A DNA stretch of 64,000 nucleotides. Origin: Anaerolineaceae bacterium (lineage in GTDB: Bacteria; Chloroflexota; Anaerolineae; Aggregatilineales; Phototrophicaceae). Under the pieces are notes generated by a model. That model did not search any database. It was not told the origin of the DNA and worked only from the letters and a program-made list of their open reading frames with translations. The stretch spans positions 34,488 to 98,487 of the forward strand of contig WGMX01000005.1 of the NCBI GenBank assembly GCA_016124855.1. The letters run 5' to 3'. Shown here piece after piece: positions 1 to 64,000 of this stretch. Position 1 is the stretch's first letter. Each line of letters opens with the position of its first letter. A program made the position numbers and the translations under genes.

Positions 1-1
1 C

Positions 2-1831
2 ATGAGCCTGTTTATACTGCCGTGTCTCGTTCTCATGACGACGGTCGCGCTCGCAATTCCCCGTGTTGAAGCAGCACCTAATGGATTTGTAACCCCCTGC
101 GGCACGAATTTTTGTTTGAACGGACAGGTCTTTAACGTTGCAGGGACGAATAACCATTATTTGGGGTTTGGAACCCGAGCCGAAGTTGACCAAGTTCTCA
201 GTGACGCAAAAGCGATGAGCGTTAATGTGGTGCGTACGATTATGCATTCGGTTCGCGGTTCGCTGGACAGCACCCAACAAAACCAAGGTGCCGTGCCATT
301 AAAGTGGAACTGGGGCAGCACCGCCGAGTCCAGCAATTTGGGCATGAATGGGGTTTATATCCTCTATTGGGATACTGCATCTAATAAGATGGCATGGAAC
401 GACAGCACCGAAAACGGTTTGGGTCGTTGGGATTATGTCATCTGGAAAGCCAAACAGCTAAACCTGAAACTGAACATTGCCCTGCTGGACTTCTGGCAGT
501 GGGCAGGTGGTGTGCAGCAGATTAACTCCAATTTTAAACGCGGCAGCTATGACGCAAAAAACGCGCCTGACCGCTACACATTCTTTTTCCAAAATGCTGA
601 CACGCAGCAGTTTTACAGGGAGTGGGTGAATCACGTTCTCAACCGTACCAATACCTTGACGGGCATCAAATATAAGGACGAGCCAACCATATTCGCATGG
701 GATTTAATGAACGAACCCGAAATGGCGGGGTCCGGTCTGGGTCGTCAATGGATTAGCGCTATGTCTGCTTACGTCAAGACTATCGACCCAAATCATATGG
801 TCGCTTCTGGCAACGAGGGATTTGCCGACGGTCACGCAGGGAGCAATCCTCAGATTGAAATGGGGATTTCGACCATCGATTTTGCAACATGGCACACCTA
901 CCCTGTTTATCATAACCTTTCAACCAATGATGTCGTCAACTTGATTAACACCAACTGCCAGATTGGCGCCAATGGCAAAAAGCCAGTGTTACTTCAAGAA
1001 TTCGGTTATCCATCATCGAAGTCTGATCAAAGCACTGCCTATGCATTGTGGCTTAATACCATTCAAAATAATCCTAACTGTGCTGGTTGGCTTTATTGGC
1101 GGCTGGTCAGTAAACAACAAAATGGTCAATATCCGGCAGATAATGGTGAACATCTCGACATATACAATAACAACAGCGCCTCGGCACAGGTATTCAAAAA
1201 TGCAGCGGCCAAGTTAATCGCCCGCAATGGGAGTGCGCCTGCCACCAATACACCTGCACCTGTTAGCACAACTATCCCGACGAGCGCACCGCTGCCAACA
1301 AACATACCCTTACCATCCAATACACCGATGCCAACAACTGCCGCACAAGGTGCTGTCGAAACCTTTGTCAAAGCCATTAACTTCAATGGTTCGGTGGTCA
1401 CGATTCAGGGAAACACGTGGCTCAGTTTCAGCAGCGCGCTGGGACAGGGCTTGAGTGTTTCGGGTGCGGCCACGGATACCAAAGCACTGCCACCCAATCC
1501 GGCGACTGATGCGGCTACCGATCAAATGTTGGATACGCTCATTTATGCATCGACTGATCCGGGAACCATTAACCTTACTCAAACCATACCCAACGGCACT
1601 TACCATATTTATCTGTGGACGATGGAGAACTACGCCGGAAACCAACGTCGTTGGAACCTCACTGCCGAAGGTATTCCAATGGCGAACAATCTGGGTGATC
1701 TAGGAATGAACCAGTGGAAGCGCTATGGTGCATATACAGTGGTTGTCGTGGATGGGAATCTTAACTTGAGTTTAATCGGCGTGGTAGGTCGCCCCATGCT
1801 TATGGGTATGGAGATTTACGCCTTCAAATAA
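2..1831 (+). CDS. Secreted GH5 beta-mannanase-like glycoside hydrolase with C-terminal malectin-like domain
   Basis: Likely an extracellular endo-acting enzyme on mannan or a related beta-glycan. The N-terminus is hydrophobic and ends in an Ala-rich cleavage region before APNG, but has no basic n-region, and the Met lies at base 2, so the true start may be upstream of the window. Residues about 28-400 look like a GH5 (subfamily 7-like) barrel: GTNNHYL near residue 48, acid/base Glu238 in WDLMNEP, nucleophile Glu333 in LLQEFGYP. A Thr/Pro/Ser linker spans about 412-450, then a beta-rich domain (about 455-609) resembling malectin-like carbohydrate-binding modules. It stands alone, followed by a perfect hairpin. 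Family call is firm; mannan specificity is inferred. Confidence 0.85.
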   Translation: MSLFILPCLVLMTTVALAIPRVEAAPNGFVTPCGTNFCLNGQVFNVAGTNNHYLGFGTRAEVDQVLSDAKAMSVNVVRTIMHSVRGSLDSTQQNQGAVPLKWNWGSTAESSNLGMNGVYILYWDTASNKMAWNDSTENGLGRWDYVIWKAKQLNLKLNIALLDFWQWAGGVQQINSNFKRGSYDAKNAPDRYTFFFQNADTQQFYREWVNHVLNRTNTLTGIKYKDEPTIFAWDLMNEPEMAGSGLGRQWISAMSAYVKTIDPNHMVASGNEGFADGHAGSNPQIEMGISTIDFATWHTYPVYHNLSTNDVVNLINTNCQIGANGKKPVLLQEFGYPSSKSDQSTAYALWLNTIQNNPNCAGWLYWRLVSKQQNGQYPADNGEHLDIYNNNSASAQVFKNAAAKLIARNGSAPATNTPAPVSTTIPTSAPLPTNIPLPSNTPMPTTAAQGAVETFVKAINFNGSVVTIQGNTWLSFSSALGQGLSVSGAATDTKALPPNPATDAATDQMLDTLIYASTDPGTINLTQTIPNGTYHIYLWTMENYAGNQRRWNLTAEGIPMANNLGDLGMNQWKRYGAYTVVVVDGNLNLSLIGVVGRPMLMGMEIYAFK

Positions 1832-1868
1832 CGCCTAGGGTGTCTCCGAAAACCGCATAATATCCATA

Positions 1869-1896
1869 ATGAGAGCGCTTAACCGAGCGCTCTCAT
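1869..1896 (+). terminator. Perfect 11-bp hairpin after the GH5 gene
   Basis: ATGAGAGCGCT and AGCGCTCTCAT form a perfect 11-bp stem around a 6-nt loop. There is no strong T-tract, so it may terminate inefficiently or protect the mRNA end. The longest ORF for the next gene would start inside this stem, which argues for the downstream Met at 1947. Confidence 0.5.
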
Positions 1897-1946
1897 GCTA
1901 TACTCTGCCCAATATTCTAACTATCCAACGAACGAGCAATGATTTT

Positions 1947-3962
1947 ATGCATTCTACTAGCATGGTCGGTGTAGATATTGGTGGAACGTTTACCGATTTA
2001 GTGGTTAGTGAAGAGGGACAGCTCAAAATCCATAAACTTTTGAGTACACCTGCTAATCCAGCGCAGGCTATGTTAGCTGGTCTTGAAATCATTACACCCG
2101 GTGGATTATCTGCGCTGCAACGGGTGTCGCATGGCTCAACAGTGGCGACCAACGCCATTTTGGAACGCAAAGGCGCGAAAACCGCACTCATCACGACCCA
2201 AGGTTTCCGTGACCTGCTGTTCATCGGTCGTCAAAATCGTCCGCAGCTTTACGCCTTGCAGCCTCAACTACCTCCGCCGTTGATTCCACGCCGTTGGTGC
2301 TACGAAATCCCTGAACGTCTAGATTACACCGGCGCGGTTTTAACGCCGCTCGACACAGATACGCTTGACCGTGTTCTCGATGACATCGCCGAACAAGGTA
2401 TCGAGTCGGTAGCTGTATGCCTCTTATATAGCTACGTCAATGCGGCTCACGAGCAGGCCGTGAAGCAGCGTATCCTTGAACGCAATCTGCTGCAAGAATG
2501 GCAAATAGCCCTTTCAAGTGATGTTCTGCCCGAATTCCGAGAATACGAACGGGCCAGCACCGCCGCGCTGGATGCTTATGTCCGACCCGTCATGAGCCGT
2601 TACCTGACCACACTCGAAAATCGACTAAACGCCAACAGCAATCGTGTCTCGTTACGCATTATGAAATCAGACGGCGGTGTAATGAGCGCCGGACGCGCCC
2701 GTCAACAAGCCGTACAAACCGCGCTCAGTGGGCCAGCCGCCGGTGTCATCGGCGCATTTCACATCGCAAAACTGGCAGGCTACGACCATATCATTACGCT
2801 GGATATTGGTGGCACATCAACCGATGTTGCTATTTGTCCCGGCGCACCGGTTCGCCGTCCCGAAAGTGAAATTGACGGCCTGCCGCTGCGAATCCGGCTG
2901 CTGGATATTGAAACCATTGGCGCGGGTGGCGGGTCAATTGCGCGGCTCGATGCCGGTAATGCGCTGCGTGTCGGGCCAGAAAGTGCTGGATCAACACCGG
3001 GGCCGATCTGCTACGGGCGCGGCGGCACGAGCATCACCGTCAGCGATGCCAACGCCGTACTCGGTCGGCTTGACCCTGACCATTTCCTCGGTGGCAGTAT
3101 GAGTCTCGATGTAAAAAATGCTCAGGCGGCGATCCATAAACTCGCCAGTGATATGCATCTCAGTCCATCAGCGGCAGCAGCGGGCATTATCAATATTGCG
3201 AATGTGAATATTGACCGTGCTGTTCGGCGCGTGTCGGTGGCACGGGGATACGATCCTCGCGGATTTACTTTGGTGGCATTTGGAGGTGCGGGCCCCTTAC
3301 ATGCTTGTGAAGTTGCCGCACGGCTCGATATCCCACGAGTCCTCATCCCGCGTTATCCCGGTGTGTTGTGCGCCTTCGGTTTGCTCGTCGCCGATGTCGC
3401 CCTCGATTACAGCCGTTCAGTGTTGGGCTTATACACCAACAATACCCCTACTCAATTGGACGGTCTGCTTGCTGAAATGCTCATGCAGGCCAAAACTGAA
3501 TTGGCTCAGGAAGGTATTCATGAGACAGAAATGGTTTTTCGCCCGACTATCGACATGCGTTATCAAGGTCAAGCCTATGAATTAAGCGTCAGCTTTCAAT
3601 CTGGCAGCAATGATTTAGTCGATGCTTTCCACAACTTGCATGAGCAAACGTATGGACATGCTCTGCGCGAACGGGCTGTTGAAGTGGTCAACATTCGTTT
3701 GCAAGCAGTCGGCGTTGTGGAAAAACCACAGCTCATCCCTGAAGAAATGGCTGGTGATTTGTCGCTTAATCAAGCGCATCTCGGTTATAAAACAACGATT
3801 ACAGGTGAGCAAATGGCGCTCTATGAACGGGATTTGCTGCCCATCGGCGCATCCTTCGATGGCCCTGCTCTCGCCTTCCAATTCGACAGCACCATTTACG
3901 TTGCTGAGGGCTGGCGTGCCAGAGTGGATGGCTATCGCAATTTAATTTTAGAACGTCAATAA
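1947..3962 (+). CDS. hyuA: Hydantoinase/oxoprolinase subunit A (N-methylhydantoinase A family)
   Basis: ATP-dependent ring-opening of hydantoins or oxoproline-like lactams, acting with the B subunit encoded at 7107. The start is set at MHSTSMVGVDIGG because the 1869 Met lies in a terminator-like hairpin; Met at 1962 is also possible. The N-terminal Hydant_A_N phosphate-binding motif DIGGTFTDLV is present, followed by the Hydantoinase_A signature around ALSGPAAGVIGA and LDIGGTSTDVA, and the family motif ETIGAGGGSIA with STPGPICYGRGG. About 671 residues is normal for the family. The B subunit is usually adjacent but here lies about 3.1 kb downstream, with three same-strand genes between. The substrate cannot be read from sequence. 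Confidence 0.9.
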   Translation: MHSTSMVGVDIGGTFTDLVVSEEGQLKIHKLLSTPANPAQAMLAGLEIITPGGLSALQRVSHGSTVATNAILERKGAKTALITTQGFRDLLFIGRQNRPQLYALQPQLPPPLIPRRWCYEIPERLDYTGAVLTPLDTDTLDRVLDDIAEQGIESVAVCLLYSYVNAAHEQAVKQRILERNLLQEWQIALSSDVLPEFREYERASTAALDAYVRPVMSRYLTTLENRLNANSNRVSLRIMKSDGGVMSAGRARQQAVQTALSGPAAGVIGAFHIAKLAGYDHIITLDIGGTSTDVAICPGAPVRRPESEIDGLPLRIRLLDIETIGAGGGSIARLDAGNALRVGPESAGSTPGPICYGRGGTSITVSDANAVLGRLDPDHFLGGSMSLDVKNAQAAIHKLASDMHLSPSAAAAGIINIANVNIDRAVRRVSVARGYDPRGFTLVAFGGAGPLHACEVAARLDIPRVLIPRYPGVLCAFGLLVADVALDYSRSVLGLYTNNTPTQLDGLLAEMLMQAKTELAQEGIHETEMVFRPTIDMRYQGQAYELSVSFQSGSNDLVDAFHNLHEQTYGHALRERAVEVVNIRLQAVGVVEKPQLIPEEMAGDLSLNQAHLGYKTTITGEQMALYERDLLPIGASFDGPALAFQFDSTIYVAEGWRARVDGYRNLILERQ

Positions 3963-4006
3963 TTTCATCAACTTCTTTGTCCTAACATCTATTGAAAAGA
4001 GCAATC

Positions 4007-4771
4007 ATGCGTAAAAGTAAAATTCTGGCAAAAGTACGGGCAGGCCAACCGGCACGGCTGGCGATGATGGGTTACTTCATTCCGGCGTTTGTGGCTTATG
4101 CCGCCAAATTGGGTTTTGATGGCATCTGGTTGGACATGGAACACCACAACTTTGATGACCGCGAAGTCCAAGCCCTGTTGGCCTTTTTCCACCTTTACGA
4201 TATTGACTGCCTCGTTCGTCCACCGACCCGTGAAAAACCCCGTTTGTATCGTTATCTGGAAGATGGTGCGACGGGTCTAATAATTCCGCACGTCAACGAT
4301 GCTGAAACAGCGCGGGACTTGGTGCAAAGCGTCAAGTTTCCGCCGGTAGGAGATCGGGGTATTCATGGACGCGGCTTGGATGCCAACTTCGGCCTCGATA
4401 CGAAAGACGCGCTAGTCGAAAACGCCCTAAAAGAAACGTTCGTCGTCGTACAGATCGAAACCCCGCAAGCCTTAGCCCAAGCCGAACAAATGGCCGCTAT
4501 TCCCGGTTTAGATGGTTTGTATGTTGGCCCTGCCGATTTAGGACTGCGCCTTAAGCTGCAACCCGACGGCATCCACGTCAATAAGGCGATTGCTCAAATC
4601 GCTGCCATTTGTCGCCAGCATGGCAAGATGTGGGGATCGCTGGCTGCGACCGAAGAAGATTTGATTTTGCACCGTGACTTGGACGCGACCCTGCAAGTGT
4701 GGGGCGTTGACGCACGTATCCTCCAAGCTGGCCTCACCCAAGCATGGGCCGATTTGGAACGCGTATTGTAA
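4007..4771 (+). CDS. HpcH/HpaI-family class II aldolase
   Basis: Predicted metal-dependent pyruvate (retro)aldolase of the 4-hydroxy-2-oxo-heptanedioate aldolase family, cytosolic. Visible motifs are WLDMEHH near the N-terminus, GDRGIHGRG (substrate-phosphate/glycine loop), VVQIETPQAL with the metal-ligand Glu, and GLYVGPADLG with the metal-ligand Asp. The ORF track starts at a TTG (3992); ATG 4007 with AAAGAG just upstream is preferred, giving 254 residues, the usual family length. It begins 44 bp after hyuA and probably shares its transcript, so it may act on a downstream carboxylated product of hydantoinase action; that link is inference. Confidence 0.88.
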   Translation: MRKSKILAKVRAGQPARLAMMGYFIPAFVAYAAKLGFDGIWLDMEHHNFDDREVQALLAFFHLYDIDCLVRPPTREKPRLYRYLEDGATGLIIPHVNDAETARDLVQSVKFPPVGDRGIHGRGLDANFGLDTKDALVENALKETFVVVQIETPQALAQAEQMAAIPGLDGLYVGPADLGLRLKLQPDGIHVNKAIAQIAAICRQHGKMWGSLAATEEDLILHRDLDATLQVWGVDARILQAGLTQAWADLERVL

Positions 4772-4825
4772 TTGACCCTTTATGAACCCTTATGGTATCA
4801 TCTCATTAAGATGAGTATAAGGAGT

Positions 4826-4867
4826 ATGAAAATTCGTAACAGTAATCGACTCAATGACTGCTCTTAA
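4826..4867 (+). promoter_or_regulatory. Possible short upstream ORF overlapping the RNA ligase start
   Basis: A 13-codon ORF beginning ATGAAAATTCGT sits one base after an AAGGAG sequence and ends 14 bases inside the ligase gene, in another frame. The ligase ATG itself lacks a close Shine-Dalgarno, so translational coupling through this mini-ORF is possible. The one-base spacing of the AAGGAG is poor for the mini-ORF. Speculative. Confidence 0.3.
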
Positions 4868-5900
4868 GGCGCTTGTACGTTCGGGTGAAACCAACTGGAA
4901 ACAGTATGGCGAGGTCTACACTGCTTATTTCGATGATCTGGTATTGTTCAATTACACCGCATTGGCTCAATACACCGAACGTTGGAATTGGTTTGAACTC
5001 AACAGTCGCGGCTTAATTCTCAATCGCAAAACTGGGGAAATAGTTGCCTTACCTTTCCCTAAGTTTTTCAATTGGGGCGAAGGTGGACGCGTAACCAACG
5101 CACCGATTCAATCCATCACCGAAAAAATTGATGGCAGTCTTGGGATTCTCTATCGGGTAAATGACAAGTTCCGTATTGCCACTCGCGGTGCTTTTCAAAG
5201 CGAACAAGCCTTATGGGCAACCCAATATCTCAATAACCACTTCAATCTATCCGGTTTAGACAACGATCTCACCTTACTATTCGAGATTGTTTACCCTGAT
5301 AATCGCATTGTTGTGCATTATGGCGACCGTGAAGATTTGGTATTAATTGGTGCACGTAATCGGCTCACGGGGGAAACATTACAAATTCCAGCGCTCAAAG
5401 AATTGAGTACACGCTTCGGATTCAATCTGCCAACGGTATACGACTTTGGCAGTATAGAGGATATGTTACAAGCCGCGGCAAAATTGAAAGTCGATTATGA
5501 AGGTTGGGTCGCGACCTTTGGCGATGGCAGTATGTTCAAATTCAAAGGCGCGATGTATCAATTGGCTCATCGCTTTTTGACAGGTGTGACCTTTAATCAA
5601 GTGCTTCAAGCTGTCGCCAATGGTCAATTTGACAACCTTATTGAAGGTGTACCCGATGAATTTCTAGTCACCGTTCGGGAATACAAACGAACTATTGATG
5701 ACAAAGTGGCAGAAATAATCACTTTTGTGATAACTGAAATGCAATCGGCTCCAAAAGATTCTCGCAAGGAATTTGCACTTTGGGCGCAAACTGTGAAGGT
5801 ACGTTACGCAAGAGTCATGAAAGTGCATCCATCGTACTTTTTCGCGGCACTGGATAACAAGCCGCTTGAACCACTTATCTATAAGCATGCGTTTGAATAA
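4854..5900 (+). CDS. T4 RNA ligase 1-like RNA ligase
   Basis: Predicted ATP-dependent RNA end-joining enzyme of the T4 Rnl1 family. Nucleotidyltransferase motif I is ITEKIDGSLG with nucleophile Lys91. Further signatures are IATRGAF (about 108-114), LLFEIVYP with Glu144 (motif IIIa region), DYEGWVATF (motif IV, about 214-222) and MFKFKG with Lys229 and Lys231 (motif V). The N-terminal region with SRGLIL is also typical of Rnl1-type proteins. At 348 residues it is near T4 Rnl1 in length. The only available start after an in-frame TGA is ATG 4854, which lacks a nearby Shine-Dalgarno. It lies in the same direction between the aldolase and hyuB. Role is unknown: RNA repair is the natural guess. 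Confidence 0.85.
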   Translation: MTALKALVRSGETNWKQYGEVYTAYFDDLVLFNYTALAQYTERWNWFELNSRGLILNRKTGEIVALPFPKFFNWGEGGRVTNAPIQSITEKIDGSLGILYRVNDKFRIATRGAFQSEQALWATQYLNNHFNLSGLDNDLTLLFEIVYPDNRIVVHYGDREDLVLIGARNRLTGETLQIPALKELSTRFGFNLPTVYDFGSIEDMLQAAAKLKVDYEGWVATFGDGSMFKFKGAMYQLAHRFLTGVTFNQVLQAVANGQFDNLIEGVPDEFLVTVREYKRTIDDKVAEIITFVITEMQSAPKDSRKEFALWAQTVKVRYARVMKVHPSYFFAALDNKPLEPLIYKHAFE

Positions 5901-5918
5901 CAGCGCTTCATATCGGCT

Positions 5919-5995
5919 GTGAATGAAAATACCTCATCTTCCTCATCGACTTTTACGTTAGTATGAGGAATGAGGTTGTCACGCTGTTCATTCAC
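5919..5995. repeat. Nested inverted repeat, possible long hairpin
   Basis: Outer arms GTGAATGAA and TTCATTCAC are perfect complements; inside them CCTCATCTTCCTCAT pairs with ATGAGGAATGAGG apart from a two-base bulge. The second outer arm could also pair with GTGAATAAGAA just downstream, giving two alternative structures. It lies 18 bp after the ligase stop. The rest of the 5901-6198 gap shows nothing else recognisable. Confidence 0.55.
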
Positions 5996-6198
5996 GCCGC
6001 AGTGAATAAGAACCAACCCATGAGCTGTAGATAATGTACCAGCCGTCTACCTTAATAAATGTCTATGGATTGTTGAGCAGGCCAAAAACTGCCCACAATC
6101 AGTGTTGAGACGCTTGCAGGCCGTCAATTTTCGAAAGCAGCCAACAGATAGCCAAGGCGGAATGTGAATGAAGCAACGTGATCAAAGAAAATAGACCT

Positions 6199-7098
6199 AT
6201 GACTCAACCGCTAATTGCAAAGTCACCGTCTTTAGCTGAGCGTGTACGGAACATTCCCCGTGAACTGATCACACTCATCACCATCGCATTGATATTCGCG
6301 GTGGTATGGTGGCTATTAGCACTCTCTCAACGCGACGGAACCCGTTTCTTGATCTGGGATGACCAAGCCTCCACCTTTACCTCGGCACTCACCTTTCTAA
6401 GCCACCCTAACGACTCTCCGGGATTTTTCAATCCACCTTGGGCCATGATTTTGCTTATTCCCTTCGATCCACTACCATTAGAATGGGCAGCCTTCGCTCA
6501 AATATGCTTATATTACGTACTCTTAGCAGGTATCGTTTATAAATTCGGTGGGAATAAATGGTCACTGATCGTCGCACTGACATCCCTTCTGGCAGTCGAT
6601 ACCGCGCTCGAAATTAACATCGACTGGATGGTATGTATTGGTTTACTTGTGCCAGCCGTTTGGAGTGCACCGTTTCTGATGGTCAAGCCACAAGCCGCAT
6701 TCGGCTACGTATTCAGTTTTAAACGGCGTCATTTTATTCGCGCCAGCATCGTTGGATTGATCGTTATGCTCGCGGCCTTTATCATTTGGGGCAATTGGCC
6801 GCTGGCGATGTGGAATGCTATCCAAATTTACGATACAAACGTATTGGTCAACCTTGCGCCTAAAAACATTATCACGCTGCCCGTTTCAATTATCATCGGT
6901 ATTGCATTGGGTATATATGCTTTCCGCAAGCGTGATCCAATTTTGTGTACGGCGGCGGGTTTCTTTTTTGTGCCCTATACCGCCCCCAATAGCGTACTGA
7001 TTATTTTCACCTTACTGGCTTGTCGCTGGCCACGTATACTGTTGCTTGTGAGCGCGGTTTGCTGGTTTATTGTCATAGGTTTACTGCTCGCCAAATAA
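6199..7098 (+). CDS. Polytopic membrane protein, GT87/DUF2029-like
   Basis: An integral membrane protein of about 299 residues with roughly eight hydrophobic segments. An acidic WDDQAS in the first extracytoplasmic loop, NPPWAMILLIP and the KPQAAFG motif recall GT-C fold glycosyltransferases of the GT87 type, which use polyprenyl-phosphate sugars, but it is shorter than the usual 400 or so residues. A GTG at 6178 is an alternative start; neither has a good Shine-Dalgarno. It is 8 bp upstream of hyuB, so the two are almost certainly co-transcribed. No functional link to hydantoinase is apparent. The family assignment is tentative. Confidence 0.55.
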   Translation: MTQPLIAKSPSLAERVRNIPRELITLITIALIFAVVWWLLALSQRDGTRFLIWDDQASTFTSALTFLSHPNDSPGFFNPPWAMILLIPFDPLPLEWAAFAQICLYYVLLAGIVYKFGGNKWSLIVALTSLLAVDTALEINIDWMVCIGLLVPAVWSAPFLMVKPQAAFGYVFSFKRRHFIRASIVGLIVMLAAFIIWGNWPLAMWNAIQIYDTNVLVNLAPKNIITLPVSIIIGIALGIYAFRKRDPILCTAAGFFFVPYTAPNSVLIIFTLLACRWPRILLLVSAVCWFIVIGLLLAK

Positions 7099-7106
7099 GG
7101 ATATAA

Positions 7107-8678
7107 ATGAACACAAGCGTAGACCCCATTTCACTGGAAGTATTTAAGAACCTCTTTGCGGCGGTTGCCGAGGAAATGGGTGTGACGCTGCAACGTGCCA
7201 GCTTCAGCCCCAACATCCGTGAACGGCTGGACTTTAGCTGCGCGGTATTCGATGCCCAAGCACGAATGGTCGCGCAGGCCGCCCACATTCCGGTACACCT
7301 CGGTAGTATGCCCGCCTCAGTCGAGTCGGCACTGAGTGAGTTTGAAAGCCTCTCAGCCGGCGATGTCATCATTCTGAATGATCCCTATCACGGCGGCACA
7401 CATCTGCCCGATATCACGATGGTGTCGCCTGTTTTTGTGGACGGTGAAGTGCGCTTTTTCGTTGCCAGCCGTGCCCATCACGCTGATGTCGGTGGCATGT
7501 CACCGGGATCACTGCCGCTTAGCACCGAACTCTATCAAGAGGGCATCATTATCCCGCCCATCAAATTGATTGATGCTGGCAAGCGTAATACAGGTGTTTT
7601 AGGACTTATCACCGCCAACAGCCGCGCACCGGAAGAAAGACTTGGCGATCTCGAAGCGCAGTTGGCTTCGCAGCGAGTCGGCGAAAAACGATTACTGGCG
7701 ATGGTAGCTGAACATGGTGAAGCGCAGGTTAGTGATCATGCTGCTGCACTCCTCGATTACTCACGCCGCATGACCGAGTCGGTGATCGCCGCTATTCCGG
7801 ATGGCGAATACACTTTTGAAGATGCGATGGAAGGTGATGGGCAGCACGAATTCCGCATCCCGATTAAAGCGACTCTGAGAGTCAGCGGCTCAAAATTGAC
7901 GGTTGATTTCACAGGCAGCGCGGCACAGGTCGCAGGAAATATCAACGCGGTTGAGGCCATTGTGCGCTCCGCAACGTGGTACTGCATCCGTTTATTGGCA
8001 GAGGACGATGTGCCTGTCAATCATGGGTGTTTCGCGCCCGTAAGCGTTATTACGCCACCTCACAGCTTACTTAATCCTGTGTTTCCGGCAGCGGTCGCCG
8101 TCGGCAACACCGAAACCGGACAACGCGTAGTTGATACGGTACTCGGTGCGTTGGCCCAAGCCTTGCCCGGTCACATCCCGGCAGCCAGCCAAGGCAGTAT
8201 GAATAACTTCACCTTTGGTGGGAACCACAACGGGCGGGCATTCGTCTACTATGAAACGATTGCGGGCGGGCATGGTGCAGGCATATTAGGTGATGGCCTA
8301 AGTGGTCGCCACAGCCACATGACCAACACCCGCAATACCCCTGTCGAAGTGCTGGAATATGCCCTACCTGTGCGCGTCATGGAATATGCCCTGCGCGAAA
8401 CTTCAGGCGGCAAAGGTGAGCATCACGGTGGTAATGGCATTAAGCGCGTATATGAGTTTCTCGTGCCTGCGACCATCACCATCAACAGTGAGCGCCGTAT
8501 TTACGCGCCCTACGGCTTAGAAGGTGGCGCAGCCGGAGAAAAGGGCGAAAACAAAATTATCCGCCGTGACCAATCGATCCAAAATGCCAGCGGCAAATTC
8601 ACCGGCAGCGTCGAAGCAGGTGACTGTGTTGTGCTGGAAACGCCGGGTGGTGGCGGATGGAGAAGTTCAAAAAGCTAA
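7107..8678 (+). CDS. hyuB: Hydantoinase/oxoprolinase subunit B
   Basis: B subunit of the hydantoinase/oxoprolinase complex, partner of HyuA. Typical motifs are ERLDFSCAVFD and HIPVHLGSMPAS near the N-terminus, NDPYHGGTHLPDI, RAHHADVGGMSPGS with metal-binding histidines, and the Gly-rich end AGDCVVLETPGGGGW. The ATG follows AAGGA at good spacing. Length (523) matches the family. The gene is separated from hyuA by three genes on the same strand, which suggests later insertions between the subunits or a loosely organised operon. Confidence 0.92.
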   Translation: MNTSVDPISLEVFKNLFAAVAEEMGVTLQRASFSPNIRERLDFSCAVFDAQARMVAQAAHIPVHLGSMPASVESALSEFESLSAGDVIILNDPYHGGTHLPDITMVSPVFVDGEVRFFVASRAHHADVGGMSPGSLPLSTELYQEGIIIPPIKLIDAGKRNTGVLGLITANSRAPEERLGDLEAQLASQRVGEKRLLAMVAEHGEAQVSDHAAALLDYSRRMTESVIAAIPDGEYTFEDAMEGDGQHEFRIPIKATLRVSGSKLTVDFTGSAAQVAGNINAVEAIVRSATWYCIRLLAEDDVPVNHGCFAPVSVITPPHSLLNPVFPAAVAVGNTETGQRVVDTVLGALAQALPGHIPAASQGSMNNFTFGGNHNGRAFVYYETIAGGHGAGILGDGLSGRHSHMTNTRNTPVEVLEYALPVRVMEYALRETSGGKGEHHGGNGIKRVYEFLVPATITINSERRIYAPYGLEGGAAGEKGENKIIRRDQSIQNASGKFTGSVEAGDCVVLETPGGGGWRSSKS

Positions 8679-8710
8679 TCTGACTTCATGAGCACTATCA
8701 GGAGCGATTT

Positions 8711-9697
8711 ATGGAATCAAATTTCATCATTGATATTATTCGTCGTTCCAACCGAAATCAACTGCTTGTGTGGGGCATCGGTTTGATACTGGTGCTGATT
8801 GCCATCAGTTTTAGCGTCAACCAATATTACAATCTGTTGGCAGGCCCATTTGAGGTCGATAAATCCTATATCGAAGCCATTAAAGATGTTACCCAATTAG
8901 ACAAGTTTTATGTCACTATTAAAGGGGATAAAACCGCCGACACCCAATATTATGTAACCAACACCACCAACGGTATCGAAACCAGCAAATATTACTATAA
9001 AGCGTTAGTTCTTGATAAAAACCTATTGTTGGTCAAAACAGGTGAAGTCAATAATCAAGATGGTTATACAGGCGCATTAACCCCTATTCCCTTTGATGAG
9101 CAGCGGGAAATAGTAGACCCGCTTAATTCAGAAGCGTTCTTGCCCTTCATGCTTGATGCAGGTGATTTCCGTAATACCGGTTTTGCTGGAATGGCAGCCG
9201 CCGCCATCGTCTTTCTCGTCTGTCTGTGGGGGATATTACGGACAGTCAGCCGTGTCGTCAGCCATGAACGCCATCCCATCTGGCGCGGATTGGAACGTTT
9301 TGGTGAACCCGTAAGTGTAGCAGACCAAATTACCACCGAGGTCAACAGCAGCGCTCAACAGGTTGGTAAGGCACAGTTGACATCCAATTGGCTCGTAGCC
9401 GCCCAAAAATCGACGTTAGAAACCACACAGCTCAAAGACATCATCTGGATTTACAAAAAGGTTGTGAATGGACGCGGCGGCAGGCGTTTCTCGGCGCTCA
9501 TCTATGACCGCTACGGAAAACTAACCACGGTCACCGGGAAAGAAGCACAAGTGGACGAAACCTTGCGCGGCCTCGCCCAACGAATGCCATGGATAATGGT
9601 CGGCTACAGCGCTCAAACACAAGCCGCATGGAATAAAGATCGGGCTAACTTTATCGCTGCGGTAGACCAACGCAAAAAGCAGGCATCAAACCAATGA
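8711..9697 (+). CDS. Two-helix membrane protein of unknown function
   Basis: I do not recognise a family with confidence. One transmembrane helix lies near residues 18-37 (LLVWGIGLILVLIAISF), a second near 155-176, with an extracytoplasmic domain of about 115 residues between and a C-terminal cytoplasmic domain of about 150 residues. The segment HPIWRGLERFGEP just after the second helix and the C-terminal part with SALIYDRYGKLTTVTGKE look like a small folded cytosolic domain. It has a clear AGGAG ribosome site and starts 32 bp after hyuB, so it may be the last gene of that operon. Confidence 0.7.
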   Translation: MESNFIIDIIRRSNRNQLLVWGIGLILVLIAISFSVNQYYNLLAGPFEVDKSYIEAIKDVTQLDKFYVTIKGDKTADTQYYVTNTTNGIETSKYYYKALVLDKNLLLVKTGEVNNQDGYTGALTPIPFDEQREIVDPLNSEAFLPFMLDAGDFRNTGFAGMAAAAIVFLVCLWGILRTVSRVVSHERHPIWRGLERFGEPVSVADQITTEVNSSAQQVGKAQLTSNWLVAAQKSTLETTQLKDIIWIYKKVVNGRGGRRFSALIYDRYGKLTTVTGKEAQVDETLRGLAQRMPWIMVGYSAQTQAAWNKDRANFIAAVDQRKKQASNQ

Positions 9698-9847
9698 TAT
9701 TGCGGAAAGTCTGGTGAGCGCGTTATAGTGCTGGTGTAACACAGTAATTCATTCACAAGACAATTGCGAACGCAGAATCGTAAAGTCTTGGCACGATTCA
9801 AATCAAAATTTCTTTGACCAGCAGCGCAATTTAAGGAGTCTATAATC

Positions 9848-10297
9848 ATGGCTGAACTTATCAAAAAAGATGTCACACCCGAAGAACTTAAAGAACATGT
9901 CGAAGATGCTGGCGGCATCTGGACAATTCGCGGCGGCGGCAAATCGCGCCAGTGGAATAACATTCAATATAAGCAAGGTATGTCCGGTAAGAATGTGAAT
10001 TCCAAAGGGCTGTCGATGAATGTAGCGACCGTGCCTGTCGGTGGCGTAGCCCTTGCCCACATCCATGACGGTTTCGAAGTCATGCTCTACATTTTGCAGG
10101 GCAAAGTACGCCACGAATACGGCGATGGATTGAAAAAAGTCCTAGAAAATGAGGCCGGTGACTTCATCTATATCGAACCCGGCATCCCGCACGAGGTTTT
10201 TAACATCGGGGATGAACCGATTATCGCTATCGTTGCCCGTTCCGCTGCTGACGAGTGGGACAAGATCATTCCCTACGACCGTAACAGCGCTTCATGA
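9848..10297 (+). CDS. Small single-domain cupin protein
   Basis: A conserved-barrel cupin. Cupin motif 1 reads HIHDGFEVMLYILQG (HxH, then Glu and Gly) and motif 2 reads GDFIYIEPGIPHEVFN (PxG, then His and Asn), so the usual three His plus Glu metal site is complete. It could be a dioxygenase, isomerase or binding protein; the 149-residue form is common and not diagnostic. AAGGAG precedes the start at a normal distance. It is monocistronic, ending in two tandem terminator-like hairpins. Confidence 0.85.
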   Translation: MAELIKKDVTPEELKEHVEDAGGIWTIRGGGKSRQWNNIQYKQGMSGKNVNSKGLSMNVATVPVGGVALAHIHDGFEVMLYILQGKVRHEYGDGLKKVLENEAGDFIYIEPGIPHEVFNIGDEPIIAIVARSAADEWDKIIPYDRNSAS

Positions 10298-10298
10298 T

Positions 10299-10320
10299 CA
10301 CCCCCAACTTTGGGGTGTTT
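10299..10320 (+). terminator. First of two tandem terminators after the cupin gene
   Basis: CACCCC and GGGGTG form a 6-bp stem around CAACTTT, directly after the cupin stop, followed by a short T run. Confidence 0.65.
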
Positions 10321-10338
10321 AAGTCACTTTTTTGCTCG

Positions 10339-10367
10339 CAGCGTCGGCTATCGGCGCTGTTTTGTTT
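10339..10367 (+). terminator. Second tandem terminator
   Basis: CAGCGTCG pairs with CGGCGCTG (one G-T wobble) around GCTAT, followed by TTTTGTTT. Confidence 0.65.
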
Positions 10368-10373
10368 ACACTC

Positions 10374-10388
10374 CGTACCAACGGTACG
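10374..10388. promoter_or_regulatory. Inverted repeat, possible operator
   Basis: CGTACC-AAC-GGTACG, with a partial second copy (ACGGTGGTACG) 6 bp downstream. It lies about 110 bp upstream of the GAP1-like gene in the only intergenic gap that could hold its promoter. Confidence 0.3.
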
Positions 10389-10497
10389 ATAATACGGTGG
10401 TACGATCTGCAAGGATGATTTATAGTTGAATGAATATTACGGTTTGGGCATATCACATTGCACCTCATACAGGCTATACGTATAGAAAGATCGGGCT

Positions 10498-13400
10498 GTG
10501 TCGACAGTAACTTATGCACTCGAACATTTTTATTACGGTCAATCACCAGAACAACCTGCTTCAGAGTTGCAGGTGCTGGCTAAATCGCAAGGTATCGAAA
10601 CCCAGCACGTAGAGGAAGCCATCGAAAACGCGCTTATTCCTGCGGCAGATACCCCTACGGGTTCGTGGGCTTTGATACGGGGCAAACAGGCGCTGCCTTT
10701 TGTGATGGTGCAAGCACAAAATACACCGACCAATAACACCATGTGGCATTTCATCGTCATGCCTACGGATGTCTTGCGGGCGATTGGTGGTAATCTCAAA
10801 GCCATCATCAGTTTGGCTCAAGTACAAATGCCCGCTTTCCCAAAACCGGTCAGCAAACTACAACAGCTCCTTGTCGATCATCCTCAACCCATCTCCACCG
10901 AGGAACAAATTGATGACATCCTTGAGTTGATGAATGATACGCACAACCAAATTGACATCATCGAGTCGCTGTTAGCAGGCATCGTCCAAGGTGTGCCGGT
11001 CGTGGTACAGGGTGCCCCCAACGATCTGGAAACCCGTGTACAGTTCATTCAAGGCTTGCTGGCACTACTGCCGCCATCCGCGCGTTTCGGTGTCACCTTC
11101 GCTACCCATACGCTCGAAAATACGAAAATAGATACCCAGATTCGCTTCTTCGGCGGCGAAAAACTCAACCGGCAAACTCTCGTTTATGGTTGGCAAAAGG
11201 GCAAGCTAGGCGGCAATATCGTCACCGATGACTACAGCCATTTTGTTGCCAGCCAACTCCGCTTGGATGCTGAACTCGTCAGTCAACAAACCCGTAATCT
11301 CACGGCTGTAGCGGCGTGGCGCATCAAACGCGGTGAAGGCTTGGCGGATGCCCTTGGATACGCCTCGTACCGCCTCAAACTCGATGATGCGCTCATCAAC
11401 AATCAGCCTGTCGAAACGGCTGATGTTTCCAAAGTTCTAGCCGAAGACCCCACCCTGACCGATGAACTTAAAATCGCTTATACCCATCATCTGCTGGCTT
11501 TTGCGCTGGCGCTGGGTGATATGCAGCATGCCGATCCCATCGCCCCAATGCTCAGGCAAAACCGCGATTTGGAATGGGCTATACAGTCCCAGTTTGATGA
11601 AGCGATAAAAGAGGGAAAGTCACTGCTGGTTTACGATGCCCTTTCTCGTTGGATGGCAAACCCCTTAGGCCCTACCGGCTCACATTGGGTCGAGTTAACC
11701 CATCGTGCCATCAAATCACACATGCAAACTCTCGTGCAAAAGCGTGACCTCAAAGCCATCAATGCTTTCCTTGAACATATCCATCACGCCAGTCCGGGTT
11801 TGGAAATCGGCAAAATCATTCCGCAGCTCATCGAAATGGTTCTGCCACTTTCGGTGCTTGATCGTGATTTGAACTTGACCGTTTTCTTGATCGCCGTCAA
11901 TTATCTAGAAAGTGATGTCCTGCGCCGGCTCATTAGCGCTCAGAAATTCACGGCGCAGTTACCGCCTACCTTGAGCCGCCTTGCACCCTACCTCACGGGC
12001 GAGGATGCGGGCATGGCTCCATCAGGCTTACTGCTGAGTGCGGCTACCGATTTTGGTGATGAATGGCGTGACCCTGTGCTCATTCGCCTTGCCGAGTCAG
12101 CCATCCGCGCCAAGCGTCCCGATATTGTCGATGCTCAAGCGCTGGGCGGTATGGTCGGGTTAATCGGCACGACATGGGGTGTACAGTACAGCCAGACGCT
12201 CAACTGGATTGCCATCATGCTCTGCCGCGACGAAACACTAACGCGGCTTGAACTACCCGGGCCGACTTCCTTGCTGCGGCTGCTGCTGGCATCCGGCGGT
12301 TATAAAGATGCCGCTAACGAAATGATTCATCAAGCGCGCGTGCTGTATCCCGGTGAAGCACAGGCTGATTATGTGGCGATGGTTCAGCACCTCTTCGCCG
12401 AAACGCCGATCCCGATCCAGCAAATGCCCAATGTCCTCAAAGCCTTGAATGAAGCAGGCGTAAAGTCATTACCGCTGTTAATGGCCTATATCGGCATCTT
12501 GGAAGCCCATTCGTGGTCATCCGCGCTTGACCGTATCGCCCAGCAAGCGACTTCCATGCTGCTCGAAAGCCCCGGCATGGGCAAAGTCATTCCGGCCTCA
12601 GCCATCATTGCCCTGCTCAAGTTCCACATCAACCGCAAAGATATTGACCAGACGATCCGGGTCGCCAGCGTCATGCCACAGGTCGCCATTCGTGAAGGTA
12701 CGCGTGGCATCAATCTTATCGGACGTATGTACAAGCTGATGGATTGGGATGACAAGGTTCGAATCGCCGCTTTAGAGCTGCTGCGTCGCTACGTTCGCAT
12801 TGCGCCCGATGCTGAGGCACGTAAAGCTGTTACGGCCTTTGGACGTGAATTTGGAGCAGGTATCCAACAGGCTACTGAAACCAGCTACGCCATGCGCCGC
12901 ATGTTCGATAACCTTGACCTGATTGAATATGCCGACTTCTTGCACGTTACAGCAGAATATTTATACGATACCGCCGTAACTTATGCGGATAAGTCGAAAA
13001 TACCCACTGTGGGCGCTCTCATGAACAGCCTTGATAGTCTCGGTGGAAACCTGAGCAGCAATGACCGTATCGTACTTGCCAATGAACTCAACGCGGTTGG
13101 CAAAACACTGCTCGAACTCGGCAAACCGTGGCAAGCGCGCAGTCGTGAACTTGACCAACACATCGAAAACCTGTTACAGGGTCGTAAAGACCCTACCAGC
13201 GCCCTTGATGTTTTCTGGATTATTGCCGGCTATCTCGCACGTGGCAAACGCCAGCCGCTTAAACTCCAGCGTATCCTCAGCCAGCATATTTTTGGAGACC
13301 GCACCGCACCGCATGTCTTGGACGAAACTCGCATCACCAGTGCTGTTCTGCAAAGTGCGCTGACAGCTTTCCCGCCAAACCACAAATTGACACTCAGCGC

Positions 13401-13653
13401 GGAATCCATCCGCGAAGAAATGGATAGTTTGTGGGGCGATATTCCGCTAGAAAAACAACGGGAAATAGTACGCGACTTCATGAGCGATCTTCAGCGCGTC
13501 GGTGAACTTGCTTATCTCATTGCATCATCCGGTAATCCGAAAGCGATGGAAGACGGTGGTTTCGCCCGTAAGCTGGAAGAAGCATCGCAGCAGCCCAAGA
13601 GCACCATTGAAATGTACCGCTTTGTCAGCGGTTATTTCCGCGCCCGTTCCTAG
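10498..13653 (+). CDS. Large GAP1-like (GTPase-associated protein 1) protein
   Basis: A 1051-residue soluble protein without signal or transmembrane segments. The first 110 residues (YYGQ, GSWALIRG, MWHFIVMPTDVL) followed by a segment with LLALLPPSARFGVTFATH (about 187-204) resemble the N-terminal and middle domains of GTPase-associated protein 1, described in predicted NTP-dependent conflict systems. The remaining 750 residues look all-helical, possibly repeat-like. The start is GTG with AGAAAG upstream; there is no Met near the N-terminus. The pentapeptide gene follows after 6 bp. An SRPRB-like GTPase is encoded 5 kb away on the other strand, not in the same operon. The family assignment is tentative, the gene itself certain. 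Confidence 0.65.
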   Translation: MSTVTYALEHFYYGQSPEQPASELQVLAKSQGIETQHVEEAIENALIPAADTPTGSWALIRGKQALPFVMVQAQNTPTNNTMWHFIVMPTDVLRAIGGNLKAIISLAQVQMPAFPKPVSKLQQLLVDHPQPISTEEQIDDILELMNDTHNQIDIIESLLAGIVQGVPVVVQGAPNDLETRVQFIQGLLALLPPSARFGVTFATHTLENTKIDTQIRFFGGEKLNRQTLVYGWQKGKLGGNIVTDDYSHFVASQLRLDAELVSQQTRNLTAVAAWRIKRGEGLADALGYASYRLKLDDALINNQPVETADVSKVLAEDPTLTDELKIAYTHHLLAFALALGDMQHADPIAPMLRQNRDLEWAIQSQFDEAIKEGKSLLVYDALSRWMANPLGPTGSHWVELTHRAIKSHMQTLVQKRDLKAINAFLEHIHHASPGLEIGKIIPQLIEMVLPLSVLDRDLNLTVFLIAVNYLESDVLRRLISAQKFTAQLPPTLSRLAPYLTGEDAGMAPSGLLLSAATDFGDEWRDPVLIRLAESAIRAKRPDIVDAQALGGMVGLIGTTWGVQYSQTLNWIAIMLCRDETLTRLELPGPTSLLRLLLASGGYKDAANEMIHQARVLYPGEAQADYVAMVQHLFAETPIPIQQMPNVLKALNEAGVKSLPLLMAYIGILEAHSWSSALDRIAQQATSMLLESPGMGKVIPASAIIALLKFHINRKDIDQTIRVASVMPQVAIREGTRGINLIGRMYKLMDWDDKVRIAALELLRRYVRIAPDAEARKAVTAFGREFGAGIQQATETSYAMRRMFDNLDLIEYADFLHVTAEYLYDTAVTYADKSKIPTVGALMNSLDSLGGNLSSNDRIVLANELNAVGKTLLELGKPWQARSRELDQHIENLLQGRKDPTSALDVFWIIAGYLARGKRQPLKLQRILSQHIFGDRTAPHVLDETRITSAVLQSALTAFPPNHKLTLSAESIREEMDSLWGDIPLEKQREIVRDFMSDLQRVGELAYLIASSGNPKAMEDGGFARKLEEASQQPKSTIEMYRFVSGYFRARS

Positions 13654-13659
13654 TTATAA

Positions 13660-14283
13660 ATGAAAGAGTCTGGCTTGAACTTTGCAACCGACGCAGCACC
13701 TGAATACGAGCAGCAAACCTTCAAGAAAATCGAACTGTCCGGGCAGAAAATTAAACAGAAAATCTTTCAGGAGTGCATTTTCATACAATGCACGCTCACT
13801 GAAGTCTCGTTTGACAACTGCAAATTCTTCAAATGTACCTTCAAAGAATGTGACCTCAACTTGCTGAAGGTCAAGAACTGCATATTTTCAGAGGTCGATT
13901 TTGAAAATAGCAGGGTCGTCGGGGTGAATTGGATGGAAGCCATGTGGGGCAAACATAACCTACTTGGCTCGATTAACTTCACCGGCTGCACCATAAATTA
14001 TTCAACCTTCATCGGCCTAACACTCCGAAAAATGAAATTGAGTCGTTGCATCGCCAAAGATGTGGATTTTGCCGAAGCGGATTTGACCCAAGCCATTTGC
14101 AGCGGAACTGATTTCACCGACAGCCGTTTCAATCATACCAATCTCACTGAAGCCGACTTCACTGACGCGACTCACTATAATATTTCAGCCACCGACAATA
14201 CGCTTAAGAAAACACGCTTCTCGCTACCTGAAGCCGTTTCCCTGCTCCACAGCCTCGATATTATCCTGAATGAGCAAGGTTGA
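13660..14283 (+). CDS. Pentapeptide-repeat protein (YjbI/Qnr-like fold)
   Basis: A 207-residue right-handed quadrilateral beta-helix protein built from A(D/N)LXX-type repeats, for example CTFKECDLNLLKVKNC, VDFAEADLTQAICSGTDF and NLTEADFTDATH. The C-terminal tail (KKTRFSLPEAVSLLHSLDI) is the capping helix seen in YjbI-type proteins. Such proteins may mimic DNA or bind partner enzymes such as gyrase; nothing here shows which. It starts 6 bp after the GAP1-like gene with no room for its own promoter, so the two are co-expressed, and it ends inside the arm of a strong terminator. Confidence 0.85.
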   Translation: MKESGLNFATDAAPEYEQQTFKKIELSGQKIKQKIFQECIFIQCTLTEVSFDNCKFFKCTFKECDLNLLKVKNCIFSEVDFENSRVVGVNWMEAMWGKHNLLGSINFTGCTINYSTFIGLTLRKMKLSRCIAKDVDFAEADLTQAICSGTDFTDSRFNHTNLTEADFTDATHYNISATDNTLKKTRFSLPEAVSLLHSLDIILNEQG

Positions 14284-14311
14284 TAAGTTTTCGCTGCCTA
14301 TCAACCTTTTG
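14276..14311 (+). terminator. Terminator of the GAP1-like/pentapeptide operon
   Basis: AAGGTTGATA and TATCAACCTT form a perfect 10-bp stem around a 13-nt loop, followed by TTTTG. The pentapeptide gene's stop codon lies in the first arm. Confidence 0.8.
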
Positions 14312-14328
14312 TAGCGGACTTGGTGTAA

Positions 14329-15699
14329 CTATCCCGCCACCTTAATCGCATCGGGATTTCTCTTCTGATCGCTAACCGTAGATACACTCGTGCTTCTTGG
14401 CGGAAAATCATACTGATGAGCTTCAACAACTTGTTTGCGCTTGATCCAGATTGTTGCGGCAATAGCTGCTACCGTAGCCCAAATCTGATAAGGAGAAAGA
14501 ATTCTCATGATATAGCTGTCATTGACCGACGGTTGCGCATAGCTAAGGTTGCTTATAATGTCGCGTGGCATAGACAATACAATGATGACCACCGCAAGGA
14601 AAATGATCCAGTTACGCTTTGCCGCTCCCGACGGCAGCTGCTTTATATGCAAATACACACAAATGAGTGCTGGAAATAACAGAAATAGGTCATAATTGCG
14701 GTGATAGATTCCCATCAGCGAGATTGCTGACACCAAAGAAAAATTAATCCAGCTATCTGCCCCTCCTGTATCGCGTGTTTTCCAAATCAGATACCCAACA
14801 TACACCGATACCAATAAAATCGTTCCCCATGTAACGGCGGTGGGAAACAATCCTTCTGTATTGAGGAGGCGATTGACCAAAGGCTGTAAATGGATCATCA
14901 AAGCGCTTCCGGGAATAAACGGCGACAAATCATTGACATCTCCCGGCACATTAAGCTGCGACATTTTTTGCGCCATCTGCTTAAGAGATTCTACAATAGG
15001 CCGACCGGTCAATACCAAGGGGATTATCGTGATCACACCAATCGTAATCATACACACAATAATCAAACGGAATTTGCGGCGCAAGAAATAGTACACAAGG
15101 TACCAAGGCGCAAATGTGGGCTTCACTGAAGTCAGCGCAAGGAGGAACCCTGCCAACCCCGGCCTCTGCTTGCGAACAAGGATATACATTGGGAAAATAC
15201 AAAGCCCGATCAGAATGCCTAAATTTGCTGCCCTGACATTGCCTCGTCCGAAACTAGTATTGGCAAGCAAAAAAATCAAGAACGTAACTTCGAGCAGTCC
15301 CACAGGGATATACCACGACATAATATAGGCCAGCACAAAGAAAACCAATACTAATGCCAGAATATAGCCAGCTAGGATAAGCGGATAAGCGGAGTCAATT
15401 GAAGCCCGAGCGTAAAGTGAAAAAATAATACTTGCGGAAGGTGGGTAAGCATAACCGTTTTGATATAACTTGGCATTTTCTTCACCACCAAGGCTTGTTA
15501 AGCGGGTTCGGAAGATTTCCGTCTCATAGGGATTACTGCCTTCGTTCCACAATTGCCCAGCAGCGAAATAATAGTAAACATCTGGCGCTATTTCGAGTCC
15601 CCGTATAACAGCTGTATATAAGAATGAACCCAGCGAAAATAAAAGGATACCAGCACAAATAATTTTCACCATAAACGGGCGAAATTTTTGATTTATCAT
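14329..15699 (-). CDS. GT87/DUF2029-type polyprenyl-phosphate-dependent glycosyltransferase
   Basis: An integral membrane protein of 456 residues with about ten transmembrane helices and the GT87 signature: an acidic first loop APDVYYYFAAGQLWNEGSNPYE (only its pattern D-x-YY and NPY matters), YAYPPSA, and a mid-protein SVKPTFAPW lysine motif. GT-C enzymes of this type transfer mannose or arabinose from polyprenyl-phosphate on the outer face. ATG 15699 has AAGG close upstream. The codons are more AT-rich than in neighbouring genes. The upstream 240-bp gap (15700-15936) is AT-rich and probably carries its promoter; I see no repeat in it. Confidence 0.75.
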   Translation of the reverse strand: MINQKFRPFMVKIICAGILLFSLGSFLYTAVIRGLEIAPDVYYYFAAGQLWNEGSNPYETEIFRTRLTSLGGEENAKLYQNGYAYPPSASIIFSLYARASIDSAYPLILAGYILALVLVFFVLAYIMSWYIPVGLLEVTFLIFLLANTSFGRGNVRAANLGILIGLCIFPMYILVRKQRPGLAGFLLALTSVKPTFAPWYLVYYFLRRKFRLIIVCMITIGVITIIPLVLTGRPIVESLKQMAQKMSQLNVPGDVNDLSPFIPGSALMIHLQPLVNRLLNTEGLFPTAVTWGTILLVSVYVGYLIWKTRDTGGADSWINFSLVSAISLMGIYHRNYDLFLLFPALICVYLHIKQLPSGAAKRNWIIFLAVVIIVLSMPRDIISNLSYAQPSVNDSYIMRILSPYQIWATVAAIAATIWIKRKQVVEAHQYDFPPRSTSVSTVSDQKRNPDAIKVAG

Positions 15700-15936
15700 C
15701 CTTGACAGTACCTTTCAATAGCCGGCAGTTTGCCTCCAGCCTCTTACACAATAGATTTACAAGTTTACGGAAGATTACATTGTAACGACTAATACATAAA
15801 GCATCAAATATAATTCATGAAAAATACTTCACGAGTTATATCGTTAACAAAGAATACCATCATGGATAGCAAGCAGCGTTATCGACTGTTCTGCCGCTCG
15901 AACAGCAGTTTGTAAGGTGAAAGTTACGGGGTTTTC

Positions 15937-17325
15937 TTACCAGCGCTCCCATGTGTGCTGGTCAGTGCGCTCGTCGCGCTCGCCTTGGCGTGGGTATTGG
16001 CGTTGAACCGCTTTCTCAGCAACCTTTAATACATGATGGTCACTTTCTTCAAAGCGCACATCACGGGTAATCACCCGCCGCTGCGCCGAAGCAAACAACG
16101 TTACATCCGACTCGATCATACGCCCGGGGAAAATAATCATCCCTGAACCAATGCGGCAGTTATGTCCTACCGCGCCACCTAAAACAACCTGCCCGACATC
16201 TTCTAGGTCGCCCCGAATATTAGCCGCCTTAACCGTACGCGGTATTACCCCACCACGCCCATCAGCTTCACCCACCAGATTAAAATCGGTGAAGGTATTA
16301 CCTGCCCCAACAAAGCTGTCGCGCCCGATAACACACATTTGCAAACAGGTGTTTTGCGCGATAATTGTCCCGCTCATCAGGCTCGTCATGAACAACGACG
16401 CCCGAAACGGCAAGAAGCAGTTATTCGCCACAGTACTCAACATCAATTGGCAGCCCTGAGAAACCGTCACGTCATCACCAATAGTACAGTTGTCGATCAC
16501 GACACCGGGGCCGATGCTGCAGCGTGCGCCAATCGTCGTCGGACCAGTAATAATCGCTGAAGGATCAATCACCGAATCTTTGCCGACCTTAACCGCTTCC
16601 GATGTTGTCAAGACTTGTCGCTGCTCAACAATGCCGCGCCACAAAAGTTTCAGGGACAAAAAGTTATGGTGTTTAACCCGTTCCTCAAAGCGATAGCCGC
16701 GCGTAAAGACTCCAAATATCACACTGGCATAGAAAATATGAACCCAACTTTCAATCGCGAGTAACCCATATTTGGGCAGGTAATGGGTAAGCTGCTCGAC
16801 TTTATCTTGCGCCATAAAATCTGGCACGCTGTAAAACCCGCGTGGTTCGGCCTCGCTGTCGATGGCAATCGGCAGAATTTCTTTGGAGTAGCCTTTGGGG
16901 AAATACCACATATCGACCATCGCAATTGGTCGCCCCGACTCGGCATCTGTTCCACCGAGTTCAAAAGACGTGGTCAATGGCAAGGTATAAGCGGTAAAAG
17001 CGCGTTCTTTTGCGTCGCAAAAAATTGCCGCCCGACAAGCTTTGCCAGATGCCCGCGCACGGTCAATGAAGGTTGTTAAAAACTCTTTATCAAACCACAA
17101 ATTATCGCGGTAAACAAACGCCGGTTCATCGTCACGGATATTGTGCATCTGTCCGGCAAGCTGAAACGTATCCCCCAGTTTAATCGCCACTTTATCGCGG
17201 CTAAAAACTTGCGTCAAAACTTCATCGTGGTGAAACGTCAGCGTCGATGTGCCAATAATCAATTTGCTGGCTGGCTCATTGAAGGGCAGCACATGGCGTG
17301 TGTCTTCGAGGATGTAACGATACAT
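15937..17325 (-). CDS. Left-handed beta-helix (hexapeptide-repeat) protein with N-terminal globular domain
   Basis: A 462-residue protein. The C-terminal half (about 240-430) has isoleucine/valine-led hexapeptide repeats, such as VIDPSAIITGPTTIGARC and SIGPGVVIDNCTIGDDVTV, forming a left-handed beta-helix as in GlmU, GlgC or acyltransferases. The N-terminal 200 residues lack a nucleotidyltransferase P-loop such as GxGxR, so a sugar-nucleotide pyrophosphorylase activity is doubtful. AAAGG precedes ATG 17325. It is the last gene of the minus-strand DUF4388-GTPase-hydrolase run, after a 136-bp gap. It may be a scaffold or an acetyltransferase; the function is open. Confidence 0.7.
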   Translation of the reverse strand: MYRYILEDTRHVLPFNEPASKLIIGTSTLTFHHDEVLTQVFSRDKVAIKLGDTFQLAGQMHNIRDDEPAFVYRDNLWFDKEFLTTFIDRARASGKACRAAIFCDAKERAFTAYTLPLTTSFELGGTDAESGRPIAMVDMWYFPKGYSKEILPIAIDSEAEPRGFYSVPDFMAQDKVEQLTHYLPKYGLLAIESWVHIFYASVIFGVFTRGYRFEERVKHHNFLSLKLLWRGIVEQRQVLTTSEAVKVGKDSVIDPSAIITGPTTIGARCSIGPGVVIDNCTIGDDVTVSQGCQLMLSTVANNCFLPFRASLFMTSLMSGTIIAQNTCLQMCVIGRDSFVGAGNTFTDFNLVGEADGRGGVIPRTVKAANIRGDLEDVGQVVLGGAVGHNCRIGSGMIIFPGRMIESDVTLFASAQRRVITRDVRFEESDHHVLKVAEKAVQRQYPRQGERDERTDQHTWERW

Positions 17326-17461
17326 GTCCGTGCCTTTAATCGTGAATAACGTTTAACCGAAGTATAGCATGGTTTGAGGCCGCGAAAATGCAGACCGACT
17401 CCGCGATAGAGTATGAAGGCGTCTTGAAATTTTTCTACACCTGTCAACTGTCTAGGGTGTT

Positions 17462-18271
17462 TCATCCGCTGTTCAAGAAATCGCGCACAGTCTGGTGGAA
17501 ACGTTCGGGGTTATCCAACATTGGGAAGTGTCCAGCATCAGGGAACATCACAATTTTGCTGTGCGGAGCATACTGCTTCAACACCTGCGCCTGATTAGGA
17601 TGGACAATCAAATCCTTCTTGCCATAGATGCCGAGGGTTGGCACTTTGACTTCGCCCATACGTGGACGCAAATCAGTTGTTCTCAGCGTAGCGATACTTT
17701 CAAAGAACGGCCCCATCGTCAGCTTTGAGAGATCGTTGGCGAACATGTTCCCCAATGCTTTGCCATCTTTAGCCAGCAAATACGAATAGCCACGCAGCGA
17801 TACCCGCAAGCCTGACATAAACACATCGAATAACGCGGGGGAGGTTTCGGCCAAGTCCATCCATGTGCGCCGTCCCGCCAGCTTAATCAGAGGACGTAAC
17901 GAACTACCCACAATCGGGGAACCGATGACAATGACTTTGACAACTTTTTCGGGATAACGGATCGCGGTGCCGAGAGAAACAGTGCCGCCCATCGAATGTC
18001 CGACTAACGGCGCTTTGACGATTCCCAGCCGATCCATGAATTGGTTGACGAGGAGAATAAAATTATCAACCGAAAAATCCACAGCCTGATCGCCCGACTC
18101 ACCAAATCCCCAGAAGTCGATAGCGTAGGTGCGGAATTCCTTGCCTAACTCTTCAATCGTTTTGCGCCACAGCGCCCATGAACCGAGCCAACCATGCAGT
18201 AACAGAACCGGGCGACCACGTCCGTAGGTTTCGTAATGAACGACCCCTTGCTCTGTTACCAGTAATGCCAC
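17462..18271 (-). CDS. Alpha/beta-fold hydrolase, complete triad
   Basis: A 269-residue alpha/beta hydrolase with oxyanion motif HGWLGS, nucleophile elbow VGHSMGG (Ser93), acid Asp in GKKDLIVHP and His in DAGHFPML. The start is GTG 18271 with AAGGGA 9 nt upstream. It lies 36 bp after the GTPase gene in the same direction. A gap-free N-terminal match exists to the protein at 50497, where Ser93 is replaced by Gly, so these are paralogues, one active and one not. The substrate is unknown. Confidence 0.85.
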   Translation of the reverse strand: MALLVTEQGVVHYETYGRGRPVLLLHGWLGSWALWRKTIEELGKEFRTYAIDFWGFGESGDQAVDFSVDNFILLVNQFMDRLGIVKAPLVGHSMGGTVSLGTAIRYPEKVVKVIVIGSPIVGSSLRPLIKLAGRRTWMDLAETSPALFDVFMSGLRVSLRGYSYLLAKDGKALGNMFANDLSKLTMGPFFESIATLRTTDLRPRMGEVKVPTLGIYGKKDLIVHPNQAQVLKQYAPHSKIVMFPDAGHFPMLDNPERFHQTVRDFLNSG

Positions 18272-18307
18272 AATGCTATATCCCTTACATGTCCCAGCGC
18301 AAAGGCA

Positions 18308-18847
18308 TTACTGCTGCCGATCCATTTCCTCCAAAATTGAGTAAAGCAGTTCCAGCAGCACGTTCTTGACGCTCTCTTTGTCTTTCGCCACGCACGGCAG
18401 TAGCTTTACCCCTTCTTCGATACGCAGCGCGATTCGCAGATCATCAGCCGCCCATGCGTCCGGATGATCTTGCTTATTCGCCGCTACCACGTAGGGTGTC
18501 GGGGCATAAGCACGAAACGTTTCAAGGATGCTCTTGGCCTCGCGGAAGGTTTCCGGCTTGGCGCTGTCCACCATCACTACAAAACCCAGCATACCCTCTG
18601 CCAGAATTTCCCACATGAAGTCGAAGCGGCGCTGACCCGGTGTACCGAACAGATACAGTACCAGATCATCATCCACGGTGATACGACCAAAGTCCATCGC
18701 CACTGTGGTTGCCGACTTCACTTCTTTTTCTGCCGCCGAGGTAATCGCCTGATCGGTAGAAACCACTTCGATTTCGCTGATTGAACGAATAAACTCGGTT
18801 TTACCGGCGCTAAACGGGCCTGTGATAACCATCTTTACAGTTTGCAT
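18308..18847 (-). CDS. SRPRB/MglA-like small GTPase (COG2229 type)
   Basis: A 179-residue Ras-like GTPase. P-loop GPFSAGKT (10-17), switch-I Thr in SATTVAMD (about 45-52), a modified G3 FGTPGQ in place of DxxGQ (67-72), and base-recognition NKQD (124-127) are all visible. The G3 lacking Asp is typical of this bacterial group. Proteins of this group act with roadblock/LC7 or DUF4388 partners in polarity and signalling. Here the DUF4388 gene lies 59 bp upstream on the same strand, which supports a GTPase-regulator pair. No roadblock protein is encoded in the window. Confidence 0.88.
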   Translation of the reverse strand: MQTVKMVITGPFSAGKTEFIRSISEIEVVSTDQAITSAAEKEVKSATTVAMDFGRITVDDDLVLYLFGTPGQRRFDFMWEILAEGMLGFVVMVDSAKPETFREAKSILETFRAYAPTPYVVAANKQDHPDAWAADDLRIALRIEEGVKLLPCVAKDKESVKNVLLELLYSILEEMDRQQ

Positions 18848-18906
18848 AAGGTGCGCTCACTCTTCCCGGTATTGAAAGTCCATCATAGACTAGCGATTGC
18901 GAATTG

Positions 18907-19791
18907 TTAAATAGACCGAATTCTATCGATCAAACGGTTAACGACATCTGCCTTAACCTGCGGCTTCTGCGGTTGTGCGCGTCGGCGCTGCATCGTATTG
19001 GCAGGTTGTTCCATTCCCGGCGGCTTGACCAATTCAACCAAACCCGCCTGCTCCAATCCATAAACGACCCGCCGTATTTCGATTTCCGACATGTTGTTGG
19101 CGCGTGCAATCTGGCGGATCGAGTTCTTCGGGTTCACATACTGTACCACACGCCACTCGGCTACGCTCAGGTGAATCCCTTTTAACTTCTCGCGGGGATT
19201 ACCGGGGAAGCGCAGCGCAAAATCCAAATTCGGCAAATGCTGGTTGAGTTCTTCAACCTCTTTCATTCGCCGCGAGCCCTCGATGATAATATTTTCGAGG
19301 TCAATTGGAACTTGAATACGATCATTTGGCGGAACGACGTTATCATCAAACCGGAATGGCTCGGCGTTCCAGCTCATCATGCTGTAGATAACATCTTGCA
19401 TGTGCTGCTGGATACTCCCAACTATGTCATTTTGGGTGATGTAATTGGCATTCATCAGCAGCATCGCCAGCGCTTTATCGCTCTTGTCACGCGCTCGTTC
19501 ACGGATGACCCGTGCCTGTTCATCAGTCAGCTTCCCAACCTTGTTCAACACAGCGACAAGATTGCCTTCCTGACCTTTCATGGTGGCGAACACCAGCTTA
19601 CCACCCTTGAACGAAACTTGAGCACGTTCCGGTCCGGCTTCGATCCGTTCGCGCTTCGATCCGTTCACCTGTTCCATTTGTCCCGTCTTGTTCGCCTGAA
19701 AAACCGTCAGCGTGCCAGTTTTGCCCGCTAAGTTAATCAAGTTCAACAATTGGGTAACACTAAAATCCCGAAGTTCGCCTTTAAGCGGCAT
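18907..19791 (-). CDS. DUF4388 (PatA-N-like) regulator with C-terminal winged-helix-like region
   Basis: A 294-residue protein. The N-terminus MPLKGELRDFSVTQLLNLI followed by GKTGTLTV is the DUF4388 signature; a helical segment with MQDVIYSMMSWNAEPFRFDD closes the domain (about 125-150). Residues 205-265 (VAEWRVVQYVNPKNSIRQIA, YGLEQAGLVEL) resemble a winged helix, a common tail for this group. AGGGGG precedes the start. It leads the minus-strand operon with the GTPase and probably transmits or receives its signal. Pairing with the GTPase is supported by adjacency only. Confidence 0.85.
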   Translation of the reverse strand: MPLKGELRDFSVTQLLNLINLAGKTGTLTVFQANKTGQMEQVNGSKRERIEAGPERAQVSFKGGKLVFATMKGQEGNLVAVLNKVGKLTDEQARVIRERARDKSDKALAMLLMNANYITQNDIVGSIQQHMQDVIYSMMSWNAEPFRFDDNVVPPNDRIQVPIDLENIIIEGSRRMKEVEELNQHLPNLDFALRFPGNPREKLKGIHLSVAEWRVVQYVNPKNSIRQIARANNMSEIEIRRVVYGLEQAGLVELVKPPGMEQPANTMQRRRAQPQKPQVKADVVNRLIDRIRSI

Positions 19792-19978
19792 TTAGGCCCC
19801 CTCACAAAAGGTTCAATGCAAGGCCACACGATATTCTAATCATACAGGAAATCTAAATTTGGGTATAAACCGAACCTGAAAGTCATTATAGCTTGCGCCT
19901 ATAGTCGCGTCAACCAAACCTCGTGGGTGTACTATAATGCAGTTCATCGTCGTCCAATAGGCACGTTCAGGAGTGCTT

Positions 19979-21097
19979 ATGAAATCCCAATTCCGATTAA
20001 TAATAATCATAATCTTTGCCAATATCCTCTCAGGATGTATCGTCCCACTGGCACAAGATTTACAATCATTACCAACTGTACCCACTCATCTTACAACTGA
20101 AACCCCTGTAGCGAAAATTGAGACTGCAACACCAGCGGAGAATTTTCCTGCTGATGTGAATCCTTTAACCGGTTTAAAGGTCGCAGACCCTTCCATACTA
20201 GATCGGCGTCCACAGGTTGTTAAGATTTCGAATGCTCCTGTTCTTGTACGCCCACAGGCCGGAATTGGCGCGGCAGACATCGTTTTCGAACATTACGCCG
20301 AAGGTGGACTCACCCGCTTTTCCGCTATTTTCTACGGTCAAGCGCCAGATCGTGTCGGCTCGATTCGCAGCGCCCGCCTGATTGACACCGAACTTATCCC
20401 TATGTTCGGCGGTTTGCTCATTTTTTCTGGCGCGAGTACAGGTGTCGAAACCTTGCTCAACAATGCTGACTATGCCAACCGCCTGTTCAAAGGAGTGCTG
20501 TTCGGGCAGCCTTATTTCTGGCGTGACGAAACCATCGAAGTGCCGCACAACATGTTTATGAATCCCAATGCCGTCTGGAAAAAAGCCTCGGAGGAAGGCA
20601 TTAACCAGCGCCCTGACCTTCGCGGTTTATCCTTTGATCCAAATATCCCCGGCAGCAATACAGCCGTCGTCAATAAGATTGATATTCGTTACCGCGCCAC
20701 CCGCGTCATCTGGAAATATGATCCTGCACTCGGGCTTTACCGCCGCAGCGCCGATGGTCAAGGCCATTTCGATGCCAACACGATGGAACAAATTACGGCT
20801 GCCAATGTGGTCGTCATTTTTGCCGACCACCAATTCACCGATATTGTCGAAAGTGAATTTCAGGGTGCGAAAAGTTATAGCATTCAAATCAACCTCATGG
20901 GCCAAGGCGATGCAATACTCTTCCGCGATGATCAGGAATATAAAGGGAAATGGGTACGTGACGACAAGAACACCATCATCGGTCTACGTACCGCCAATGG
21001 GGATATTCTCCCGCTCAAACCCGGTCAGACATGGTTTCAAGTGGTTCAACTGCCCGACCAGCAAAATCCACAGGAAGAATGGGTTAAAGTGGAGTAA
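19979..21097 (+). CDS. DUF3048 lipoprotein (YerB-like)
   Basis: A membrane-anchored extracytoplasmic protein of unknown function. The N-terminus is a lipoprotein signal with lipobox LSGC. The DUF3048 N-domain shows NPLTGLKV, DRRPQVVKISN, VRPQAGIGAADIVFE and DRVGSIRSARLID; the C-domain ends with the typical LKPGQTWFQVV. ATG 19979 with CAGGAG at good spacing is preferred over GTG 19973. Length is normal. It is transcribed divergently from the DUF4388 operon; the 187-bp gap between them holds a TATAAT at about 19932. Confidence 0.88.
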   Translation: MKSQFRLIIIIIFANILSGCIVPLAQDLQSLPTVPTHLTTETPVAKIETATPAENFPADVNPLTGLKVADPSILDRRPQVVKISNAPVLVRPQAGIGAADIVFEHYAEGGLTRFSAIFYGQAPDRVGSIRSARLIDTELIPMFGGLLIFSGASTGVETLLNNADYANRLFKGVLFGQPYFWRDETIEVPHNMFMNPNAVWKKASEEGINQRPDLRGLSFDPNIPGSNTAVVNKIDIRYRATRVIWKYDPALGLYRRSADGQGHFDANTMEQITAANVVVIFADHQFTDIVESEFQGAKSYSIQINLMGQGDAILFRDDQEYKGKWVRDDKNTIIGLRTANGDILPLKPGQTWFQVVQLPDQQNPQEEWVKVE

Positions 21098-21203
21098 ACA
21101 CAAAGGTTTAGACGCTTGCCTATTTTTGGACAAATCTTTATTTGCTACAAAATGGGAACTGTACTACAGTGTTAAAAGCGTTTAATTTAGAAAGGCTTGT
21201 GCC

Positions 21204-21710
21204 ATGAACGATCTACTTAAACAACTTGATACTTTATTAAAACCTATCAATGATGCAATGAGGAATGTCGCTCCAGCTCAGTTAATCCGTTATGTCGCCA
21301 TCTATATGTTGATCTCTGGGGTCATCAATCTATGCGGCAGTGTCGCCCTCATTACTGCGGGAGCATTAGGCGGAGCAGCAACCGCTTTGGGCAGTGTCGC
21401 AGGTACAACTGCCGAAGGTCAGCAAGCAGTCGCAGCTTTAGGTACAGTCAGCGGCCTCGCTCTCGTTTCGGGCATACTATACTTTATCGCTGCCCCGGCC
21501 TTGATTGTCGTCGCCCTTGGTCTTTTCCGCCGGATGGGTTGGTCACGGATGGGTGCAGTTGTTGTATTAGCTGCCAGTGCCATCTTATCCCTCATTGGCT
21601 TGGTTGGTGGTGGTGGCATTCTGAACCTCATCTGGATACTAGCCGGCCTTTACGTCGCCTACTTCTTCTACACGGACGCCGGTATCAAACGCGAATTTGG
21701 TCAAGCCTAA
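21204..21710 (+). CDS. Small membrane protein of unknown function
   Basis: 168 residues with four hydrophobic segments (about 28-58, 80-108, 117-135, 140-158), Ala/Gly-rich, and a short amphipathic N-terminus. AGAAAGG precedes the ATG. No family is recognised; the pattern is like small DUF-type integral membrane proteins. It is monocistronic with its own terminator. Confidence 0.75.
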   Translation: MNDLLKQLDTLLKPINDAMRNVAPAQLIRYVAIYMLISGVINLCGSVALITAGALGGAATALGSVAGTTAEGQQAVAALGTVSGLALVSGILYFIAAPALIVVALGLFRRMGWSRMGAVVVLAASAILSLIGLVGGGGILNLIWILAGLYVAYFFYTDAGIKREFGQA

Positions 21711-21733
21711 AAAAATATACTTTATCCAAAACC

Positions 21734-21772
21734 AAAAGGCGCGGTCATCTTGTCGATACAGCGCCTTTTTTA
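21734..21772 (+). terminator. Terminator
   Basis: AAAAGGCGC and GCGCCTTTT form a 9-bp stem around 18 nt, with the T run running from the second arm. Confidence 0.75.
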
Positions 21773-21802
21773 TTCCCGCGTATAATATATCAAAAATAAA
21801 AT

Positions 21803-23152
21803 ATGGGTACTGCTATGACCACCCTCAGCCTTAGGCATTTGCAGCGTATCTTAAGAGAACAGGGCCCCGCAGGTTCTATTTCCATATCCGCTGAGATTGG
21901 TGCATCGGGCGTTGGCGAAATGCGTGTCCCTTTCATCATGCGTGTTTTCTATCTGATGAAACCCGAAGATATACATGCCCTGCTGGTGCAGCATAATGAC
22001 GAAGCCGGAAAAGTAGAACTGATCGCCCGTATTGCCCGCACAACCTTTGGCAATGGCATTCTCTTTAGCAACGGAGCAATGTGGAAACGCCAGCGCAAAT
22101 TGATGCAGCCTGTTTTTCATCATGCTCACGTCAAAGCCTACGGCGAACGCATGGTCAATATTGCCAAACAACACATCGCTCAGTGGAAACCCAATAACGT
22201 TCTCGATCTCGCCAACGAAATGCACGCCATAACCTTACGAATTGTGGTCGACACACTCTTTTCGGGGGATGCAACCGGCGAGATTGATGAAATCCGCGAA
22301 GCCATTCATGATATTGGCGCGGGCTTCTCGGCGCAGGCGCAATCGGTTTTTCTGGCACTCATGCCGGATTGGTTTCCTGCCCCCGCTTTACGACAGAAAA
22401 ATCGCGGTGCGAAGAAATTCAATCGTATCCTTGAGCGCCTTATTGCTGAACGACGCAAATTAGGAGAAGCCAACAGTCCACAAGATTTGCTCACATCACT
22501 TATGTTCACCAAAGACTCCGATACAGGTGAAACGATGAGCAATGAACAACTACGAGGCGAACTGTTGACCCTGTATGTCGCGGGACATGAAACGACAGCC
22601 AACTTATTAGCATGGTCACTTCACTTTATATCAAAATACCCTGAAGTCGCGCAAAAACTCTTGGTCGAGGTCGATCTCTTAGAAGGCAAACCACCAACCA
22701 CTGAAGATTTGGCGCGTTTGCCTTACAGCAAAATGATCCTCCAAGAAACCTTACGGATGCGCCCTCCAGTATGGTTTATGCAGCGTCAATCCGCAGTACC
22801 CTTGACCATCAATGGGCGCAGCTATCCCAAGAACGCCATGTTCTTTATCTTGGTCTATGCCAACCACCATAACCCTGCCGTCTTTACTGAACCGAATATC
22901 TTCAGGCCGGAGCGATGGGCAAACGATGCCGAAAAAAATCTACCCAAAGGTGCTTATACGCCTTTTTCAACCGGCGCACGGATTTGTATTGGCAACGGTT
23001 TCGCCATGATGGAGGCCCAACTGCTGCTAACCCTCATCATGCAGCGATTTCAAATCACACTCTTAGATGAGGCTCAGATTCCCAAAGGCACACCCATTAC
23101 CTTGAGCTTCGCTAAACCTGTACGAATGCAAATTTCGCCTATCAATGCCTAA
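21803..23152 (+). CDS. Cytochrome P450
   Basis: Heme-thiolate monooxygenase of 449 residues, soluble. Complete P450 hallmarks: I-helix AGHETT (260-265), K-helix ETLR (315-318), FRPERW (368-372) and heme loop FSTGARICIG with Cys395. No fused reductase and no ferredoxin gene nearby, so redox partners are encoded elsewhere. ATG 21803 is used; ATG 21815 is possible. A TATAAT lies only 17 bp upstream of the start, so a very short leader is possible. The substrate is unknown; the sequence style resembles bacterial fatty-acid or terpene hydroxylases, but this is a weak guess. Confidence 0.9.
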   Translation: MGTAMTTLSLRHLQRILREQGPAGSISISAEIGASGVGEMRVPFIMRVFYLMKPEDIHALLVQHNDEAGKVELIARIARTTFGNGILFSNGAMWKRQRKLMQPVFHHAHVKAYGERMVNIAKQHIAQWKPNNVLDLANEMHAITLRIVVDTLFSGDATGEIDEIREAIHDIGAGFSAQAQSVFLALMPDWFPAPALRQKNRGAKKFNRILERLIAERRKLGEANSPQDLLTSLMFTKDSDTGETMSNEQLRGELLTLYVAGHETTANLLAWSLHFISKYPEVAQKLLVEVDLLEGKPPTTEDLARLPYSKMILQETLRMRPPVWFMQRQSAVPLTINGRSYPKNAMFFILVYANHHNPAVFTEPNIFRPERWANDAEKNLPKGAYTPFSTGARICIGNGFAMMEAQLLLTLIMQRFQITLLDEAQIPKGTPITLSFAKPVRMQISPINA

Positions 23153-23159
23153 TCTGATT

Positions 23160-23186
23160 TTGTCACTTTGTATTCCGATTTATAAT
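23160..23186 (+). promoter_or_regulatory. Candidate sigma-70 promoter of the OsmC-like gene
   Basis: TTGTCA and TATAAT separated by 15 bp, with the -10 box 33 bp upstream of the ATG. The short spacer lowers confidence. Confidence 0.45.
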
Positions 23187-23218
23187 GCAAAACACATCGT
23201 CTATAGAGGAACACGTTG

Positions 23219-23641
23219 ATGACTAACTTCACCGCACGCATTCAAAATGCCGAAAATCAACATCAGGTTACACTGACAACAGGTAACCATGAGCATTCCA
23301 TTGTCATTCCACCAAAATCAACTGGATTTGGTTCAAGCATGAACGGCGGTGAAGCCATACTTCTAGCTCTAGCAACCTGTTATTGCAACGATATTTATCG
23401 TGAGGCCAAAAAGCTAGGCATCGCCGTTCGGAATGTAACCGTTGACGTCAACGCCGATCAAGACGGACAAGATGGTCACGTGATGGAAAACATTGTTTAT
23501 AACGTCACTGTTGATGCTGATGCGCCACAGGAACAAATCGAAAACCTGATCAAACACACCGATACCGTAGCCGAAATTCAAAACACGCTGCGTCAGGGAG
23601 CAGCTGTCAAACTCGGCACGATCACAGCCAAATCAAGTTAA
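23219..23641 (+). CDS. OsmC/Ohr-family protein
   Basis: A 140-residue OsmC-fold protein, a family that reduces organic peroxides with paired cysteines. The segment GGEAILLALATCYCNDIYREA carries two Cys at C-x-C spacing; canonical OsmC/Ohr proteins have one Cys here and another in a separate helix, and no second distant Cys is visible, so peroxidase activity is uncertain. ATG 23219 with GAGGA is preferred to TTG 23216. Its stop overlaps the convergent FGE-fold gene's stop by four bases. Confidence 0.82.
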   Translation: MTNFTARIQNAENQHQVTLTTGNHEHSIVIPPKSTGFGSSMNGGEAILLALATCYCNDIYREAKKLGIAVRNVTVDVNADQDGQDGHVMENIVYNVTVDADAPQEQIENLIKHTDTVAEIQNTLRQGAAVKLGTITAKSS

Positions 23642-24528
23642 TCATCAATCACCGTCACAATCCGAAATCCGATGTGATAATCTTGGTAGGTCGGCGGGTC
23701 TTCAAAGTGCTTATAGGCCGACCGTGCCACATAAGCATTGCTGCCCCACCAGCCGCCTTTTTCGACCTTCTTGGTTCCAGTTTCAGCACCCGTTGGATCA
23801 TCTTTCGGACTATTTTTATAATATTGGCTGCTCAACCAATCCTGTACCCATTCCATCGCGTTGCCAGCCATATCATAAGCCCCGACCCAACTCACGCCAT
23901 CAGCATATGAACCCACCGCTGTTAAACCTTTGCTATCGAGCACATTTGCCTTTGCTGCATCCCATTCATCGCCCCATGGGAAAATATGTGATTCGGTTCC
24001 ACGTGCTGCAAATTCCCACTGCGCTTCGGTGGGTAAACTTCCGCCGCGCCAAGCCGCATAAGCCTGCGCCCCATACCACGTCACACAGGTTCGCGGATGA
24101 TCCGGTTCATTATCTTCACAGGCCACAGGCAGCTTATTCACATCCTGCTTCTCCAGCCACGCCGCCCCTTCCTTCGACCAATATTCTGCGGTCGTATACC
24201 CGCCATCTTTAACAAACGCATCAAATGCCGCATTTGTCACTTCATATTGGTCTATCCAATAGCCTTTCGTCAGGCAGACTTCATGCTGCGGCTTTTCATA
24301 GATGGCCGTAGCTTTTACCCACGCTGGCGGATTTAACGCCTGCGCGGCCTCAATCTGTTCATCGCTGCTGCCCATCATGAAGCATCCGGCAGGCACATAA
24401 ACTTGCGAAATTCCCTTGTCATCCGTCCGGGTATCACCTGCCTTTGGTTCGGGGGTCGTCTCTTGTGCCAAGGCTGTACCACCAATCAAAAATAACAGAC
24501 CGAGTAAAAATACTATTTTAGCGATCAT
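23638..24528 (-). CDS. Secreted FGE/SUMF1-fold protein lacking the catalytic cysteines
   Basis: An exported protein with a signal peptide ending near GTALAQ (ATG 24528 with GAGGA; ORF track starts six codons earlier). The FGE-sulfatase domain is clear: YVPAGCFMMGS, WIDQYEVTNAAF, PRTCVTWYGAQAYAAWRGG, LPTEAQWEFAARG, WGDEWD, YDMAGNAMEWVQDW and GGWWGSNAYVARSA. The final region, where true formylglycine-generating enzymes carry their catalytic Cys pair, has none. It is therefore likely one of the many FGE-fold proteins with binding or other roles. The 297-residue length is normal. Confidence 0.88.
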   Translation of the reverse strand: MIAKIVFLLGLLFLIGGTALAQETTPEPKAGDTRTDDKGISQVYVPAGCFMMGSSDEQIEAAQALNPPAWVKATAIYEKPQHEVCLTKGYWIDQYEVTNAAFDAFVKDGGYTTAEYWSKEGAAWLEKQDVNKLPVACEDNEPDHPRTCVTWYGAQAYAAWRGGSLPTEAQWEFAARGTESHIFPWGDEWDAAKANVLDSKGLTAVGSYADGVSWVGAYDMAGNAMEWVQDWLSSQYYKNSPKDDPTGAETGTKKVEKGGWWGSNAYVARSAYKHFEDPPTYQDYHIGFRIVTVIDD

Positions 24529-24592
24529 CTTTTCCTCACAGGTCATACGAATGTTGCTAAATTACCCACAACTTGCGTATTTTGTTCACTAT

Positions 24593-24671
24593 TCTCTTTG
24601 CGTCCTTGCGACTTAGCGCCCTTGCGTTAAATTCTTCTCGGTGTCTCTGGGTCTTTGAGTCTCGGTGTTAA
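24593..24671 (+). repeat. Repeat family A, double copy (CTTTGCGTC...GTTAAA)
   Basis: Two consecutive units, CTTTGCGTCCTTGCGACTTAG and CGGTGTCTCTGGGTCTTTGAG, each ending in GTTAAA. It fills most of the 229-bp gap before the zinc-ribbon protein gene. Confidence 0.6.
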
Positions 24672-24757
24672 AATCTTGGCGATTTAATCCTACTTGGGGC
24701 TATAATCAACTCTATTCCATAATATCGATCATCAAGCGATTTCAAGGTGAGTCCAGC

Positions 24758-25924
24758 ATGTCGTTTCAAGCAGTCGAACAAGGCATAGGCGCCATTCAAG
24801 CAGGCAACCGTGATGAAGGTGTTCGGCTGCTCAAAATTGCCCTCAAAAATCCTGAATTGGCTGGCGCGCTGCGAGCTGTAGCCAACTTGTGGCTAGGCGA
24901 AGTGAGCACCGATAATAATGAAAAACGTAATTATTATAAGGAGGCGCTCGCTGCCGATCCGGCGAATGAGGCGGTCAGGCAGCGCGTAGAAACCTTCCTC
25001 GCACAAAGTTTTATGCCGCCCGCTGCCAGTACACAAACCTCCGCCCAGACAGCGCCGCCCATGCCTAACAGCCTGCCCGGTGTTTCGAACGTCCCTAACC
25101 CTTATCAACCCATCCAGCCGACTCTGCCCAAAACAGGAAACCTCAACCCGAATTTTTCGCAGCCCAATGCATCCGTCGTCGCCATCACAGGTGGCGCGAA
25201 CGGCCCTGCCTCGGCCTTCTTCGTCGCGCGGGAAGGCTTACTCGCAACGACCCGTTATGCCGTCGGCGGAGTAGATCAAGTCACGGTCGAACTGCCCAAT
25301 CGCAAAGCGCAAGGATACGTCCTACGCTCTTATCCTGAACTCGATTTAGCGTTTATTTATGTCGAACAAACGACCGGCGAACTTATCCCACCAAGTCCCA
25401 TTGCCAACGTAGTTGATGACACGCGCTTAACCATCATTTGTGCCAATGGAAACGTCTTACAAGGCAAACGCCGTGCGACAAAGCGCCTTGTCGCGCCTCA
25501 GTGGTTTCCAACTGACATTGTTGATTTACCGGATGCCGGTGGCGCGCCGATCTTGGACGAAAACCGCTACCTCATTGGCATGATCACCCGTAACACCGCC
25601 AGCACATCAGCCTATATTTATGGACTGCACATCAACACCATCCGCACACAGGTCGATTTGTTTCGCCAAGAAACCACTGAAGGCACGAAAGCCTACTGCC
25701 GCCATTGTGGCTATTACAGCCGTGCCTTAGCAGCGGGCGGTTACTACTGCGAACGGTGTGGCGGCTTGCATCCCCAAGCAGAAGGTTTAGTGCGCTTTCC
25801 GCAGCCACAGACCCAGATTTTCTATTACGAACATAACGGAATGACCTGCCCGAATTGTAATGCCAACGTCGGTTTCCATCGCGGCAATTGTTTACGCTGT
25901 GGTCAACCCGCCAGCCGCACCTAA
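24758..25924 (+). CDS. Trypsin-fold pseudoprotease with zinc ribbons
   Basis: A 388-residue cytosolic-looking protein. Met 24758 (MSFQAVEQ) with an AAGGTG-type site is preferred; the track starts 31 codons earlier. Residues about 1-85 form a short TPR-like helical region, then a Pro/Thr/Gln-rich linker, then a trypsin-2-like barrel: ASAFFVAREGLLATTRYAVGG where the His of TNxHVV is Tyr, ELDLAFIYVE keeping the Asp, and DAGGAPILDENRYLIGM where Ser of GNSGGP is Gly. The C-terminus has two zinc ribbons (CRHCG...CERCG, CPNCN...CLRCG). It should not cleave peptides and may be a binding scaffold. YbjN gene follows at 77 bp. Confidence 0.72.
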   Translation: MSFQAVEQGIGAIQAGNRDEGVRLLKIALKNPELAGALRAVANLWLGEVSTDNNEKRNYYKEALAADPANEAVRQRVETFLAQSFMPPAASTQTSAQTAPPMPNSLPGVSNVPNPYQPIQPTLPKTGNLNPNFSQPNASVVAITGGANGPASAFFVAREGLLATTRYAVGGVDQVTVELPNRKAQGYVLRSYPELDLAFIYVEQTTGELIPPSPIANVVDDTRLTIICANGNVLQGKRRATKRLVAPQWFPTDIVDLPDAGGAPILDENRYLIGMITRNTASTSAYIYGLHINTIRTQVDLFRQETTEGTKAYCRHCGYYSRALAAGGYYCERCGGLHPQAEGLVRFPQPQTQIFYYEHNGMTCPNCNANVGFHRGNCLRCGQPASRT

Positions 25925-25953
25925 TATGTGTCAACGGGTCTTTGTTTTAGTTG

Positions 25954-25999
25954 AAGACTGGCGACTGATGACTGACGACTATAAACTAAGGACTATAAA
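25954..25999 (+). repeat. Repeat family B, copy 1 (GACTGA/GACTATAAAC repeats)
   Basis: GACTGGCGACTGATGACTGACGACTATAAACTAAGGACTATAAAC, a string of GACT units directly abutting the YbjN start codon; its AAGGA is the apparent ribosome site. Confidence 0.6.
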
Positions 26000-26000
26000 C

Positions 26001-26468
26001 ATGCTCAACTTTAGAGGCCGTAACCGTGCCACCAGCGAAGTCGCGCTTGAATCCTATGCCGCGACCATCGAACAAATCTTAGCCAGCGTCGGGGTTGACC
26101 CCGTCAAAGCGCGGATGCGCACCGAAACCGGATTCGGTTGGAGCTTTCAGCGCAATTCAGCCGTTATTGAAATTTTTGTCTCGCAGCAAGATGGAGTCGG
26201 TTACTTTCAAGTGCTGTCACCGATTATTCACCTGCCGATTAACGCCCTGCTGCCATTGTATCGCCGCCTGTTAGAACTCAACCTGCAACTGACCAACGCC
26301 GCACTCGGAGTCTATCTCGATGTCGTTTATGTCTTTAGTGAACGCCCCTTAGAGGGCATGGACGGCAACGAAGCCAACACCATCATCAACCTCGTCGCCA
26401 GCTACGCTGATGACCTCGATGACAAGCTCGTGGCAGAGTTTGGCGGTCGCCTCTATTCGAAAGTGTAG
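26001..26468 (+). CDS. YbjN-domain (type III secretion chaperone-like) protein
   Basis: A 155-residue alpha/beta protein with the YbjN pattern: LESYAATIEQILASVGVDP, a strand pair ending IEIFVSQ, FQVLSPIIHLPI, LYRRLLELNLQLTNAALGV and VYVFSERPLEGMD. ATG 26001 is preferred; the track's longer ORF runs back through the previous gene. Its ribosome site AAGGA belongs to repeat copy B1. Such proteins are chaperone-like and of unclear role. It is convergent with the Ser/Thr kinase gene, separated by a strong terminator. Confidence 0.82.
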   Translation: MLNFRGRNRATSEVALESYAATIEQILASVGVDPVKARMRTETGFGWSFQRNSAVIEIFVSQQDGVGYFQVLSPIIHLPINALLPLYRRLLELNLQLTNAALGVYLDVVYVFSERPLEGMDGNEANTIINLVASYADDLDDKLVAEFGGRLYSKV

Positions 26469-26493
26469 GGGTTTACAGCTGTAAACCCTTTTT
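26469..26493. terminator. Strong bidirectional terminator
   Basis: GGGTTTACAG and CTGTAAACCC form a perfect 20-bp palindrome followed by TTTTT, between the convergent YbjN and kinase genes. Confidence 0.85.
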
Positions 26494-26496
26494 GCT

Positions 26497-26520
26497 TGCT
26501 TAGTGCCTTTGTGTTAAGTG
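26497..26520 (+). repeat. Repeat family A, short copy
   Basis: GCTTAGTGCCTTTGTGTTAAGTG, between the terminator and the kinase stop. Confidence 0.5.
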
Positions 26521-26529
26521 TGATGTTGA

Positions 26530-28932
26530 TTATGCCGCCCGTTTCGTCCGCAGCCACGTCCACAAGCTGCGCAAATCCGCCAACACGCCGGAGAAATGCG
26601 CTCCCAGTGCGATCAGCAGCACAATTGGAATACCCAGCGTAAAAATTTGCTCGGGATAATCGTAATAGAGAATTGCCACAGGATTAAAAAGCACATCGTT
26701 CGATAGCGGCAGCGGCGGCTGTGTTCCGTTAAAGTAGAACTGGAACATCAAGTAGAGCGGGATATAAGTCGCGACCGCTGTAATCAAGAAAGACACCCAA
26801 CCACGCAGTCCAAACATGGCGGATAACACAAATCCTAACGCCGTCCCGATTCCGGCATAAGCCATCACTTCCCACACCGGAGGATACGTCAGGAAGAACC
26901 ACGTAAACGCGCCCCACGCCAGTGTTCCCCAGACAAATCCCGCTGCCGCTGAAAAAGCCAACCGCGCCCACTCCGGCCAGAACCCGCGCAGTCGCAGCGG
27001 AAGTTCGCCCGCGATCAACGTCAAAATCGCGATCATCATGCCGAAGGTCAAGCCAATCGAAATGGTCTTACCCCAGCGATCAGCATTAAATATCGCCTCA
27101 GAACGGAAAGTGACAAACACATGAAACGCCATTGCCAGCGTCCCGCCCAGAAAGGCAAACACGAACCGCCAGACATTTTTCAAGGGGTCATCCGTTAACC
27201 GCCGCCACGTATTGGCGAACCATGCATACATCCGTCCTTGTGGACTCACCACTGATGGCAGCGAAGGTGCTTCATCACGCACCAATGCCAGCGCCAGCAG
27301 CGCCCCTTTTGAACCGTTGCGCTGTGCATCAGCAATCATCTTGACCGCCGCCAATGACCGGATACGGCCTACGGTGCGTGCCGCTTGTTCAGCAATCTCC
27401 TCAGTGCTGCGCGGATCAAGCGCAATCTTCGCCAGCAGCTCATCAATATCTTCATTGTATACAGTCGGTCGCCACTCCAGCGGGTTACGCAGTTGAATGT
27501 CTGCTCGCGTGCGTGTTGTCAGCAGTCGTCCGGTTAACCCTTGTGGCACAGCCTTGTAATTGCCGCTGGGATAAATACGTTTTGCGCGTGTTCCTAACAC
27601 ATTGATGGCGGCCATTTTCGCCTCATCATTGGTTTCTAGCGCCAATGCTTGCGCCACCAATGTCGGAATGCGTGGTGGATCACCATCGGGAATCGTCTCT
27701 AGTCGATAAAAAGCACGCGCCCGCGCCGGAGCACTCTCACTGCGAATGGTATGCAGCGCCACCCAGCGGCGGTTGTCTTTATCAAGTTTTTCCCACCAAT
27801 AATCAATCTCATGGTCATATTCCAATGCTCCGCGCAGCAGCAGTTGTAAACCAGCCTCATCAATTTCCAACCCGTTTTCTTCCGCCTTCATGTAAACATC
27901 GTTCATCACCATGAAGTGCGTCACACCCAGTAAGAAGCGCCCTTGCCCATGCGCCCATGCTTTGCGCGCCCGATTGTAAATATCCTGCGCCTCACGCCGT
28001 ACCATCGCCCCTTGGTCGGCAATCGTCATGACACCGCTCAGGTCAATCGTAATCAGCCCGACGCCATCTTCGTCGTCAAAATCACCGCGCGGTGCATTAA
28101 CCACTGCACCTTGAACTTTACCCAGCGCTTCTTCCAGTTCATTGACGAGTTCCGTCAGTGTATCAGGGCGATCATCAGGACTCAGTGCCGTACCCCGTCG
28201 CAGCACAGGGGTCAGCACTTCTGCCAGTTCACTGCCCATTTTCTCGGCTTCCGGCAAATCTTCTTGCCACTGCAACTGCTTCAGTGCCAATGACGTTGTG
28301 GCATCAAACGGCAGTTCGCCCGTCAACATCTGGAAAACCAGAATTGCGAAACTGTAAATATCGGCGCGGTGGTCAAGCTCACCCGCAGTTAGTTGTTCAG
28401 GAGCCATATACAGCAGCGTGCCATAACCCGGATTAGCCGCCCGTCCTTCCGGCCCCAGCACCGTCGCCAGACCAAAGTCCGCTAAATACGGCGACTCGTT
28501 ACTGTCCATGAGAATATTGGAAGGCTTCAAATCAAGGTGAATCACATGGTTAGTATGAGCATAATCGAGTGCGCTGGCGATGTTTCGTGCTTGCCGCACC
28601 ACCATATCGGTAGACATCGGCCCGTCCGCAAGCATATGCTCCAGCGAACCGCCAGTTACATAACGCATCGCGATATAAAGCTGTCCCTCATATTCCCCAA
28701 AGTCATAGATCGGAAGGATATGTGGGTGTTCCAGTTGGGCAATCGTCTGTGCCTCACGCTCGAATAGTTTAATCGGGTCTGCGCCGTTGTCCTGCGACAA
28801 ATCCCGCGCAATCGTCTTGATAGCGACCGTCCGGTTCAGCCGCTTATCACGTGCTGACCAAACATCCGCCATACCCCCACGACCGATATGCTCCACAACC
28901 TTGTAATGCGAAAACTCGCTGCCAATATCCAT
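26530..28932 (-). CDS. Hanks-type Ser/Thr protein kinase with C-terminal membrane domain
   Basis: An 800-residue kinase. Domain order: kinase (about 9-280), a linker, a helical HEAT-like region (about 330-560), and six hydrophobic segments (about 610-795). Kinase motifs: GRGGMADVW (Gly loop), Lys39 in VAIKT, Glu in FEREAQ, HLDLKPSN at 132-139 and DFG 152-154. The HRD Arg is Leu, so it is a non-RD kinase, possibly not controlled by activation-loop phosphorylation. AGGAAT precedes ATG 28932. Substrates are unknown; the YbjN/pseudoprotease pair is convergent and adjacent. Confidence 0.9.
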   Translation of the reverse strand: MDIGSEFSHYKVVEHIGRGGMADVWSARDKRLNRTVAIKTIARDLSQDNGADPIKLFEREAQTIAQLEHPHILPIYDFGEYEGQLYIAMRYVTGGSLEHMLADGPMSTDMVVRQARNIASALDYAHTNHVIHLDLKPSNILMDSNESPYLADFGLATVLGPEGRAANPGYGTLLYMAPEQLTAGELDHRADIYSFAILVFQMLTGELPFDATTSLALKQLQWQEDLPEAEKMGSELAEVLTPVLRRGTALSPDDRPDTLTELVNELEEALGKVQGAVVNAPRGDFDDEDGVGLITIDLSGVMTIADQGAMVRREAQDIYNRARKAWAHGQGRFLLGVTHFMVMNDVYMKAEENGLEIDEAGLQLLLRGALEYDHEIDYWWEKLDKDNRRWVALHTIRSESAPARARAFYRLETIPDGDPPRIPTLVAQALALETNDEAKMAAINVLGTRAKRIYPSGNYKAVPQGLTGRLLTTRTRADIQLRNPLEWRPTVYNEDIDELLAKIALDPRSTEEIAEQAARTVGRIRSLAAVKMIADAQRNGSKGALLALALVRDEAPSLPSVVSPQGRMYAWFANTWRRLTDDPLKNVWRFVFAFLGGTLAMAFHVFVTFRSEAIFNADRWGKTISIGLTFGMMIAILTLIAGELPLRLRGFWPEWARLAFSAAAGFVWGTLAWGAFTWFFLTYPPVWEVMAYAGIGTALGFVLSAMFGLRGWVSFLITAVATYIPLYLMFQFYFNGTQPPLPLSNDVLFNPVAILYYDYPEQIFTLGIPIVLLIALGAHFSGVLADLRSLWTWLRTKRAA

Positions 28933-29282
28933 GAATTATTCCTATGCGGACTGACTTGCCCATATCCTGATTATAATTTCAGGCAACACTTGCCACAAGC
29001 TAACGAACGGACTTAGCCGTAAATGAGAAAATTTTCCTCAATTACCATCCGCATCTACACTGATACAAAAAATGGCAACACTGTATAATTTGAACTTTTG
29101 AAATGGGTATTCAAATCCCCTTATCATGAAATTTCAGATGATGACACTTTTTGTAAGGCTGTTATCTTCCGCTCTCAGAATTTGCATTTGCTCCCCTCTG
29201 CCATAAAATGGCTATCAGCGAATGAGCCTGCGAAGGTAGCTGATGTGGGGCTGGGGGTGAGGATTATTTCAAGGGCAATCCA
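28933..29282. other. 350-bp intergenic region between divergent kinase and secreted-protein genes
   Basis: Probably carries two divergent promoters; a TATAAT occurs near 29086 but without a good -35. The right third is a repeat family C copy. The 62-codon ORF here is not gene-like. Confidence 0.5.
29190..29263 (+). repeat. Repeat family C, copy 1, with an inner hairpin
   Basis: GCTCCCCTCTGCCATAAAATGG and GTGGGGCTGGGGGTGAGG flank an extra segment whose ends ATCAGC and GCTGAT pair, so the family C hairpin appears interrupted by another stem-loop. Confidence 0.5.
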
Positions 29283-31574
29283 ATGACCAAATACAAACAT
29301 TTGTGGGCACGTTTGACAATCCTCTTTCTGCTCGTCCTGCTCGCTGTTCCACTTCACGCGCAGGACGCGACTGCCCGCGACCCCGAAGCAATGGCACAGC
29401 GTTGGCTGGGTTGGACGGGCGGGCCAGATTTAGCGCCGCCGCTGCCAGCCTATAAAGTCGGCACGACCACCCAATTTTGGGTGACTAAAGCAGGACATGC
29501 ATCGCCCACGCAAATCACCGCCACACTCGGCGCATCCCTAGCCTTTATTGACCTCTGGATTGAAGACGGATTGGACTACAAAGCCGATTCGCTGGATACC
29601 ATCGCCAATCGCATTCAAAACGTCTTCATCGATTTTCAACTTCGAGAAAATCAAGGCGGCTTTACGACCTTTCCCAGAACGCTTGATGGAATTGATAATA
29701 AAGACCGCTTGCCCTTTCCCGATGTAGATGGCGACCAGCGCTATGCCGTACTGTTTGCCAAAGACCTGAATACCACCCGTAACATAATCTACAATCCGGT
29801 TAATAACCAGACCACCGCCTTTGTCGCCAACGGCTGGACAAATCAGCAGGGTATGTTCGTCATCAACACATCGGCTGCCCCATCGCTTGCCATCAATGAC
29901 CTAACCTATGTGACCATCTTCGCCCGTGCCTTTTACAGCATGATTATGGAACACAACAATCCTGCGCAGTCCCCTTGGATGCGCGAAGCCCAAAGCTGGT
30001 ACATGCTGCTCAACTATCAAGGTAGGGGCATCACCCCGGACGACTTCAGGACATTTTTCCAAACACCGGATTTACCGCTCACCAGCAGCGATACTGAACG
30101 CAACGCTATCACCGCTGTCGGGCAAATGTTCCTCAACTACATTCAACAGCGTTTCGGTCCTGAAGTACTGCAAGAACTCTTCACCACCCCCGGCTCTGGT
30201 TTTGACCAGTTGACCAACGTACTCGCTGCCCACGGCATGACCGATATGGTCACCGATAACCCCATCACCGGACAAGATGTCTTTGCCGATTTCGCCATGA
30301 CCAACGCCATCAATTTGCCCATCGGTGATACCCGTTTCGCCTACGTGACCCCCGCCGCCAATAATTTGCGGGCGCGTGCCTTCAATGCGCAGGATAATTT
30401 TGACTTTCAAAACGAGCAGTTTCTAGTGCAGCAGTACGGCACAAACGCCTTAGCGTTGGTTTCGACCAAAGCCGTTGACTTTCAACTGTCCTTTAACGGA
30501 TTGCCCGCCATCCCGCGTCTACCGATGCCCGAGCAGCCCAATAACCATTTTTATTGGTCAGGGAATGGACTCTATCAAAACACATCCTTGACTCGCACGG
30601 TCGATCTCAGCGCCGTTCAATCAGCCACCCTGACCTTTGATGTCTGGCATCAACTCTCTGAGGGCTGGAATTATGCCTATGTCAGTACCAGTGATGACGG
30701 TGGCAAAACCTTTAAGCCGTTGGTCAGCAGTGGCACAACCACCACCAACCCCAACGGACTCGCCTATGGCGCAGGCTTCACCGGCATCAGTAATCCACAG
30801 CCCTCACGTCCCTTCCCCTATCTCGGCATCGGTTTGGAATCCAACGGCATCACCATCAGCAGCATTGCCGATAACAGCCCACTCCAAGGTTTGGATGTTC
30901 AAGTTGGGGATACTATCGCCGGACACGATGGTCAATTGTGGCAGGGTAAAGCCGATATTACCGCGTATCTCAGCCAGTTTAAACCCGGCGACGTAATCAG
31001 CCTCTACCTTCAACGCGACGAAAAACTCTTTAGTGTCGATGTGGTTCTGGCTAAGCATCCAAGTCGTGTGATTCCGTCTAATCCCATCTGGACTCAGCAA
31101 GAAATCAATCTCAATGCCTACGCGGGTAAGCAAATCATACTGCGCTTCGATTACGTCAGCGCTGACGACAAACCCGATAACGGCATCGCCATTGATAACA
31201 TCGCCATTCCCGAAATTGGCTTCAAAGATGATGCCGAAGCGGGTGTTCAAGGATGGTCACTCAACGGCTGGCAGCTCATTGACAACGTCGTCCCGCAGCA
31301 CTACGTTGTCCAATATGCCCTGCTTAGCGGAACCGACTCGCCTACAGTCAGCCGCGTTGTCCGGCTCATCGGCCCGCACGACACCGCCACCTCTGGCGCA
31401 TGGACGTTTTCGCTCAATGCCAATGACATACTCATGCTCGTCGTCTCCGGCATAAACGACGCGACCGATTTACCAACGACCTACACGCTCAGTTCACAGT
31501 CTTTGACAGCTCAACAAGCGCAGCCACCAGAGTCAACTGCCGAGGCCACAGCCGAAAGCACGGCTGCCCAATAA
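29283..31574 (+). CDS. Large secreted M6-like pseudopeptidase with PDZ domain
   Basis: A 763-residue exported protein with a signal peptide ending near LHAQD. Residues about 30-370 resemble the immune-inhibitor-A/M6-like metallopeptidase fold, but the expected HEFQH is read as ARAFYSM and the later EG Glu as REA, so zinc ligands appear absent. Residues about 415-690 match the jelly-roll that follows such domains (FYWSGNGLYQNTSLTR, YVSTSDDGGKTF, IAIDNIAIPEIGF), with a PDZ-like segment inserted near 518-595 (LGIGLESNGITISSIADN, VGDTIAGHDG). It ends in a Ser/Thr/Glu tail. Likely an extracellular binding protein. A downstream hairpin follows. Confidence 0.7.
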   Translation: MTKYKHLWARLTILFLLVLLAVPLHAQDATARDPEAMAQRWLGWTGGPDLAPPLPAYKVGTTTQFWVTKAGHASPTQITATLGASLAFIDLWIEDGLDYKADSLDTIANRIQNVFIDFQLRENQGGFTTFPRTLDGIDNKDRLPFPDVDGDQRYAVLFAKDLNTTRNIIYNPVNNQTTAFVANGWTNQQGMFVINTSAAPSLAINDLTYVTIFARAFYSMIMEHNNPAQSPWMREAQSWYMLLNYQGRGITPDDFRTFFQTPDLPLTSSDTERNAITAVGQMFLNYIQQRFGPEVLQELFTTPGSGFDQLTNVLAAHGMTDMVTDNPITGQDVFADFAMTNAINLPIGDTRFAYVTPAANNLRARAFNAQDNFDFQNEQFLVQQYGTNALALVSTKAVDFQLSFNGLPAIPRLPMPEQPNNHFYWSGNGLYQNTSLTRTVDLSAVQSATLTFDVWHQLSEGWNYAYVSTSDDGGKTFKPLVSSGTTTTNPNGLAYGAGFTGISNPQPSRPFPYLGIGLESNGITISSIADNSPLQGLDVQVGDTIAGHDGQLWQGKADITAYLSQFKPGDVISLYLQRDEKLFSVDVVLAKHPSRVIPSNPIWTQQEINLNAYAGKQIILRFDYVSADDKPDNGIAIDNIAIPEIGFKDDAEAGVQGWSLNGWQLIDNVVPQHYVVQYALLSGTDSPTVSRVVRLIGPHDTATSGAWTFSLNANDILMLVVSGINDATDLPTTYTLSSQSLTAQQAQPPESTAEATAESTAAQ

Positions 31575-31610
31575 AGCGCCAGTAGAGGAGCACCTGTGTG
31601 TGCTCTGTAC

Positions 31611-31631
31611 GGGTTTGCCGCTGGCAAACCC
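31611..31631 (+). terminator. Hairpin after the secreted pseudopeptidase
   Basis: GGGTTTGCC and GGCAAACCC form a perfect 9-bp stem around GCT. No T-tract follows, so termination is uncertain. A smaller GAGCAC/GTGCTC stem lies just upstream. Confidence 0.5.
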
Positions 31632-31662
31632 TGGCCACATTGATATTAACTAAGGCTCATCT

Positions 31663-32373
31663 ATGCCCGAACTACCTATGAATTTTCATCGCCTCATTGA
31701 GGCATTTCCCGAACCGGGATGCGTTGTCTGCAACCTCACGGAACGTGATGTCAATCGCTTCCTCGACTCACATCTTTACGAGTACGTCAACACGCCCGAA
31801 ACCCATGCCAACATCCGTGCCTCGCGCGGCTTATGCGCCACTCACAGCGGACATCTCGTCGAGTTCGGCGCGAGTGTTCTCGGCATCACCATCCTTCACG
31901 CTGTAATTATGGACGAACTGCTCAAAACAGCGGCTGAACCCAACCGCGCCACCTCCACCTTCGGTCGGCTCATTGGATCAAATGGTAACAGCCTCGCCAA
32001 TCGACTCGAACCCACCGGAGAATGTATGGCCTGTCAGGCGCTCGAACGCGCCGAATCCCAGCACGTCAACTCGATTGCTGAACATATCAATGAACAAGAA
32101 ATGTACGACGCCTACGCCGCATCAAACGGACTCTGTCTGCCTCATTTTCGTAGGGCCTTACGTGCCGCACCAAATGGCAAAACGGCTGACGTACTGACCA
32201 AACTTCAACTGCCCAAATGGCGTGCGCTCAAAGCCGAACTCGATATGCTTGCCGATAAATATGATGTCAATCACAATGATGAAGCTGTTGGCGCAGAAGC
32301 CGATAGCTGGCGTCGCGCACTCATTATGGTTTCCGGCAATCGCGATGTCTTTGGTGTCCGCCGCAAGCACTGA
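31663..32373 (+). CDS. DUF6062-like protein with paired Cys/His motifs
   Basis: A 236-residue cytosolic protein with two C-x-x-C pairs (GCVVCNL near 19-24 and ECMACQAL near 119-126) and two C-x-x-H motifs (LCATH, LCLPH), arranged as two repeated halves. The pattern fits binding of zinc or an iron-sulfur cluster, and looks like a DUF6062-type family. The biochemical role is unknown. The family name is a tentative recollection; the duplicated motif pattern is visible directly. Confidence 0.7.
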   Translation: MPELPMNFHRLIEAFPEPGCVVCNLTERDVNRFLDSHLYEYVNTPETHANIRASRGLCATHSGHLVEFGASVLGITILHAVIMDELLKTAAEPNRATSTFGRLIGSNGNSLANRLEPTGECMACQALERAESQHVNSIAEHINEQEMYDAYAASNGLCLPHFRRALRAAPNGKTADVLTKLQLPKWRALKAELDMLADKYDVNHNDEAVGAEADSWRRALIMVSGNRDVFGVRRKH

Positions 32374-32426
32374 ATGAGTAACCACACCAAGTAGAGAAAT
32401 TCTATTGGACTTTAGACAGCCTTAAA

Positions 32427-32464
32427 GCCCCTCCCCATAACACAGGGAGGGGTTTGGGGTGGGG
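32427..32464 (+). repeat. Repeat family C, copy 2
   Basis: CCCCTCCC and GGGAGGGG form an 8-bp stem around CATAACACA, then GTTTGGGGTGGGG. It lies between convergent genes and may act as terminator. Confidence 0.65.
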
Positions 32465-32471
32465 TACGCCG

Positions 32472-32882
32472 CTATCCACTAACATTCACCCGCAGCGGTC
32501 GAATCTTGTACAGTAACCGTTCCAAAACCTCACGCGCTGGTGCTTCAATGCCATATCGTTTCGGCTTGCCCGTGTACTTCAGCGACAGTTCATTCATGGA
32601 TTCCCCGCCACCCTCAGCCGTAATCACTTCAACAATTCCCCGTATCTCCATATAGCGAAACTGATTATCAGGATCGAACAGCATCAGGGTGACATGAGGC
32701 CGTTCCACCATGTTTTTATGCTTCTGACGGTCTGCCGTCGCGTTGACTATCACATAACTGCAGTCATAACTGCACCAAACCGGCGTAACCTGTATCTGAC
32801 CATCCGGCATCAACGTCGCCAACGACGCTAACACCGCGCTATCCAATAGATCGCGATGTGACTCCGGGATTTCTGATCCCAT
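32472..32882 (-). CDS. PPOX-class (pyridoxamine 5'-phosphate oxidase-like) F420/flavin protein
   Basis: A 136-residue split-barrel flavoprotein or F420-binding protein. AVLASLATLMPDGQIQVTPVW, VNATADRQKHKNM and VTLMLFDPDNQFRYMEIRG match the PPOX-class F420-dependent group. AAGGA precedes ATG 32882. The cofactor (FMN or F420) cannot be settled by eye. It shares direction with the downstream-coordinate secreted protein and COG0523 genes. Confidence 0.82.
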   Translation of the reverse strand: MGSEIPESHRDLLDSAVLASLATLMPDGQIQVTPVWCSYDCSYVIVNATADRQKHKNMVERPHVTLMLFDPDNQFRYMEIRGIVEVITAEGGGESMNELSLKYTGKPKRYGIEAPAREVLERLLYKIRPLRVNVSG

Positions 32883-32898
32883 CTATTTTTCCTTCTAT

Positions 32899-32920
32899 CT
32901 CTGTGTCTCTGTGGTGAATT
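32899..32920 (+). repeat. Repeat family A copy
   Basis: TCTCTGTGTCTCTGTGGTGAATT just upstream of the PPOX gene; the best-conserved form of the family core. Confidence 0.6.
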
Positions 32921-32929
32921 CCTCGTATT

Positions 32930-33787
32930 TCACGAATTCGCCAGCGCATCCGAATCCGTTGGGAATTCCGGCGCATTCGCAGGCCGAGTTCCATCGCGGT
33001 CAATCGGCACGACCATCACCGTCGTCGTTTCCGGCACATGGAATTCGTCCGTGTTCAACGTACACAAGTCGCCCTTACCGTTTAGACTGTACCATCCAAC
33101 CGGCGCGCTGATCACAATGCCGCTGTACGGCTTCAAATCAAATTTCAAATCACCGAAGGTCGCACCTTTAATCGTGCAAAACGACGGATTAATCAGCATC
33201 ACAGTACGCGTATCAACATCGTTGATGATGCCTTCCACTTCATCCATCACGTCCGTCGCCGTATCGAGTTTACCAAGCGTTTTGAGGGCAATTTTCTTAT
33301 TGGACTGCACCACTTTATTCGACCACAGCGTCAACGTAAAGTGTCCACCGGTCTCATCCCCATTTTCAGTAAACCAATTCGTCACCTTAATCGAATAAAC
33401 ACCATCCGTTTTCAGCTCGACATACCGCAAAAATGAATTGGTCAGCACCGCATCGACAATATCATCGTTGTAAGCAATCACTTGATTAGTGGGATCGTAA
33501 ACCACCAGCACAGTATCCAATAACCGGTTCTGTTGGCGCGTCTCGTTATCGGTGTTGTTCGCTGGATTTTCAGCCGCCGCCATCAAGGTCAGCACTTCAC
33601 CCGCTTTACCGTTGTACTTCCAGATGTTCGCGCCGCCTTCATCAAATCCACCGCGATTTTCGCCAACAACCGCCTCACCCTTCGCCACCGGCTTCACATC
33701 CCCAATCGGAGGTTGCGCCTTCACCAACCCGCCGCCGATCACACCCAATAACAACCCTACTGCCGCCAGACGCGCCACTCGCTTCAT
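32930..33787 (-). CDS. Secreted protein with a PPC-like beta domain
   Basis: A 286-residue exported protein. ATG 33787 with AAGGAG 9 nt upstream gives signal MKRVARLAAVGLLLGVIGG and cleavage near VKAQ; the track starts 22 codons earlier. Residues about 40-160 (IWKYNGKAGEVLTLMAAAE, DTVLVVYDPTNQVIAYNDD, YSIKVTNWF) resemble the bacterial pre-peptidase C-terminal (PPC) fold. The C-terminal half has no recognised family. It has no protease partner nearby; probably a cell-surface or binding protein. Confidence 0.65.
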   Translation of the reverse strand: MKRVARLAAVGLLLGVIGGGLVKAQPPIGDVKPVAKGEAVVGENRGGFDEGGANIWKYNGKAGEVLTLMAAAENPANNTDNETRQQNRLLDTVLVVYDPTNQVIAYNDDIVDAVLTNSFLRYVELKTDGVYSIKVTNWFTENGDETGGHFTLTLWSNKVVQSNKKIALKTLGKLDTATDVMDEVEGIINDVDTRTVMLINPSFCTIKGATFGDLKFDLKPYSGIVISAPVGWYSLNGKGDLCTLNTDEFHVPETTTVMVVPIDRDGTRPANAPEFPTDSDALANS

Positions 33788-33867
33788 ATTCACCCACTCC
33801 TTATTGAACTGCTGCATATAGTTATAAGGAGTTTTCCTATCCTCCACAACCAACCTTCTCTCTGATT

Positions 33868-33945
33868 CTCCGTGCCCTCTGTGTCTCTGTGGTGAAAAAT
33901 CTCTTCGTATTTCTCTGCGTTCTTGGCGTCTTGGCGGTTCAATTT
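33868..33945 (+). repeat. Repeat family A, double copy
   Basis: CCGTGCCCTCTGTGTCTCTGTGGTGAAAA then CTGCGTTCTTGGCGTCTTGGCGGTTCAATTTCTTTT, extending to the end of the COG0523 gene. Confidence 0.6.
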
Positions 33946-35021
33946 CTTTTCCGTAACCACTCCATTGCCGCTCCCGTCAACTTTTGCGGCAGTGATGCAG
34001 GCGCATTCGCCGCCAGCGTCTTTTCAAAGTGCGCTTGTAACGCCGCCGCATCCACACCATCGTGCGTCCCGATCACCACAATCTGCGTGAATGGTGCTTG
34101 CTCTCCCCACACCTCACCCATCGTCAGTGTCACCCGTCGGCCAACCACTTGCAACACCGCCCGACGTTCTGGCACATCCGCCAGATAAGCAAACCCCTTC
34201 GCGCGGAAAATGGTCACAGGCAGCGTCTCTATCGCTTTCCGCAGTGTTTTCAGCAGCAGCGGTTGATCAGTCGTCCAGCTCCACGTATCGAACACTAGGC
34301 TATGATCAGTGTGTTCGTGTTCAGGGTCGTGATGCTCCGCTTCACCACTTTCATGCACATGCACATCATGACCCTGCCGTTTTGCCAACCGCACCGGATC
34401 ATATGCCCCCACGCCGAACACAAACTCCGGCGGCACAGCCCCGTGATCGGCCTCCAAAATCCGTGCCGAAGGCGTTATCTCCCGTATCCACGCCTCCAGT
34501 CGTGACTTCTCCTCACTCGTCACCAGATCCACTTTGTTGATGACCACAATATCCGCCACGCCGATTTGTGCGAACGACAAAATTTCGTACTCGCGCTGCT
34601 GCAAATTGCGCGCGTTCTCCGCATCCACCACAGTGATAATCGAATCCACCCGCACTCGATGTTGAAGCTGCGGCACGGTAAATGTCAGCGCTACCTCCAA
34701 CGGATCAGACACGCCGCTGGTTTCCACCACGATATACTCCGGCGCTTCGACTCTATTCAACAAATCCGTCGTCGCCTTCAGCAAATCCCCGCGTATCGTG
34801 CAGCAGATACAGCCGTTGGATAAACTTACCGTATCGCCATCCACCGCTGTAATCAATTGGCTGTCGATGTTGATCGCCCCGAAATCATTCACCAGCACCG
34901 CGATCTTTAGCCCATGATCGGAATGCAGCAAATGGTTGAGCAGTGTCGTTTTACCCGCTCCCAAAAATCCCGTCAAAATCGTCAGCGGCACAATCGGTCG
35001 TACCGGGTTAGATGTCGTCAT
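33939..35021 (-). CDS. COG0523/CobW-family metallochaperone GTPase
   Basis: A 360-residue G3E GTPase that delivers a metal (zinc, cobalt, nickel or iron) to a client enzyme. P-loop GFLGAGKTT (18-26), metal motif GCICC (70-74) and INKVDL (G4) are present. A His-rich loop (GHDVHVHESGEAEHH and EHEHTDH, about 215-245) separates GTPase and C-terminal domains and probably holds metal. GAGGAG precedes ATG 35021. No cobalamin gene is adjacent. No Zur-type operator is visible. Confidence 0.92.
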   Translation of the reverse strand: MTTSNPVRPIVPLTILTGFLGAGKTTLLNHLLHSDHGLKIAVLVNDFGAINIDSQLITAVDGDTVSLSNGCICCTIRGDLLKATTDLLNRVEAPEYIVVETSGVSDPLEVALTFTVPQLQHRVRVDSIITVVDAENARNLQQREYEILSFAQIGVADIVVINKVDLVTSEEKSRLEAWIREITPSARILEADHGAVPPEFVFGVGAYDPVRLAKRQGHDVHVHESGEAEHHDPEHEHTDHSLVFDTWSWTTDQPLLLKTLRKAIETLPVTIFRAKGFAYLADVPERRAVLQVVGRRVTLTMGEVWGEQAPFTQIVVIGTHDGVDAAALQAHFEKTLAANAPASLPQKLTGAAMEWLRKRN

Positions 35022-35253
35022 CGTTTAGAACTCCTCGCTAATCAGACGCGCTCCATATTACTCCCACGCGTCCAATCTCTGACACACCCGCCGCCAACTT
35101 CTTACATGGCTCTCAGTAAGCGATAGTTTACTTCGCCGTCATCCTCCACCCAAGATAGCACCCTCGTTGTGGTCGGCAACGCCCTCCGCCGGCTGGCCTA
35201 TCGTTAGAAGACTTAAGTGGGATCAGCTAGGTGAATGTGGAAGTTGTAGAATT
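35022..35253. other. 232-bp region without a gene between COG0523 and OLD genes
   Basis: No repeat or clear gene seen. The base composition shifts to AT-rich near 35220, at the edge of the OLD gene. Confidence 0.4.
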
Positions 35254-36906
35254 TTAGAAGGGAATATCACCAATATTTGGCGGCGGTTCTTCATTTACTT
35301 CTTCACCAAGTTTTTGAATTGCAACTATTATTTGCTCGATAAAATGAGGGATAATATCTTGCTCAACCAGTCTTTGAGCAATGTATTTTGCCTCCAAATC
35401 CTTACCTATATCACCCAATTCAGTGCGCGCGTCCTGCTTCAACTCACTATAATATTTGGTACCTATGGCACTCCCAAATTCATCTTCAAAATTACTGTCA
35501 AGAATGGCATAAGATTTGGCGACAATCCCGTCAGGCATTTGTTGAACTGGCTGGGAGAGCATTGTTAATAAGATTTCATTCCATCTTATATCATCTGGCT
35601 TACTATTCCTTCGATCATTATCAAATATCACATAGATCGGAAGGCCAAATGAACTGTAGAGATGATAAAATAAATCAATTGAAGTTTTGCCACGGCAATT
35701 TACAATCGAAATTCCATACGCGTCAAAATCGTAGTCCAATTTACTTGCATATATTGGCAAGGAATTCTCTTCCGTATCGCCTTCAACAAGAACAATTTTT
35801 CGAGCGAAGAAGGCCTCCGCATGTTTTGAGCTACAGTTCTTTCTATATTTCTCCTTTACGCTCTGAATCGTCATCGTCTTATCAGGATATAAAGTTTGAC
35901 GTGTCGCTAACAACTCTCTCCCATTCACTTGCTTTATTTGGGTACATACGTCCTCTTCTTCATCTACGCGACGTTCAACCAAACATATGTGCTCAAAATG
36001 TTCCGCATTAATAAAATTACCGGAATGAGTTGAATAAAAAATTTGGCTTCCTTGTGAGGACAATGTTTGAAAGAGGGAGGATAAGCTTCTTTGAGCGTGA
36101 GGATGTAGATAAATCTCCGGTTCTTCAATTGCAATAATTCCGTCTCCCTTAAAAACTTTTGCATATGCTCTAAACATTGCTAATAGAGCAAAGTTTCTCA
36201 TTCCTTGTCCGGCTTCGGATAAGTGGACTTCCTCTGAACTAATTCCGCGAGTCAAAAACAAATTCAATGATCGATAGTAACTTAAAGGGTCAAACGCTCT
36301 AAATTTTAGTTCCAGTTGATGATCTAGCCGTTTTACCTGTCCAGTAAACGCGTTTCGCAGTTCAGTTTCAAAGGCATTAAAACTCTCGGTTCGTAACAGC
36401 TCTTCAACATGGTTGAATCGGGCAAATAAATCATCTCTATAACTTTCGGGAAACTGTATATCAAACTGACGAATAATACGTCCGAGTAACGTCCAACTTG
36501 AATATCCCATCTGCCTATCAATTTCACGTTCAGCACTAAGGTAAACCAGAGCACTTTTGGCTTTAACATCGTTTGATAAGCTGTATGGTTTAGTATTATT
36601 GAAGTAGGAATAGCCTGCCTGATATTTATCGCGGCTTTCATCAAACCAAATCTTATGAATATTCTCTGGATTAGGTTCGTACTCAACGCCTATCAGAACA
36701 TGCCGTTTTTCATCATGCTTGTAATGATCAGAACTCAATAACCCTCTACTTGTAGGGTACTTTTCACCAAGTAAAAAATCCAAAGCGGCAAGAATATTGG
36801 TTTTACCCGATCCGTTTTCCCCCACTAAGGCGCAAATATCTGAAGGATAAAACTCAAGATTCTTAATTGATCTGAAATTCTGTATTTTTATTCTTGAAAT
36901 CTTCAT
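35254..36906 (-). CDS. OLD-family ATPase-TOPRIM nuclease
   Basis: A 550-residue OLD (overcoming lysogenization defect) endonuclease, DNA- or RNA-directed. N-terminal ABC/SMC-like ATPase: FRSIKNLEF, Walker A GENGSGKT (29-36), signature LSEAGQGMRNF, Walker B IIAIEEPEIYLHPHAQ, H-loop STHS. C-terminal TOPRIM: KIVLVEGDTEENSL and IYVIFDNDRR. No UvrD-like helicase is beside it, so it is class 1 rather than Gabija. It is AT-richer than its neighbours and flanked by repeat-filled gaps, which suggests horizontal gain. The Shine-Dalgarno is weak. Antiphage function is plausible, not shown. Confidence 0.88.
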   Translation of the reverse strand: MKISRIKIQNFRSIKNLEFYPSDICALVGENGSGKTNILAALDFLLGEKYPTSRGLLSSDHYKHDEKRHVLIGVEYEPNPENIHKIWFDESRDKYQAGYSYFNNTKPYSLSNDVKAKSALVYLSAEREIDRQMGYSSWTLLGRIIRQFDIQFPESYRDDLFARFNHVEELLRTESFNAFETELRNAFTGQVKRLDHQLELKFRAFDPLSYYRSLNLFLTRGISSEEVHLSEAGQGMRNFALLAMFRAYAKVFKGDGIIAIEEPEIYLHPHAQRSLSSLFQTLSSQGSQIFYSTHSGNFINAEHFEHICLVERRVDEEEDVCTQIKQVNGRELLATRQTLYPDKTMTIQSVKEKYRKNCSSKHAEAFFARKIVLVEGDTEENSLPIYASKLDYDFDAYGISIVNCRGKTSIDLFYHLYSSFGLPIYVIFDNDRRNSKPDDIRWNEILLTMLSQPVQQMPDGIVAKSYAILDSNFEDEFGSAIGTKYYSELKQDARTELGDIGKDLEAKYIAQRLVEQDIIPHFIEQIIVAIQKLGEEVNEEPPPNIGDIPF

Positions 36907-37162
36907 TTATTAGCTCACAACATGATTAGACTCTAATTTAACAATAAATAAGATTATATTGGTAGGCTAATTCTCTCACAACCACTATTCTTCAGTCCTT
37001 TCAGTGGACTTGTCTTTCACCTAGCCGCACGGTTTTAACCTGCGGCGACGCAACCACCCAAACGCGCCTTACCTCAAACCCTCACCTGCCCACTTTCAAA
37101 CCAAACGCAAACTTGACATTTTAGCCCTTTTGTTCTACGCTTATCCTGTATGCTTCTCTTAA

Positions 37163-37187
37163 TACTCTGTGTCTCTATGGTTAATTG
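37163..37187 (+). repeat. Repeat family A copy
   Basis: ACTCTGTGTCTCTATGGTTAATTGC. Confidence 0.55.
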
Positions 37188-37380
37188 CATTGACGCTTAC
37201 GTTCCAAATGTTAGAGTGACATTTGGAGAAAAATTGACCGATTCTCAACTGCAACAACAGCATCAACAGCAACATATAGCCGAGAAGATTCGCAACATTC
37301 GAGAAAATGACTTCTGAATCCGAAGAATTTGCAGAATTTTCCGAATTATTCGTAATACTCCGTAATACTATCAAAGTTCT

Positions 37381-37426
37381 CCGCATTGATCTCTGTGTTC
37401 TTTGTGTCTTTGTGGTTAAATTTCTT
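37381..37426 (+). repeat. Repeat family A, double-length copy
   Basis: TCTCTGTGTTCTTTGTGTCTTTGTGGTTAAATTTC. Confidence 0.6.
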
Positions 37427-37435
37427 CTCTTTTCT

Positions 37436-37464
37436 ATTGACTAAAGACTATAGACTACCGACCT
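37436..37464 (+). repeat. Repeat family B, copy 2
   Basis: TTGACTAAAGACTATAGACTACCGACC, immediately beside a family A copy. Confidence 0.55.
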
Positions 37465-37520
37465 CCAATCCGATGTATAGTAGTTAAGGAGCTTCGTAAC
37501 AAACCAATCGGGAGCCGTTC

Positions 37521-38636
37521 ATGGAACAGGATACCTTCGCTTTCATCATCCATCCCATCCAAATCAAGCGCGATGTCGCCCGTAAATATCCCTTCCTCGG
37601 CAAAATCCTAACCGAACCGCAGATCAATTTTTTCTCGCGCTTTTTCCCGCCCGTTTATCTCTCCGAGGTCAACGGCATCATCTCTCAATCCACCGGACGC
37701 GAACTCAAAGGCTGGCTCATTGCCTGCCCCTTCACCCCACCCACCATGATGAGCGTTCCCGTCGAAGTCGCCTATAAAAAGATCGTCGCCTGTGGTCACA
37801 TGGCTGAAGAACTCGGCGCGAAACTGCTCGGACTCGGCGCCTATACCTCGGTCGTCGGGGATGCCGGACAAACCATCGCCGACCGCCTCCAACTTCCCGT
37901 CACCACTGGAGATAGCTACACCATCCTCATGGCCGTCGAAGCCATTAAAGAAGCCGCTCGCGTCATGGATATTTCGATGAAAGAGGCCACTGTTGCCGTC
38001 GTCGGAGCTACCGGAGCTATCGGTAAGACCTGTGCCCTTATGCTTGCCCGTTCCTGTACTAAACTTATCCTCGTTGGTCGCCGTGAGGATGCCGTCGAAC
38101 AGGTTCGTGAACAGTGTCAGGGTCGCGGAGCCGAAGTCATTGCCAGCACCGATATGAATTCGATTTATCAGGCTGATCTCATCCTCACAGTGACCAGCGC
38201 GGTTCACGCTGTTATTTATCCCCAACATCTCAAACCCGGTTCGGTTGTCTGTGATGTTGCCCGCCCGCGTGATGTCTCTAAACAGGTCGCCGCCCAACGC
38301 AATGATGTGCTGGTCATCGAAGGCGGCATGATCGAAGTCCCCGGTCAGCCCGACTTCCACTTTGACTTCGGCTTTCCGCCCCGCATGGCCTATGCCTGCA
38401 TGGCTGAAACAATGGCGCTTGCCCTCGAATCCCGTTACACCGATTACACCATCGGCAAAGACATCTCCGAACATCAGGCCAATGAAATCGGTGCAATTGC
38501 CTCTAAACACGGCTTCAAACTGGCTGGATTTCGCAGTTTCGAGGCCGAAGTTAGCCCGCAGGCCATCACCGCCGTCCGTGAACGCGCCTCGGTCAATCGC
38601 AAAACATGGTCGCCCGCACCCTACCCACAAACCTGA
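37521..38636 (+). CDS. Acyl-ACP reductase (AAR)-like NAD(P)-binding protein, COG5322 type
   Basis: A 371-residue protein resembling the cyanobacterial fatty acyl-ACP reductase that makes aldehydes for alkane synthesis. Shared features: LGAYTSVVGDAG (about 105-116), VTTGDSYT (127-133), Rossmann motif ATVAVVGATGAIG (156-168), VIEGGMIEVPG (265-275) and MAYACMAE with Cys293, at the place of the catalytic Cys of AAR. The N-terminus (FIIHPIQIKRDVARKYP) also matches. A GGGAG ribosome site precedes ATG 37521. No aldehyde-deformylating oxygenase is adjacent. Its product might be an aldehyde, alcohol or ester precursor; the enzyme type is likely, the pathway inferred. Confidence 0.78.
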   Translation: MEQDTFAFIIHPIQIKRDVARKYPFLGKILTEPQINFFSRFFPPVYLSEVNGIISQSTGRELKGWLIACPFTPPTMMSVPVEVAYKKIVACGHMAEELGAKLLGLGAYTSVVGDAGQTIADRLQLPVTTGDSYTILMAVEAIKEAARVMDISMKEATVAVVGATGAIGKTCALMLARSCTKLILVGRREDAVEQVREQCQGRGAEVIASTDMNSIYQADLILTVTSAVHAVIYPQHLKPGSVVCDVARPRDVSKQVAAQRNDVLVIEGGMIEVPGQPDFHFDFGFPPRMAYACMAETMALALESRYTDYTIGKDISEHQANEIGAIASKHGFKLAGFRSFEAEVSPQAITAVRERASVNRKTWSPAPYPQT

Positions 38637-38710
38637 ACCCTCACTACAATGGGCGCATTGTCGTAAGTAATTTCAAGTTATTAACACGAAAACACCCCAT
38701 CTTTGTCTCG

Positions 38711-38753
38711 TTCCCTCCCTCGTTTACGGGGGAGGGCTAGGGTGGGGGTTTCC
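38711..38753 (+). repeat. Repeat family C, copy 3
   Basis: CCCTCCCTCGTTTACGGGGGAGGG followed by CTAGGGTGGGGG, between the AAR-like and GT39-like genes. Confidence 0.65.
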
Positions 38754-38767
38754 CAAGCACAAACCCT

Positions 38768-40600
38768 ATGCGCCGTCTCTCAACCCGCCAACTCTGGATC
38801 ATCACGCTCGTTCTGCTCTTTGTAGCCGCCAGTCGCGCCATCCGCATCAACGATTTTCACCTTGATAACGATGAAATTTGGTCAATCTGGCAAACGATGG
38901 GAACGCCTCAACAAATCATCAGTTGGACTTCCCCTACCGAGCATCCCACTTATTTCCTTTTACTCGACGCATGGAAACAAATCGCGGGCATAGACCCTTT
39001 TGTCCTCCGTTATTTATCCCTGCTCCTATGCTTGCCCGGTGTCGCCTTCATGTATCGCGCCCTCAACCGTCAACATGGATTTACGGCTGGACTCATCGCT
39101 GCCCTTGCCTACTACGCCTTCGCCGTCAGCCAGTTCACCAGCCTCCAAACCCGCAGCTATGTTTTCGCCCAAATCGCCCTGCCCTTATTCCTCTGGTTCA
39201 GTCTGCGCTACTTCGATCACCCTAACTGGAAACGAGCCATCCTGCTGGCCTTCAGTTTATTTCTGCTCTACGTCGGCACAATCACCATCGTACCCGCCCT
39301 CGCATTGATGGGACTTTACCTGCTCATCATGTATCGCTGGCGCATCTGGACGGGCATCTTTCCAGCCATCGTCGCTCTCATCCTCATTGCACCTGACTTT
39401 ATCTACAACAAACTCCTGCGGGTACAAGAACACAGCTCCGTATCCCGCATGTATAAGCTGCCCCCACTGCCTCAGGCATGGTTCGATTTCTTTAGTTACT
39501 TCACCAGCGTCCCACCCCTCTGGTATCTACTGGTTGTTATAGCACTTGGCACAATAATCTTTGCCTATCGGCATCAATCGCGTTTATTAGATAATCGGCA
39601 TATTCACTTTTCCACTCAATCGCTCGACCTCGTTTTCTGGCTCGGTTGGCTCATTCTGGTTCCACTCCTACTTTATATGTTTGACGCTCAACTGGGTTTC
39701 TTCGTGCCGACCCGTTACGGCTGGTGGTACGTATTCGGGGTTGCCATCTTCTTAGGGATTGCCCTCGCCCGACTGCCGAACACAGGTCGATTCATTGTCG
39801 CTTTAGCATTCATCGCTCTTGCTTTCTTCCCTTTCCGCTTGAATAACTTTGGCTTCATCGTCACCCCTCTAGGCGAAAACCTCAAATGGCTGCGGGAGCA
39901 TATGGATGCCAATGACGCACTCATGCTTGACCCCAATATCAGTTGTAACTTTCCCGAAGAATGGGATTACTACACCCGCCTCTATTTCCCTGACGGTCTG
40001 CGCTACGTCGATCATCCCGAAGGCACGCAGCGCCTGTGGTATGTCGAACCGCGTGATGAAGCCAGCCAGCAGGTCGAAAAAGAATTGACTCAAACCCGCG
40101 TACCGGGGCGCTTCGTTGGCCCTCCCGGCTGCTTCTTCCGTCTCTACGAAGCCCCGCCTGATCCAGTCGGGGTGCTTTACCCGAATGGGATGCGCTTTCA
40201 TGGTGCGGAAATCATGGACGGTGATCGACCCCTTAACGGCATACCGGTCATGCGCGAAGGTCAGCCTTTCAAAGTACGCGTCTGGTGGTCGGTGGATAAA
40301 CAGGTGCCCCTCGATTATAGTGTCAGCCTCTCCCTCTCGCGTGTCGTCATAGAATCCAATTGGGACAGCGCTCCCAATATTGTTTTCCCGGAGGGCGCAC
40401 CCCACGAAACCAGCCGCTGGCAGCCGGGGCAAATCTACGTTGAAGAACGCGACCTTCAAATACCCTATCCATATTCGCGTGGTGGGCTGGCACTCAATCT
40501 CGTTGTGTATTGGTTCGGGGATAATCAACGCCTAATAACGGACGGTGTTGCCGCAGATGGAAACCGTTTCCTTAAGCGCATTGAGGTTGTGGCATGGTGA
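38768..40600 (+). CDS. GT39/ArnT-like membrane glycosyltransferase
   Basis: A 610-residue integral membrane protein with about ten transmembrane helices in the first 370 residues and a soluble C-terminal domain of about 230 residues. The first loop HLDNDEIWS (acidic, about 31-39) and TSPTEHPTYFLLLDAWK are typical of GT-C (GT39/ArnT/PMT) enzymes that use polyprenyl-phosphate sugars. The start has no strong Shine-Dalgarno. No operon partner; it follows a family C repeat. Sugar and acceptor are unknown. Confidence 0.78.
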   Translation: MRRLSTRQLWIITLVLLFVAASRAIRINDFHLDNDEIWSIWQTMGTPQQIISWTSPTEHPTYFLLLDAWKQIAGIDPFVLRYLSLLLCLPGVAFMYRALNRQHGFTAGLIAALAYYAFAVSQFTSLQTRSYVFAQIALPLFLWFSLRYFDHPNWKRAILLAFSLFLLYVGTITIVPALALMGLYLLIMYRWRIWTGIFPAIVALILIAPDFIYNKLLRVQEHSSVSRMYKLPPLPQAWFDFFSYFTSVPPLWYLLVVIALGTIIFAYRHQSRLLDNRHIHFSTQSLDLVFWLGWLILVPLLLYMFDAQLGFFVPTRYGWWYVFGVAIFLGIALARLPNTGRFIVALAFIALAFFPFRLNNFGFIVTPLGENLKWLREHMDANDALMLDPNISCNFPEEWDYYTRLYFPDGLRYVDHPEGTQRLWYVEPRDEASQQVEKELTQTRVPGRFVGPPGCFFRLYEAPPDPVGVLYPNGMRFHGAEIMDGDRPLNGIPVMREGQPFKVRVWWSVDKQVPLDYSVSLSLSRVVIESNWDSAPNIVFPEGAPHETSRWQPGQIYVEERDLQIPYPYSRGGLALNLVVYWFGDNQRLITDGVAADGNRFLKRIEVVAW

Positions 40601-40757
40601 GTCACAACCTACGCGCAATCTAAACCATCCATTAACCTATTTTCGTCGTATAGTGTATTTATATACAGCCTGATCGCTGGCAAAGGAATCGATTCGCCAG
40701 TATCATGGTTACAGAGTTGTTACAAGAATCCTACTTGAGGTATTCGCGGGGGATCGT

Positions 40758-41684
40758 ATGAGTAAAGGCCGCATTTTAGTTGTTGAAGATGATATTGATA
40801 TTTCGAACATGCTTCGTATTTATTTTGGCGGGCAGCAGTACGAGGTACAAATCGCGCCGCGCGGTGGCGACGCGCTCCAAATGACGCGTAAACAGCTTCC
40901 GAACCTCATTATTCTGGACATCATGCTGCCAGACATGAACGGTTATGATGTTTGCCGTGAACTGCGTACCACCAGCCGCACCAGCCATATCCCGATTATT
41001 TTTCTCACGCAAAAAGACGAGCGTAGTGACAAAATAGCGGGCTTAGAATTGGGCGCGGATGATTACATCACCAAACCCTTTGACATTGAAGAACTCAAAC
41101 TCCGCGTTCAGAATGCTATCGCAGCCGCCAACCGCACCACCAATACCGACTCGAAGTCTGGTTTGGCAACCGGTCGTCTCATCGAAGACCATCTGCGCGA
41201 ACTCATGCGTCAGGGGTCACAGTGGACGTATATCGACCTAAAGATCAACCAGCTTGATCCGTTTAGTGAAGTCTACGGTTTCGTCGCTGCTGATGAAGTC
41301 ATGCGCTTTATGGCTCTCATGATGGGCGATGTCGTTGATGAATATGGCACGCCGGACGATTTTCTCGGTCATCCCGGTCGCGATAACTTCGTGCTAATAA
41401 CCCACACCAATGATGTCGACAACCTAAAAACACGGCTCGTCGAAAAATTCGATGAAGATGTCAAACAGCACTATTCTTTCATCGACCGTGAGCGCGGGTA
41501 TATTCTCGTACCCGACAGCGCGCAGGGCGAACGTCAAGAACCGTTGATGTCGCTGTCCATCGGCTCGGTTTCGACAGCTACCCATCAATTCTCGGATATT
41601 CGTGAAATCACTGAACTTGCCGCCGAAGATCGCCGTCGTGGACTTGGTGGAGAAGTGCCACCGCCCATATTGACAGCATGGTAA
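40758..41684 (+). CDS. Response regulator with degenerate GGDEF domain
   Basis: A 308-residue protein with an intact receiver domain (DD at 11-12, phospho-acceptor Asp54 in LDIMLPDMNG, Thr in FLTQKD, Lys in YITKPF). The C-terminal half has a GGDEF-like fold but the signature reads GRDNF (HPGRDNFVLIT), so no diguanylate cyclase activity is expected; it might still bind nucleotides or a partner. GGGGGAT precedes ATG 40758. It is 150 bp upstream of the giant kinase gene and likely part of the same pathway. Confidence 0.88.
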   Translation: MSKGRILVVEDDIDISNMLRIYFGGQQYEVQIAPRGGDALQMTRKQLPNLIILDIMLPDMNGYDVCRELRTTSRTSHIPIIFLTQKDERSDKIAGLELGADDYITKPFDIEELKLRVQNAIAAANRTTNTDSKSGLATGRLIEDHLRELMRQGSQWTYIDLKINQLDPFSEVYGFVAADEVMRFMALMMGDVVDEYGTPDDFLGHPGRDNFVLITHTNDVDNLKTRLVEKFDEDVKQHYSFIDRERGYILVPDSAQGERQEPLMSLSIGSVSTATHQFSDIREITELAAEDRRRGLGGEVPPPILTAW

Positions 41685-41833
41685 TCGTGTCTGTTGGGCA
41701 ATCCGTTGGGGATGAATTTCCATGTCCCTGTAATTGGCTAATATAACAATAACGAGCTTTCAAATGCCAACCGCAGTGTCCGGGTTGGCAGTTCATTTTC
41801 AAATAGTGACCTGAGTGTAATAGGTAGCACCTT

Positions 41834-44800
41834 ATGGGATTAGGATTACTTCTCTTCATAGGTGGGCTGGTCATCATTGCCGGGTTGTTCGTGTGGTCAC
41901 GGCAGCGTCAGGCCTTGGGCTTTATTCCAGCCTCCGAACCCAACTCATCCATCGACTTACCCGTCGCCTCTGGTGATGATGCGGTACTCGTTTCCCGCGA
42001 ACACGGACAGCTGGTTTTCGTCAACGAGAACGCCCGCAAATGGCTGAACATGAATGGCGGTGATCCTAGCCTCGAATACATTGCGGCTATGGCGAAACCG
42101 ACGGATAGCTTCTTGGAGCTGTTCGCCGGTCAAGGGCAAGCCTCTTTCCAATTGGGCAGCCGTTGGGTCGAAGCATCTTCGCATAACATTCCCACCGGCT
42201 CTGAAACTCGCACTGTGATTGTCATGCGCGAAATTGCTGGCAGCAGCAACCACGCGGGTTCACTCGACCTCACTTTAGCGATGAACACCATCAATGAAAT
42301 TGGCGAGACCATTAACGCCAGTATGGGACTCCAGCAGGTTTATCAAGCACTGCTGACCATTGTCATGAAGGCCATTCCAGCCCACGCCGGCGAGATTTGC
42401 ATCTGGGATGACAACACCAAGCAGTTGTTGCCTTTAGGCTGGGTTGGTGACTCCAGTTATATTATTAAACTTCAGGAATCCGGGGGAAATTACAAGTTTG
42501 GTGAAGGCATTAGTGGTTGGATCGCCCAACATTACAAGCCAGCTCTAATCACTAATGTTGCCGACGCGACTGCTGTTCAACCCAAACTACCCAACTTCTA
42601 TAAAAGTTATGTGGGTGTTCCGCTGCTGCTGGGTGAACGCTTTATCGGCACATTGGAATTGGCACACAATCAGGCCAGCGCCTTTAGCCAGCCGCAGTTG
42701 GCGATGCTCCAAGCCGTCAGCAAACAGGTTGCCATCTCCATCTATAACACCGAGTTATACGGTGAACAAGCCCAGCGCATCAACGACATGGCAACCATTG
42801 GCGCGCTCACCAACCTTAATGAAACATCGGCTGATGCCAGCTCAACTTACCTCGCGCTGAATTCCCGTATCGCCAAAATTGTGGACGCAGGCGTCGCTGG
42901 CGTTCTGATCTACGATGAAAATCGTCGTGCGCTGATGCCGGAACTTCCTTTTTACGGCTTACCGGATCAATTGGCGCAAAGTTGCGTCATCCCCTTACCG
43001 CCCGATAGCCCACAGCGCGACATCTACGAACGGCAAGATTATTGGGTGACAAATGATGTTGCCGACGAATCCCTGATTGAATCGCTTGGCCTGAAGGCCA
43101 TTTTCGGCGTAGCGGGCATCAAAAGCACAGCGCTGCTTCCGCTGCAAATTGGTGACCGTCGCATCGGCATGATGCAGATTAGCAACAAAAAATCGGCCAG
43201 CGGGTTTAACGCCCAAGACATCAAAGAAATGAAACTATTGGTGGCTCAAGCGGCAGTCGTGGTTGAAAACCTGCGGTTGCGCCAGCGTGAACTCCGCCGG
43301 GATACTGAACTCACAGGCTTGCAAGAACTCACCCAAGCCATCGGTTCTCTAAGTCGTGAAGAAGAATTCTACTTAACGATCAATGCCCGAATTGCCGCTC
43401 AAATGGACGTAACTATGTGCGGCATTTTGCTTTTCGATCATGAAAAGCACCAACTGACTGCCCAACTTCCGTTTCACGGCGTGACGGACGACTTACTTAA
43501 AGACTATCGTATCCCTCTTGCCCCCGGCAGTCCGCTGGAAAACATTTGGGACGAAGTTGATTACTGGTTTACTAACCGCGCTCAAGCGGATGCTGTTGTT
43601 TATGCGGCAGGTCTTGCTGAATTTGCTGACCGTCTCAAAGTAGATAAAACCTTGCTTGCTGTCCTCTCAGTCGGCGGGCGGCGTTTAGGTGTTGTACAAG
43701 TATCCAATAAGATTGGCGGCGAGGACTTCAACGATAAAGACGGCAAGCTGCTGCTCATTTTCGCAACGCAAGTCGCGGCAATGATCGAAAATGCCCGCCT
43801 TTACCACGACATGCAGCAAAGTGCCGAACAAGCTACAAGCCTCCGTAACGTGGCTGAACTCGCGGGTTCTGTCCTCAAGCCGGATGATCCGTTCACACCC
43901 GTATTAGCGGAGATTGCCAGCCTAACACGAAGTCCGCTGGTCTATATTAACGCGCTTGACCAGCAAGCCGGCAGTCTCATCACCTATCCAAGATGGGTGT
44001 ACGGGCATGAACTGGCTGAGCCAATTGTAATAGACGTCTTTAGCCAGAACTTCGCGAAAAGCCCGGCGATGACGCGCCAGCCCTATCTCACCAATGACAT
44101 TGCGGCTGACCCCAATGTCAGCGATTCGTACAAGCAAATTGCACAGAAATTCGGCCTCCGCACCAGCGTACAGGTTCCGCTGCTGGTCGGTGATCGCAGC
44201 TTGGGTGAACTCGGAATCGCCAACCGCGAAGATGGATCTTACGACGAAACAGACATCGAAACCATGTCTGCTATCGCCGCTCAGATTGCAGCGACCATCG
44301 AACGGTTGCGCCTTTACGAAGCCGCCGGTGACAACCTAAATCGTCGTCTCCTCGAACTGGATGCCATCTCGCGTATTAGTAATACCTTGGCGGAAACCTT
44401 AGATGTCAATCAGGTACTCGATGTCATCCGTGATGAAGCCGCCCGTGCTACCCGTGCTGATGGCAGCAGCGTGGTGCTGCTAAAATCACAGGATACGTGG
44501 GCTAAAATTGATCAGCCTGAGGTTGACCGTCGCCTAGGGGATCTCAAGCGGATGTCTGGCCTTGCCAGCATCGAATTAGAAGCTGTTTCGCGCGGTGCGA
44601 GCACCGTCCTCGTGAATGACTACGTCACGGCCTCAATGATGGCAGCCCCTCCCGGCGCGCGTTCGGCTTTGGCTGCGGCTTTCTTATACGAAGACCAAGT
44701 GGTAGGTGTAATTCACCTCTTCCATGACCGTGCCAACAACTTCGATGATCGCGCTGCGGCCTTCTTGCTGACCTTAGCCGCCAAAGCCTCTCTGGGTTAT

Positions 44801-47800
44801 GGCAATTTTATTCGCTACAAAGAGCAAATTGATCAAGGTAACCGGCTTCGTCGCCGTGTTGACCAGTTGAATGAAATCTTTGAACTGGGTCAAACACTTC
44901 AAGGTAATCTTGATCAGGTCATGCTTCTGGAAACCATTCTTGAAAGTATTCAAGACGCTCTCGGTTATACGCTGGGTGTGGTTGTACTGCTGGATAATGA
45001 AACCAATATCTTGCGCCGTACTGCGCAATTCGGTATGCCGCTCGAAGACTTTGAACGCAGCAAAGCCTATACGATGACCGAAGAAGAGCTTAATACGCTG
45101 CTGCAACCTCGTTATCAAATCAGCGAGTCGTATTTCTTTCCGGCGGAACAGGTTGCCGATTGGGGCAAAGTCAGCCTCAAACCGCTGCTGATTGATTTCC
45201 CCGGCAAACGCAATTTAACCTTTAGTCCCAGCCCCAAGCACTGGCACGATGGCGACATTTTGCTTGTTCCCTTGCACGCGCCCGATGGCCGTCTGCTGGG
45301 TGCGATGAGTCTCGACCGTCCTCAAGATAATATCCGACCTGATCGCAGCGTGATGGAAGTGCTGGAAATCTTCGCCCACGAAGCAGAAGGCAGCATTGAA
45401 AACATCCGGCTGTATTTGGAAAGCATTCAAAATGCTGAACAGGAACTTCGTCTTAATCAGATGATGGAAGCGATTTCCAGTTCGTTGGATACCACCCAAA
45501 TCGTCGAGTCGATTGCTTATGGGACGCTGCGGTTGATTCCCTTTAGCCAGATCAACGTCGCCTTGAGCGATCCTGAAACGGGTACTTACAACCTGCTAAA
45601 AACCACAATCAATAACGACAGTTCCCTCCTCACAAACCGTGAACATCGCGGGCACATTGATAACACTGCCTTGATGCAGGCCGTGATTAGTGGTCAGGAT
45701 GCGCTGTACCGTGCAGGCGATGAAACCGTTTCGGAATTTGAGGATTTGCAGACATGGCATTCACAGGGCGAGCAAACGTCGCTCATCATTCCACTGATGA
45801 CCGGTGGTAAAGCACTCGGCGCAATGCATATCGGCAGCTCGCAAACGGATACGGCAGCCTTTGAAGAATTTCGTCCACTGCTCAAACGTATCGCCAACCT
45901 TGCCGCCGTCTCTATTCAAAATGCTCACCTGTTCAATCAAGCGCTCAATTTACAGAACTTCAACGAATCAGTCGTTGAATCCATTCAGCAAGGTATTATC
46001 GTTTTGGACAAATCAGGGCTTATCTTGTCCATTAACGATTTTATGATTAACCGTTACGGTTGGAGTCAGTCTGAAGCACTGCGGCAAGATTTGTTCACTT
46101 ACAGCCCCAACTTGCTCGACATCCTGAAGGAGGATGTACAGAGTGTGCTTGAAAACGGCCTCCCGCGTGAAAAAATCGGGCAATCTACCCGTTTTGATGA
46201 CGGTAAGGTGATGGTACGCAACTTCTACACTTACCCTCTCAAGAGTGCGGATAGCATTCGCGGCGCGGTGCTGTTGGTGGAAGACGTTACCGAACGCGCC
46301 ATGCTCGAAAAAGACCTCGAAGCCCGTGCTAATCAACTCGGAGTTCTCACCGAAGTTTCTAGTCGCATTACCGCTTCATTGAATCGGGAAGCTGTTATTA
46401 ATCTGGCGCTCAATGAAATCGGTCGCGTGCTCAATTACGATACGATGACACTCTGGAGTCGTCATGGTGATGACCTCGTTCTGGAAGGCAGCAGCGGTTT
46501 TACCAGCGATCTGACTCCAGAGGATACACACCTCCGTATCAGCGCCCACCAACGAATGGGCGATGTAATCGAGCTTAAAGCGCCGTTACGAATCGATCAC
46601 CTTCTCAAGTTGGATAACCTACCCGGTGATAACGATGCGCAAAGTTGGCTAGGAGTTCCGCTGGTTAATCAGGGTAACGTAGTCGGGGTTATCGCCCTTG
46701 CCAAACAGGAAGCGCGCTTTTATGACGCGCAGGCTGAACAGGCGGCTTTTGCATTTGCTAATCAGGTGGCAATTGCCCTCGACAACGCCAATCTGTACAC
46801 AGAAGCTCAATATCAAACCGAGCGCCTAAGTTTGCTCAACCGGGTATCGGTGCTGTTAGCCCAGTCGCTTGATAGTGAAAACATTCTGGAAATCGCGCTG
46901 CGTGAAATTGCCCAGACGATCAAACTAGAAGACGCACGCGCCCTCATTTTCGAGCGAGGACTCCAAATTGGTCAGGTGGTCATGCAGTACCCGCGCGGGG
47001 ACGAACCACCGGATGAAGCTATCAACTTGAACCAGTATCCTGCCTACCAGCTTGTGAGGCGCAATGCAGCCCCTGTCATCATAGATGACGTGTCGCAGCT
47101 AGACGAGGGTGACGCGCTTCGAATAGATATGGAATCGCGCGATGTTAAAGCCTACGTGATGATTCCCATGACGGTTGCAGGACAGGTCATTGGTGCGTTT
47201 GACGCCGAAGTTAAAACATCGGCGCGTCCATTTACGCCTGAACAAATCGACCTCAGCCTCATTATCGCCAATCAGGCTGCAATTGCTGTCCAAAATACCA
47301 ACCTATTGGAACAAACCCTTATTCGTACCCGGGAACTTGAAACACTGCTGGAAGCCGCACAGGCCACAGCACTCACTCTAAATTTGGAAGATGCCTTCCG
47401 CAGCGTGGTTGACCTTATGCTGCACGCGCTTGAAATGGATGACTGCGCGGTGATGATGTGGGATAACGTGGAAAACGTTCTGGAAGTGCAAATTGACAGC
47501 ACACGAACCGATGACGGGGAAACAGTATCATCCAAAGGGACACGCTATAATCTACGACAGTATCCGGCCAAATTGAAAGCGCTGCAAGAAGCCCAAATTG
47601 TTGTTATAAACGCCAATCAAGTCAATGCGGATCCGATGGAACTCGACGAACTCAAACAATACCAGCGACGGCTGCGCGTACTGATCCCACTGGTCGTGCG
47701 CGAACAAGCTATCGGCCTGATTCAAGTTCAACAAATTGCGCAACGCCGCGAATTCAGCCATCGTGAAATCCGTTTAGCCCAAGCGCTTGGTGCGCAATCA

Positions 47801-50071
47801 GCCATTGCCATTCAAAACGCGCGTCTTTCGACCGAAACCGCAGCCCTCGTGGAAGAAGGCTTCCTCATCAACAGCCTCAGCCAATCCTTTGCTGCCACAC
47901 TTAATGTGGATGACATGATTGCCGCTGTGCGCGAACAAGTGCCTCAATTGACCAAAGCCGAACAAATGTATCTGGCACTTTATGATGAAGTCACACAAAC
48001 CATTGTCTTCCCTGTGGCCATCAAGAACGGTAAGCCCATCACAATGGAACCACGCCAGCTAAATACTGACGAAGTTTCGTTCATCATCACCCATCGTCGC
48101 TCACTGTCGCTAGGTGGTGGCAACTTCAGTAGTGATGATATGCGTCACAACTTGAATATCACCAATGGCGAACCTGATGCGCGCAGTTACCTCGGTGTTC
48201 CTGTGGCATCGGGTGATCAAGTGCTCGGCGTGTTAGCTATCCGCGATACCAATAATACGCGGGCATTTGGCATCAATGACGAGCGTTTACTGACCACCGT
48301 TGGTTCGCAGTTGGGTTCCGCCATGCAGAACGCGCTGCTGTTTGAACGAATTAACAACTTTGCCGATGAGCTGAACCAGCGTGTTAAAGAACGGACTGAC
48401 GAACTTCAGCAAGAGCGCGACCGCTTGGATATGCTGTATCGCATCACGGCTGAGCTGGCACGTACATTGGATATGGATCGCGTTTTGACCCGCGCCCTCG
48501 AAACAGTAGCGACTGCCGTCAACGCGCATGAAGGCGTTATTCTCCTGATTGATCCGCTGACAGATCGTTTGATGCCGCGCGCCGCATTACATTCAGACAT
48601 CGCAAGCTTAACCGATGGTGCGCCGGAACACCCGGCTGGGATGTTGGCCCGCTGGCTATTGGAAAATGACAACCTACTCATCGCCAATGATTTACAAGAC
48701 CAACCCTATTGGGATATTTCGGCCCCCGGAGCGGAGGACTGGCATAGTGCTTTGGCTGTGTTACTCGAAAGCAATGACGATCCTCAAGGCGTGCTGGTAC
48801 TCCTCAACCACGAGACAAAAGCCTTTACCGAAACGCAGCTTAAGTTGGTCATGGCCGCTGCTAATCAGGTGGCTGCCGCTATTAACAACGCTGACCTTTA
48901 TCACCTCATTCGCGACCAAGCAGAACGCCTCGGTACACTGGTCCGTGTCGAACAAGAAGAGTCAGAAAAGAACTCGGCTATCGTTGAAGGCATCGCTGAC
49001 GGCGTTATGCTGGCGGACTCGGAAGGCGCGATTGTCTTATTCAATGGAGCCGCCGAACGTATCCTTGAACTACAGCGCGATCAAGTTATCGGGCAATCGA
49101 TGTTCCGCTTGACTCGGTTGTTCGGGCAATCAGCGACACAATGGGCCAACAATATCGAAACATGGACCAAAAATCCTGACACTTACCAACCGGGTGAATT
49201 CTTGGAGCAAACCCTTGATCTCGGTCAGAAAGTGGTACAAGTCCATCTTTCGCCAGTTTACATCAGCGAACGTTTTCTCGGAACGGTTTCGGTATTCCGC
49301 GACATCACGAAAGAAGTGGAAGCCGACCGTATTAAGAGCGAATTTGTCTCCAACGTATCACATGAGTTGCGTACACCCATGACCAGCATTAAAGGCTTCG
49401 CTGACCTCATGTTGATGGGTGTCGCGGGACAGCTCAGCGAACCTCAAAGCGGTTTCTTGACCAAAATCAAGAACAATGCTGACCGCCTGAGCAAGCTGGT
49501 TGAAGACCTGCTCGATATCTCCAAACTGGACGCCGGTGAAGCGCTCAACATTGAAGCCGTAGATTTGCGGGAAGTTATACCCAGCGCGCTAAACAGTGTG
49601 AAGAACCGTGCTGAAAATGACCAGAAGCAGCTAAAGGTCACCGTTGACATTGATAAACAGGTTCCAGTTATCGAAGCTGACCCGCTAAAACTTATGCAAA
49701 TTCTGACCAACGTGATCGGTAACTCTTACAACTACACCTATGCCGGTGGCTTAGTCAAAATCTACGCCAAGGTTGATGCTGACCAAGAACGTGTGGTGAT
49801 CGCTATTGAAGATACGGGCATTGGTATTCCCGATGAGTTCAAACCACGCATCTGGGGACGTTTTGAACGCTATGAAGATCATGCACTGGTCATGGATATT
49901 CCCGGTACGGGTCTGGGACTATCAATTGTTCGTGAACTCGTCCTGATGCATAATGGAGATATATGGTTCGACTCCGAGTTAGGCAAAGGTACGACATTCT
50001 ATATCGGGCTTCCGGTGAAGCAGCCTAAGAATTCGCAGCAAACTCAGCAAGATGTTAGCCGGGGTCAATAA
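41834..50071 (+). CDS. Giant sensor histidine kinase with about 12 GAF and 3 PAS domains
   Basis: A 2745-residue kinase. By eye the order is: one N-terminal transmembrane helix (about 3-22), PAS, seven GAF domains, PAS, five GAF domains, PAS, HisKA and HATPase_c. Each GAF block starts after a helix carrying a QxE/R linker and ends in a segment like AAQVAxAIxNAxL. The HisKA motif SNVSHELRTPMTSIKGFADL gives phospho-acceptor His2510; ATP-binding boxes are NVIGNSYNYTY (N box), DTGIGIP (G1) and GTGLGLSIV (G2). GAF ligands cannot be predicted; no conserved chromophore Cys was seen. It is followed by a single-domain response regulator (28 bp) and preceded by another, so phosphorelay is likely. The reading frame is open over 8.2 kb. 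Confidence 0.9.
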   Translation: MGLGLLLFIGGLVIIAGLFVWSRQRQALGFIPASEPNSSIDLPVASGDDAVLVSREHGQLVFVNENARKWLNMNGGDPSLEYIAAMAKPTDSFLELFAGQGQASFQLGSRWVEASSHNIPTGSETRTVIVMREIAGSSNHAGSLDLTLAMNTINEIGETINASMGLQQVYQALLTIVMKAIPAHAGEICIWDDNTKQLLPLGWVGDSSYIIKLQESGGNYKFGEGISGWIAQHYKPALITNVADATAVQPKLPNFYKSYVGVPLLLGERFIGTLELAHNQASAFSQPQLAMLQAVSKQVAISIYNTELYGEQAQRINDMATIGALTNLNETSADASSTYLALNSRIAKIVDAGVAGVLIYDENRRALMPELPFYGLPDQLAQSCVIPLPPDSPQRDIYERQDYWVTNDVADESLIESLGLKAIFGVAGIKSTALLPLQIGDRRIGMMQISNKKSASGFNAQDIKEMKLLVAQAAVVVENLRLRQRELRRDTELTGLQELTQAIGSLSREEEFYLTINARIAAQMDVTMCGILLFDHEKHQLTAQLPFHGVTDDLLKDYRIPLAPGSPLENIWDEVDYWFTNRAQADAVVYAAGLAEFADRLKVDKTLLAVLSVGGRRLGVVQVSNKIGGEDFNDKDGKLLLIFATQVAAMIENARLYHDMQQSAEQATSLRNVAELAGSVLKPDDPFTPVLAEIASLTRSPLVYINALDQQAGSLITYPRWVYGHELAEPIVIDVFSQNFAKSPAMTRQPYLTNDIAADPNVSDSYKQIAQKFGLRTSVQVPLLVGDRSLGELGIANREDGSYDETDIETMSAIAAQIAATIERLRLYEAAGDNLNRRLLELDAISRISNTLAETLDVNQVLDVIRDEAARATRADGSSVVLLKSQDTWAKIDQPEVDRRLGDLKRMSGLASIELEAVSRGASTVLVNDYVTASMMAAPPGARSALAAAFLYEDQVVGVIHLFHDRANNFDDRAAAFLLTLAAKASLGYGNFIRYKEQIDQGNRLRRRVDQLNEIFELGQTLQGNLDQVMLLETILESIQDALGYTLGVVVLLDNETNILRRTAQFGMPLEDFERSKAYTMTEEELNTLLQPRYQISESYFFPAEQVADWGKVSLKPLLIDFPGKRNLTFSPSPKHWHDGDILLVPLHAPDGRLLGAMSLDRPQDNIRPDRSVMEVLEIFAHEAEGSIENIRLYLESIQNAEQELRLNQMMEAISSSLDTTQIVESIAYGTLRLIPFSQINVALSDPETGTYNLLKTTINNDSSLLTNREHRGHIDNTALMQAVISGQDALYRAGDETVSEFEDLQTWHSQGEQTSLIIPLMTGGKALGAMHIGSSQTDTAAFEEFRPLLKRIANLAAVSIQNAHLFNQALNLQNFNESVVESIQQGIIVLDKSGLILSINDFMINRYGWSQSEALRQDLFTYSPNLLDILKEDVQSVLENGLPREKIGQSTRFDDGKVMVRNFYTYPLKSADSIRGAVLLVEDVTERAMLEKDLEARANQLGVLTEVSSRITASLNREAVINLALNEIGRVLNYDTMTLWSRHGDDLVLEGSSGFTSDLTPEDTHLRISAHQRMGDVIELKAPLRIDHLLKLDNLPGDNDAQSWLGVPLVNQGNVVGVIALAKQEARFYDAQAEQAAFAFANQVAIALDNANLYTEAQYQTERLSLLNRVSVLLAQSLDSENILEIALREIAQTIKLEDARALIFERGLQIGQVVMQYPRGDEPPDEAINLNQYPAYQLVRRNAAPVIIDDVSQLDEGDALRIDMESRDVKAYVMIPMTVAGQVIGAFDAEVKTSARPFTPEQIDLSLIIANQAAIAVQNTNLLEQTLIRTRELETLLEAAQATALTLNLEDAFRSVVDLMLHALEMDDCAVMMWDNVENVLEVQIDSTRTDDGETVSSKGTRYNLRQYPAKLKALQEAQIVVINANQVNADPMELDELKQYQRRLRVLIPLVVREQAIGLIQVQQIAQRREFSHREIRLAQALGAQSAIAIQNARLSTETAALVEEGFLINSLSQSFAATLNVDDMIAAVREQVPQLTKAEQMYLALYDEVTQTIVFPVAIKNGKPITMEPRQLNTDEVSFIITHRRSLSLGGGNFSSDDMRHNLNITNGEPDARSYLGVPVASGDQVLGVLAIRDTNNTRAFGINDERLLTTVGSQLGSAMQNALLFERINNFADELNQRVKERTDELQQERDRLDMLYRITAELARTLDMDRVLTRALETVATAVNAHEGVILLIDPLTDRLMPRAALHSDIASLTDGAPEHPAGMLARWLLENDNLLIANDLQDQPYWDISAPGAEDWHSALAVLLESNDDPQGVLVLLNHETKAFTETQLKLVMAAANQVAAAINNADLYHLIRDQAERLGTLVRVEQEESEKNSAIVEGIADGVMLADSEGAIVLFNGAAERILELQRDQVIGQSMFRLTRLFGQSATQWANNIETWTKNPDTYQPGEFLEQTLDLGQKVVQVHLSPVYISERFLGTVSVFRDITKEVEADRIKSEFVSNVSHELRTPMTSIKGFADLMLMGVAGQLSEPQSGFLTKIKNNADRLSKLVEDLLDISKLDAGEALNIEAVDLREVIPSALNSVKNRAENDQKQLKVTVDIDKQVPVIEADPLKLMQILTNVIGNSYNYTYAGGLVKIYAKVDADQERVVIAIEDTGIGIPDEFKPRIWGRFERYEDHALVMDIPGTGLGLSIVRELVLMHNGDIWFDSELGKGTTFYIGLPVKQPKNSQQTQQDVSRGQ

Positions 50072-50098
50072 GGCAATTTACAGAAGGTACGTCGCATA

Positions 50099-50476
50099 AT
50101 GGCAAATATCCTAATTGCAGAAGATGAACGCGACATCCGTGACTTAATCCAGTTCACGCTGATGTTTGCCGGTCATAAAATAACAGCCGCCGCCAATGGA
50201 GCCGAGGCGCTGGAACTCGCACCAAAAGTAAAACCTGACCTCATCATGATGGATGTGCGGATGCCCAAAATGACGGGATATGAGGCTTGCCGCGAGATGA
50301 AGAAGATCGACGAAATCAAACATGTTCCCGTTATTTTCTTATCGGCTAAAGGTCAAGATGAGGAAAAACAGACCGGAATTGATGCTGGCGCAGTGGCTTA
50401 CATCCTCAAACCATTTGCACCGGATGATCTCACCCGACAAATTGCTGAAATTCTAAAAGCCAATGGGCTTTCCTAA
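50099..50476 (+). CDS. Single-domain response regulator
   Basis: A 125-residue stand-alone receiver. Acidic pocket EDE (8-10), Asp52 in IMMDVRMPKMTG, Ser in FLSAKG and Lys in ILKPF are intact. It has no output domain, so it probably passes phosphate or binds a partner. It starts 28 bp after the giant kinase gene and lies 21 bp before the inactive-looking hydrolase; both are likely co-transcribed with the kinase. Confidence 0.92.
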   Translation: MANILIAEDERDIRDLIQFTLMFAGHKITAAANGAEALELAPKVKPDLIMMDVRMPKMTGYEACREMKKIDEIKHVPVIFLSAKGQDEEKQTGIDAGAVAYILKPFAPDDLTRQIAEILKANGLS

Positions 50477-50496
50477 ATGGAGACGTTAAAGACGCA

Positions 50497-51501
50497 ATGA
50501 GTGCTATTAGCATTGGCGGCGAACTCGTCCATTATGAAGTACTGGGACGTGGACGACCAGTTATTCTAATTCATAGTTGGGTTGGTTCGTGGCGATATTG
50601 GGTTCCCACAATGCAGAATCTGCAACTCAAGTACCGTGTCTACGCCATTGATTTGCACGGCTTTGGTGATTCGAGCAAGAACCCGCAGAAGTACACTATC
50701 GATAATCAGCGAAAACTCCTATCTGACTTTATGCAGGCAATGGGTATTCCGAAAGCGGCGATCATCGGACATGGTTTAGGCGCGTGGGTCGCAGCAGAAT
50801 ATGCACGTGTGTTTCCTGATCAGGCTCCCCGTGTCATGCTTATTAGTGCTCCGCTGTTCGACATGCCCAACCTCGACCGCCGAACACGACCGGGACGTGG
50901 AAACGCCCCTGTACACAGCCGCACCGCTTTTGCAGATGTGCATCCAGAAGCGACGATTATGAATTCCAATATCCGCACGGCGATGTTGGAACGGTTGCGT
51001 GCGGCAAGTGCCAGCGGTCAAGTCTCAACCGAATACATGCCGGAGATTCCACATGCTGACTCCGGAACACGTTACAATCAACTGCTCGATATTATTGGGA
51101 GCAGCAGTCCAGAAGCGCTTTTACAACGCTGCCTAAAACGCTCTGATCCCGTGTACGCAAAGCTGGAATTGGATTTGCCCAAGACTGATCCTCAAGCGCT
51201 GCGTGTAAGCGCTATTGAATACGATTGTGGACGTTTTCTGGACACGGTCTGGCAGCTGCCCATGCAGACGCTTGTACTTCACGGCGAAGAGGACGGACTT
51301 ATCGATAGGCCGAATGAGTCGGTGTGGAACTACATTACCTATGATAAGGAAGATAAACTTCTGCCTATCCCTCTGCCTAACATCAAACACTTCCCCATGC
51401 TGGAATACGACCGCTTTTACAGGTTGGTCAACGAATTCTTGGAAGTGTCCGACATCAGCAAACTGGAAGTGACAGAACGGTGGAAGCGCCGAAGCCGCTA
51501 A
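50497..51501 (+). CDS. Alpha/beta-hydrolase-fold protein with Ser-to-Gly nucleophile change
   Basis: A 334-residue alpha/beta hydrolase homologue in the kinase operon. The N-terminal 100 residues align without gaps to the hydrolase at 17462 (MSAISIGGELVHYE, VIGRGRP, YAIDLHGFGDSS), but the elbow GHSMGG is GHGLGA, with Gly93 for the nucleophile Ser. The other triad elements remain: Asp in HGEEDGLID and His in IKHFPMLE. An extra stretch of about 65 residues makes up the cap. Without the Ser it should not be a normal hydrolase; a sensing or scaffold role is an inference. The TPK gene overlaps its end by 22 bp. Confidence 0.8.
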   Translation: MSAISIGGELVHYEVLGRGRPVILIHSWVGSWRYWVPTMQNLQLKYRVYAIDLHGFGDSSKNPQKYTIDNQRKLLSDFMQAMGIPKAAIIGHGLGAWVAAEYARVFPDQAPRVMLISAPLFDMPNLDRRTRPGRGNAPVHSRTAFADVHPEATIMNSNIRTAMLERLRAASASGQVSTEYMPEIPHADSGTRYNQLLDIIGSSSPEALLQRCLKRSDPVYAKLELDLPKTDPQALRVSAIEYDCGRFLDTVWQLPMQTLVLHGEEDGLIDRPNESVWNYITYDKEDKLLPIPLPNIKHFPMLEYDRFYRLVNEFLEVSDISKLEVTERWKRRSR

Positions 51502-52148
51502 CAGCCTTCATTTTCGCAAACGGCACAACAGACGATGGCCCGCTGGTTCGGCGTGAGCTGGCAGCTGCTGCTGATGCATGGATCATAGCAGCCGATGGTG
51601 GAGCGCGGCAGGCACAATATTACGGACTGCCTATTCACAGCGTCGTTGGTGATTTAGACTCACTTGATGAGCTTGAAATCGCACAATTGACCGAACAGGG
51701 TGCGGATATTCAACGGTTTCCTGCTGAAAAGAATGAAACTGATCTTGAACTAGCACTCTTGCTTGCTGCCCGAAAAGACGCTCATCGCATACGGGTATTC
51801 TCAGCTTTGGGGGGACGGCTCGACCAAACGCTGAGCAACATCTATTTGTTGGCACTAGCGCCGCTCAGACATATCGATGTCCGCCTGATGGCAGGTAAAC
51901 AGCAAGCATGGATTATTTATCCCGGTAGAACGGTCATTCAAGGCGCAAAAGACGATACTATTTCACTGATTCCTATCGCCGGTGAAGCACAGGGAATACG
52001 CACCGACAATCTTTACTATCCCCTGCGTCACGAAACACTGACTTTCGGCCCTGCACGGGGCGTAAGCAACGTTATGCAATCTGAGACTGCCCATGTCCAA
52101 TTCGATTCGGGTGTTTTATTGGTTGTCCACACTTTAGGACGCGCCTAA
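51480..52148 (+). CDS. thiN: Thiamine pyrophosphokinase
   Basis: Transfers pyrophosphate from ATP to thiamine, giving thiamine diphosphate. The 222-residue protein has the TPK motifs AADGGA, VVGDLDS, KNETDLE and SALGGRLDQTLSN, and a C-terminal beta domain with ISLIPIAGEAQGI. It begins with GTG, overlapping the previous gene by 22 bp, which implies translational coupling. A metabolic gene at the tail of a signalling operon is unusual; no other thiamine gene or TPP riboswitch is seen. Confidence 0.92.
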   Translation: MEAPKPLTAFIFANGTTDDGPLVRRELAAAADAWIIAADGGARQAQYYGLPIHSVVGDLDSLDELEIAQLTEQGADIQRFPAEKNETDLELALLLAARKDAHRIRVFSALGGRLDQTLSNIYLLALAPLRHIDVRLMAGKQQAWIIYPGRTVIQGAKDDTISLIPIAGEAQGIRTDNLYYPLRHETLTFGPARGVSNVMQSETAHVQFDSGVLLVVHTLGRA

Positions 52149-52259
52149 TTCCCTTATAAATTCATTGAGTTCAACTGTCGAATGCAGGTTGACGAAGCGC
52201 CGTCATGCACGTTATTATGCGTTCGCTAACGGGCTGCTTGTTCATTCATGGTCTGAAAC

Positions 52260-52730
52260 ATGACAACACTCAATATTGAAAAACACAATCATCATGGTGA
52301 ATTTGTTCTCTCCTACCCCGGCGAAATCCTTGAGCGTGGCGAAACGTGGGTTTGTTTACGGGCCGTGTTTGATCGCAAAGAAGCCAATTTAGGCTTCGTG
52401 GTCTTTCAACAGGGCGATGTCTTCTATGAATGGTTTTTCAGCGACCAATGGTACAACATCTTCCAAGTACATGTTGGCGAGACAGCAGCAATCAAGGGTT
52501 GGTATTGTAATATCACCCGTCCAGCGCATATTGATGATGAGCGAGTCTACTCCGACGATTTGGAACTCGATGTGTTTGTGATGCCCAATGGCACGATCAT
52601 CTTGTTGGACGAAGAAGAATTCGCCGCCTTGAACCTGAGTACTGATGAGCGTATGGCAGCATTACGCGCCATTCAAGATATTCGCCAACGGGTATCAGTC
52701 CGTGATGTTCCTTTTACCGCTATTGAGTGA
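52260..52730 (+). CDS. DUF402 (FomD-like) domain protein
   Basis: A 156-residue DUF402/FomD-type nucleoside diphosphatase-like barrel. Typical motifs are FSDQWYNIFQV, KGWYCNITRPA, DDLELDVFVMPNG and LDEEEFAAL, including the acidic metal-binding cluster. FomD hydrolyses a cytidylyl intermediate in fosfomycin synthesis; here the substrate is unknown. The start (52260) has no strong Shine-Dalgarno. It converges on the Usp gene, with only two bases between stops. Confidence 0.88.
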   Translation: MTTLNIEKHNHHGEFVLSYPGEILERGETWVCLRAVFDRKEANLGFVVFQQGDVFYEWFFSDQWYNIFQVHVGETAAIKGWYCNITRPAHIDDERVYSDDLELDVFVMPNGTIILLDEEEFAALNLSTDERMAALRAIQDIRQRVSVRDVPFTAIE

Positions 52731-52732
52731 AT

Positions 52733-53194
52733 TTAGTCTTTATCCGGATGGACGAGTAGTACCGGAACCTTGACTCCTTCCATAACTTTGGCGGCCACGC
52801 TCCCAAATAAAAACCGCGCAAGACCGGTTCGACCGTGCGTACTCATAACCACCAAATCAATACCTTCATCACGCACATAGTCACAAATGGCGCTGGCAAC
52901 TCCTGCGCTTTCCAGAATTAGCGTCTGCACCTTAATCCCTTGTGGACGCAGTTCATTGGCGACACCTGTGAGCGACTGCTCAACACCTTTGCGAAGTTGA
53001 TCAATTTGTCCCTCTTGTCCGGCTAACGAAATTTGATCGGCATATTCTGTACCCGGTGGTCGGAAAACATACAATATAACCAGCACCGAATCGTTGGCGA
53101 GGGCAATATCCATTGCATGTGGAATGGCGCGCCTGCCCCAGCCCGAACCATCCCAAGGCACCAGTATTTTCTTGTAGCGGCTTTGCGTAGGCAT
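52733..53194 (-). CDS. Universal stress protein (UspA family)
   Basis: A 153-residue UspA-fold protein. The N-terminus KKILVPWDGSGWGRRAIPHA and the ATP-binding loop VVMSTHGRTGLARFLFGS are present; the first Gly of the GxxG motif is Ser, as in many bacterial Usp proteins, while HG and GS remain. It may bind ATP. GGGGAGG precedes ATG 53194. Divergent from the PucC-like gene. Confidence 0.92.
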   Translation of the reverse strand: MPTQSRYKKILVPWDGSGWGRRAIPHAMDIALANDSVLVILYVFRPPGTEYADQISLAGQEGQIDQLRKGVEQSLTGVANELRPQGIKVQTLILESAGVASAICDYVRDEGIDLVVMSTHGRTGLARFLFGSVAAKVMEGVKVPVLLVHPDKD

Positions 53195-53279
53195 GATCCA
53201 TATCCTCCCCTTTAATAAGTTTAAGTAGATTCTACACTATCCTTGAGTTCACCAGTATAAACTCCCTAAACATTTCGGC

Positions 53280-53307
53280 TTGAGGATCAAACCAAATTCG
53301 CTATAAT
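53280..53307 (+). promoter_or_regulatory. Candidate sigma-70 promoter of the PucC-like gene
   Basis: TTGAGG and TATAAT separated by 16 bp, with the -10 box 47 bp upstream of the ATG. Confidence 0.55.
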
Positions 53308-53354
53308 TTCGTCAATAATTCTCAGTAAATCTACATAAATCAGGTTAAAGCGAT

Positions 53355-54761
53355 ATGGAAACGACTCCCCAAGAGAATCTGTCGATAAGGCGCAACCTTA
53401 AACTTGGCCTTTTCCACCTCGGTTCGAGCATGGCGGACATCATCATTACCGGGCTGTGGAATCGTGTGATGATAAGTGATTTGGGTTATGCGGCGACTCC
53501 CGTAAGCTTGTTGATTAGCCTTCGTTATTTCCTTGCGCCACTGGGCATCTGGGCGGGGCGCATTTCCGACCAGCGCAGCGTTGGTGGCTTTCGGCGCATG
53601 TTCTGGATCGGCACCGGGCGCGCGATGATGGCGATTGGCATTTTGATTCTGGGTGTTGCGACCACCTCACTGGCACAGGGCGGTGGCATAACCGGAATGG
53701 CCGGAAATGATACCGCGCAGTGGATTGGGATCGTTCTAGCAATTCTGTTGTTCAGTTTGGGTAACAGCATTTCAGGCGGAACCTTCTTAGCTCTGCTGTA
53801 TGACCGAACACCGGAACATCAACGCGGGCGGGCAATCGGCATCGTATGGACTTTCCTGTTAATCGGTTATGCAATTTTTGGTGTGATCTTCGGAAGATTG
53901 CTGCCGCATAATGAAGGTGTTGCAGGATTGAGTTTCGCGCCCGAAGCGCTCCAAAATGTGTTTATCATCGCGGCTGTTTCGATGGCGATTTTGTGGCTCA
54001 TTTCAATGATTTACGAAGAACGCCGCGCCAATAAAGGTGGCGAGACTTATACCAGCGGCAGCCAGCAGGAATATTCGACATCTGCGCTGGCGGATTTAAA
54101 GTTGGTGATCAACAACCGTGCAATGCGCTACTTCATGCTGTTCCTCGCACTGTCAATGTTTTCGGCTTTCTCGCAAGATCTGATCCTAGAACCTTTCGGT
54201 GGTGATGTCTTCCAGATGGATGCCGCCCATACGACACGATTTAACTCCTATTGGGGAACAACCGCGATCATCGGTATGATTCTTTTTCTATTTCTAGCGC
54301 GCCGCTACAAATCGCTGAATAATCGGGTTCTATCCTATGCGGGTGTCGCCATTCTTACGGCGGCTTTCGGCATCTTCACCATTTCTGCGCTGGCGCAAAT
54401 ACGCCCGCTGGTGACATGGGGGCTGCTGGTGTTCGGGATCGGGCAAGGCATTTGGACGGTGGGTGCAAACGGCTTGATGATGGATATGAGTCCTAATGGT
54501 CGGGCTGGCACGTTCCTCGGCTTCTGGACACTGGTTGTCACCTTCGCGCGGGGCGGCGGGCAAGGTGCTGGCGGTATCATCCATGATATTGGGATCAGCG
54601 TGTTTGGCAGCCCTTCTGCCGCTTACGGAATTTGTTTCCTTGTTGGTACAGTCGGCTTAGCCCTTTCAATCGTCATGCTGCGGCAAGCGAACATCAAAGC
54701 ATATAAGGCCGAGCATGTTCCGACCGATGCGGTTGGCGTGCTGGCTACGGCTTTGGATTAA
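53355..54761 (+). CDS. PucC-family (BCD) major-facilitator transporter
   Basis: A 468-residue 12-helix protein of the PucC/LhaA family, which helps assemble or move bacteriochlorophyll and light-harvesting complexes. Matching segments are GLFHLGSSMADI, NRVMISDLGYAATPVSLL, FLAPLGIWAGRISDQ, YDRTPEHQRGRAIGIVW and especially FSAFSQDLILEPFGGDVFQM. The last motif is the strongest family sign. No photosynthesis genes (puf, bch) occur in the window. It could be a relic of phototrophy, transport another tetrapyrrole or porphyrin, or belong to a phototrophic Chloroflexota. The family call is good; the substrate is inferred. Confidence 0.78.
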   Translation: METTPQENLSIRRNLKLGLFHLGSSMADIIITGLWNRVMISDLGYAATPVSLLISLRYFLAPLGIWAGRISDQRSVGGFRRMFWIGTGRAMMAIGILILGVATTSLAQGGGITGMAGNDTAQWIGIVLAILLFSLGNSISGGTFLALLYDRTPEHQRGRAIGIVWTFLLIGYAIFGVIFGRLLPHNEGVAGLSFAPEALQNVFIIAAVSMAILWLISMIYEERRANKGGETYTSGSQQEYSTSALADLKLVINNRAMRYFMLFLALSMFSAFSQDLILEPFGGDVFQMDAAHTTRFNSYWGTTAIIGMILFLFLARRYKSLNNRVLSYAGVAILTAAFGIFTISALAQIRPLVTWGLLVFGIGQGIWTVGANGLMMDMSPNGRAGTFLGFWTLVVTFARGGGQGAGGIIHDIGISVFGSPSAAYGICFLVGTVGLALSIVMLRQANIKAYKAEHVPTDAVGVLATALD

Positions 54762-54782
54762 AACGAACAGTCATCAATTAGG

Positions 54783-54820
54783 CGGTCAATCATCGGTTGC
54801 GAATGGTGATTGACCGTTTT
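54783..54820 (+). terminator. Terminator after the PucC-like gene
   Basis: CGGTCAATCA and TGATTGACCG form a perfect 10-bp stem around 14 nt, followed by TTTT. Confidence 0.8.
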
Positions 54821-54995
54821 CGATTCCGCTGCTAGCAAGGTACTATATTGTAATTACATTCACGACTTTGGACAGTAATGATTAAGCAAAAGGCAAATGG
54901 GAGCACACGTAGCTGCTCCCCACCAAAGACGAAAATCATCTTTTAGCCCGTCATTAATAATCCTCAGGTCACGCTCAAGTATAAAGGTGTAGTGA

Positions 54996-56627
54996 TTGTC
55001 ACGTTCCGCCGTTCTCACTAACCGTCAGATCGTCCGCGCAGCGGGTGTTGCCCTATTGGGTTTCCTCGCCAGCGGTGTTCTAGGCATTATCCGCACGTCG
55101 ATTATCAACAGCACTTTTGGAGCAGGTTGGGCGCTAGATGCCTTCACCACTGCGCAGCGTATCCCGGAACTGATTTTTGTGCTGGTCGCAGGTGGCGCAT
55201 TAGGTTCGTCCTTCATTCCAGTGTTCGCGCGCTATCTGCGAAGTGACAGTGACGAACGCGCATGGCGGCTGGCGAGCGCAACCATTACCCTTTCGTCACT
55301 AGCAGCAGCGATACTCTCGGTGGTGGTGGTTATCTTTGCTCCGTGGATTGTGGCCGTAATACTCGCGCCGGGAGAACCCGCCGATGTGCAGCCACTCACC
55401 GTATCGCTCATTCGGATTATGATGCTGACGCCGTTCATCTTCAGCATAAGCGGTTTGATGATGGGCATCTTGCAAACATACGGCAACTTCGTCCTGCCGT
55501 CACTGGCTATCAGCATGAACAGCATCGGGCAGATAATCGGCGCATTGGTACTGGCACATATCCTGCCACCATTGACCGGAAGCGTTGCTCAGGTGGGCAG
55601 CGCTAATGTCTACGGGTTGGCGTGGGGCGCGGTTTTGAGTGCTGTGCTGCATCTGGCAGTACAACTGCCGGGATTAAGAGCCATACAAACGCAATCCCCC
55701 AAAATTCGGCTCATCGCAGACTGGCGAACACCGGGAATAAGAGAAGTCCTGCTGATGATGGGGCCGCGTGTATTGGGGCTTGGCGTGGCGCAGCTTAATT
55801 TCATCGTTAACACCAACTTTGCTTCGCGGATGGTGGAAGGCAGCCAAGCGGTTTTAACGACCGCTTGGACATTGATGTTTACAATCCTCGGTGTGATCGG
55901 ACAGAGCATCGGCACGGCGGTTTTCCCGACGCTTTCGGCGCTGGCGGCTGAAGGGAACATGGATGGCTATAAAGACCGTTTGGCGCGGGCATTACGCAGC
56001 GTTATCTTTTTAGCGTTACCAGCAACGGTCGGACTCATTATCTTAGGCGGGCCTTTCGTGGCGTTACTTTTCCAGCGGAATAGTTGGACAGCCGAAGATA
56101 CGGCTGGAACGGCTTGGGCGTTGGCTTTTTTCTCGTTGGGGATTACCGGACACGCCGGATTAGAAGTGCTTTCGCGGGCTTTTTATGCGTTGGGGGATAC
56201 TAAAACGCCGGTGCTTATTGGCGTGATGTCCCTAGTGGCTAACATTTTGCTGAGCATAATCTTCATCCAGTTTGTGGGCGATCCAGCGAGTTTGGCACAC
56301 GGACCGTACGCAGGGTTGGCACTGGCGAATTCATTGACGACGCTATTGGAGGCGCTAGGATTATGGAGTGTCCTGCGGCGGCGCATCGGCGATACGAGAG
56401 ACACATATCTTCTCGACGGCATATTGCGAACAGGGGCAGCAACTGCTGCTATGCTGGTGGTCATTCTCGGCTTCCGGTTGGTGCTGGCTGATCAAATCAG
56501 CATGGGATTAATGGGCATCGTGGGTGGTGGTTTGGGTGTGGCAGTGTTTTTTGGGAGCAGCACCCTGCTCAAAATGGAAGAAACGCATACCGTTCTTGGC
56601 ATGATATTAAGGCGAATAAAGCGTTAA
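54996..56627 (+). CDS. murJ: Lipid II flippase MurJ (MviN)
   Basis: A 543-residue integral membrane flippase for peptidoglycan precursor. About 14 hydrophobic segments, with RIPELIFVLVAGGALGSSFIPVF and LSRAFYALGDTKTPV as the strongest MurJ/MviN signatures. The start is TTG at 54996 (SRSAVLTNRQ) after AAGGTG; no Met lies near the N-terminus. Single gene with no cell-wall partner. The sequence upstream (54821-54995) is an ordinary gap. Confidence 0.9.
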   Translation: MSRSAVLTNRQIVRAAGVALLGFLASGVLGIIRTSIINSTFGAGWALDAFTTAQRIPELIFVLVAGGALGSSFIPVFARYLRSDSDERAWRLASATITLSSLAAAILSVVVVIFAPWIVAVILAPGEPADVQPLTVSLIRIMMLTPFIFSISGLMMGILQTYGNFVLPSLAISMNSIGQIIGALVLAHILPPLTGSVAQVGSANVYGLAWGAVLSAVLHLAVQLPGLRAIQTQSPKIRLIADWRTPGIREVLLMMGPRVLGLGVAQLNFIVNTNFASRMVEGSQAVLTTAWTLMFTILGVIGQSIGTAVFPTLSALAAEGNMDGYKDRLARALRSVIFLALPATVGLIILGGPFVALLFQRNSWTAEDTAGTAWALAFFSLGITGHAGLEVLSRAFYALGDTKTPVLIGVMSLVANILLSIIFIQFVGDPASLAHGPYAGLALANSLTTLLEALGLWSVLRRRIGDTRDTYLLDGILRTGAATAAMLVVILGFRLVLADQISMGLMGIVGGGLGVAVFFGSSTLLKMEETHTVLGMILRRIKR

Positions 56628-56628
56628 G

Positions 56629-56691
56629 CTCCCCTATCTCCCCAACCCTTTTTCCCCATTACATGGGGAAAGAGGGAGCAAAACAAATGCA
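56629..56691 (-). repeat. Repeat family C, copy 4 (minus orientation)
   Basis: On the minus strand GCTCCCTCTTTCCCCATGTAATGGGGAAAAAGGGTTGGGG. TTCCCCAT and ATGGGGAA pair. It lies immediately after murJ. Confidence 0.65.
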
Positions 56692-56807
56692 AGATACAGG
56701 ATTAACTTAAAGGTATCCTTGCGTCAGCCGCAGGCGATGGGGGGAGAAAATAGTAACAATGGTCGTTTGTCTTGAAAATTAGATGGGTGACTCAGGAGAA
56801 TAATAAC

Positions 56808-57626
56808 ATGATTGGTGATACACATCGGTTCACGGTCGGGGATTTTGTATGCGTGGCGTTTTGCGATGCAGATCAAGTTCGGGATGGCGTTGGACTATTC
56901 GGAAAGATTGATCCAGAAGTGCTGAGACAGGGCTTTGATGAGGCCGGTTATCAAGCGGATGCGCTCAAGTTCTCGATGAATATCCTCTATATCAAAACGC
57001 CGGAACATTCGATTCTAGTAGATACCGGATTGGGCGCGGGCATGAGCAAGCTGCCGGAAAGCTTGTTGATGGCGGGCATTGAACTGAATAAGATTGACAC
57101 GATTATCATTACTCATGGACACGGCGATCATATTGGTGGGATTATCGGGACGGACGGCACGCCGACATTCCCGAAGGCCAAGTATGCGATCTGGAAGGAT
57201 GAATGGGAGCATTGGTTAGGCGAAGCAACGAAGGCTGAAAACCCAAATCCATCTGCCCAGAAAAATCTACTGCCGATAAAAGATAAAGTCATTCTAATTG
57301 AAGAAGACGGCGAAATCGTGCCGGGTGTTCAGGCCATTCACGCGCCGGGGCATACGATGGGACATATCGCGCTGCTGGTGGCATCGAAGGGTGAAAAGCT
57401 GCTGCATATTGTGGATTCGGCGCATCATCCGGTTCAACTGGCGCATCCTGAATGGTCGCCTAATTTTGATGTCGATCCAGTCCTTTCGGCAGAGACGCGT
57501 AAGCACCTGTTTGAACGGGCGGCTGACGAGAAGCTGCCAATCATGGCTTACCATTTTGCGTTTCCCGGCTTAGGACAGGTTGAGCGAGCGGGAGACTCTT
57601 TTAAGTGGGAACCGATTAGCAGCTAG
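56808..57626 (+). CDS. MBL-fold metallohydrolase
   Basis: A 272-residue metallo-beta-lactamase-fold hydrolase. Metal motif ITHGHGDHIGGI, a later His in IHAPGHTMGHIA, and Asp/His in HIVDSAHH complete the dinuclear site, so it should be active. ATG 56808 with CAGGAG 9 nt upstream is preferred over TTG 56772. It may be a lactonase or similar; the substrate is unknown. It starts after a GC-rich intergenic repeat and is a single gene. Confidence 0.87.
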   Translation: MIGDTHRFTVGDFVCVAFCDADQVRDGVGLFGKIDPEVLRQGFDEAGYQADALKFSMNILYIKTPEHSILVDTGLGAGMSKLPESLLMAGIELNKIDTIIITHGHGDHIGGIIGTDGTPTFPKAKYAIWKDEWEHWLGEATKAENPNPSAQKNLLPIKDKVILIEEDGEIVPGVQAIHAPGHTMGHIALLVASKGEKLLHIVDSAHHPVQLAHPEWSPNFDVDPVLSAETRKHLFERAADEKLPIMAYHFAFPGLGQVERAGDSFKWEPISS

Positions 57627-57921
57627 ATTCCAGACAGACATTACGATACATTACAAATATTTCGCAACATGCTGCAAATATTGCAAAAGCGGCGAATGCG
57701 ACAGAGTGATTGGGCGGCGGCTTTGAGGGAGCGAAGTGCCGAAGCTTCGCCCACAGGACTTCCTTCAGTCGCAAAATTCTTCAGATTCACTGTGCAGTTT
57801 TATGACGGCATTGGCGGTGCATATATTCAAAATGTTGCAAATGTTAGAAATATTGCAGTTGTGAAAAGGCATCTTTCGTAACATTTACAACGATTGGTGA
57901 TGCTAAGCTGCGCGAGTGAGA

Positions 57922-57946
57922 GGGCGCATAGCCATGCGTCGCTGCA
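57922..57946 (+). repeat. Repeat family D copy (GGGCG-CATAGCCATG-CGTC)
   Basis: GGGCGCATAGCCATGCGTCGCTGCAA, an imperfect palindrome. Confidence 0.5.
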
Positions 57947-58210
57947 ATCCGGCCTGTTGATTATTGTAAAACAAAACGCGATAGAACGGGTTACATTTTG
58001 GAAGAACATTTTGTAACTCTTTCGAAGGTTTGGTGCTAACCTAATTGAGGGAGCGAGATTGTTAGGCTGGTTGTTGGATAGTTGGAGATCGGTTTGTCGG
58101 GTAAACCGAAAATAAACCTGAGTTGTAACAAGCTGCAAGGGGCAAATTAAAAGATTTAGGCTGTCAATTTGATGGTTGCGTGAATGTGTAAATTCACTTA
58201 TTAGACTATT

Positions 58211-58235
58211 GTAGGCGGGAAACATCCCGCCATAC
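58211..58235 (+). repeat. Repeat family D copy (GTAGGCGGGAAACATCCCGCC)
   Basis: GGCGGGA and TCCCGCC pair perfectly around AACA. Confidence 0.6.
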
Positions 58236-58330
58236 GAAATACGGATAAAAAGCGGCGATTTATTCTTTGAATGGCGAAGGAGTAAGAACAATCGGGGCAA
58301 TAGGTCAGTCCTGAATAGGAGACAGCCATG

Positions 58331-58570
58331 CTAAGCCTGCCCTATTGAGTTATCACCCCATTTTGGCGGAAGCACATCTGGATCGCTATGCCCCACGATA
58401 TAAACGCTGACATTCACATCCTCTTTGGTGTGCGGATCACTGTAACTACGCTGATGAATATCGACTAACGTCCAACCTGAGTCAAGGTAGGCAGTTAGCT
58501 CCGCCTTATAACGATCCTCGCGATCCGCGAATATCTCGTGAATCGCCTTTACGCCTCTCGAATCTGACAT
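58331..58570 (-). CDS. Small hypothetical protein, 79 residues
   Basis: Unknown function. It contains a short acidic N-terminal helix (VKAIHEIFADREDRYKAEL) and a beta-rich C-terminus (DIHQRSYSDPHTKEDVNVSVYIVG). The ATG at 58570 has GGGGAG at a normal distance, and the protein has a coding-like composition, which supports it as real. It stands alone between the repeat region and a CE7 esterase gene. Confidence 0.65.
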   Translation of the reverse strand: MSDSRGVKAIHEIFADREDRYKAELTAYLDSGWTLVDIHQRSYSDPHTKEDVNVSVYIVGHSDPDVLPPKWGDNSIGQA

Positions 58571-58792
58571 ATTGAAACACTCCCCAGTATTTCACGGCGA
58601 AAATTAGATGATTCAAGATCATCTAGCAGGGATAACGGACAAGCGGCTCGGATGTTACATCAGAAAAGTAAACCCAAGTGTATGGCATGATGAGAGGTGA
58701 ATTGGTATTGTACGAGCAGATGTGTGCGAAGCGAGAAATGGGTACAATTGGCACAAACTTCAATTCATTTTTTCTACTAAAGAAGGTTGAAA

Positions 58793-59767
58793 ATGCCCTA
58801 CAACGATATGCCGCTTGAGGAATTGCAGGTTTATGTACCTGCCCGCAGTGAGGCGGCTGATTTTGACGCGTTCTGGCAATCGACATTAGCCGAGGCACAC
58901 AGCTTCCCACTGAATGCGACCTTCACGCCGGTGAATGCCAAGCTCAAGATGGTTGAAACTTTTGACGTGACGTTTAACGGTTTCGGTGGGCAGCCGATTA
59001 AAGGTTGGCTGATTCTGCCACGCGACCGCAGTGGAAAGATTCCATGCATCGTGGAGTACATCGGTTACGGCGGCGGGCGGGGATTCGCGATTGATTGGCT
59101 GCTGTGGGCGACAGCCGGTTATGCGCATTTTATCATGGATACACGCGGACAAGGGAGTTCATGGAAGCAAGGTGACACTCCAGACGTTGAACCGGCAGGT
59201 TCCAATCCGCAGCATCCGGGTTTTATGACACGCGGCATTATGAAGCCTGAAACCTATTATTACCGGCGGGTGTTTACGGACGCAGTACGCGCGGTGGAAG
59301 CGGCACGTTCGCACGAGGCGATTGACGGCAGCCGAATCGCCATTACGGGTGGCAGCCAAGGCGGTGGCATCACGCTGGCGGTGGCGGGTTTGGATTCATC
59401 GGTGACGCTGGCAATGCCGGACGTGCCGTTCCTATGTCATTATAAAGTGGCGATTGAGAAGGCTGACCGCGATCCTTATGGAGAAATCGTCCGATATTTG
59501 CATACACACCGCGATCATGTCAAAACGGTTCTCAGCAATTTGGATTATTTTGATGGCATCAACTTCTCGGCACGGGCACAGGCTAAGGCGTTGTTTTCGG
59601 TCGGTTTGATGGATGATATTTGCCCAGCACGGACGGTTTACGCGGCGTATAACCATTATGCCGGTGAGAAGGACATCGTGATTTATCCCTATAACAACCA
59701 TGAAGGTGGCGAGAGCTTCCATATGATGGAGAAGCTCAATTTTGTGACGAGCGCGTGGCCGGTGTAA
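58793..59767 (+). CDS. CE7 acetyl xylan esterase / cephalosporin-C deacetylase-like
   Basis: A 324-residue alpha/beta-hydrolase-fold esterase removing acetyl groups from sugars. CE7 motifs are all visible: RGQGSS (oxyanion region), GGSQGGG (nucleophile Ser), a catalytic Asp in GLMDDICPA and His in NNHEGGE. ATG 58793 with AAGG is preferred over TTG 58787. No signal peptide, so it is cytosolic and probably works on acetylated oligosaccharides. The GH5 at the left edge is about 57 kb away. Confidence 0.9.
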   Translation: MPYNDMPLEELQVYVPARSEAADFDAFWQSTLAEAHSFPLNATFTPVNAKLKMVETFDVTFNGFGGQPIKGWLILPRDRSGKIPCIVEYIGYGGGRGFAIDWLLWATAGYAHFIMDTRGQGSSWKQGDTPDVEPAGSNPQHPGFMTRGIMKPETYYYRRVFTDAVRAVEAARSHEAIDGSRIAITGGSQGGGITLAVAGLDSSVTLAMPDVPFLCHYKVAIEKADRDPYGEIVRYLHTHRDHVKTVLSNLDYFDGINFSARAQAKALFSVGLMDDICPARTVYAAYNHYAGEKDIVIYPYNNHEGGESFHMMEKLNFVTSAWPV

Positions 59768-59773
59768 GAACCT

Positions 59774-59836
59774 AATTGCCGGATGAAAAACCCTCCGGCA
59801 AAACGAATAAAACCCCCGTAAACGGGACTCTAATGC
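59774..59836 (+). repeat. Repeat family E, copy 1
   Basis: A 63-bp unit: GCCGGA and TCCGGC pair, then CCCCCGTAAACGGG. It lies just after the CE7 stop and matches copy 2 at 61877-61939. Confidence 0.7.
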
Positions 59837-59859
59837 CAAATTAGTTACAACACTGTGAC

Positions 59860-59890
59860 ACTTGGGATAAGAGACATATCCCAAGTTTTA
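59860..59890. terminator. Bidirectional terminator between CE7 and xseB
   Basis: ACTTGGGATA and TATCCCAAGT form a perfect 10-bp stem around AGAGACA, then TTTTA. A further TTTGGGATATGTGGGATAA occurs 10 bp on, repeating the arm. Confidence 0.75.
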
Positions 59891-59948
59891 TCGCAAATTT
59901 GGGATATGTGGGATAAACAAATCCAATTTATACCAAAAAGCAACGATC

Positions 59949-60161
59949 TTATAACGGTTCGACGCGACCATCGGCGGTGAGTTGGCTGACGCGGAGTTCG
60001 GCTTTGTCGAGCAGCGATTGGCAGTGTTCAGAAAGCAAGCGTCCACGCTCGAAAAGGCTAACTGAGTCATCTAAAGGTAGATCACCGGATTCAAGTTTGG
60101 TGATGATGGTTTCGAGTTCTTCGTAGGCGGTTTCAAAAGAGAGTTCGTTTATATCGCTCAT
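59949..60161 (-). CDS. xseB: Exodeoxyribonuclease VII small subunit
   Basis: A 70-residue coiled-coil small subunit of exonuclease VII, which with XseA degrades single-stranded DNA. The pattern ELSFETAYEELETIITKLES and GDLPLDDSVSLFERG is standard. It overlaps xseA by 29 bp (60133-60161), so translation is coupled. Confidence 0.93.
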   Translation of the reverse strand: MSDINELSFETAYEELETIITKLESGDLPLDDSVSLFERGRLLSEHCQSLLDKAELRVSQLTADGRVEPL

Positions 60162-61362
60162 GCGAGTCCTTATCTTCTACACGGGCTTTTAAGTCGCCGT
60201 CATGAAATTGGATGGTGATGCCCTCGCCCGCTTTTGTGCCAGCGGCTTGGTCAAGGCGTGAGTGATCTTCGCTGCGGTAGACGATGGCGTATCCACGTTT
60301 GAGAATGGATGTCGGGTTAGCGGCGTTGAGGGCGGCTGTTCGGGCAGAAAGTCGTTCGCGCCAACGGGCGATGGTGGCGGTTTGGAGGCTCGCTAGACGT
60401 GCGTTGTAATCATCGACCCGCTGGCGAAAGTTACGGATGCGCGTGGACGGGGCAACATGTCCAAGTGTGCGGCGGGAAGCTGCTAGGTTGGCTTTCATAC
60501 TGGCCAGTTTGTCATCAATGAGGCCGTTGAGTGTGTCGCTAAGATCACGAAGATTGAGACGAAGTTCGGCACTGTCGGGCGTGGCGAGTTCGGCTGCAGC
60601 GGAAGGTGTCGGCGCACGCAAGTCAGAGACAAAGTCGCTTATGGTGAAATCAGTTTCATGACCCACTCCGGTGATAATGGGTATGCGACTAGCGGCGATG
60701 GCACGGGCTACGCGTTCATCATTGAAAGCCCACAAATCCTCGATGCTGCCTCCACCCCGACAGACAAGAATCACATCGACTTCGGTATAAGTGTTGAGGC
60801 GTTCGATGGCGGCGACAATACGCGGGGGGGCTTCCGATCCTTGCACAAGTGATGGACTGAGGATCACTTCGGTCAATGGGAAACGGCGGCGCAAAACGTT
60901 CTGCATATCTTGAAAAGCGGCAGCTTCGGGCGAGGTAACGATGCCAATTTGACGCGGAAAGGCCGGAATCGGGCGTTTGCGGTCAGGATCGAACAAGCCT
61001 TCGGATTGCAGTTTGGCTTTCAATTGTTCGAACTGGAGGTAGAGATCACCTGCACCGACGGCACGAACGCTATCGGCATAAAGCTGATAGACACCTTGAG
61101 AGTCGTATACGCCGACATAACCATGCGCCATTATAGCATCACCATCTTGGGGAATGATGCTCTGGCGGGCAGTATTGGTGCGCCACATGACACACTTGAG
61201 CTGTGAGCCAGCGTCTTTAAGGGTGAAATACCAGTGACCTGAAGAAGCAGGCCGCATATTCGAGACTTCGCCCTGCACCCACACATCCTGCAAGTTTTCG
61301 TTGACCTCGAACATTTCGCGGATATAGGTGGTCAGTTGGCTGATGGAATAGGCATCGGACAT
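60133..61362 (-). CDS. xseA: Exodeoxyribonuclease VII large subunit
   Basis: Catalytic subunit of exonuclease VII, 409 residues from ATG 61362 with AAAGGGA upstream; the track's start is 39 codons longer and is not needed. N-terminal OB domain (VQGEVSNMRPASSGHWYFTL, WRTNTAR), then the nuclease region with GIVTSPEAAAFQDM, RGGGSIEDLWAFND and GVGHETDFTISD, then a coiled-coil C-terminus. Standard family order. Likely divergent from the small gene at 61519, sharing the intergenic promoter region. Confidence 0.95.
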   Translation of the reverse strand: MSDAYSISQLTTYIREMFEVNENLQDVWVQGEVSNMRPASSGHWYFTLKDAGSQLKCVMWRTNTARQSIIPQDGDAIMAHGYVGVYDSQGVYQLYADSVRAVGAGDLYLQFEQLKAKLQSEGLFDPDRKRPIPAFPRQIGIVTSPEAAAFQDMQNVLRRRFPLTEVILSPSLVQGSEAPPRIVAAIERLNTYTEVDVILVCRGGGSIEDLWAFNDERVARAIAASRIPIITGVGHETDFTISDFVSDLRAPTPSAAAELATPDSAELRLNLRDLSDTLNGLIDDKLASMKANLAASRRTLGHVAPSTRIRNFRQRVDDYNARLASLQTATIARWRERLSARTAALNAANPTSILKRGYAIVYRSEDHSRLDQAAGTKAGEGITIQFHDGDLKARVEDKDSHERYKRTLF

Positions 61363-61518
61363 AAAGTTTCCCTTTGGCACGATCACAATAAGATTATACA
61401 ATAGGCGGCGTAAACGCGGCAGGTAAATGTTGACCATTTGTTCGTTTCGTCGGTTTCGACTCATGTGATTTAGATTCAATGGAAAGGTTTGGACCTTTCC
61501 CTACGAGGAGAAGGTGTG

Positions 61519-61809
61519 ATGGCTTACTTGAATGCTGAACAACGGGAAAAATTAGTCAATGAACTTAAGGGGATGCCTTTCAACAAAGCGAAGGGCAAGG
61601 TTCGAGGGATGGATGAGAACAGCCGGTTGGTGTATTACCGTAATGCGCAGGGCGTTGGACGCTGGCTGACGCGGTTTGATCTGCCGTCACTGGGTACGCG
61701 GGTGACGCTGGTCGAATCGCATAAGGATGCTGATAAGAACGGCAAGATTAAGTCGGAATATCAGTTGGCAGAAGTGATTGCTGAAGCGCTGCCGGGGAAT
61801 CAGACATAG
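61519..61809 (+). CDS. Small hypothetical protein, 96 residues
   Basis: Not recognised. Met 61519 (MAYLNAEQREKL) follows GAGGAGAAGGTG, so it is preferred over the track start 10 codons earlier. It is rich in charged residues (KAKGKVRGMDENSR, RVTLVESHKDADK) and looks like a small soluble protein, perhaps nucleic-acid binding given its basic content. Single gene, divergent from xseA. Confidence 0.7.
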   Translation: MAYLNAEQREKLVNELKGMPFNKAKGKVRGMDENSRLVYYRNAQGVGRWLTRFDLPSLGTRVTLVESHKDADKNGKIKSEYQLAEVIAEALPGNQT

Positions 61810-61840
61810 GGAGTAGTTGCAAGTTTCAAGAGGCAGGAGA

Positions 61841-61873
61841 CAAGTCGATAGTCTTTAGTCGGTAGTCAGTAGA
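61841..61873 (-). repeat. Repeat family B, copy 3 (minus orientation)
   Basis: Minus strand CTACTGACTACCGACTAAAGACTATCGACT, matching copy 2 at 37436. Confidence 0.55.
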
Positions 61874-61876
61874 TTA

Positions 61877-61939
61877 AATTGCCGGAGGATAAACCCTCCG
61901 TCAAGATGAATAAAGCCCCGAAAACGGGCCTTGAAATGC
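61877..61939 (+). repeat. Repeat family E, copy 2
   Basis: GCCGGAGGATAAACCCTCCGTC then GCCCCGAAAACGGGCC; close to copy 1 in length and order. Confidence 0.7.
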
Positions 61940-62039
61940 TTTTTAGTATCGGGGAATTAACATCGCACTTTTGGCAATGACGTGGTGTTCTAATTTTCGT
62001 TACAAAGAATATGAACATCATTTAGCGCAAAGGGAGATT

Positions 62040-62600
62040 ATGTTACGGACATTACATCAAACACGCGATCAAAGCTGGCTGTACCGGTTGGTGGGGATCG
62101 CGGTTTTCACAGTGTTGACCATTATTTCGGCGCGGGTGAGCATTCCGCTTGAACCGGTGCCGTTTACATTACAACCATTGGCGGTTGTACTCAGTGGAAT
62201 GGTACTCGGTTGGCGGGATGGGCTGCTAAGTCAGGCGTTGTATGTGGCGCTGATTGCAGCAGGATTGCCAGTCGATGCAAAGGGGATCGGCAGCGCGGCA
62301 CTGGTTGGGCCAACAGCGGGCTTTCTGATCGGGTTTATCGGCGCGGCGGGAGCTGCTGGTTGGCTGGCGGAACTTGGCAGCAAGCAAATGTGGCAGCGCT
62401 GGTCGGCGGGTATTGTTGGTATGATCGTGATTTATGCAGTCGGCATCGTTGTCCTCCAGAAAGTCACCGGAATGGATTGGTCGAAGGCGTGGAGTGTGGG
62501 AGTCGCGCCGTTTATTGTGCCGGATTTGGTGAAGGCACTGATCGCGGCGGCTTTGACCGAGGGTGGACGGCGATTGATGATGCGTGGTTCATCAATTTAA
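62040..62600 (+). CDS. bioY: BioY, biotin ECF transporter substrate-binding subunit
   Basis: An integral membrane S-component for biotin uptake, 186 residues with six hydrophobic segments. LEPVPFTLQPLAVVLSGMVLG and GPTAGFLIGF are BioY signatures. Met 62040 follows GGGAG; the longer track ORF begins in upstream repeat-like sequence. No BioM or BioN gene is present, so it either acts alone or uses shared modules elsewhere. No BirA operator-like palindrome is visible. Confidence 0.92.
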   Translation: MLRTLHQTRDQSWLYRLVGIAVFTVLTIISARVSIPLEPVPFTLQPLAVVLSGMVLGWRDGLLSQALYVALIAAGLPVDAKGIGSAALVGPTAGFLIGFIGAAGAAGWLAELGSKQMWQRWSAGIVGMIVIYAVGIVVLQKVTGMDWSKAWSVGVAPFIVPDLVKALIAAALTEGGRRLMMRGSSI

Positions 62601-62618
62601 TTGAGTTAATTTATTTGT

Positions 62619-62643
62619 GGGCGCACAGCCGTGCGCCTCTACA
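62619..62643 (+). repeat. Repeat family D copy (GGGCGCACAGCCGTGCGCC)
   Basis: GGCGCAC and GTGCGCC pair around AGCC, followed by TCTACA; between bioY and the first ABM gene. Confidence 0.65.
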
Positions 62644-62668
62644 TGAATGTGTTTAGAAAGTGACTTTT

Positions 62669-62971
62669 ATGATTTTGGAAATCGTGACCATTTATATCAA
62701 AGCGGGGCAAGAAGCCGAGTTTGAAGTGGCGTTCAAAGAAGCCTCTCAATATGTTGCGGCGGCTCATGGCTACATCAAACACGAGCTAAGGCGGTGTGTG
62801 GAAACGCCCAACAAGTACGTCAATATGATCCATTGGCAAACTGTGGATGACCATATGGTGGGGTTTCGCCAATCAGAAGCGTTTCAGAAATTTCGAGCGC
62901 TGATTTCGCCCTATTATGAAGTCCCATCCGAGATGAACCATTATGAAGTGGTGATGCAAAATCCGGCGTAG
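62669..62971 (+). CDS. ABM-domain (antibiotic biosynthesis monooxygenase-like) protein 1
   Basis: A 100-residue dimeric alpha/beta ferredoxin-like barrel protein. MILEIVTIYIKAGQEAEFE, HGYIKHELRRCVETP, VNMIHWQTVDDHMVGFRQS and NHYEV match the ABM domain. Met 62669 aligns with its paralogue's start; the GTG at 62660 is an alternative. The function could be quinol or heme-related monooxygenation. The near neighbour at 63045 is clearly related, so this is a tandem duplication. Confidence 0.85.
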   Translation: MILEIVTIYIKAGQEAEFEVAFKEASQYVAAAHGYIKHELRRCVETPNKYVNMIHWQTVDDHMVGFRQSEAFQKFRALISPYYEVPSEMNHYEVVMQNPA

Positions 62972-63009
62972 GTATTTGCTCCCTATGTCTCGCCTAGAAA
63001 AATGGGACG

Positions 63010-63026
63010 TTCAGACAGGTTTTTAA
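63010..63026 (-). repeat. Solo end of the MITE-like element
   Basis: TTCAGACAGGTTTTTAA, nearly the right terminal repeat of the 63704-63855 element; the other end is absent nearby. Confidence 0.5.
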
Positions 63027-63044
63027 GACCGGGTGGGTGTTGCA

Positions 63045-63335
63045 ATGATTTTAGAAGTCGCCATACTGAATGTGAAGACCGCACAAGAAGCCGGTTTTGA
63101 AGCAGCATTTATCCGTGCGTCGTCAATCATCGCCAGCATGAAGGGGTACAGGCGGCATGAACTGCGACGCTGTCTGGAAGTTGCGAACCAATACGTGTTA
63201 TTGGTGGAGTGGGATACATTAGAAGACCATACCATTAGCTTTAGGGGGTCGGATCAATATCAAGAATGGCGGCGACTGCTGCACCATTTTTACGATCCAT
63301 TCCCAACGGTCGAGCATTATGAGGCGATTGACTAA
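63045..63335 (+). CDS. ABM-domain protein 2 (paralogue of 62669)
   Basis: A 96-residue ABM-domain protein. MILEVAILNVKTAQEAGFE, KGYRRHELRRCLEV, VEWDTLEDHTISFRGSDQY and VEHYEAI align with the first copy along their length. The ATG at 63045 is used rather than the GTG at 63033. About 73 bp separate the pair, and the gap contains a solo MITE end. Function as for copy 1. Confidence 0.83.
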   Translation: MILEVAILNVKTAQEAGFEAAFIRASSIIASMKGYRRHELRRCLEVANQYVLLVEWDTLEDHTISFRGSDQYQEWRRLLHHFYDPFPTVEHYEAID

Positions 63336-63350
63336 AATCAAGGGGAGACC

Positions 63351-63704
63351 ATGATGAACCGATTTTTTTTGACGGGGCCTAATTTACAGAATTCGACGAC
63401 AACTATTACAGTAACATTTGACCCCCAGCAAGTTGTTACGTGGTTAATTATCGGGCTAATCGCCGGATTTTTAGCCAACGTGGTCTTACGAGGAAGTGGA
63501 CGAAGTGTGATGTCCAATATCGTCATCGGATTAATTGGCGCGGTTGTTGGCGGCTTTTTATTCACGGTGCTGGGTATTCCAACACCCGCCGCTTTGAATG
63601 AAGGAATCACACTCCGTTATATTGATATTGTGATTTCGTTCATCGGAGCATTGATTGTCATAGCCCTGTTTGGGGGATTGTGGCGGCGGCGACGGATTGA
63701 TTAG
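63351..63704 (+). CDS. GlsB/YeaQ/YmgE-family (transglycosylase-associated) membrane protein
   Basis: A 117-residue integral membrane protein with three hydrophobic segments: VVTWLIIGLIAGFLANVVLRG, NIVIGLIGAVVGGFLFTVLGI and IVISFIGALIVIALFGGLW. This order is the GlsB/YeaQ pattern, linked to general stress. It has a longer N-terminal extension than typical (about 27 residues). Its TAG stop spans the left junction of the MITE-like element (the G is the first element base). Confidence 0.83.
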   Translation: MMNRFFLTGPNLQNSTTTITVTFDPQQVVTWLIIGLIAGFLANVVLRGSGRSVMSNIVIGLIGAVVGGFLFTVLGIPTPAALNEGITLRYIDIVISFIGALIVIALFGGLWRRRRID

Positions 63705-63731
63705 AACCTGTCTGAAAATTAATCAAATGCC

Positions 63732-63751
63732 GGACGCGATATATCGCGTCC
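63732..63751. repeat. Family D palindrome inside the MITE-like element, left
   Basis: Perfect 20-bp palindrome GGACGCGATATATCGCGTCC, then CTACA. Confidence 0.7.
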
Positions 63752-63807
63752 CTACATTTTTTCGGTGAAATAATGATTATTTCTTCTTTCAAAACGTATT
63801 TTCGTAG

Positions 63808-63827
63808 GGACGGCATACATGCCGTCC
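63808..63827. repeat. Family D palindrome inside the MITE-like element, right
   Basis: GGACGGCAT and ATGCCGTCC pair around AC; GTAG precedes it, so it is inverted relative to the left copy. Confidence 0.7.
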
Positions 63828-63873
63828 GCGTATTCCAGAATATTCAGACAGGTTCTTAACTGGACTTTGTACA

Positions 63874-64000
63874 TTAGGCGGCATAAGCCAGTAAATCGGT
63901 GAAGCGCTCCAGCAAGGCACGGGGAACTTTTACCATGTCAGGGTCATCAAGAGACATGTGAAAAATCCAATAAGCCCATAGACGAGCGCGCACCAGAGCG
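63874..64000 (-). CDS. Partial gene running off the right edge, C-terminal 42 residues
   Basis: An open frame on the minus strand with no stop before the edge. The visible C-terminus reads ARLWAYWIFHMSLDDP then MVKVPRALLERFTDLLAYAA and stops at 63874. Composition is coding-like, but 42 residues are too few for a family call. The MITE-like element lies just past its stop. Confidence 0.45.
   Translation of the reverse strand, partial: ALVRARLWAYWIFHMSLDDPDMVKVPRALLERFTDLLAYAA

Follow-up and report, generated by a model that had tools for sequence, protein, structure and literature searches.

A 152-bp MITE with IS5-type ends and an inner GTAG REP doublet in an Anaerolineaceae bacterium

The window, a stretch of 64,000 nucleotides from an Anaerolineaceae bacterium, carries near its right end a 152-bp element (63704-63855) which is very probably a non-autonomous MITE of the IS5 family (IS1031-like), moved by a trans-acting DDE transposase and bearing a RAYT-type REP doublet as its cargo core. 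Since the ends and the REPs are conserved and the intervening spacer and arms are not, the element is best described, from its sequence, as a hybrid in which a DDE-type MITE surrounds a RAYT-type REP doublet. Support comes from the ends, the TNA target duplications, the further copies, the IS5 relatives, the identity of the REPs, the RAYT linkage in two relatives, and the modular pattern of conservation, whereas an IS5 transposase acting in trans is the presumed means of movement. A preliminary description had recognised a MITE-like element with a TTA duplication, and the element is indeed a genuine MITE; that reading was incomplete, as the inner palindromes belong to a second mobile-repeat system, namely GTAG REPs with RAYT.

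Anatomy, copies and conservation

The inverted ends measure 17 bp and match at 16 positions, TTA stands on both sides, and no ORF of at least 60 aa lies inside, all of which agrees with the element as originally delimited. The two inner palindromes are in opposite orientation, the CCCTAC head of the first facing the GTAGGG head of the second. Both had been called perfect over 20 bp, which holds for the first (63732-63751, GGACGCGATATATCGCGTCC; 20/20) and fails for the second (63808-63827, GGACGGCATACATGCCGTCC; 18/20), where 9-bp arms flank a non-complementary AC centre. The features of the region are listed below.

63351-63704, + strand: upstream gene for a small membrane protein, Transgly_assoc (PF04226; Pfam match), ending in a TAG stop
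63701-63703: left copy of the target duplication, TTA, which fits TNA (other copies have TCA, TAA and TTA)
63704-63855: complete 152-bp MITE with IS5/IS1031-type ends and a GTAG-REP doublet inside (from ends, copies and alignment)
63704-63720, + strand: left terminal inverted repeat (TIR), GAACCTGTCTGAAAATT, conserved in the sister species
63732-63755, - strand: REP 1, GTAG head at 63755, stem GGACGCGATA/TATCGCGTCC; the same REP lies beside RAYT genes
63756-63803: spacer of 48 bp between the two REP heads, not conserved (cross-species identity 0.33-0.38)
63804-63827, + strand: REP 2, GTAG head at 63804, stem GGACGGCAT/ATGCCGTCC, centre AC; the same REP lies beside RAYT genes
63839-63855, - strand: right terminal inverted repeat, complement GAACCTGTCTGAATATT, matching the left end at 16/17
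63856-63858: right copy of the target duplication, TTA (read from sequence)
63860-64000: end of a different, multicopy IS (CTGGACTTTGTACAT...), 4 bp past the MITE; the contig stops inside this IS

Compared with shuffled sequences, the element folds with z = -7.3 as DNA and -8.1 as RNA and, given these scores and the copies elsewhere, it is beyond chance overall. Rfam returned only matches far below the gathering scores, microRNA-type ones among them, as expected of a hairpin.

Base 63704, the first of the element, supplies the G of the upstream TAG stop, as had been noted. Removal of the element together with one TTA leaves ATT GAT TAA; the gene therefore probably ended in TAA before the insertion and would encode the same protein; the empty locus is predicted to read ATTGATTAA. 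A position 3' of this gene would be harmless or mildly regulatory. Further upstream, two tandem genes with ABM (antibiotic biosynthesis monooxygenase) domains (62660-62971 and 63033-63335), possibly an old duplication, have a weak end-like motif between them.

The genome-wide search for copies proposed in the preliminary description found them both in the same genome and in relatives. The assembly comprises 7.1 Mb in 84 contigs that break at repeats (97.7% complete, 9% contamination), and holds a second full copy on contig 11 (98%; target duplication TCA/TCA), an internally deleted copy on contig 6 (TAA/TAA), relics, and a chimeric copy on contig 68 (C68, L003). The last was considered as a truncated copy and rejected as such, since its right arm comes from another scaffold, family B, which makes it a chimera. 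In the sister species G003 and G015 the architecture is the same and the sequence has diverged.

The 13-mer end, with at most one mismatch, occurs genome-wide at 20 sites, against 6 for the reversed pattern, and all seven exact sites lie within real copies. The site at 63010-63026, previously taken for a solo end, has 3 mismatches over 16 bases and no partner end; given these counts, it is near chance level and probably no relic. Further near matches to the end, L044 among them, lie in or beside genes and were likewise dismissed as chance.

An exact TNA duplication borders 11 of 14 aligned copies, a count that includes the window copy, scored TTA/TTA. One copy in G003 (L250) is itself interrupted at GAATAT-TCA-CGT by another, nested IS5-type MITE, whose left duplication, TCG, is one base off; L111 is the uninterrupted form of this site. 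The combined TIR and TNA pattern exceeds its reversed control in G015 (87 vs 4), G003 (54 vs 4), G013 (30 vs 0) and the source genome (18 vs 6). Across species, identity reaches 0.71-0.91 in the TIRs and 0.73-0.99 in the REPs, as against 0.18-0.53 in the arms and 0.33-0.38 in the spacer. A search of plasmids and phages for similar DNA gave no match.

The ends and their IS5-family relatives

The IS5 elements of genus-mates, together with the ends of ISLrh and the target preference of its group, lead us to place the ends in the IS5 family, IS1031-like group. ISLrh, a published element of the IS1031 group, has GAACCTGTCTAGTATCT at its ends, and insertion at TNA with a 3-bp repeat is favoured in that group (PMC12016507); the first 10 bases of the window element, GAACCTGTCT, are identical to the ISLrh ends (PMC12016507). 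A transposase with such ends had also been proposed as a search target, and relatives do carry IS5-family elements with this end type. Those of the genus-mates G002, G003 and G009, 880-890 bp long, share this end type and are bordered by TNA duplications. The G002 element (C111) has ends GAGGCCATCTGAAAAT, a TTA duplication and an intact transposase frame of 279 aa; that of G003 (C256), also duplicating TTA, encodes a transposase matching NF033580 transpos_IS5_3 (215 bits; cut-off 110), DUF4096 and DDE_Tnp_1; that of G009 (C163) has GAACCTATTTGGAAATT at one end, a TAA duplication and a decayed transposase.

With ISLrh and these three elements the window element shares the 3-bp TNA duplication and the ends, ISLrh starting with GAACCTGTCT and the IS1031-group relatives fitting GARRCYRTYTGAAAA. 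Unlike them, it measures 152 bp, carries REPs and has no transposase gene, the DUF4096/DDE transposase being a feature of the genus-mates; it is at most a derivative dependent on the IS5 family, IS1031 group. Two points weigh against the IS5-type MITE model: at position 4 of the TIR the window element has C where most autonomous relatives have G or A, and its own assembly yielded no IS that combines exactly these ends with an intact transposase, the only IS5-type match there being decayed. The same TIR type also encloses other interiors (L051, L247 and L249), that of L051 (1501-1640; G000 contig 66) being different and REP-free.

The multicopy IS with CTGGACTTTGTACAT ends (63860-64000; L274, L277, L280, L273, L279) lies 4 bp past the tip of an IS5-type MITE in 4 of 15 junctions (C14, C6, G003 C879, G003 C250), and in a fifth (C13) it adjoins a family B end. 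Judging from these positions, it may target MITE ends.

The REP doublet, RAYT genes and other scaffolds

The inner palindromes are GTAG-headed REP sequences of two types with their heads facing. They combine a GTAG head and a palindrome within the 20-40 bp range with repetition in the genome, where, if up to 3 mismatches are allowed, the two types occupy 20 and 30 sites and the reversed-pattern control none. All five inner stem pairs are kept in 30 of 59 distinct units, counted as if unrelated with kinship ignored, against 3.2 after arm shuffling, and stem variants change on both arms. GTAG repeats have already been reported for Chloroflexi, and by the nomenclature of the same source the pair is a heterodimer with GTAG termini inside (PMC3733652).

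REP 1/REP 2 pairs flank a RAYT gene of 165 aa in G003, one on each side, and surround one of 167 aa in G015, the two proteins being 68% identical; both loci repeat the two REP types of the window element and their head-facing arrangement, a RAYT-linked (REPtron) configuration. The two proteins score 77.9 and 77.2 bits against NF047646 REP_Tyr_transpos, below its cut-off of 80, also match Y1_Tnp, and by eye contain an HUH motif and a later Tyr. Around the REP sites found in the source genome, no RAYT was detected within about 1.5 kb, and a Y1_Tnp search of that genome, with a model that scores this RAYT type near threshold, recovered none of this type. Two small Y1 transposases encoded there (L031 and L032; 137 and 145 aa) were discarded as REP mobilisers, having no GTAG palindromes within 1.5 kb.

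Within a collection of species representatives, exact REP 2 is restricted to a few Anaerolineae/Chloroflexi assemblies and one contig labelled Clostridiales. A rumen contig so labelled (L152, 2767-2790) has a GTAG pair with heads outside, including exact REP 2, which could mean that a separate REP system exists there, that the sequence was transferred, or that the contig was misbinned. In G008 (L304, L268-L269) the GTAG palindromes are lengthened, and a single perfect palindrome (GTAGGGGCACGGCATGCCGTGCCCCTAC) bears a GTAG head at either end.

The same REPs reside in other scaffolds. Family B holds a single REP 2 between the ends ATGGTTATTTAC... and ...GTAAATNNCCAT, the G015 MITE L239 has GAAGCCGTTTGAAAA ends, and a family in G007 has the ends CTAGGTT.TGTTGAC. 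Judged by the similarity of their arms, roughly 22 of about 38 REP loci in the source genome fall in scaffolds of family A, that of the window element, or family B, the weakest of these matches being at about null level. Chimeras with A to the left and B to the right of REP 2 occur in two species (C68 in the source genome, L110 in G003), and their junction at REP 2 points to exchange at the REP.

Insertions at these repeats take several forms. Another IS (AGGCTTGTCCGTAGTTGG...) lies in the middle of REP 1 at one locus and of REP 2 at another (L005 at about 1540 and L018 at about 1600; G000 contigs 48 and 50); REPs are known IS targets. MITEs of families A and B sit at the centres of other GTAG palindromes (L004, L110, L080, L081), and L079 resembles the L080 site before insertion. 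The flanks of family B are mirror-symmetric around the insertion (L082, L102; GGTT..AACC, GCGCAT..ATGCGC), a symmetry consistent with TA insertion into palindromes.

Competing readings and biological meaning

From the anatomy and the relatives, a DDE transposase made elsewhere would bind the GAACCTGTCTGAA ends and insert the element at TNA, duplicating 3 bp. The core is a head-facing, GTAG-headed REP pair of the kind associated in this genus with the RAYT (HUH tyrosine transposase) system, and as cargo it would hitch-hike with every spread of the MITE. In RNA form, the element would give the gene in front a 3' end with strong folding, which would allow it to land beside stop codons harmlessly.

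Several known systems invite comparison. Like the GTAG REPs, REP dimers and REPINs associated with RAYTs, the present REPs have a GTAG head, a 20-bp stem and changes matching on both arms, form an inverted heterodimer with GTAG ends inside, and flank RAYT genes in sister species; unlike in those systems (PMC3733652; PMC3116915), the doublet lies within DDE-type terminal repeats and a target duplication, and its own mobility as a bare REPIN would be putative. RAYTs are thought responsible for REP spread by a mechanism described as poorly understood (PMC8266576). The GTAG-15 dimers of Anabaena variabilis are similarly and regularly enclosed by a longer inverted repeat, TATAGGA...TCCTATA, which the accessible portion of the source describes as a target, assigning it no IS family or TNA duplication (PMC3733652). 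ERIC, NEMIS, Nezha and other bacterial MITEs resemble the window element in size (70-300 bp), terminal inverted repeats, absence of genes, proximity to genes and strong folds, but have other ends and target duplications. To our knowledge, none of them has a REP doublet as its conserved core.

That same-type REP doublets flank RAYT genes and recur in unrelated scaffolds (e.g. G007 L253-L256) would also suit a REPIN-like unit moved as a whole by a RAYT, the outer inverted ends being merely a favoured landing palindrome, and a precedent exists in Anabaena and Halothiobacillus, where longer palindromes enclose REP dimers (PMC3733652). This account is nevertheless highly improbable, as exact TNA duplications lie right at the TIR tips in 11/14 copies, and the same TIR type occurs with other interiors (L051; L247, L249) and on full IS5-type elements. 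HUH transposition generates no target duplication. Somewhat less improbable, and still doubtful, is that the palindromes chiefly terminate transcription of the upstream gene or stabilise the 3' end of its mRNA, the element having been domesticated as a regulatory part: its position at the stop codon, its strong RNA fold (z -8.1) and the presence of CTACATTTTTT directly after REP 1 would fit, but terminator-like sites are no commoner in the region than in shuffles (1 vs 0.7), and the other copies are scattered, with no common neighbouring gene noticed in the stretches read.

Two further readings concern how the REPs relate to the MITE. The two systems may simply coincide, a REP doublet having entered an IS5-type MITE once and been co-copied since, with no functional interaction; we give this a little less than an even chance, and it is compatible with the preferred explanation, an IS5-family MITE with REP cargo, as its simplest evolutionary form. 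REPs without TIRs and TIRs without REPs in the same genomes favour such a coincidence, as do REP-bearing scaffolds of different origin (family B and the G007 family), whereas spacer and arms have become too divergent to align among three species in which both REPs retain 73-99% identity, a contrast suggesting that the REPs have been kept, or repeatedly renewed, inside the MITE. It seems unlikely, if less so than the regulatory account, that the doublet is itself a functional component of the MITE, with the IS5-type DDE transposase and the HUH RAYT both acting on one 152-bp element; RAYT or REP folding may, for example, aid single-strand release, REP renewal or half-exchange between MITE families, and for the last the A/B chimeras seen in two species can be cited.

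Each part of the preferred explanation is known, and Anabaena REP dimers inside long palindromes are a partial precedent in the open-access literature (PMC3733652); the MITE reading is extended here by a conserved core, the REP doublet with its RAYT relatives. In one genome, a large proportion of the REPs lies in small inverted-end elements of at least two kinds. Since REPs occur in such elements, an ordinary transposase can amplify part of a REP family through hitch-hiking, and caution is advisable before REP copy number is read as RAYT activity. Related genomes with and without a RAYT beside their REPs offer a set in which the two routes of spread could be separated.
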